Positions 1 through 20,959 of a stretch of 20,959 nucleotides of DNA are shown here, one piece after another; position 1 is the stretch's first letter, and the number at the start of each line of letters is the position of its first letter. Source of the stretch: a virus. The DNA lies in the IMG/VR virus record IMGVR_UViG_3300011113_000126, positions 1 to 20,959 of that record; one strand, given 5' to 3'. Both the position numbers and the translations under genes were made by a program. The notes beneath the pieces are model-generated. The model made no database searches. It saw only the letters and a list, made by a program, of their open reading frames with translations, and was not told the origin of the DNA.

Positions 1-11
1 GGGTTGGACAT
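1..11 (-). CDS. 5' end of a gene leaving the window
   Basis: Only the first codons are present: an ATG followed by codons for Ser, Asn and the first bases of a fourth residue. The start is supported by an AAGGAG Shine-Dalgarno site at 17-22 and by an extended -10 box at 29-37, just beyond the nrdJ stop codon. The gene therefore appears to have its own promoter and to lie downstream of nrdJ on the same strand. Nothing can be said about the product. Confidence 0.5.
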
Positions 12-28
12 ATTACTCCTTACCCTTA

Positions 29-37
29 ATTATAGCA
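29..37 (-). promoter_or_regulatory. Extended -10 promoter for the gene starting at 11
   Basis: The minus strand reads TGCTATAAT, a perfect extended -10, one base past the nrdJ stop codon. Transcription would start near 22, at the AAGGAG site, leaving a leader of about 11 nt. No clear -35 is seen, which is tolerable for extended -10 promoters. Confidence 0.6.
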
Positions 38-38
38 T

Positions 39-2069
39 TTACGCTATTTTTATCTCACATGTGTCGGTGGTACAGTAACTTTCGCCAATAGCCTCAAGAT
101 TATCAATACCGTCATAAATAGCAGACCAATTGATCTTCTTAATCTTGCCAATATAAGAGTCATACTCTTCTTTTGTAATCTGAGTGTATGGTTGTTGTGG
201 ATATGTCATATTTCCCATAGGCAAGAATGAAACAGCCTTTAACTGCCCTTCATACATATGCAGCGCTGGAGCAATATGCTTTGTTTCTGTTTCCTTATCA
301 AATGACAATGTTACAGATACCCCGTTATCAGACCAATACTTCTGCGTAGTAGCAGCAAGACCAATCTTCTCAAACAGAGTTACATCTTTCTCAGATCTTG
401 GATGTCCTGAATGAACTGGGAAATATACAACTGTTGTGTTAGCAGATACTAGATCGGCTTCCATTTTATACCCCGCTGCTTTGAATAAATGAATCATTGG
501 ATCTGTATTTCCAAATCTTATTGCACGAAGAAAATATTTTCCTCCTGGACCCCAATGAACACCTGGAGTTGCACCAGATAAAAGTGAAACAGAGCCAGAT
601 GGCTTTACAGTTGTAACACGAATTGATTCACGAACGCATAGCCACTCAGAATATGCATGGTCATATTTACGAATTGTTTTATAACCTTCGTCCATCCAGT
701 CACGAACAGTGGGCAAACCATGCTCATCAGAAAATGATGCAATGCCAGTTAAAGAAGTTCCAATACGACGATTACGTTGCATAATGCCGTTTGTAATTTG
801 CCAATGTGTTGGAACAAGCGTTACGGTCTTGCCATATAGATATGCAAACTTTAATGTGCGAAGAAAATCTTCCTTAGACTCATGACGATTTAAATGCACT
901 TCAACTAAGGTACACAATTCGTATGACTCTAGTGGTTGTTCTGCACAAGGATTGAACCCCATAACACGATAATCTTTGTTATCTGCAGGATCTGCAAGAC
1001 GACCATAATTACGAGCAACATCTAACCAAATAAAACCTGGCTCACCATTGTTAGAAATTAAATCTACATAGTCTTCATATTTAGTTCCTACGTTAGCAGA
1101 GATAGAGTTATTACTCATCCATGCCCATCCTGGATTTTCTGGATCATAAGAGTTACGATCTGCAAATACCTCGGCATTTTTAAGATTCATAAAATCTTTA
1201 TCTCCAGAACCACCAAGAGCAAGAGTTGCAGAACGACGAACGTTGCCAGCGACTACGCAAGTGCCGATAAGATTTATAATATCCACAATTGCACGACTGT
1301 CTAATTTTTCTCCAGCCCTATTACCTATTACTTTACGAATTGTGTTATGTAACTTAATAAGTGGCTCTGGACCTGAAGCGGTACCACCAAAACCTTTAAT
1401 AGGTGCACCCAGAGGTCTAATCTTAGAATAGTCAAATACCACTTTTGCCTGGTTTGGCTTTAAATGTGAATTAAGAACAAGTCGTACAGACTCTACCCAA
1501 CCTTCACGGGTATCTGGAATCTCATATGTGATTTCGTCAGCAGTATTAGGGTAAATCTCAAACCCTTTATCCTGACCCAAGGTATCAAACCCTACACCTA
1601 CACCTAACATCAAGGCATCCATTACCCAAGCAAATAATGCACCTGGATCATTACGGTCAATGTCTCTTGTTGATACCATCGCACAATTCTGCAGGGCAGC
1701 AGAGTTTCTACGCTCCATAGTCATAGGGGTACCAAATGCCCATAGGCCACGTCCAGGAGGTGTCCATTTGAGGTTAAACATGCGATCATAGGCCTCTTGA
1801 GCAGACTTCTGTGCTTTGTTATCATTCCAAGGCAAACGGTTCTCTTTAGCGTGATTCTTCTGTACTGAGTACATTCCTTCAATTACCCGCTTGCAAACTT
1901 CATACCAGCGTTCTTTACGTCCATCTTCTTTGACCCTAGAATAGGTGCGGATGAATGTGATTTCACCTAACGAGTTATTTCCTGCGTCGGTAAAGCCAAA
2001 AGGAGGCTCTACTTCCTTATATTTATTTACAAATTCATCCAATAGACGAAAAGAAAATACATCTGACAT
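39..2069 (-). CDS. nrdJ: Adenosylcobalamin-dependent (class II) ribonucleoside-triphosphate reductase
   Basis: This cytoplasmic enzyme reduces ribonucleotides to deoxyribonucleotides using a cobalamin-generated thiyl radical, supplying dNTPs for phage replication. The 676-aa protein resembles the monomeric Lactobacillus leichmannii type, which is 739 aa. Cys129 (in NCAMVST) and Cys386 fit the active-site redox pair. Cys375 and Glu377 in NPCAEQPLESYELC fit the thiyl-radical Cys and its Glu partner, with the family's 11-residue spacing to Cys386. The C-terminal Cys666-x4-Cys671 pair fits the shuttle that re-reduces the active site. All five cysteines are present, so it looks active. It is somewhat short and shows no intein. 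The start has a good AAAGGTAG ribosome site. A promoter and a 5' hairpin lie upstream. It is the only metabolic gene in the window. Whether it prefers NTP or NDP is inferred from the family. Confidence 0.95.
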   Translation of the reverse strand: MSDVFSFRLLDEFVNKYKEVEPPFGFTDAGNNSLGEITFIRTYSRVKEDGRKERWYEVCKRVIEGMYSVQKNHAKENRLPWNDNKAQKSAQEAYDRMFNLKWTPPGRGLWAFGTPMTMERRNSAALQNCAMVSTRDIDRNDPGALFAWVMDALMLGVGVGFDTLGQDKGFEIYPNTADEITYEIPDTREGWVESVRLVLNSHLKPNQAKVVFDYSKIRPLGAPIKGFGGTASGPEPLIKLHNTIRKVIGNRAGEKLDSRAIVDIINLIGTCVVAGNVRRSATLALGGSGDKDFMNLKNAEVFADRNSYDPENPGWAWMSNNSISANVGTKYEDYVDLISNNGEPGFIWLDVARNYGRLADPADNKDYRVMGFNPCAEQPLESYELCTLVEVHLNRHESKEDFLRTLKFAYLYGKTVTLVPTHWQITNGIMQRNRRIGTSLTGIASFSDEHGLPTVRDWMDEGYKTIRKYDHAYSEWLCVRESIRVTTVKPSGSVSLLSGATPGVHWGPGGKYFLRAIRFGNTDPMIHLFKAAGYKMEADLVSANTTVVYFPVHSGHPRSEKDVTLFEKIGLAATTQKYWSDNGVSVTLSFDKETETKHIAPALHMYEGQLKAVSFLPMGNMTYPQQPYTQITKEEYDSYIGKIKKINWSAIYDGIDNLEAIGESYCTTDTCEIKIA

Positions 2070-2106
2070 TTGTTTTTAACTACCTTTCCACAAAAATATT
2101 ATGAGA

Positions 2107-2125
2107 ACTTTGCAAATCGCAAAGT
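2107..2125 (-). promoter_or_regulatory. 5'-terminal hairpin of the nrdJ transcript
   Basis: A perfect inverted repeat has arms ACTTTGC (2107-2113) and GCAAAGT (2119-2125) around a 5-nt loop. The predicted start from the TATACT box at 2133-2138 is about 2126, so the mRNA would begin with this stem-loop. It could protect the 5' end or act as an operator. It is not an obvious NrdR box. Confidence 0.5.
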
Positions 2126-2132
2126 AGTGTCT

Positions 2133-2141
2133 AGTATAGCA
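2133..2141 (-). promoter_or_regulatory. Extended -10 promoter of nrdJ
   Basis: The minus strand reads TGCTATACT, an extended -10 one base from consensus. It lies about 64 bp upstream of the nrdJ ATG, giving the longest predicted leader in the window. No convincing -35 hexamer was found at 16-18 bp. Confidence 0.6.
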
Positions 2142-2233
2142 CAAAGTTTAGATAAAGAAAAGTTATAATTTACAATGTTTTTGCAAACAGTAAGCATCAA
2201 CTAAAGGTTGAGTACTTTTGGTTTTATAAAGTA

Positions 2234-2252
2234 GTCTAACTAATTGTTAGAC
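2234..2252 (-). terminator. Possible terminator after the 2236-4011 fibre gene
   Basis: Perfect 7-bp arms GTCTAAC and GTTAGAC flank a 5-nt loop and overlap the TAG stop of the gene. On the minus strand the stem is followed by a mixed T/A stretch (TACTTTATAAAA) rather than a clean T-run, so termination is plausible but weak. nrdJ has its own promoter just downstream. Confidence 0.4.
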
Positions 2253-4011
2253 CAGACTTGCCATTCTTAACATCTCCCCATGTAAGACCAGGAAGAGCAG
2301 CAGAGATGTTTGTCCCGTTAATTTTATAAGATTTGCCAGATGCTAGGCTGATGTGCTCAGACGAACTCCAAGAGTCATTTGAGTCTGTCCAAGTAAAGGT
2401 TTTATCTGATGCACCTTTTAAGGTTATACCGCCACCGTCTGCAGCAACATCAGACGTATTACCATCTGCAAGAACAATATTTTTATCATCTACCGATAAC
2501 GTAGTTGAGTTAATTGTAGTTGTTGTTCCATTGACTGTTAGATCTCCAGTTACAACAAGATGCTTATTAACTGTAACGGTGCTAGTAGCAGATCCAATAG
2601 AAATAACATCTGCTGCACCACCAAAATTAATGGTAGTTGCCGTGGTATTCAAAAGATTAAACGATGTGCTTGCTGTAGTAATTTGAGTATTAATTACTGG
2701 GCTAATTAATGTCTTATTGGCAAGTGTTTCGCTTCCAGACAAAGTAGCAAAGTCTGCATCTGTAAGCGCTGTATTAAACTCTGCAATAGTTCCCGATATG
2801 GTATTTGAACCAAGGGCAATTGTTTTTGTTGTTAGAGTCTGAGAATCTGAAGTTCCAACTATTGCACCAGTTACTCCATGTGTTGAAGTTAGCGCTGCGT
2901 GGCTAGATACTGAGTTTCCTACAAATGATGTACTTGCTAGATTTTGTATTGCTGTTGCTACATAAGATGTAGTAGCAAGGGCTGCGGTGTCAGTAATTCC
3001 GTGTACATTTGTGGTTGTTGCATTGTGGCTGGATACAGAGTTAGTTACATATGATGTTGTTGCTAATGCAGCCGTATCTGTTATGCCGTGAACGTTTGTA
3101 GTAGTCGCATTATGACTGGATACAGCATTTCCAACATAAGATGTAGTAGCAAAGTTTGCTATTGCTGTACCTACATATGATGTGGTGGCAAGTGCTGCAG
3201 TATCTGTAATACCATGAACATTAGTAGTTGTAGCATTATGGCTAGATACAGAGTTACCTACAAAAGAAGTGCTTGCTAAGTTTGCTATTGCGGTACCAAC
3301 ATAAGATGTAGTTGCTAGAGCGGCTGTATCTGGAATACCGTGTACGCTTGTTGTAGTGGCGTTATGGCTTGAAACTGAATTGCCTACATATGATGTTGTG
3401 GCAAATGCTGAAAGATCTGTTGTAAGGGCTACAGTTCCAGTAGCATCTGGAAGTGTAATTGTGCGATCTGCAGTTGGATCGGTTACTGTTAAAGTGGTTT
3501 CATGATCATTTGCGGTACCTTCAAAAACAAAAGAATTAGTAACATTAATAGTAGTTGAATCAATGGTTGTAGTTGTTCCGCTTACTGTTAGATTTCCTGA
3601 TACCGTTACATTTCCACTACCGTCGGCCAAAACTATTGTACCTGTTGAATCTGGAATTGTTATAGTGCGGTCTGCTGTAGGGTTTGTGACCGTAAGGGTT
3701 GTTTCATGTGCATCTGCAGAAGAACCTTCAAAAATAATACTTGAGTTAGGAACTAACAAATTTCTATTGCTATCAAGTTCTGCAACACCGCTTGTTGAAC
3801 CTTTTTCGACAAGTTCAATATAATCTCCAAGGCTAGTGCCAAGGCTTCCGTCGGTAACTAAATAATCTAAATTAGTCCAAGAAGTAGTGCCATTACCAAT
3901 TTTAAGTTGACCTGCGGTGGTATCAAAACCAAACTCGCCTTCTGCAAGAACTGGATCTGTAGCGTTCCAAGATGTGGCAGCGCCACGACGCATTTGAATT
4001 CTTACTGCCAT
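2236..4011 (-). CDS. Repeat-rich phage tail fibre protein with Mtd-like N-terminus
   Basis: This is a probable virion fibre protein of 591 aa. The first ~55 residues (MAVRIQMRRGAATSW, GEFGFDTTAGQLKIGNG) match the N-terminal module found on many phage tail and tropism proteins. Residues 95-130 and 163-196 are two copies of a unit containing ETTLTVT, PTADRTIT and PD. Residues 203-380 hold five repeats containing TTSYVGN, SVSSHNATTT and VHGITDTAAL, spaced 42 aa apart with one shortened by 13. Residues 385-440 carry the TDSQTL and NKTL type signature. Residues 485-515 (LTVNGTTTTIN, DDKNIVLADG) resemble a block in the 4492-6051 protein. The C-terminus has LTWGDVKNGK. No membrane segment or chaperone cleavage motif is evident. 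The start has an ACGGAGG ribosome site. The receptor is unknown. Confidence 0.8.
   Translation of the reverse strand: MAVRIQMRRGAATSWNATDPVLAEGEFGFDTTAGQLKIGNGTTSWTNLDYLVTDGSLGTSLGDYIELVEKGSTSGVAELDSNRNLLVPNSSIIFEGSSADAHETTLTVTNPTADRTITIPDSTGTIVLADGSGNVTVSGNLTVSGTTTTIDSTTINVTNSFVFEGTANDHETTLTVTDPTADRTITLPDATGTVALTTDLSAFATTSYVGNSVSSHNATTTSVHGIPDTAALATTSYVGTAIANLASTSFVGNSVSSHNATTTNVHGITDTAALATTSYVGTAIANFATTSYVGNAVSSHNATTTNVHGITDTAALATTSYVTNSVSSHNATTTNVHGITDTAALATTSYVATAIQNLASTSFVGNSVSSHAALTSTHGVTGAIVGTSDSQTLTTKTIALGSNTISGTIAEFNTALTDADFATLSGSETLANKTLISPVINTQITTASTSFNLLNTTATTINFGGAADVISIGSATSTVTVNKHLVVTGDLTVNGTTTTINSTTLSVDDKNIVLADGNTSDVAADGGGITLKGASDKTFTWTDSNDSWSSSEHISLASGKSYKINGTNISAALPGLTWGDVKNGKSGLTIS
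2872..3405 (-). repeat. In-gene array of five ~42-codon repeats
   Basis: The repeats encode SVSSHNATTT / VHGITDTAAL / ATTSYV units at residues 203, 245, 287, 316 and 358. Spacing is 42 residues except for the third unit, which lacks about 13. The peptide is nearly identical between units, but many codons differ at third positions, so these are not recent DNA duplications. Confidence 0.85.
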
Positions 4012-4035
4012 TTGATAGCCTCCGTAATCAATCTC

Positions 4036-4044
4036 ATTATACCA
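4036..4044 (-). promoter_or_regulatory. Extended -10 promoter of the 4011 fibre gene
   Basis: The minus strand reads TGGTATAAT in the gap after the 4052-4462 gene. The predicted leader is about 18 nt and contains the CGGAGG ribosome site. Confidence 0.55.
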
Positions 4045-4051
4045 AACTTTG

Positions 4052-4462
4052 TCATGCTACAGCACCACCGTCAATTACAAAAGCAAACGATGTTGTTGCT
4101 GGTGTTCCGCCATCAAGCGATGTGCCTAGCCATGGACCTGCCACTCCATCTCCAGCATATTGATAAATATCATCAACAAATCCTCCACCACCAATTGATG
4201 TATCATGTGTATGTTCTTGAACAGTGGCGGTATCATCAAAGTTTGCAAGAGCATACCACTCAGAATTGTAATAATAGTAAATACGATTAGTTTCTGTATA
4301 TAAAAATAAATTTCCATTACTTGGTGATACTGGAAATGTTGATCCTACTGTTAAAGCGTTGCCTGTAAAGGCTGTAGTTTGAACTGAATTATCTGGGAAG
4401 GTAACTCCAGTGGCAACCTTAAGTCCTGCCTTTACGACAAAATCTTTATTCGTTGTTGCCAC
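4052..4462 (-). CDS. Small tail fibre-like structural protein
   Basis: This 136-aa protein starts at GTG. Its N-terminus (MATTNKDFVVKAGLKV) is the same type as that of the 4492-6051 protein (MATVDKAFRIKNGLVV), a motif common at the start of phage fibre proteins and probably an attachment module. A middle segment (NGNLFLYTETNRIYYYYNSEWYAL) resembles the short 'text-to-number' beta units seen in fibre shafts. A His-containing segment EHTHDTSIGGGG follows. It lies 29 bp after the 4492-6051 gene with only a weak AGGGA site, so it is probably co-translated with it. No enzyme motif is seen. Confidence 0.65.
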   Translation of the reverse strand: MATTNKDFVVKAGLKVATGVTFPDNSVQTTAFTGNALTVGSTFPVSPSNGNLFLYTETNRIYYYYNSEWYALANFDDTATVQEHTHDTSIGGGGFVDDIYQYAGDGVAGPWLGTSLDGGTPATTSFAFVIDGGAVA

Positions 4463-4491
4463 TGAAGTTCACTTATCCCTTCGTGGTCACA

Positions 4492-6051
4492 TTACGCTTC
4501 AATAAGCGTCTTGTGTACCTTTACTGCTGTACCCTCGGCTGCTGCTGTAACTAGCAAACGAACGTTGCCTCCGTTATAATCAGCGTCGGTAGTTCCAAGA
4601 GAAACGTTGCTAATAACATCAGCATATTCTGTAATATAAACGTTGTTATTTCCATCAACATTTACAAGAACCTCAAGAGTCTGAATATCATTGTCTTTTT
4701 TCATTTGAACAAGATACTTAGCGCTTCTGTATGTTGTTGCAGACCATGAATCTACTGCGGAAGCAGATGTTCCAGCGGTTGCTGCTGCAGAACCAATAAG
4801 GGCCTCTGCAAGAGTTACAGAACCTGCTGTAACTGATCCAGATCCTACTGAAAGTGCTGCGAATGTTGGGCTTGCTGTATTTGCAATGTCCTGTGGTAAA
4901 GACAGAGTTACAGCACCAGTTGAAGCAGAAACAATAACCTGTGAGGTAGTTCCTGTTAAACCTGTAACACCTACGTTTGTAATTGTTAGAGTGTCTGATC
5001 CTGCGTTAATTAGAGTGGTTATACCAGTACCTGCACTAAATGTGAAAGTATCTGAAGATGAATCTGGTGTAGCACTGTTTGAGCCATCTGTGAAAGTTGA
5101 GAAGGTATTAAATGTTGCATCTCCAACTAAAGCAATAGCCTTAGAAGTAGTTGAATCATTTACTGTCCACTTATCTGTTGATTCATCCCAGAACAGAGAC
5201 GCATTTGCAGAAGTACCACGCTCAACTTCAATACCAGCGTTAGTTGATGGGGTGCTTGTTACGTTGCTATTTAGAAGAACAATGTTATCTTCAATAGTAA
5301 CTGTTTCTGTATTTAGAGTTGTAGTTGTACCATTAACCGTTAGGTTACCAGTAACTGTTAGATCTTGAGCAATAGTTACATTGTCTGGAAGACCAATTGT
5401 GACTGATCCAGTTGCAGCAGAAACTTCAATTTCATTTGCTGTTCCTGTAATTGTATGAACACCAAGATTGTTAATTGTAATTGTATCTGTTGATGTAGCA
5501 GCAACTAAACCGACACCAGTTCCTGCTGTAAGTGTTACAGTGTCATCATTTGTGTCTGCTGAAACTGTTGCTCCACCAGTAATTGCAATATTCTTGAAAA
5601 TGTTTTGTGAAGAACCTTTGTCATCGTTTGCTAGAACAATTGTTGAACCTTCTCCAATTGATCCAGTGATTGAAAGTCCTGAGCCAGATGTAACAGATGC
5701 TACGTAGTTACCTGTTGTGTCTGTGCCGAGTGCAACAGAGTCTGCTGCAATAGATGCGGTAAGAGTTGCGTTTGCAAGATCTGTAATTGTTACAGAACCT
5801 GAAAGATCTCCACCAAGTGTAATTGTAAAATCTGCAACATCAAAATCTAGTGTATTGTCTGCATCTTGGTAGGTTACTGTAATACCAGATTCAGTATTGC
5901 TTGTTACCATAGCGCCTACGGTATCAGCAACATACTCTGCTAGAAATGACGTTGATGCTTCTGTAAGAACGTTTGAGCCATTAACGGTAGCCGTACTACC
6001 CTCAACAACTAAACCATTCTTAATGCGGAAGGCTTTGTCGACTGTCGCCAT
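4492..6051 (-). CDS. Large beta-repeat tail fibre/structural protein
   Basis: This 519-aa protein is rich in Thr, Ser, Val and Gly, with repeated beta-type segments such as GTGVGLVAATSTDTITINNLG, GTGITTLINAGSDTLTITNVG and TGNLTVNGTTTTLN. Such repeats are typical of trimeric fibre shafts. The N-terminus is of the KxGLxV fibre type. The last ~90 residues (TYRSAKYLVQMK, ITEYADV, NGGNVRLLV) form a domain shared with the neighbouring 6070-6507 protein and known, from family memory, in structural proteins of marine T4-like phages. The ribosome site is AAGGAGAT, 18 bp from the upstream stop. It is probably co-transcribed with 6070-6507 and 4052-4462. The exact position in the virion cannot be read from sequence. 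Confidence 0.75.
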   Translation of the reverse strand: MATVDKAFRIKNGLVVEGSTATVNGSNVLTEASTSFLAEYVADTVGAMVTSNTESGITVTYQDADNTLDFDVADFTITLGGDLSGSVTITDLANATLTASIAADSVALGTDTTGNYVASVTSGSGLSITGSIGEGSTIVLANDDKGSSQNIFKNIAITGGATVSADTNDDTVTLTAGTGVGLVAATSTDTITINNLGVHTITGTANEIEVSAATGSVTIGLPDNVTIAQDLTVTGNLTVNGTTTTLNTETVTIEDNIVLLNSNVTSTPSTNAGIEVERGTSANASLFWDESTDKWTVNDSTTSKAIALVGDATFNTFSTFTDGSNSATPDSSSDTFTFSAGTGITTLINAGSDTLTITNVGVTGLTGTTSQVIVSASTGAVTLSLPQDIANTASPTFAALSVGSGSVTAGSVTLAEALIGSAAATAGTSASAVDSWSATTYRSAKYLVQMKKDNDIQTLEVLVNVDGNNNVYITEYADVISNVSLGTTDADYNGGNVRLLVTAAAEGTAVKVHKTLIEA

Positions 6052-6069
6052 TTTATCTCCTTATAAGGG

Positions 6070-6507
6070 TCATGCCTTAAGACCAGTGCGGTAATACCTT
6101 ATGGTCATAGGCGTTAAGACGGGGTTAACCGTCATGCTAATTGTACCAGAATTTAGCGCTGCTGAGATTGTTCCAACATCGCTATTAGTGTTCTTAACAG
6201 AGCCATACTCTGTTATGTTTTGATCGGTACCATCAAAAACCAAGTTTATCTCAGTACTTCTGTATGAAGAAGATCCAGCATGAGATAGTTGAAGCAAATA
6301 CTTTATAGTTCTCCAAACCGTAGTATCTATAGTGTCAAATACTAATGGAGATTCTATGCCATTGATCGTTACGGAGTTATTTCCATCCCCGCCCAAAGAA
6401 TCAGCACGGTAGGAAGCAGTGTCAATTAAATCTACGAAATCCTGTTGCGTTGGTCTATCGCCAGTTTCAAATTTAGTCTTAAGTTGGGTAATAGGGACAA
6501 TGGCCAT
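6070..6507 (-). CDS. Phage structural protein with RSAKYL-type C-terminal domain
   Basis: This 145-aa protein has two parts. The N-terminus (PITQLKTKFETGDRPTQQDF, then LIDT) is a motif seen at the start of many phage tail-fibre-associated proteins. The C-terminal ~85 residues (WRTIKYLLQLSH, ITEYGSV) are homologous to the C-terminus of the next gene's product. It may be a short attachment version of that domain. The ATG has no Shine-Dalgarno site; instead a perfect extended -10 ends 8 nt before it, so a leaderless transcript is predicted. It is the first gene of the 6507-4052 unit. Confidence 0.7.
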   Translation of the reverse strand: MAIVPITQLKTKFETGDRPTQQDFVDLIDTASYRADSLGGDGNNSVTINGIESPLVFDTIDTTVWRTIKYLLQLSHAGSSSYRSTEINLVFDGTDQNITEYGSVKNTNSDVGTISAALNSGTISMTVNPVLTPMTIRYYRTGLKA

Positions 6508-6514
6508 AATGTTG

Positions 6515-6523
6515 ATTATATCA
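6515..6523 (-). promoter_or_regulatory. Extended -10 promoter, predicted leaderless, for 6507 gene
   Basis: The minus strand reads TGATATAAT, with seven bases (6508-6514) between the box and the ATG. By standard geometry the start falls at 6508 or 6507. No ribosome site is present. Confidence 0.65.
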
Positions 6524-6536
6524 CAAAATAAGGTTT

Positions 6537-6734
6537 CTATCTGATATAGAAATTAGTGCCAATAATAGCAACACCGATACCAGGAGCACCTGATCCACCA
6601 GCAAGGGACAAACCAAGAGTTTCAAACTGTACTCTAAATGGCAGTATTTGTTTTGGTTTTACTCTTGGAGATAGGTCTTTTAATTTAACTACCCTGCGTG
6701 TTTCCCAAGTTTGTTCAAATGTTGCATTTCTCAT
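6537..6734 (-). CDS. 65-aa phage protein of unknown function
   Basis: This is a small basic protein with an N-terminal charged segment (TWETRRVVKLKDLSPRVKPK) and a C-terminal Gly-rich hydrophobic segment (GGSGAPGIGVAIIGTNFYIR). It overlaps the upstream gene by ATGA, so translation is probably coupled. I do not recognise the family. Its place between a baseplate-like and a fibre gene suggests a small virion or assembly component. The Gly-rich tail is not long enough to call a membrane segment. Confidence 0.6.
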   Translation of the reverse strand: MRNATFEQTWETRRVVKLKDLSPRVKPKQILPFRVQFETLGLSLAGGSGAPGIGVAIIGTNFYIR

Positions 6735-7126
6735 GATGTTGGATCTGCTGTAATATCATCTATAATAATCATTTTACCTTTAGCAAGAGTCCATACACGA
6801 TCTGGGTCTGAAATCTGAATATCAAATTCATCATCAGTTTCTAATGCTTGAGAATCAGAACTTGAAAGAGAAACTGTAAAACTACCAGTAGCACCATCAT
6901 CTTCGGTAATTGTTGGGGTAAGCGAAACAATAACATCATTATCTTCAGAAGGACGAATAATATCCATTGCAAGGGTCCATGTAGATAAATCTAATGGGTT
7001 ACGGTCATCGTCATCAACATATACACGAAATGAAGCAGTATCTCCACGAACCACTGTCCAAGTAATTGTAGGTGGTTCAGATCCAATTGAATAAGCGCTA
7101 TTACCAGTATTTCTATAACTTGTCAT
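6731..7126 (-). CDS. BppU-like N-terminal domain protein
   Basis: This 131-aa protein has the pattern TITWTVVRGDTASFRVYVDD, then DLSTWTLAMDIIRP, ending in KGKMIIIDDITADP. It matches the beta-sandwich N-domain of phage baseplate upper proteins (BppU type), which attaches receptor-binding parts to the baseplate. It is paralogous to the 17812-18222 protein (ITWTVVRGDT versus IQWNVVRGDT) and more distantly to 17370-17720. It overlaps both neighbours by ATGA, so the three genes 7650-6537 form one coupled unit. The domain name is from family memory; the paralogy is visible. Confidence 0.7.
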   Translation of the reverse strand: MTSYRNTGNSAYSIGSEPPTITWTVVRGDTASFRVYVDDDDRNPLDLSTWTLAMDIIRPSEDNDVIVSLTPTITEDDGATGSFTVSLSSSDSQALETDDEFDIQISDPDRVWTLAKGKMIIIDDITADPTS

Positions 7127-7650
7127 GACAAACCTTCCTTAAGCGATCCCCATGTGCCATTACCCTTATTTGCACCGACTATAATTATACCTGATGTTGC
7201 TGCTTTTGCTACCACGCCAATTACGCCACCGCCACTTGTTGGTTGTGTATTTGTAAGTCCTCCACCTGCTGCAACATATAGCCTATCTCCAGCGGTATAT
7301 GAAGAAGTATTAACATCACTAAAAATTCCATTAACAATAATTACTCCATCAGATCCATTTGTAATTGCTGCCTGTGCAAGACCAACTACAGGAAATGTTG
7401 CTGATGTATTTGCATCTGATTTTGTAATGCGTGGCTTAGTTGCACCAAATCCAGAAATATAAACTGGTGATGCTTTTGCAATTGTTGAGCCAGTATTATT
7501 AACAACTTCTAATGTATGATATGGAAGTCCGAGGGTAGGCAAAATAGCATCAATTGCTTCTGCCAATCCTTGTATATCTTCATGTACATTTACTGGATCA
7601 GATGCAACGGGATACGGTAAATCATATGTAATTGTTTCGCCAGATGCCAT
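7123..7650 (-). CDS. Phage virion surface protein, TWGSLKEG C-terminus
   Basis: This 175-aa protein begins with a segment about initial-condition length (ITYDLPYPVASDPVNVHEDI, then AEAIDAI) often seen at the start of phage fibre proteins. It then has a beta-rich body (LEVVNNTGSTIAKASPVYI, GIIIVGANKGNGTWGSLK). The pattern PVYISG, VGLA, VNGIF, DRLYV resembles capsid-decoration and fibre domains that present surface loops. The C-terminal TWGSLKEG resembles TWGDVKNGK in the 2236-4011 protein. The start has no ribosome site and lies 9 nt from an extended -10 box, so a near-leaderless mRNA is expected. The HNH gene lies immediately upstream. Confidence 0.65.
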   Translation of the reverse strand: MASGETITYDLPYPVASDPVNVHEDIQGLAEAIDAILPTLGLPYHTLEVVNNTGSTIAKASPVYISGFGATKPRITKSDANTSATFPVVGLAQAAITNGSDGVIIVNGIFSDVNTSSYTAGDRLYVAAGGGLTNTQPTSGGGVIGVVAKAATSGIIIVGANKGNGTWGSLKEGLS

Positions 7651-7659
7651 AGTTCTTAT

Positions 7660-7668
7660 ATTATAGCA
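7660..7668 (-). promoter_or_regulatory. Extended -10 promoter overlapping the HNH stop codon
   Basis: The minus strand reads TGCTATAAT. The last sense codon (CTA) and the stop (TAA) of the HNH gene lie inside this box. The predicted start is about 3 nt before the ATG at 7650. Confidence 0.65.
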
Positions 7669-8131
7669 CTTTCAGACTAGACTTATGTAGGTTGCAAAGC
7701 CCATGCGTTGGCCTTACATTCTGTATATTATCTAGCCCTCCAAGAGAAACTGGAACTAAATGATCAATATGTAGCCCTTTTTGCCAGCCTGGTTTTCCAG
7801 TCCTTCTTGGAGCATTTAGGTCAATTGGCTTTAAGCATATACTACAGTTGGTTCCGTATAACTGTAAAACCTCTAAATCTGTATATGTTTTATGTTTAGA
7901 GTTTTCTCTATTTTTACGAATTAGTTTATTTCTTCTTGAAACTTCTGGATATCTTTTGTGATAATCTCTTCTCCATTTTTGCATTTTTTCTTGATTTTCT
8001 TTATAATACTTTCTATGAGACACTAATATAGTCTCTTTATTTTGTTTAAAATATTCAACATTGTAGTGTTTTCTACACATGCCTTTTATTTGACCAATTT
8101 TATCACAACTATCATAAATACAGGTATTCAT
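7661..8131 (-). CDS. HNH endonuclease with N-terminal zinc finger
   Basis: This 156-aa protein is a probable DNA nuclease of the freestanding phage HNH type. Residues 4-22 form a small zinc site (C4, C9, C19, H22). Residues ~30-80 are very basic and probably bind DNA. Residues 96-149 carry the HNH fold: CSIC, HIDHLVPVSLGG (catalytic His at 121-124), an N in the middle and CNLH at 146-149. I chose ATG 8131 because the zinc finger starts there and a TGGTATATT box ends 6 nt upstream, predicting a leaderless mRNA. An alternative ATG at 8161 has a G-rich upstream but would add a hydrophobic, non-family extension. It stands alone between a divergent lysozyme gene and a fibre unit, as homing-type nucleases often do. 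No intron or intein is evident. Confidence 0.88.
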   Translation of the reverse strand: MNTCIYDSCDKIGQIKGMCRKHYNVEYFKQNKETILVSHRKYYKENQEKMQKWRRDYHKRYPEVSRRNKLIRKNRENSKHKTYTDLEVLQLYGTNCSICLKPIDLNAPRRTGKPGWQKGLHIDHLVPVSLGGLDNIQNVRPTHGLCNLHKSSLKVL

Positions 8132-8137
8132 ACATAT

Positions 8138-8146
8138 AATATACCA
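8138..8146 (-). promoter_or_regulatory. Extended -10 promoter of the HNH gene, predicted leaderless
   Basis: The minus strand reads TGGTATATT. Six bases separate it from the ATG at 8131, putting the +1 on the A of the start codon. Confidence 0.5.
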
Positions 8147-8154
8147 TAGCCCAT

Positions 8155-8184
8155 TTGACATACCGCCCCAAAATATGTTATACT
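8155..8184 (+). promoter_or_regulatory. Near-consensus sigma70 promoter of the lysozyme gene
   Basis: TTGACA (8155-8160) is followed 18 bp later by TATACT (8179-8184), preceded by TGT to give an extended -10. It is the strongest promoter in the window. The predicted +1 is about 8191. Confidence 0.85.
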
Positions 8185-8190
8185 TAGTGC

Positions 8191-8215
8191 ATAGCACTGT
8201 TAATTACAGTGCTAT
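8191..8215 (+). promoter_or_regulatory. 5'-terminal hairpin of the lysozyme transcript
   Basis: A perfect 10-bp inverted repeat has arms ATAGCACTGT and ACAGTGCTAT around the loop TAATT. It begins at the predicted +1 and ends 10 nt before the AAGGAGG ribosome site (8225-8231), so the mRNA would start as a stem-loop. It may stabilise the message, as 5' hairpins do in other phages, or be an operator. Confidence 0.65.
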
Positions 8216-8237
8216 TGCGTTTCTAAGGAGGAAAAAC

Positions 8238-8795
8238 TTGAGAGACAGAAAAATACTATCGGGGGTTCTTGCAACTATGTTTGGAATTGTAACACTTTTG
8301 GGTGCTATTCCAAATGCCGCTGCCAAGAATAACTTGTCTTATAAAACTAATGAACCAGCAGTTGCTGCCGCCCACAAGGCGGCTCTTTTGCTATCTAAGG
8401 CTAAAAATGACGAGGTGCTTGAAAAATATAATAACGCTACAAGTTTGACTAATAGCCAGTTAGTTGAATTACTTAAGGCAGTAGGGTTCAAAGGAAAAGG
8501 TCTAGTTACTGCTTATGCAGTTGCTAAGGCCGAATCTAATGGAAGACCTCTAGCCTTCAATGGAAATATCAAAACTGGAGACTCCTCTTTTGGCGTCTTT
8601 CAAATTAATATGCTAGATGTTCTTGGAGAGGATCGCCGTGAGCGATTTGATCTAGAGCATAATGCTGATCTTTTCAATCCCGTCATAAATGCACAAATTG
8701 CATATCGTATGACTAAGGGCGGGGAAGATTGGAGTTCATGGTCATCTTACAATAAAGGTGCTGTGAATAAGTGGCTTCATAAATTCCCTAGTTAA
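8238..8795 (+). CDS. Exported lysozyme-like/transglycosylase enzyme (endolysin candidate)
   Basis: This 185-aa protein starts at TTG 8238 behind AAGGAGG. An upstream in-frame TTG at 8175 lies before the transcript start and is rejected. Residues 1-29 are a signal peptide: basic RDRK, hydrophobic core, then NAAA cleavage. Residues ~40-80 are helical linker. Residues 85-182 are a lysozyme-fold domain. VAKAESNGRP holds the likely catalytic Glu99, GDSSFGVFQIN is the conserved substrate-cleft segment, and WSSWSSYNKG is the C-terminal part. It would cleave peptidoglycan after Sec export, as a lysin or a virion hydrolase. It is the only plus-strand gene inside the tail-fibre region and has its own promoter and terminator. 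The exact bond cut is not readable. Confidence 0.88.
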   Translation: MRDRKILSGVLATMFGIVTLLGAIPNAAAKNNLSYKTNEPAVAAAHKAALLLSKAKNDEVLEKYNNATSLTNSQLVELLKAVGFKGKGLVTAYAVAKAESNGRPLAFNGNIKTGDSSFGVFQINMLDVLGEDRRERFDLEHNADLFNPVINAQIAYRMTKGGEDWSSWSSYNKGAVNKWLHKFPS

Positions 8796-8809
8796 TTTTA
8801 GGGCATAAA

Positions 8810-8841
8810 AATACCCCCAGATATAAAAGTCTGGGGGTATT
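8810..8841. terminator. Bidirectional intrinsic terminator between lysozyme and tail operon
   Basis: A 12-bp stem (AATACCCCCAGA with TCTGGGGGTATT) surrounds an 8-nt loop. On the minus strand it is followed by TTTTTA, a good U-tract, and on the plus strand by TATTTAAATATT. It ends both the lysozyme gene and the minus-strand unit 9920-8851. Confidence 0.9.
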
Positions 8842-8850
8842 ATTTAAATA

Positions 8851-9036
8851 TTACTCAACTGGTTCTGGAGTAGATTGTGGTGGAAAGTATTTTCCACCTT
8901 CAATTCCATTATCATAGTCCCAACCATTTGTATATTCAATATACTTTCCCGGATTAGTAGACAACTCTTCTTCAGGAACATTTATAACAATATTAACTAC
9001 TTTATTATTTTCAATAACAGCAAATTTTCTTTCCAT
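8851..9036 (-). CDS. Short NNxVVN-type protein, partner of the Gly-rich fibre
   Basis: This 61-aa protein begins MERKFAVIENNKVVNIVINV, matching the start of the 14092-14436 protein (MEKQYAYIKNNEVVNLVIFD). The longer paralogue has an extra C-terminal half with Trp repeats, so this copy is truncated or a minimal version. It ends in GKYFPPQSTPEPVE. Both paralogues come directly after a glycine-rich fibre gene on the same strand, with 1-2 bp gaps. That pairing suggests a shared role such as fibre assembly or attachment, which is inference. It is the last gene before the terminator. The ribosome site GGAAGAG overlaps the previous gene's end. Confidence 0.7.
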   Translation of the reverse strand: MERKFAVIENNKVVNIVINVPEEELSTNPGKYIEYTNGWDYDNGIEGGKYFPPQSTPEPVE

Positions 9037-9037
9037 T

Positions 9038-9580
9038 TTACTCTTCCCACTCTAAAGCAAGCCAACCAGAACCACCAGCACCACCTGTATTTTTTGGTGC
9101 ATTACCACCTCTGTTACCACCATTTCCACCAGCCCCAATTGATATTGCGTAACTTGAAGAAGGTGTAACTGCAACTGTTCCAGCGTATAGAATTCCATTT
9201 CGGCCTGACTCAGATGCACCAGCATATCCAGAAATTGAACCTGAAGTTGTTCTTCCGCCACCTTGACCGCTATTTGCTGCTGCATCCACTCCATTAGTGC
9301 CAGTGTTTAATCCACCACCAGGGCCTCCGCCTGAAGCACCTTTTGCAATAAAAAGATTAGTTCCAAATGTAGTGTCACCGCCTGCACCTCCAGCATTAGC
9401 ATCGGAGTTATCGTTTTGATAAGCAGCACCACCACCAGCGCCACCACCACCACCAAGCCCTGTAACTGTAACAAAGTTAACATTGGCTGGAGCAGTCCAG
9501 TTTGAATTAGAAGTAAATACTTGACCTTTTACCGTTTTACCTGATGCTGCTGCAGGTTGATTTAATATTGATATTGCCAT
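9038..9580 (-). CDS. Glycine-rich tail fibre/adhesin
   Basis: This 180-aa protein opens with a short beta segment (KGQVFTSNSNWTAPANVNFV) of the 'W-x-AP-x-V' type that precedes glycine-rich phage receptor domains. It continues with GLGGGGGAGGG and further Gly/Ala runs, and ends GGAGGSGWLALEWEE. Glycine-rich domains of this kind sit at the tips of phage fibres and recognise receptors. It is a smaller relative of the C-terminal part of the 14439-15530 protein (VEYAVYTIGGGNGGG). The ribosome site is AAGGAG, overlapping the upstream gene's stop region. No enzymatic motif is present. Confidence 0.78.
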   Translation of the reverse strand: MAISILNQPAAASGKTVKGQVFTSNSNWTAPANVNFVTVTGLGGGGGAGGGAAYQNDNSDANAGGAGGDTTFGTNLFIAKGASGGGPGGGLNTGTNGVDAAANSGQGGGRTTSGSISGYAGASESGRNGILYAGTVAVTPSSSYAISIGAGGNGGNRGGNAPKNTGGAGGSGWLALEWEE

Positions 9581-9590
9581 GCTAGTCTCC

Positions 9591-9920
9591 TTACGAGATT
9601 TCTATTCCAGAAATATGGAATGTTACTGCTGTGGTATTAGCGCTTGCTGTAATTTGCATTTGTGATGTTGTTGAACCATTATATGCAATTACTTGCTTAA
9701 GATCAATAAAAGTTGTTGTGCTTGGTGCCATTGCTGATGTTGCTGCTAAAGCAATACCGCCGACATTAAGTGAAAATGTAGATGTAGATGCAAGTGGATT
9801 ACATACTGCAATATTTGTAATTACCGCTGTTGTTCCTGTTGCTGGAACTGTATATAGAACAGCAGCAGTTCCTGAAGTTGTGGCTGCGCCACGAAAAAGT
9901 GCTCTAGTTGTTGTAGCCAT
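9591..9920 (-). CDS. Small beta-rich virion protein
   Basis: This 109-aa protein, all Thr/Ala/Val/Ile-rich (LYTVPATGTTAVITNIAVCN, then FSLNVGGIALA), resembles small phage structural proteins carried as beta-sandwich accessory or decoration proteins. The pattern 'VLYTVPAGTTA-ITNI-VCN' is widespread in phage genomes from family memory. It is the first gene of the 9920-8851 unit, with a strong GGAGGT ribosome site at 8 nt and a TATAAT box upstream. Its exact virion position is unknown. Confidence 0.65.
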   Translation of the reverse strand: MATTTRALFRGAATTSGTAAVLYTVPATGTTAVITNIAVCNPLASTSTFSLNVGGIALAATSAMAPSTTTFIDLKQVIAYNGSTTSQMQITASANTTAVTFHISGIEIS

Positions 9921-9940
9921 TATTTACTACCTCCAATAGT

Positions 9941-9951
9941 ATTATATAGCA
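9941..9951 (-). promoter_or_regulatory. -10 promoter of the 9920-8851 unit
   Basis: The minus strand reads TGCTATATAAT two bases after the stop of the 9954-10541 gene. TATAAT gives a +1 near 9934 and a leader carrying GGAGGT. TG is 3 bases from TATAAT here rather than 1, so the extended -10 is imperfect. Confidence 0.5.
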
Positions 9952-9953
9952 TT

Positions 9954-10541
9954 TTAAAGTGCTCCCATAAGAAGAAGCATTAATTCATCATTAACACTGC
10001 CTACTAATCCAGCACCAGAAATTACAATATCTCCTACTGAATTAATAGTTCCTGTTGATGTTACTGCGCCAGTTAAAATTGGAGCAGTCAAAGTTTTGTT
10101 GCTCATTGTCATTGTATTGCTTGTAGTAGCAACAAATGTTGTATCTACCGACAAAGTTACGCTGCCAGCGGTTCCGCCTCCGCTTAAACCTGTGCCTGCT
10201 GTAACTCCAGAAATATCACCATCATTAGCAACCCAAGCAGAGCCATTGTAGTATTGCCATTGATTGATTGTGTTACCGCCAGCATCTTGACGAATAAATG
10301 CAACTGATCCATGAACTGGAGATGGAATTGCTGCTGCAAGTGCAGCGGGATTTAAAAAGTTATTAATACCTTCTCTTGAAGTCAAAGAATCTGCAAAACT
10401 TGCATCGCTAGAAAATGCATGAACACCTGTCCATGTATATCCTGCAGAGGTATCTATTGCACCGCCTAGTTGTAGCCATACGTCAGTTTCCTGATCGTAC
10501 ATGAAGGCTGGTTTGCCAGAGTAGTTAAATGTTGTAGGCAT
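9954..10541 (-). CDS. Short tail fibre paralogue with TTSNTMTMSNKTL shaft motif
   Basis: This 195-aa protein shares its N-terminus (MPTTFNYSGKPAFMYDQETD) with the 13223-14062 protein (MPTFNTTDPKPGYIYDSSDD). It also shares the module GTGLSGGG, VATTSNTMTMSNKTLTAP with that protein and with 15540-16772. It lacks their large C-terminal domain (APEERxxVTAASAxGTxN to QTxFA) and ends instead in a short unrelated tail (MLLLMGAL). It looks like a truncated or alternative-tip version of the fibre. The ATG has no ribosome site and lies 7 nt from a perfect TGCTATAAT, so a leaderless mRNA is predicted. It is a single-gene unit. Confidence 0.7.
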   Translation of the reverse strand: MPTTFNYSGKPAFMYDQETDVWLQLGGAIDTSAGYTWTGVHAFSSDASFADSLTSREGINNFLNPAALAAAIPSPVHGSVAFIRQDAGGNTINQWQYYNGSAWVANDGDISGVTAGTGLSGGGTAGSVTLSVDTTFVATTSNTMTMSNKTLTAPILTGAVTSTGTINSVGDIVISGAGLVGSVNDELMLLLMGAL

Positions 10542-10548
10542 AGTGTTT

Positions 10549-10557
10549 ATTATAGCA
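10549..10557 (-). promoter_or_regulatory. Extended -10 promoter of the 10541 gene, predicted leaderless
   Basis: The minus strand reads TGCTATAAT, 7 bases before the ATG, giving a +1 at about 10542. Confidence 0.65.
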
Positions 10558-10585
10558 GGTTTCTTGCTGCTACCCTCTCACGAAA

Positions 10586-10594
10586 ATTATACCA
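10586..10594 (-). promoter_or_regulatory. Second, orphan-like extended -10 box
   Basis: The minus strand reads TGTGGTATAATTTTCG, the same 16 bases as at the 16772 gene promoter, followed by a GAGAGG ribosome-like site but no start codon in place. The only gene downstream is 10541, which has its own closer promoter at 10549. Confidence 0.5.
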
Positions 10595-10599
10595 CAAAA

Positions 10600-11310
10600 T
10601 CAACGGTATTCTTTAGGTTGTCTATACTGTCTCTTGTAGGAGTCAAAGAATAAGGTTCTTAACTTAGTAGTAGTAGCCATCTGTTTTTTAAAATCTTCTG
10701 AATCGCCTATTTCCATTTGGAACTCATCTCTTTTAAATGGGATTACTTGCATTATTGGAGTACCTGCTGGAATTAAACCATCCATCTTTGGATCACGTAA
10801 AACGAACGGGAAGTTAACTGGAGCATTATACATATCTGTATCTACAATTGCAGGCAAAGCAATTATAGGCGTTTCTCTATGAAGGGGGGATATAAAAAGA
10901 CATGAATATCCAGGAGGAGTTTGTATAGCCCAAGTATTATTCCATTTAGGGTATGAAAACTCATGTCCTGTATCATTTGGATGTTCTGGTAGTTGAATTT
11001 TTGGATGAAAAGAAATAGCACCAAAATTAGCCCATTCATAATATGGTTGTAATTTTTCATTTTCGTCGGGGCGTTGAGAAACCCACAAATCCACATGTGT
11101 AGAAATGATATAACCACCAGTTATAGCATCAAAAATAGGCATACAGCGTTTTGCTGTTGCCGTTGTTCCTGCATTACCGTCAGGTCTTTTTTCTCCCCCA
11201 ATATAAGAATCTAAATCTTTATACCAATTAGGAATTATTTTTGAAGCGGGTACTGGACGATATTCTTCTGGTACCCCAATAGTATCTGTAAATTTAATTA
11301 TTTGTGTCAT
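10600..11310 (-). CDS. Conserved phage protein of unknown function, copy A (DUF6065-like?)
   Basis: This 236-aa soluble protein has conserved blocks including AKRCMPIFDAITGGYII, HEFSYP, TPPGYSCLF, VDTDMYNAPVNFPFVLRD and IPAGTPIMQVIPFKRD. The plus-strand gene 18453-19202 has the same blocks in the same order, so the two are paralogues. The layout recalls uncharacterised phage/bacterial proteins I know as DUF6065, but I am unsure of the name. A role in baseplate or host interaction is only a guess; no catalytic motif is clear. The start ATG 11310 has a GGGGGT ribosome site. A TTG at 11325 is rejected because the paralogue aligns with the ATG (MTQIIKFTD versus MKSIKYKDI). It forms its own transcription unit. 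Confidence 0.72.
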   Translation of the reverse strand: MTQIIKFTDTIGVPEEYRPVPASKIIPNWYKDLDSYIGGEKRPDGNAGTTATAKRCMPIFDAITGGYIISTHVDLWVSQRPDENEKLQPYYEWANFGAISFHPKIQLPEHPNDTGHEFSYPKWNNTWAIQTPPGYSCLFISPLHRETPIIALPAIVDTDMYNAPVNFPFVLRDPKMDGLIPAGTPIMQVIPFKRDEFQMEIGDSEDFKKQMATTTKLRTLFFDSYKRQYRQPKEYR

Positions 11311-11330
11311 TATAAATACCCCCAAGTTTT

Positions 11331-11359
11331 AGTATAGCAGACAAATAATTATTTTACAA
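11331..11359 (-). promoter_or_regulatory. Promoter of the 11310 gene (-35 and extended -10)
   Basis: The minus strand has TTGTAA (11354-11359), 17 bp, then TATACT (11331-11336) preceded by TGC. The -35 overlaps the end and stop codon of the upstream gene. The predicted +1 is 11324, giving a leader of about 14 nt that starts at the GGGGG ribosome site. Confidence 0.65.
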
Positions 11360-11582
11360 GTGCGTTGGCTTCGTCTTCAGTTAGGCCAAGGGCTAGTAGT
11401 TTTGCAATACCGCTGGCTTTGGCTGCTGCTGCGGCCTCTGCTGCTGCAATACGCTCTGCTTCTGCTACAGCAAATGCTGCTGCGTCTGCCTCACGCTGTG
11501 CGATTTCTTCGGCGGTAAGTGGAAGAACCTGTTGCTCTCCCGTTTCACAATTAACTACGATCTTAGTTAATGGTTCTGACAT
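11349..11582 (-). CDS. Alanine-rich coiled-coil phage protein
   Basis: This 77-aa protein has an N-terminal beta segment (KIVVNCETGEQQVLPLT), a long Ala/Glu helix (AEEIAQREADAAAFAVAEAE and beyond, residues ~24-58) and a short C-terminal helix-hairpin-like end (LLALGLTEDEANALV). This 'PLTAEEIAQREAD' type is common next to phage tail fibre genes and is often listed as tail assembly or virion protein. It is probably a coiled-coil component or assembly factor. It has a strong AAAGGAGG ribosome site, unlike its tandem upstream neighbours. Its end overlaps the promoter of the next gene. Confidence 0.7.
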   Translation of the reverse strand: MSEPLTKIVVNCETGEQQVLPLTAEEIAQREADAAAFAVAEAERIAAAEAAAAAKASGIAKLLALGLTEDEANALVK

Positions 11583-11621
11583 TATTTCCTCCTTTGTTAT
11601 TGTTTAATTTCATGGTTTGTC

Positions 11622-12131
11622 CTATGAGTTCTTTATGCCGTATAAGGTGGCGGTGCTGTATTGAGCAAAAGTATCTGAAATGGGCGAATCTATTTTTATT
11701 GAAGTGATAGCCGATGAACTACTCCAAAGTGCCGCCCAAAAACCTTGAAATATATTTGTGCTATTGTTTTCTAAAGTGCTATCTATAGAAAAAGATTTAT
11801 TATTACTGCCAGCATAATTCGGAATATAAATCATATCGTTACTAAATGTGCTGGCAGTTGCATTAGCGGCAGGTGGATACCAATAGGCTACATCTGTGTT
11901 ACTATTGCTTCCAGGTGTTCCTACGTCATTTAGTAAAACTTTCCAAGTATGATTACTAGTGCTTCCATTAAAATACAATCTTGCTTGAGAATACCAATTT
12001 GCTCTAGCGCACCGCAAAGAAGTATAAACCAATAAATCAGTATAAGTTCCAGGTATGCTAGTGAACTCTATATTAGCCGCCCCACCGCTACCAACAGTCA
12101 CAGTTGCTATTGCCTTATAAGTAGTTGCCAT
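11622..12131 (-). CDS. Tandem beta-rich tail protein paralogue 3
   Basis: This 169-aa protein begins MATTYKAIATVTVGSGGAAN, with FTSIPGTYTDLLVYTSL after it, and ends in ATLYGIKNS. The 12135-12629 and 12633-13214 proteins have the same start (VTVGSGGA, FSSIxxTYxxL) and end (FTLYGIKAA, FALYGIKGA), so the three are tandem paralogues. The bodies differ strongly. They look like beta-jelly-roll or beta-sandwich tip proteins of the type found as repeated genes beside phage fibres. It starts 3 bp after the previous stop with no strong ribosome site, so translation is probably coupled. Confidence 0.75.
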   Translation of the reverse strand: MATTYKAIATVTVGSGGAANIEFTSIPGTYTDLLVYTSLRCARANWYSQARLYFNGSTSNHTWKVLLNDVGTPGSNSNTDVAYWYPPAANATASTFSNDMIYIPNYAGSNNKSFSIDSTLENNSTNIFQGFWAALWSSSSAITSIKIDSPISDTFAQYSTATLYGIKNS

Positions 12132-12134
12132 AGG

Positions 12135-12629
12135 TCACGCAGCCTTTATGCCGTAGAGGGTGAACATACTTCCAGAACTGTAAGTACGGGAAGAATCTAA
12201 AGAAATTTCAATACTACTTATAGCAGAAGTTGAACGCCATAAACCAACAGTAGCGCCAGTTTCTGTTCCAGCATCGGCTTCTCGCCACAAGACTGTCTTG
12301 TATGTTGTTGTATTTGAATAATTCATAAAGTGAAAAGTGACTAATTGAACATTGTTTTGAATTGTAGAGATAGCACTGTAATACAGTTTGCTGTTGTTTG
12401 TGCCCCTTTCACTTTGGGCCGTGCCACCATTACCAGATAACCAAGTCCAAGAGTAGTTAGTTCCTGTGTCGCTATTTATTCTTATCCAAGGGTCTGTTGC
12501 TACTGATACACCAGTTATTGAGGCAACCAAAATCAAATCAGTATAACTACCACTAATGCTAGAAAAAGTTACAGATGCAGCAGCGCTACTTAGCGTTGTC
12601 GTTGCTATCGGCTCATAAGTAATTGCCAT
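12135..12629 (-). CDS. Tandem beta-rich tail protein paralogue 2
   Basis: This 164-aa protein starts MAITYEPIATTTLSSAAASV with FSSISGSYTDLILVASI and ends MFTLYGIKAA. It is the most diverged of the three at the VTVGSGGA motif, where it has TTLSSAAA. Middle parts (YYSAISTIQNNVQLVTFHFM, TTYKTVLWREADAGTETGAT) match the layout of the other two, including a 'YKTV' segment shared with the first paralogue (NKYKTVRSLHGTDVNG). It starts 3 bp after the upstream stop. Confidence 0.75.
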   Translation of the reverse strand: MAITYEPIATTTLSSAAASVTFSSISGSYTDLILVASITGVSVATDPWIRINSDTGTNYSWTWLSGNGGTAQSERGTNNSKLYYSAISTIQNNVQLVTFHFMNYSNTTTYKTVLWREADAGTETGATVGLWRSTSAISSIEISLDSSRTYSSGSMFTLYGIKAA

Positions 12630-12632
12630 TGG

Positions 12633-13214
12633 CTATGCCCCCTTTATGCCGTATAGGGCGAAGTGTGTGTATTGTGCAAAGTTTGCTCCACCTGTTAAAT
12701 AAAATTTAATTGAAGTTATTGCTGAAGTGCTTTGCCATAGTCCAGAAGTTATGCCAACATATCCATCAGTTCCGTTGACATCTGTTCCGTGTAAACTTCT
12801 AACAGTTTTATATTTATTTGTATTTGCATAATCTAAAATATCAATAATAGAAACTCCAAAAACGCTTGTCACATTATTTAAGGCCACGGCGTAAGCATTA
12901 CTAATTAGAGCCTGACTTGCCGCTGCTCCTGCGCTTACTGAACTTCCTGTTCCGTAAAGTTGATGATAAGCATAGTTATTTCCTGTATCGGTATTTATTT
13001 GAAATCTAAGTTGTTGAGTTGTGCTATTACTATCTTTCGCCATACCTCTAATCTGTAAATGGCTATAAGTAGCAGGTATAGAACTAAATGTGACATCGCT
13101 TGCACCGCCACTACCAACAGTCACAGTAGCGATGGATTCAAAGTCGCCTGCGGCAACCAAAGATCCCCATCCATAAGCCTTTGCACTACCTATGAGTTCT
13201 GTTATTGGACTCAT
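12633..13214 (-). CDS. Tandem beta-rich tail protein paralogue 1, with extra N-terminal module
   Basis: This 193-aa protein is longer than its two followers because of an added start (SPITELIGSAKAYGWGSLVA), a module recurrent in marine phage tail proteins. It then has FESIATVTVGSGGASDVTFS and the shared FALYGIKGA end. The extra module could attach it to the virion, with the other two as partners or exchangeable tips; this is inference. It starts 8 bp after the upstream stop with a modest AGGTAAT site. The three genes make a 1.6-kb tandem set. Confidence 0.75.
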   Translation of the reverse strand: MSPITELIGSAKAYGWGSLVAAGDFESIATVTVGSGGASDVTFSSIPATYSHLQIRGMAKDSNSTTQQLRFQINTDTGNNYAYHQLYGTGSSVSAGAAASQALISNAYAVALNNVTSVFGVSIIDILDYANTNKYKTVRSLHGTDVNGTDGYVGITSGLWQSTSAITSIKFYLTGGANFAQYTHFALYGIKGA

Positions 13215-13222
13215 GGTATTAC

Positions 13223-14062
13223 CTACGCAAACTTAGTTTGGGATGCTAGAACTGTATAAGTAGCAGATGCTGTTTTAATAATGTTATAAACATATGCGTC
13301 AACACTTGATGCGTTACCCGCTGTTGGAGCAGTACCACCCTGCCACTTTACGCTTACTCCGCTTGTTGCACCGTCAACTGTAAGTACTGTTGGATAGTAT
13401 GCAGTAGCACCATTTGTATTAAGCCAAACTACAGTAACTGAATCTCCTGTAGTTAGAATATTATTTAGCGAGGTATTTGAACTATGACGAACATTAATAA
13501 CATGATTAGAACTTGCGCTATTTGTGTAGTATAGTGTTCCAGATGTTATTGTGTCGATATTTATAGTTCCCGTCGCTGATGCAGCAGTAACAGTTAAACG
13601 TTCTTCTGGTGCAATAAAGACTGGGTTTGTAAATAAACCATTTAAAACTGTTGGATTATTAATAGTTGGTGCTGAAGTAAAAGTACCAGCAATAAATGTT
13701 CCACTTGTAACTGAAGGGTTTTGAAGTGTAGGAGCAGTTAAAGTTTTATTTGATAAAGTCATAGTGTTGCTTGTAGTTGCTACAAGAGTATCATCTACTG
13801 CAACTGATGGAATTGGTCCTGTACCGTTTGTTACTGTTATTCCTGTACCCGCTGAAACAGCAGACACATCGCCAGTCTCGGCGGTATTTACCCAATTCGT
13901 TCCATTATAAACAAGAGTCTGTCCAGAAGTGGCGGTACTTATAACAACATCCGTCAATCCATCTAATGACTGTACTGCAATACCAGCAAGGGGATACCAA
14001 GTATCATCGCTTGAGTCATATATGTACCCTGGTTTCGGGTCGGTAGTGTTAAATGTTGGCAT
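13223..14062 (-). CDS. Tail fibre paralogue with APEER/VTAASA C-terminal domain
   Basis: This 279-aa protein has three parts. Residues 1-40 (MPTFNTTDPKPGYIYDSSDD) resemble the start of the 9954-10541 protein. Residues ~75-140 carry SAGTGITVTNGTGPIPSVAV and VATTSNTMTLSNKTLTAP. The C-terminal half (APEERLTVTAASATGTINID, NVRHSSNTSLNNIL, VLTVDGATSGVSVKWQG, QTKFA end) is also in the 15540-16772 protein. It is a beta-rich fibre with a shared receptor-tip or trimerisation-type domain. It opens the 14062-11349 unit with an AAGGAG site and an extended -10 box upstream. Confidence 0.78.
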   Translation of the reverse strand: MPTFNTTDPKPGYIYDSSDDTWYPLAGIAVQSLDGLTDVVISTATSGQTLVYNGTNWVNTAETGDVSAVSAGTGITVTNGTGPIPSVAVDDTLVATTSNTMTLSNKTLTAPTLQNPSVTSGTFIAGTFTSAPTINNPTVLNGLFTNPVFIAPEERLTVTAASATGTINIDTITSGTLYYTNSASSNHVINVRHSSNTSLNNILTTGDSVTVVWLNTNGATAYYPTVLTVDGATSGVSVKWQGGTAPTAGNASSVDAYVYNIIKTASATYTVLASQTKFA

Positions 14063-14080
14063 TATCGCTCCTTATGGTTC

Positions 14081-14089
14081 ATTATAGCA
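14081..14089 (-). promoter_or_regulatory. Extended -10 promoter of the 14062-11349 unit
   Basis: The minus strand reads TGCTATAAT, two bases past the upstream gene's stop. The predicted leader is about 12 nt and includes AAGGAG. Confidence 0.6.
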
Positions 14090-14091
14090 GA

Positions 14092-14436
14092 TTACTCCAC
14101 TAGTCCTGGGGTATACCATTCTTGATTTTCTTCATCCCACTTAAATCCTAATTGAAAAGTAGACCCATCTTCAAGTTCAACAAACTGTATTGGATATGGA
14201 AATGGGGCTTCCCATTTATTTTGTTCTGAATTATATATCCAACTATTAAATGGTTTTTGTGGCATAAAATTAATACCGTCATAAGACCCACCAATATATG
14301 CATTTGAATCTGCTATAACAATATTGTCTACATCATTTTCATTTATAAATTGATTAAGTAATTCTTGACTAGGATCATCAAAGATTACTAAATTTACAAC
14401 CTCATTATTTTTTATATATGCGTATTGTTTTTCCAT
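14092..14436 (-). CDS. NNxVVN-type protein with Trp-rich C-terminus, partner of FN3/Gly-rich fibre
   Basis: This 114-aa acidic protein opens MEKQYAYIKNNEVVNLVIFD, paralogous to the 8851-9036 protein. It carries SYDGINFMPQKPFNSWIYN, NKWEAPFPYP and FKWDEENQEWYTPG. The C-terminal pattern of Trp-containing 'W-x-x-PxPYP' and 'FKWDEExxxWY' segments is known from small proteins next to cyanophage fibre genes. An assembly or fibre-capping role is plausible but unproven. It starts 2 bp after the FN3 fibre gene's stop, with no clear ribosome site, so its expression is tied to that fibre gene. Confidence 0.7.
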   Translation of the reverse strand: MEKQYAYIKNNEVVNLVIFDDPSQELLNQFINENDVDNIVIADSNAYIGGSYDGINFMPQKPFNSWIYNSEQNKWEAPFPYPIQFVELEDGSTFQLGFKWDEENQEWYTPGLVE

Positions 14437-14438
14437 AA

Positions 14439-15530
14439 TTAAGCGCTTCTAGTATATACTATTACTCTTCCAGTACTTCCTGCTGAAGTACCAGTCACAT
14501 TTCCTTGACCGCCTCCGCCTCCGCCTATATCTCCAGCGTTAGCACCTACTGCACCTAATGAGCCTCCACTTTCACAGCCTGAATTGTCTGGGTTTACGTA
14601 TAAATTTTGACCGCTTCCAGAACCTCCACGACCTCCACCACCAGCACCACCTACTCCTCCACCTCCTGCAACAGACCAGCCACCACAGTATCCAGTTGCA
14701 CATGGATCACGAAAATTAGATCTATCTCCGTTTCCACCACCGCCGCCTCCACCATACTGAACGGTTGCGACATTTGCTAATACAATGTTTCCTCCAGCAT
14801 TGCCGTTGCCTGCTGCGGATCCACAATCTGCGTTAGGGGCTGTTCCTGTAATTCCTCTAAAAACTGTATTTCTAAAAGGAAAATTTCCTCCTCCAGCACC
14901 GCCGTTGCCTGCACCATTTCCAGAAACTCTTCCATTAGCATTACCAGTTCCATCACTATTTAAAAGTGTTCCAAAAGAACTAGCACCACCAGTTCCACCA
15001 ACAGTAACAGAATAGTTTGTTCCTAAACTTGGATTATTTATTCTTACTCCAGCACCCGACCCACCATTGCCACCTGAAGAAAGTGCTGTAGAGCCACCAC
15101 CATTTCCACCACCAATTGTATAAACAGCATATTCAACAACATTATTTGAAACTGTATAGTTTCCAGATGAGTTAAATGTTGATGCAAGAACCCAAGGTGG
15201 ATTTGGTTTAACTGAAGACGATGCAGTAGATGCTGCAGAAGCGCCAACTGCATTTACTGCAGCAACTGTAAATGTATAATTTGTATCAGATGCAAATGTT
15301 CCAGTAACTCTAATTGTAGAAGATGTGCCACTATATGATAATGAAATTGATGGAGAAGATGTGATTATTAGAGCAGTTATTGGTGCTCCGTTACTTTGTG
15401 CACTCCATGTAATGTCAACTTCTGTATCAGAAACTCTAGATATTGCTGAAATGCTTGGGGTTCCAGGTCTTCCAGCACCCTGAAATCCTAGACCTCTTAC
15501 TCCTGCTGATCTTCCACCAATGATAGGCAT
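14439..15530 (-). CDS. FN3 plus glycine-rich tail fibre/adhesin
   Basis: This 363-aa protein is a probable receptor-binding fibre. Residues ~22-108 are a fibronectin type III domain (PSISAISRVSDTEVDITWSA, NYTFTVAAVNAVGASAAS). Residues ~115-145 are a short beta segment (YTVSNNVVEYAVYTIGGGNG). Residues ~125-350 are glycine-rich, with many GG-x-GG runs and several Cys (ADCGSAAG, CATGYCGGW, SGCESGG). FN3 domains are common carbohydrate or surface-binding spacers in phage virions; the glycine-rich part probably forms the tip. The ribosome site AAGGAG overlaps the end of the upstream gene. A short NNxVVN partner follows directly. Confidence 0.82.
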   Translation of the reverse strand: MPIIGGRSAGVRGLGFQGAGRPGTPSISAISRVSDTEVDITWSAQSNGAPITALIITSSPSISLSYSGTSSTIRVTGTFASDTNYTFTVAAVNAVGASAASTASSSVKPNPPWVLASTFNSSGNYTVSNNVVEYAVYTIGGGNGGGSTALSSGGNGGSGAGVRINNPSLGTNYSVTVGGTGGASSFGTLLNSDGTGNANGRVSGNGAGNGGAGGGNFPFRNTVFRGITGTAPNADCGSAAGNGNAGGNIVLANVATVQYGGGGGGGNGDRSNFRDPCATGYCGGWSVAGGGGVGGAGGGGRGGSGSGQNLYVNPDNSGCESGGSLGAVGANAGDIGGGGGGQGNVTGTSAGSTGRVIVYTRSA

Positions 15531-15539
15531 CTATACTCC

Positions 15540-16772
15540 TTAAGCAAATCTAGTTTGAGATCCAAATGCCGAAAATGCAGCGTTTCCTGTTTTTACAATT
15601 GTGAATGAATAAATATCAACACTACTTGTATTTCCTGATGTTGGTGCAGTAGCATTTTGCCATCTTGTGCTTACACCGCTTGTGGCTCCATCAACTGTAA
15701 GCACTGTTTGATAAAATGGAGTTGTTCCATTTGTTGCAAAGAAAACAGCAGTAATAGAGTCACCAGTTGCAAGAATATTATTAAGAGATGTTGATGAGTT
15801 ACCACGAACATTTAGTGTCCAGTTAGAACTTGAACTGTTTGTATAGTACCAAACTGCAGATGTTAATACATCAAAATTTACAGTACCGCCAGCAGATGCC
15901 GCTGTAACGTTCCAACGCTCTTCTGGTGCAAGTAATACTGGATATGCTTCTGTTATTGTTGTTGATGTACCGCCAGAAATTAATGGAGTGCTGATTGTTG
16001 GGCTTGATGTAAATGTTCCACCAATAAAAGTTCCGCTTGTTACAGATGGATTTTGTAATGTTGGAGCAACTAAAGTTTTGTTTGTAAGTGTCATTGTGTT
16101 GCTGGTTGTAGCAACGAGTGTATCATCAACAGCAACTGAAGGTATTGGACCAGCACCATTTGTAACAGTAATACCAGTACCAGCAGAAACTGCAGTTAGA
16201 TCTCCTGGATCTGACCAAGCAAGTCCGCTTGTAGTACTTGAATCTGCTTTTAGATACTGTCCGTTAGATCCAACTGTTAAAACTACTACAGTATCGTTTG
16301 CACTACCCGCTAGTAAATCTCCCTTTGCTGCAATTATTGCGGAAGGAATAAATGGATTACCAGTTGTAGAAGTAGATGAATCTTTATCTACCCAAATAAT
16401 TCCTGATGTTAAACCTGATGTAGGTGCATTATTATTATAAACTGCAGTAGCACCAATAACAGAACTTGTCATTGATCCATCAAGATCAACCCAAATATAT
16501 CCATCTGGAATTCCTGATGGTGTAAAGTCTCCAGCAACTGGAGCACTTGATGTTGCATCTCCACCTGATGATGGACGTGCTTCTAGCAATGCAATATCGT
16601 CTTCAATTCCTTTTAGCCAGTAAGCGATACCACCAGAACCAATTCCAGCGGTAGTTGCAATAGAAGTATACGCTCCATAGTGATATGCTTTAAACGCATT
16701 CTGGATATCTGCTGAATCTGTTAAGCCTGGGATATTAACACTGTATATCGTGCCAATACTTTCTACTGCCAT
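15540..16772 (-). CDS. Large tail fibre paralogue
   Basis: This 410-aa protein begins SIGTIYSVNIPGLTDSADIQ, with NAFKAYHYG after it, an N-terminal module of many phage fibre proteins and probably the virion attachment. Two 'IWVDxD' segments follow (GYIWVDLDGS, GIIWVDKDSS). The C-terminal ~240 residues carry AVSAGTGITVTNGAG, VATTSNTMTLTNKTLVAP, APEERWNVTAASAGGTVNFD and QTRFA, closely matching the 13223-14062 protein. Between NKTL and APEER it has a different linker. It opens the 16772-14092 unit with a GAGAGGTGAT ribosome site. It is the largest fibre in the right-hand block. Confidence 0.82.
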   Translation of the reverse strand: MAVESIGTIYSVNIPGLTDSADIQNAFKAYHYGAYTSIATTAGIGSGGIAYWLKGIEDDIALLEARPSSGGDATSSAPVAGDFTPSGIPDGYIWVDLDGSMTSSVIGATAVYNNNAPTSGLTSGIIWVDKDSSTSTTGNPFIPSAIIAAKGDLLAGSANDTVVVLTVGSNGQYLKADSSTTSGLAWSDPGDLTAVSAGTGITVTNGAGPIPSVAVDDTLVATTSNTMTLTNKTLVAPTLQNPSVTSGTFIGGTFTSSPTISTPLISGGTSTTITEAYPVLLAPEERWNVTAASAGGTVNFDVLTSAVWYYTNSSSSNWTLNVRGNSSTSLNNILATGDSITAVFFATNGTTPFYQTVLTVDGATSGVSTRWQNATAPTSGNTSSVDIYSFTIVKTGNAAFSAFGSQTRFA

Positions 16773-16789
16773 AGGATCACCTCTCGAAA

Positions 16790-16798
16790 ATTATACCA
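16790..16798 (-). promoter_or_regulatory. Extended -10 promoter of the 16772-14092 unit
   Basis: The minus strand reads TGTGGTATAATTTTCG, identical over 16 bases to the box at 10586-10594. The predicted leader contains GAGAGGTGAT. Confidence 0.6.
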
Positions 16799-16803
16799 CA
16801 TTC

Positions 16804-17370
16804 TTACGATTCGCCTGCTTCGACTATCGTAATAAAAAAGTGGACAACTACTTCTTCGGCCAAATTAGACCAAGCACTACTTACATATTCTACTGCCTCT
16901 AGATCTATTACTAAATCAGATGTTGTAGCGCTTACAAGGGTGATTGCAGAGGCTACTGGACTGTCGTGGGCAACGCTATACTGAATGCTAAAGTTATCGG
17001 CTATAAGGGCTGTTTCTGTGGTTGTGATATCAGCAATAGGAATAATTACTTCTGCAGTACCGCCAGCAAATGTGACAGCATAGTTCTTGCTAAAAATAGT
17101 TGGATTCATTTTTAATACTTCAATCCAAGTATCTCCACCAGGTTGTGCTACATATTGATATAAATATCCATAGTCAGCGCCTGGCGATGTATTTATATAT
17201 AAATCGTTAAGTTCTGGTGTTTGACCAATTTCTATACTGTTTGGATTTCCGACGCCAACAAATACTTGACTACCACGAATTCCCTGTGGACCAATATCTA
17301 CAAGCAATTCAATTGTAGATGGTGGACCTAGAACTGTAATGTCATCATTAGATAATAATACTTCTGGCAT
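16804..17370 (-). CDS. Collagen-like baseplate/fibre attachment protein
   Basis: This 188-aa protein starts MPEVLLSNDDITVLGPPSTI and has a short collagen-like piece (GPQGIRGS), then GVGNPNSIEIGQTPELNDLY and YGYLYQYVAQPGGDTWIEV. Such pieces occur in phage fibre or baseplate attachment proteins. The C-terminal half (KNYAVTFAGGTAEVIIPIAD and beyond) is beta-rich. It overlaps the 17370-17720 gene by TAATG, so they are translationally coupled. It closes the 18222-16804 unit. Its role as a link between baseplate and fibre is inferred from context. Confidence 0.68.
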   Translation of the reverse strand: MPEVLLSNDDITVLGPPSTIELLVDIGPQGIRGSQVFVGVGNPNSIEIGQTPELNDLYINTSPGADYGYLYQYVAQPGGDTWIEVLKMNPTIFSKNYAVTFAGGTAEVIIPIADITTTETALIADNFSIQYSVAHDSPVASAITLVSATTSDLVIDLEAVEYVSSAWSNLAEEVVVHFFITIVEAGES

Positions 17371-17720
17371 TATACGGCACCCGTAACCTGCTCTGTTACA
17401 GATATCGTGCCAGTTAAAAGTGTGTATACAAGAGAAGCACCAGAATCAACCTGTACGTCATAAACATATGTTCCTGGAGCAAGTTGTTCTCCCACACCTG
17501 GCAAAATTGTACATGTAACTAAATTATTTACTGAATCAACTACGGCTTGTGCTTCATACTGAACAACGCTTGTTGCTGCTCCTCGGGCGGTAGCAATAAA
17601 GAAATCCGCATCATAACCATCTAAATCAAAAGCAGAACCATCAGAGTTTTTTGGACGAATGACAAATTGGTTTGTATCGCCACGATAGTAACTAAAATTA
17701 TATGTTGCTGGAAATGCCAT
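17370..17720 (-). CDS. BppU-like N-terminal domain protein, second copy
   Basis: This 116-aa protein has YNFSYYRGDTNQFVIRPKNS, GYDADFFIATARG and a Val/Thr-rich end, giving the 'RGDT' beta-domain pattern seen in 17812-18222 and 6731-7126. It probably forms part of the baseplate or appendage attachment. It overlaps the upstream 31-aa gene and the downstream gene by TAATG, and lies in a tightly coupled set of four. RGD is read as part of the domain's turn, not as an integrin site. Confidence 0.68.
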   Translation of the reverse strand: MAFPATYNFSYYRGDTNQFVIRPKNSDGSAFDLDGYDADFFIATARGAATSVVQYEAQAVVDSVNNLVTCTILPGVGEQLAPGTYVYDVQVDSGASLVYTLLTGTISVTEQVTGAV

Positions 17721-17815
17721 TAACGTGACACCTTATAAATCTTTCCGTCTACTTTAATAACAGGTGGAATATCAGTGCGTGTATCACTGATTTTTACGAC
17801 GGTAGGCAAAGTCAT
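17720..17815 (-). CDS. 31-aa small gene in the baseplate unit
   Basis: This very short open frame encodes MTLPTVVKISDTR, then TDIPPVIKVDGKIYKVSR. Its ATG follows an AGGAGGATC site and overlaps the upstream stop by ATGA. Its own stop overlaps the next start by TAATG. The double overlap, good ribosome site and lack of any other explanation for the 91-bp gap make it a likely real gene. It would be a small basic beta-strand peptide, perhaps a plug or linker of the baseplate proteins on either side. No family is recognised. Confidence 0.65.
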   Translation of the reverse strand: MTLPTVVKISDTRTDIPPVIKVDGKIYKVSR

Positions 17816-18222
17816 AATGATCCTCCTGGAGTAATATCTCCCAATACTCTAATTGTACCAACAATCGGAGTCCAAACTGTATCTTCTCCCGCTAGTTCCA
17901 TTTGAACCTGTAGGTCAAAAGGTAGTTCGGCTACAACGGTTTTATAAGCACTTCCCCAAGATAATGTCATAGAAGCGGGGGCAGTCAAAGTCACCGACCC
18001 AGTAGTAGCAGTCACTAGCAATTCATCTAGGACATCACCAACAGGATCATAAGCGGTAGCCTTATAAGACCAAGTATTAGTATTCCATTTTGTTATTTCA
18101 TCATCATTTAAGAAATCTACCTTTAGCGTAGCGGTGTCGCCACGAACAACATTCCATTGAATATTGGCTGGATTTGCTCCGAATTTATAGGTATCAGAAA
18201 CAACAAAGGATTTTTCAGTCAT
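17812..18222 (-). CDS. BppU-like N-terminal domain protein
   Basis: This 136-aa protein has NIQWNVVRGDTATLKVDFLN, TNTWSYKATAYDPVGDV and a C-terminal FDLQVQMELAGEDTVWTPIV, then GTIRVLGDITP. It is paralogous to the 6731-7126 protein, which ends in a similar VWTLAKGKMIIIDDITADP. It is likely a virion baseplate protein. It starts without a ribosome site 8 nt after a TGGTATAAT box, so a leaderless transcript is predicted. It is the first gene of the right-hand tail block; upstream is a divergent gene and a large inverted repeat. Confidence 0.7.
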   Translation of the reverse strand: MTEKSFVVSDTYKFGANPANIQWNVVRGDTATLKVDFLNDDEITKWNTNTWSYKATAYDPVGDVLDELLVTATTGSVTLTAPASMTLSWGSAYKTVVAELPFDLQVQMELAGEDTVWTPIVGTIRVLGDITPGGSL

Positions 18223-18230
18223 AATGTTTG

Positions 18231-18239
18231 ATTATACCA
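18231..18239 (-). promoter_or_regulatory. Extended -10 promoter of the 18222 unit, predicted leaderless
   Basis: The minus strand reads TGGTATAAT with 8 bases to the ATG, giving a leader of 1-2 nt. Confidence 0.6.
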
Positions 18240-18255
18240 CGAAAATAAGGCTGAA

Positions 18256-18298
18256 CCCGTCAGGGGCAGTGGGGGTGGGTAGAGAGCAACCTGACGGG
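18256..18298. repeat. Inverted repeat with G-rich centre in divergent promoter region
   Basis: Perfect 9-bp arms CCCGTCAGG (18256-18264) and CCTGACGGG (18290-18298) are 25 bp apart. The centre has runs GGGG, GGGGG and GGG on the plus strand. No T-run follows, so it is not a standard terminator. It sits between two divergent transcription units and could be a regulator site or a structured RNA/DNA element. Confidence 0.55.
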
Positions 18299-18386
18299 CC
18301 AGCACGTTTATTCTAACATTATTTAGGACATATCGGACAGGTTTATAACAATTTGGTAAATTTTTTAAAAAAGTTGAGTTTTACTC

Positions 18387-18414
18387 TTGACAAAAAAATT
18401 TTATAGTGTATACT
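18387..18414 (+). promoter_or_regulatory. Promoter of the plus-strand 18453 gene
   Basis: TTGACA (18387-18392) is followed after 16 bp by TATACT (18409-18414). The predicted +1 is about 18421, leaving a ~32-nt leader with AAGGGG before the TTG start. Confidence 0.75.
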
Positions 18415-18452
18415 TAAATATTAAGAGGGTAGATAGTTATAAGGGGAATGGG

Positions 18453-19202
18453 TTGAAGTCTATAAAGTATAAAGACATAACATTCTACCCTAGTAATGAA
18501 TTTTCTGCAAATAATATAATACCACCAAGTCCATCTTCTTCATCAATTCCTTTATGGTTTAAAAAAACTCCTAAATATTCGGAATCTAATAGTTTTTTAT
18601 TTAAAAATGGAGAGTCTAATTTAACAGCAAAATCTTGTATGCCATTGATTGATGGTTTTGCTTCTGGATACCTATTTTTGACTCCGTTTGATATACAAGT
18701 AAATCGTGATATAGATGGCAATGCTATTTTTGAGTATGCTTTTCCTATACCGTCATTTATGACTCAATTTGTAAATTATAGACATGAGTTTGGGCAACCA
18801 CAAAATCAATGTCCCTGGGATTATGAAAACTTTCAGGGTTATGATAAATTAGAATTTAATTGGATGCCATATTGGGGTGTAGAAACTCCAAAAGGATATA
18901 GTTGTCTTTTTACCCATCCTATTAATAGACTTGATTTGCCATTTTATACCCTTGGTGGTGTTTTAGATACCGATGGTTGGGGTGCTGCTGGAAATCAGCC
19001 ATTTTTGCTTAAAAAGGATTGGTCTGGAACAATACCGTTTGGTACTCCATTTTTACAAGTAATACCTTTTAAAAGAGATAATTGGAAATCTATTATAAAT
19101 AAAGAAATGATAAATAAACAAACCGAAAAAATGCTAATGCGTGGAAGATTTTTACGAGATTATTATAAAAAACATCTGTGGGAATCAAAAACCTATAGGT
19201 AA
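18453..19202 (+). CDS. Conserved phage protein of unknown function, copy B (DUF6065-like?)
   Basis: This 249-aa protein has the same ordered blocks as the 10600-11310 protein: LTAKSCMPLIDGFASGYL, RHEFGQP, VETPKGYSCLF, LDTDGWGAAGNQPFLLKK and IPFGTPFLQVIPFKRD. It is on the opposite strand and more AT-rich in codon use. Start TTG 18453 has AAGGGG 7 nt upstream and gives MKSIKYKDI, matching MTQIIKFTD of the paralogue. A TTG at 18387 is excluded because it is the -35 hexamer. It ends exactly where the convergent holin-like gene ends, with no gap. Function unknown; a surface or baseplate role is a guess. Confidence 0.72.
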   Translation: MKSIKYKDITFYPSNEFSANNIIPPSPSSSSIPLWFKKTPKYSESNSFLFKNGESNLTAKSCMPLIDGFASGYLFLTPFDIQVNRDIDGNAIFEYAFPIPSFMTQFVNYRHEFGQPQNQCPWDYENFQGYDKLEFNWMPYWGVETPKGYSCLFTHPINRLDLPFYTLGGVLDTDGWGAAGNQPFLLKKDWSGTIPFGTPFLQVIPFKRDNWKSIINKEMINKQTEKMLMRGRFLRDYYKKHLWESKTYR

Positions 19203-19430
19203 TTATTTACTTGCGTGATCTTCAAGGTGAATCAACATAGCGTCGTATAGTTTATCTACTTTTGATTCAAGCCGAGTTACTTGATCTTTCATGCTAGATC
19301 CACTATTTGGCTTTAGTTCAACCATTATTTCTTCAACATATTTTTTCAAGATCCACCTCAAAACTAGTCCCACGGAGCCGACGATTCCAATTATCGTTGC
19401 AACCAATCCAGCCCATTCTTGTGGTGACAT
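19203..19430 (-). CDS. Holin-like small membrane protein
   Basis: This 75-aa protein has one predicted membrane span (residues ~8-27, LVATIIGIVGSVGLVLRWIL), a basic KK after it and a C-terminal coiled-coil segment (QVTRLESKVDKLYDAMLIHL). This arrangement fits many small phage holins, which open the membrane for lysins. There is no second span, so it is not a class I or II holin with certainty. It could also be a membrane anchor or antiholin. The start has no ribosome site and lies 9 nt after an extended -10 box, so a leaderless mRNA is expected. The lysozyme-like gene is 10 kb away. Confidence 0.6.
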   Translation of the reverse strand: MSPQEWAGLVATIIGIVGSVGLVLRWILKKYVEEIMVELKPNSGSSMKDQVTRLESKVDKLYDAMLIHLEDHASK

Positions 19431-19439
19431 AATGAAGAA

Positions 19440-19448
19440 ATTATATCA
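19440..19448 (-). promoter_or_regulatory. Extended -10 promoter of the holin-like gene, predicted leaderless
   Basis: The minus strand reads TGATATAAT, the same 9 bases as at 6515-6523, with 9 bases to the ATG. Confidence 0.6.
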
Positions 19449-19534
19449 CGTATTTTCGGCGGGACGCAAAAAGAATAACAAACCATCAATGACTAACACG
19501 AATCAAAGATACGAATAGCGTCAAGAGCCTGGTT

Positions 19535-19564
19535 TTGCATTCTATACGGCCAATAGGATATAAT
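19535..19564 (+). promoter_or_regulatory. Promoter of the zinc-ribbon gene
   Basis: TTGCAT (19535-19540) is followed after 18 bp by TATAAT (19559-19564). The predicted +1 is about 19571, at the AAAGGAGAGG ribosome site. Confidence 0.7.
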
Positions 19565-19586
19565 GGAGTTAAAGGAGAGGTTTGAT

Positions 19587-19787
19587 ATGTCTGATGATGT
19601 AAAGCCATGGGATTTGTTAAATCCAAATCAGCCAAGAAGTGGTGAAGAACTTGCTAACTACCGCCTTCAAATTTGTAAGGCTTGTGAGTTTTTCAAACCA
19701 AGGACTCAAAGATGTGGTAAGTGTGGATGTTTTATGAAGTTAAAGACAGCATTAGAGAATGCTAAGTGTCCGATTGGGAAGTGGTAG
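19587..19787 (+). CDS. Small zinc-ribbon phage protein (DUF6171-like)
   Basis: This 66-aa protein has the pattern ICKACEFFKPRTQRCGKCGC, then FMKLKTALENAKCPIGKW, with Cys pairs at CKAC and CGKC plus later Cys. This matches small zinc-binding proteins known in cyanophages and other phages (DUF6171 type, by memory). Function is unknown; a nucleic-acid or protein-binding adaptor is plausible. Start ATG 19587 has AAAGGAGAGG at 19570-19579; an earlier ATG at 19563 overlaps the -10 box and is rejected. T-rich runs follow the gene at 19792-19815 without a clear stem, so its terminator is uncertain. Confidence 0.75.
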   Translation: MSDDVKPWDLLNPNQPRSGEELANYRLQICKACEFFKPRTQRCGKCGCFMKLKTALENAKCPIGKW

Positions 19788-19827
19788 GGGTTTTTTGTAT
19801 ACCGTGGTTTTTTAATACCCCCGCAAA

Positions 19828-19923
19828 TTATTCTTTATAGATTATAGATTTTATCCAATGCCAAACAATAACTAATGTTATAAAACCAAGAGTGGCTCCC
19901 AAACCATAAAACCAGAAATACAT
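19828..19923 (-). CDS. 31-aa single-span membrane peptide
   Basis: This very short open frame encodes MYFWFYGLGATLGFITLVIV, then WHWIKSIIYKE. Residues ~4-24 would form one membrane helix, ending in Trp and basic residues. The start has an AGGA site about 4 nt upstream. It lies 26 bp after the 40-aa membrane gene, in the same direction, and nothing else explains the gap. No family is recognised. Confidence 0.55.
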   Translation of the reverse strand: MYFWFYGLGATLGFITLVIVWHWIKSIIYKE

Positions 19924-19949
19924 TATCCTGGCAAATAGATCTATTTTGA

Positions 19950-20072
19950 TTACCTCATATTCTCTAGAGAAGTAATTCTATCCTTTATGCTTCTTAGCAT
20001 TATTCTTACTAATACATAATCACAGGCTAATCCTAGAAATAAACCAAATAAAAACCATAGCAATGAATTCAT
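19950..20072 (-). CDS. 40-aa single-span membrane peptide
   Basis: This short open frame encodes MNSLLWFLFGLFLGLACDYV, then LVRIMLRSIKDRITSLENMR. Residues ~3-25 would span the membrane, followed by a basic amphipathic end. The start overlaps the 78-aa gene's stop by ATGA and has GGTGGAG upstream. Hydrophobic composition, overlap and ribosome site support a real gene. It could be a small membrane regulator or lysis-related peptide; no family is recognised. Confidence 0.62.
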   Translation of the reverse strand: MNSLLWFLFGLFLGLACDYVLVRIMLRSIKDRITSLENMR

Positions 20073-20305
20073 ATACTCCACCATCCTCTTATAGTACCGC
20101 CCTCTACTGGGCATTTGTATTCGTTAGGTTTGTCTGATTCGTAGTATTGTTTGAATAATTTTGATTCCCGCTCCAAATTTGGCTCACAGGTTAATTGCCC
20201 ACAGTGAGGGCAAACCTTAGATCCGACATATTCGTATACGTGGATACAGGGAGTGGGGTTTGGCATGTATTTATTATACCCTGGAAAATCTGAATATTTT
20301 TTCAT
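20069..20305 (-). CDS. 78-aa Cys-containing phage protein ending GWWSI
   Basis: This protein has a likely zinc site (CIHVYEYVGSKVCPHCGQLT) and a C-terminal GTIRGWWSI. Small phage proteins with a CPxCG knuckle and a WWSI tail are familiar from actinophages, but I know no function for them. The start has no ribosome site. The upstream region contains a duplication of the first codons (see the direct repeat at 20284). It overlaps the 40-aa membrane gene by ATGA. Confidence 0.65.
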   Translation of the reverse strand: MKKYSDFPGYNKYMPNPTPCIHVYEYVGSKVCPHCGQLTCEPNLERESKLFKQYYESDKPNEYKCPVEGGTIRGWWSI

Positions 20306-20328
20306 TTTGAGAAAATCTGAATATTTTT
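20284..20328. repeat. 18-bp direct repeat spanning a start codon
   Basis: GAAAATCTGAATATTTTT occurs at 20284-20301 and 20311-20328, 27 bp apart. One copy encodes the first residues of the 78-aa gene (KYSDF) and the other lies in its 5' region in the same reading frame. Confidence 0.9.
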
Positions 20329-20374
20329 CTAAGATGTATGATGCATGATTTTAAAAAATAAAATAAAAAAAATA

Positions 20375-20401
20375 GTGCGACCACTACTAGAGAGATCGCA
20401 C
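20375..20401 (-). terminator. Intrinsic terminator after the 60-aa gene
   Basis: On the minus strand GTGCGA and TCGCAC (6-bp GC-rich stem, 15-nt loop) are followed by TATTTTTTTTATTTTATTTT. It ends the unit of tiny genes 20935-20412. Confidence 0.8.
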
Positions 20402-20411
20402 CTAGGGGCAT

Positions 20412-20594
20412 TTACCTAACGGGAGCAGTGCCCTGTAAATATCCGTCAATGCCTAATAAATCACAAGTAATTTTTACTCTCTGATTTTTCTTTAGAGATT
20501 TTTTATACAAATCTATAAAGTAATAAACATTTTCTTTAGTAGGCAAATCCATTGTTGATGTGTTGCCTGACATACTAGTTATTGTTAGTTTCAT
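20412..20594 (-). CDS. 60-aa protein of unknown function
   Basis: This small basic protein encodes MKLTITSMSGNTSTMDLPTK, NVYYFIDLYKKSLKKNQRVK and ITCDLLGIDGYLQGTAPVR. It has beta and helical parts and no clear motif. The ribosome site is GAGGTAG. It overlaps the previous 42-aa gene by 20 bp in another frame, which is unusual but consistent with crowded phage early genes. A terminator follows directly. Unknown function. Confidence 0.65.
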   Translation of the reverse strand: MKLTITSMSGNTSTMDLPTKENVYYFIDLYKKSLKKNQRVKITCDLLGIDGYLQGTAPVR

Positions 20595-20703
20595 TTTTAT
20601 CTACCTCGCTTTTTTCGTAATGTGTTCTGTCATAGTTAGCAAGTGTCCCACCATTGGCTAGGTGGGCTATCCTGCGTAATTGTTCATCTGAGTAGGTAGC
20701 CAC
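20575..20703 (-). CDS. 42-aa protein of unknown function, GTG start
   Basis: This short frame encodes ATYSDEQLRRIAHLANGGTL, then ANYDRTHYEKSEVDKNETNNN, after a GTG that shares its G with the upstream stop codon (TAGTG). A helical N-terminus is followed by a charged, probably disordered end. Phages of actinobacteria have similar small 'TYSDExLRR' proteins by memory. Its last 20 bases overlap the 60-aa gene. There is no independent ribosome site, so it depends on coupling. Confidence 0.5.
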   Translation of the reverse strand: MATYSDEQLRRIAHLANGGTLANYDRTHYEKSEVDKNETNNN

Positions 20704-20813
20704 TATGCTACACACTCGCAAGGCTCAACGCCGTAATCATCGTTATCTCCGTAGAAAATAACGCCGTGCCCGTAGCACTCATCGCAATTTATTCTTTCTA
20801 ATGCGTTTATCAT
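20703..20813 (-). CDS. 36-aa zinc-knuckle-like protein
   Basis: This short frame encodes MINALERINCDECYGHGVIF, then YGDNDDYGVEPCECVA. The CDEC-GHG and CEC pairs resemble a DnaJ-type zinc knuckle, as in many small phage Cys proteins. The start has AAAGGA upstream. It is separated from the 33-aa frame by 20 bp and overlaps the 42-aa gene by one base. Function unknown. Confidence 0.65.
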   Translation of the reverse strand: MINALERINCDECYGHGVIFYGDNDDYGVEPCECVA

Positions 20814-20833
20814 TTTTAGTTATCCTTTCTTTC

Positions 20834-20935
20834 TTAAAGTGTAGCAGGGGCTACTGACATAGCCTCTACTGTAAATCCGTAAGCCACTAGGCTATCCATA
20901 AGGTCATTTATCTGACGCTCATTTATCATCAACAT
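20834..20935 (-). CDS. 33-aa protein, possibly 5'-truncated by the window edge
   Basis: The frame encodes MLMINERQINDLMDSLVAYG, then FTVEAMSVAPATL. It is open without a stop to the window edge, so a longer protein starting outside is possible. ATG codons at 20935 and 20929 are available, neither with a clear ribosome site. It stops 20 bp before the zinc-knuckle gene. No family recognised. Confidence 0.45.
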   Translation of the reverse strand: MLMINERQINDLMDSLVAYGFTVEAMSVAPATL

Positions 20936-20959
20936 ATTTGATGTTGTTAGAATAGTATC

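Follow-up and report, generated by a model that had tools for sequence, protein, structure and literature searches.

The stretch of DNA analysed here (the window) is a virus record of 20,959 bases, positions 1–20,959 of IMGVR_UViG_3300011113_000126. Its plus strand carries a gene for a lysozyme-like protein of 185 amino acids (8238–8795, TTG start at 8238) which, by profile and alignment, has a signal-peptide-like N-terminus and an SLT_3 domain (PF18896, E-value 3.5e-18; PF01464, E-value 1.8e-5). A promoter scan places the -35 hexamer TTGACA at 8155–8160 and an extended -10, TGT-TATACT, at 8176–8184 (TG at 8176, TATACT at 8179–8184), with a spacer of 18 between the two hexamers; a TTGAC-type -35 is also found upstream of most relatives. 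The predicted transcription start, A8191, lies seven nucleotides past the -10 and is the first base of an inverted repeat on the plus strand (8191–8215), ATAGCACTGT-TAATT-ACAGTGCTAT, the arms of which (8191–8200 and 8206–8215) are fully complementary over 10 bp and enclose the loop TAATT (8201–8205). The Shine-Dalgarno sequence AAGGAGG (8225–8231), which is kept in relatives, is located outside the hairpin, 9 nt past the stem. The sequence thus agrees with the initial annotation, which had described a near-consensus TTGACA/TATACT promoter with +1 at the first base of a perfect 10-bp stem ahead of AAGGAGG. The leader stretch GTTTCTAAGGAGG (8219–8231), before the lysozyme start, presumably resembles sequence near the end of the 16S rRNA of actinobacteria. 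A terminator-like inverted repeat on the same strand, AATACCCCCAGAT..GTCTGGGGGTATT (8810–8841), closes the unit, and similar stems are found past most relatives' genes. Upstream of lysozyme the longest open reading frame lies on the opposite strand in 29 of 31 loci, and the same holds downstream in 28 of 31, so the arrangement is conserved. A gene for an HNH endonuclease (PF01844, E-value 2e-7; 7661–8131) adjoins the lysozyme promoter in back-to-back orientation.

Promoter-like sites are not more numerous in the window than expected by chance (65 observed, 63.8 expected), and the case for the lysozyme promoter therefore rests on its quality and conservation. It is the top match in the 20 kb scanned (11/12), equal with a site at 18387 (TTGACA-16-TATACT) which is without a hairpin. 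Inverted repeats with 10 bp or more (loop 3–10) number just two in the window, the one at 8191–8215 and the terminator-like one at 8810–8841; the script used returned three nested entries, whereas 30 Markov shuffles averaged 0.3. The RNA from 8191 to 8225 is predicted to fold with -13.4 kcal/mol (z -4.67), which none of 200 dinucleotide shuffles equalled.

Relatives of the lysozyme gene were found 72 times in IMG/VR, while none was confirmed in bacterial genomes (112 pattern matches, 0 by tblastn). The host is probably an actinobacterium, as judged from other genes: the class II ribonucleotide reductase of the window shares 62% identity with its counterpart in the lake-water Actinomycetia phage DSL-LC01 (host label as stated in its record), and WhiB (PF02467) scores above cut-off in 10 of 26 records, including 9 of the 10 that exceed 85 kb. 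In a control set of 14 genomes WhiB was matched only in Corynebacterium. The window, a fragment, does not contain WhiB.

The conservation of the hairpin was followed in 79 loci (the window, the 72 relatives and six further record pieces), with a TGNTA-type -10 as search anchor, represented by TGTTATACT or TGTTATAAT in most. A leader was found in 74, corresponding to 37 distinct sequences; L014, L028, L057, L065, and L070 were left out before counting as the leader was cut off or no -10 or Shine-Dalgarno sequence was found, L028 nevertheless having a visible hairpin. Among the 37 distinct leaders, 34 (accounting for 70 of the 74 entries) have a stem of 6 bp or more just past the -10. Loss of pairing in relatives had been named in the initial annotation as grounds for abandoning the idea, and such loss is confined to three divergent leaders (L068/L072, L069, and L071). 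When +1 is taken as seven nucleotides past the -10, the stem begins 0–8 nt from it in the 34 hairpin leaders, leaving 0–4 predicted unpaired 5' nucleotides in 33 of them and 8 in L193. The arm sequences are highly diverse, including, besides ATAGCACTGT, TGACACC, ATGCTACC, TAACACC, CAACCCT, CAACACCAT, and ATGAGGCC; next to the loop ACC and GGT halves are partly conserved in sequence, at a spacing of 4 to 9 nt. In the clade of the window (8186–8198; L002, L008, L015, L164) the 3' arm occurs once more in the discriminator, as AGTGC-ATA-GCACT or a variant of it; this additional copy would sit upstream of +1 and co-varies with the arms. A discriminator complement of at least 5 nt is seen in 9 of the 26 leaders listed.

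The compensatory base changes that had been suggested as a check are present. When the 34 hairpin leaders alone, without the three hairpin-less ones, were aligned by MAFFT blind to structure, the shared register had 79.0% of its cells paired and a covariation score of 0.410 against 0.216 (sd 0.022) in shuffles, none of 500 reaching as high. Six slid registers scored 0.035–0.121, a comparison biased in favour of the structure because it was drawn from the same 34 sequences. Both sides have changed in 10, 14, and 16 sequences at the three central pairs. Two of the five measures did not rise above shuffles in this alignment, namely pairs with two-sided changes (7 versus a shuffle mean of 6.4) and additional pair types (19 versus 18.1). 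From the same input the RNAalifold consensus, in which four pairs have compensatory changes, kept only five pairs in all; misalignment of some five rows by the structure-blind method is the probable cause. As the letters change in matched pairs between relatives, it is the fold itself that is kept. A comparison of own with swapped arms was discarded, as the choice of the best stem biases it; reductase leaders whose stems do not exceed shuffles (the second type described below) still gave 0.88 as opposed to 0.57.

A second case in the window is located on the minus strand in the leader of the class II ribonucleotide reductase gene (2107–2141), where the extended -10 TGCTATACT (2141–2133) is followed by the hairpin ACTTTGCG-ATT-TGCAAAGT (2125–2107). 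A subset of relatives retains this hairpin, with covarying arms. The 80 reductase loci fall into two designs, one in which an AAACTC repeat directly before the -10 is absent (29 distinct leaders) and one in which it is present (24), and stems exceed shuffles only in the former. For 25 leaders picked from the hairpin type, the second type being excluded, the covariation score was 0.198 as compared to 0.135 in shuffles (0 of 500 as high). In the 24 distinct leaders of the second type (L100–L152) the inverted repeat AGAGTTTT..AAAACTCT stands directly before the extended -10 and replaces the -35 box; it is possibly an activator site.

The same layout is found in most of 60 distinct regions upstream of hsp20, with stems unlike those of lysozyme and reductase. 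About 60 nt before hsp20 (L194–L273) there is a strongly conserved hairpin, its core being GCC(C)AAAGGG, as well as a conserved ACTCGCTTAAYAAGGAGG; a conserved ACTCGCTTAA precedes the Shine-Dalgarno sequence, which lies downstream of the hairpin, and no Rfam match to the hairpin was found in the loci searched. In 9 of 80 loci the hairpin is kept without a recognisable extended -10 and may therefore not always be 5'-terminal. The hsp20 stem score exceeds only 90% of shuffles, and the case for this gene consequently rests on conservation and on the count of G-U and A-C departures given below. In one locus (L259) two tRNA genes lie immediately upstream of hsp20 (376–523).

Hairpins are not a general attribute of phage promoters. 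In 12 records they were found at 35 of 553 extended -10 sites and in 90 of 2757 control windows, and three genes account for 19 of the 35, namely lysozyme (11), reductase (5), and hsp20 (3); the remaining hits, listed in part for four records, are near chance. The feature is hence selective, and a 5' hairpin at every phage promoter was rejected.

A transcribed hairpin at the predicted 5' end of the lysozyme mRNA is strongly supported by the covariation, the adjacency to the -10 and the recurrence at two other genes. The proposal in the initial annotation is thereby upheld in part, for the hairpin at the 5' end; protection from decay would be the interpretation that fits best. For such protection the annotation had pointed to other phages, and the published cases drawn on here are bacterial mRNAs of E. 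coli and B. subtilis. We consider it the best reading, with a probability of roughly 0.6, that the element is a 5'-terminal stem-loop which protects selected actinophage mRNAs from decay, on account of its position, the variability of the loop and the lack of Shine-Dalgarno sequestration. The lysozyme would form a self-contained unit amid minus-strand genes, a single gene with a short leader that is driven by a strong extended -10 promoter and ended by a terminator. Transcription would begin at the base of a 6–10 bp stem or a few nucleotides from it, so that the mRNA opens as a closed hairpin; after a further 8–11 nt or so comes a ribosome-binding site of the AAGGAGG type, which the stem does not include. 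An end with so few unpaired nucleotides may be a poor substrate for pyrophosphohydrolases, for the 5'-sensing RNase E and for the 5'-exonucleolytic RNase J, and the message would be longer-lived. The start site is inferred, as are the gain in half-life, the enzymes and whatever advantage the phage derives. Several findings speak against this reading: the hairpin-less design of many reductase relatives, the three divergent lysozyme leaders that lack the stem, the 8 unpaired nucleotides of L193, the lack of a hairpin at most other extended -10 sites, the hsp20 loci in which no extended -10 is recognisable, and the partial sequence conservation of ACC and GGT beside the loop.

The least improbable alternative, which we nevertheless regard as unlikely, is that the hairpin acts on translation or transcription and not on decay, by freeing the Shine-Dalgarno sequence, providing a ribosome standby site or causing an early pause of RNA polymerase. 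The short and fairly fixed distance between hairpin and Shine-Dalgarno sequence would suit such a role, as would the partly open state of the latter in many folds. On the other hand a second stem of at least 6 bp holding the Shine-Dalgarno sequence was predicted in 15 of 37 lysozyme leaders as compared to 45.5% of shuffles. Sequestration not above chance argues against a translational switch, and a second hairpin of this kind, seen in single folds, was rejected for being no commoner than in shuffles. RNA thermometers occur at small heat shock genes (ROSE, hsp17), and the conserved leader hairpin at hsp20 in these phages is reminiscent of them. The likeness ends at the Shine-Dalgarno sequence, which in the lysozyme leaders is held in a stem no more than by chance and at hsp20 lies downstream of the hairpin.

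The inverted repeat could also be a DNA operator at +1 to +25 through which a dimeric phage or host regulator sets the timing of lysozyme expression. In favour of this are the perfect dyad that spans the start site and the third arm copy which the window's clade has in its discriminator. A palindrome selected as DNA is expected to show G-T and A-C mismatches equally often. Counted on the sense strand, departures from Watson-Crick pairing are G-U and A-C in a ratio of 19:8 for lysozyme (eight pairs), 12:5 for the reductase leaders and 28:0 for hsp20 (34 of the 60 distinct upstream regions, 29 distinct hairpins, with the register set by Watson-Crick pairs only). That they are mostly G-U favours RNA over a DNA operator, for which there would be no reason to prefer either, but as alignment cells are not independent the excess is to be taken as support and not as a probability. 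The spacing of 4 to 9 nt between ACC and GGT similarly suits a loop rather than a rigid operator, and since the arm sequences vary as well there is no fixed, recognisable half-site. Co-regulated copies are also lacking: a second copy of the palindrome (at most two mismatches) was absent from 9 of 10 records scanned, and the tenth (G012) contains partial matches with a 7-nt arm. A regulon of operator copies, with only weak matches in these records, was therefore rejected as the main reading, and as unrelated stems occupy the equivalent position at two other genes we find the operator distinctly improbable.

Template-switch mutation in quasi-palindromes can perfect a palindrome without selection, and events of this sort are suggested by the additional arm copy that sits in the discriminator in the clade of the window, but a functionless by-product of mutation is highly improbable for a hairpin that keeps its position beside the -10 in nearly all distinct leaders, passes through G-U intermediates and occurs at three genes and not at extended -10 sites generally.

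The T7 gene 10 leader is a phage mRNA that opens with a small 5' stem ahead of a strong Shine-Dalgarno sequence; the lysozyme leader is alike in this arrangement and differs in sequence, polymerase and host. The protective stem-loop preferred here has its closest counterparts among bacterial mRNAs, where 5'-terminal stabilising stem-loops are known from E. coli (ompA and papA type) and B. subtilis. They share with the lysozyme leader a stem near the predicted 5' end (within about 4 nt in 33 of the 34 hairpin leaders), a ribosome-binding site downstream that is not part of the stem, and a structure that is kept as sequence varies, the latter seen as covariation for lysozyme and reductase. The present leaders differ from them in belonging to phage genes of probable actinobacterial hosts, in being common to lysozyme, reductase and hsp20, and in that stabilisation is predicted. 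According to a review, adding a 5' hairpin stabilises bla mRNA and impedes RppH, and B. subtilis RppH requires at least two unpaired nucleotides, but rpsO mRNA and lacZ mRNA transcribed by T7 polymerase are not stabilised by a 5' hairpin (PMC3997798). No published description of the element was found in the literature covered, mostly as listings and the openings of abstracts, and Rfam release 15 at gathering score gave no match in the window and only tRNAs in 13 loci. Protective 5'-terminal stem-loops are thus already known in bacteria, and what appears to be new is a covarying set at three genes of uncultivated actinophages. One predicted hairpin has in this way become an RNA structure which is retained in many uncultivated freshwater phages and which no family in Rfam release 15 matches. 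It offers a mutable test case for whether actinobacterial phages shield the 5' ends of particular transcripts in hosts with both RNase E and RNase J, as mycobacteria have according to PMC10641625.

It is tempting, if quite tentative, to speculate that these phages sort their messages by the design of the 5' end, the lysozyme, reductase and hsp20 mRNAs, closed by hairpins that evolve as structures, outlasting general decay during infection and some structural genes being leaderless. An extended -10, TGNTATAAT, ends 7–9 nt before the ATG of the minus-strand genes at 6070–6507, 7123–7650, 9954–10541, 17812–18222, and 19203–19430, so that their mRNAs would be leaderless. The motif is found within 40 nt of 8 of the 25 minus-strand open reading frames listed, and 12 copies lie on the minus strand as compared to one on the plus strand.
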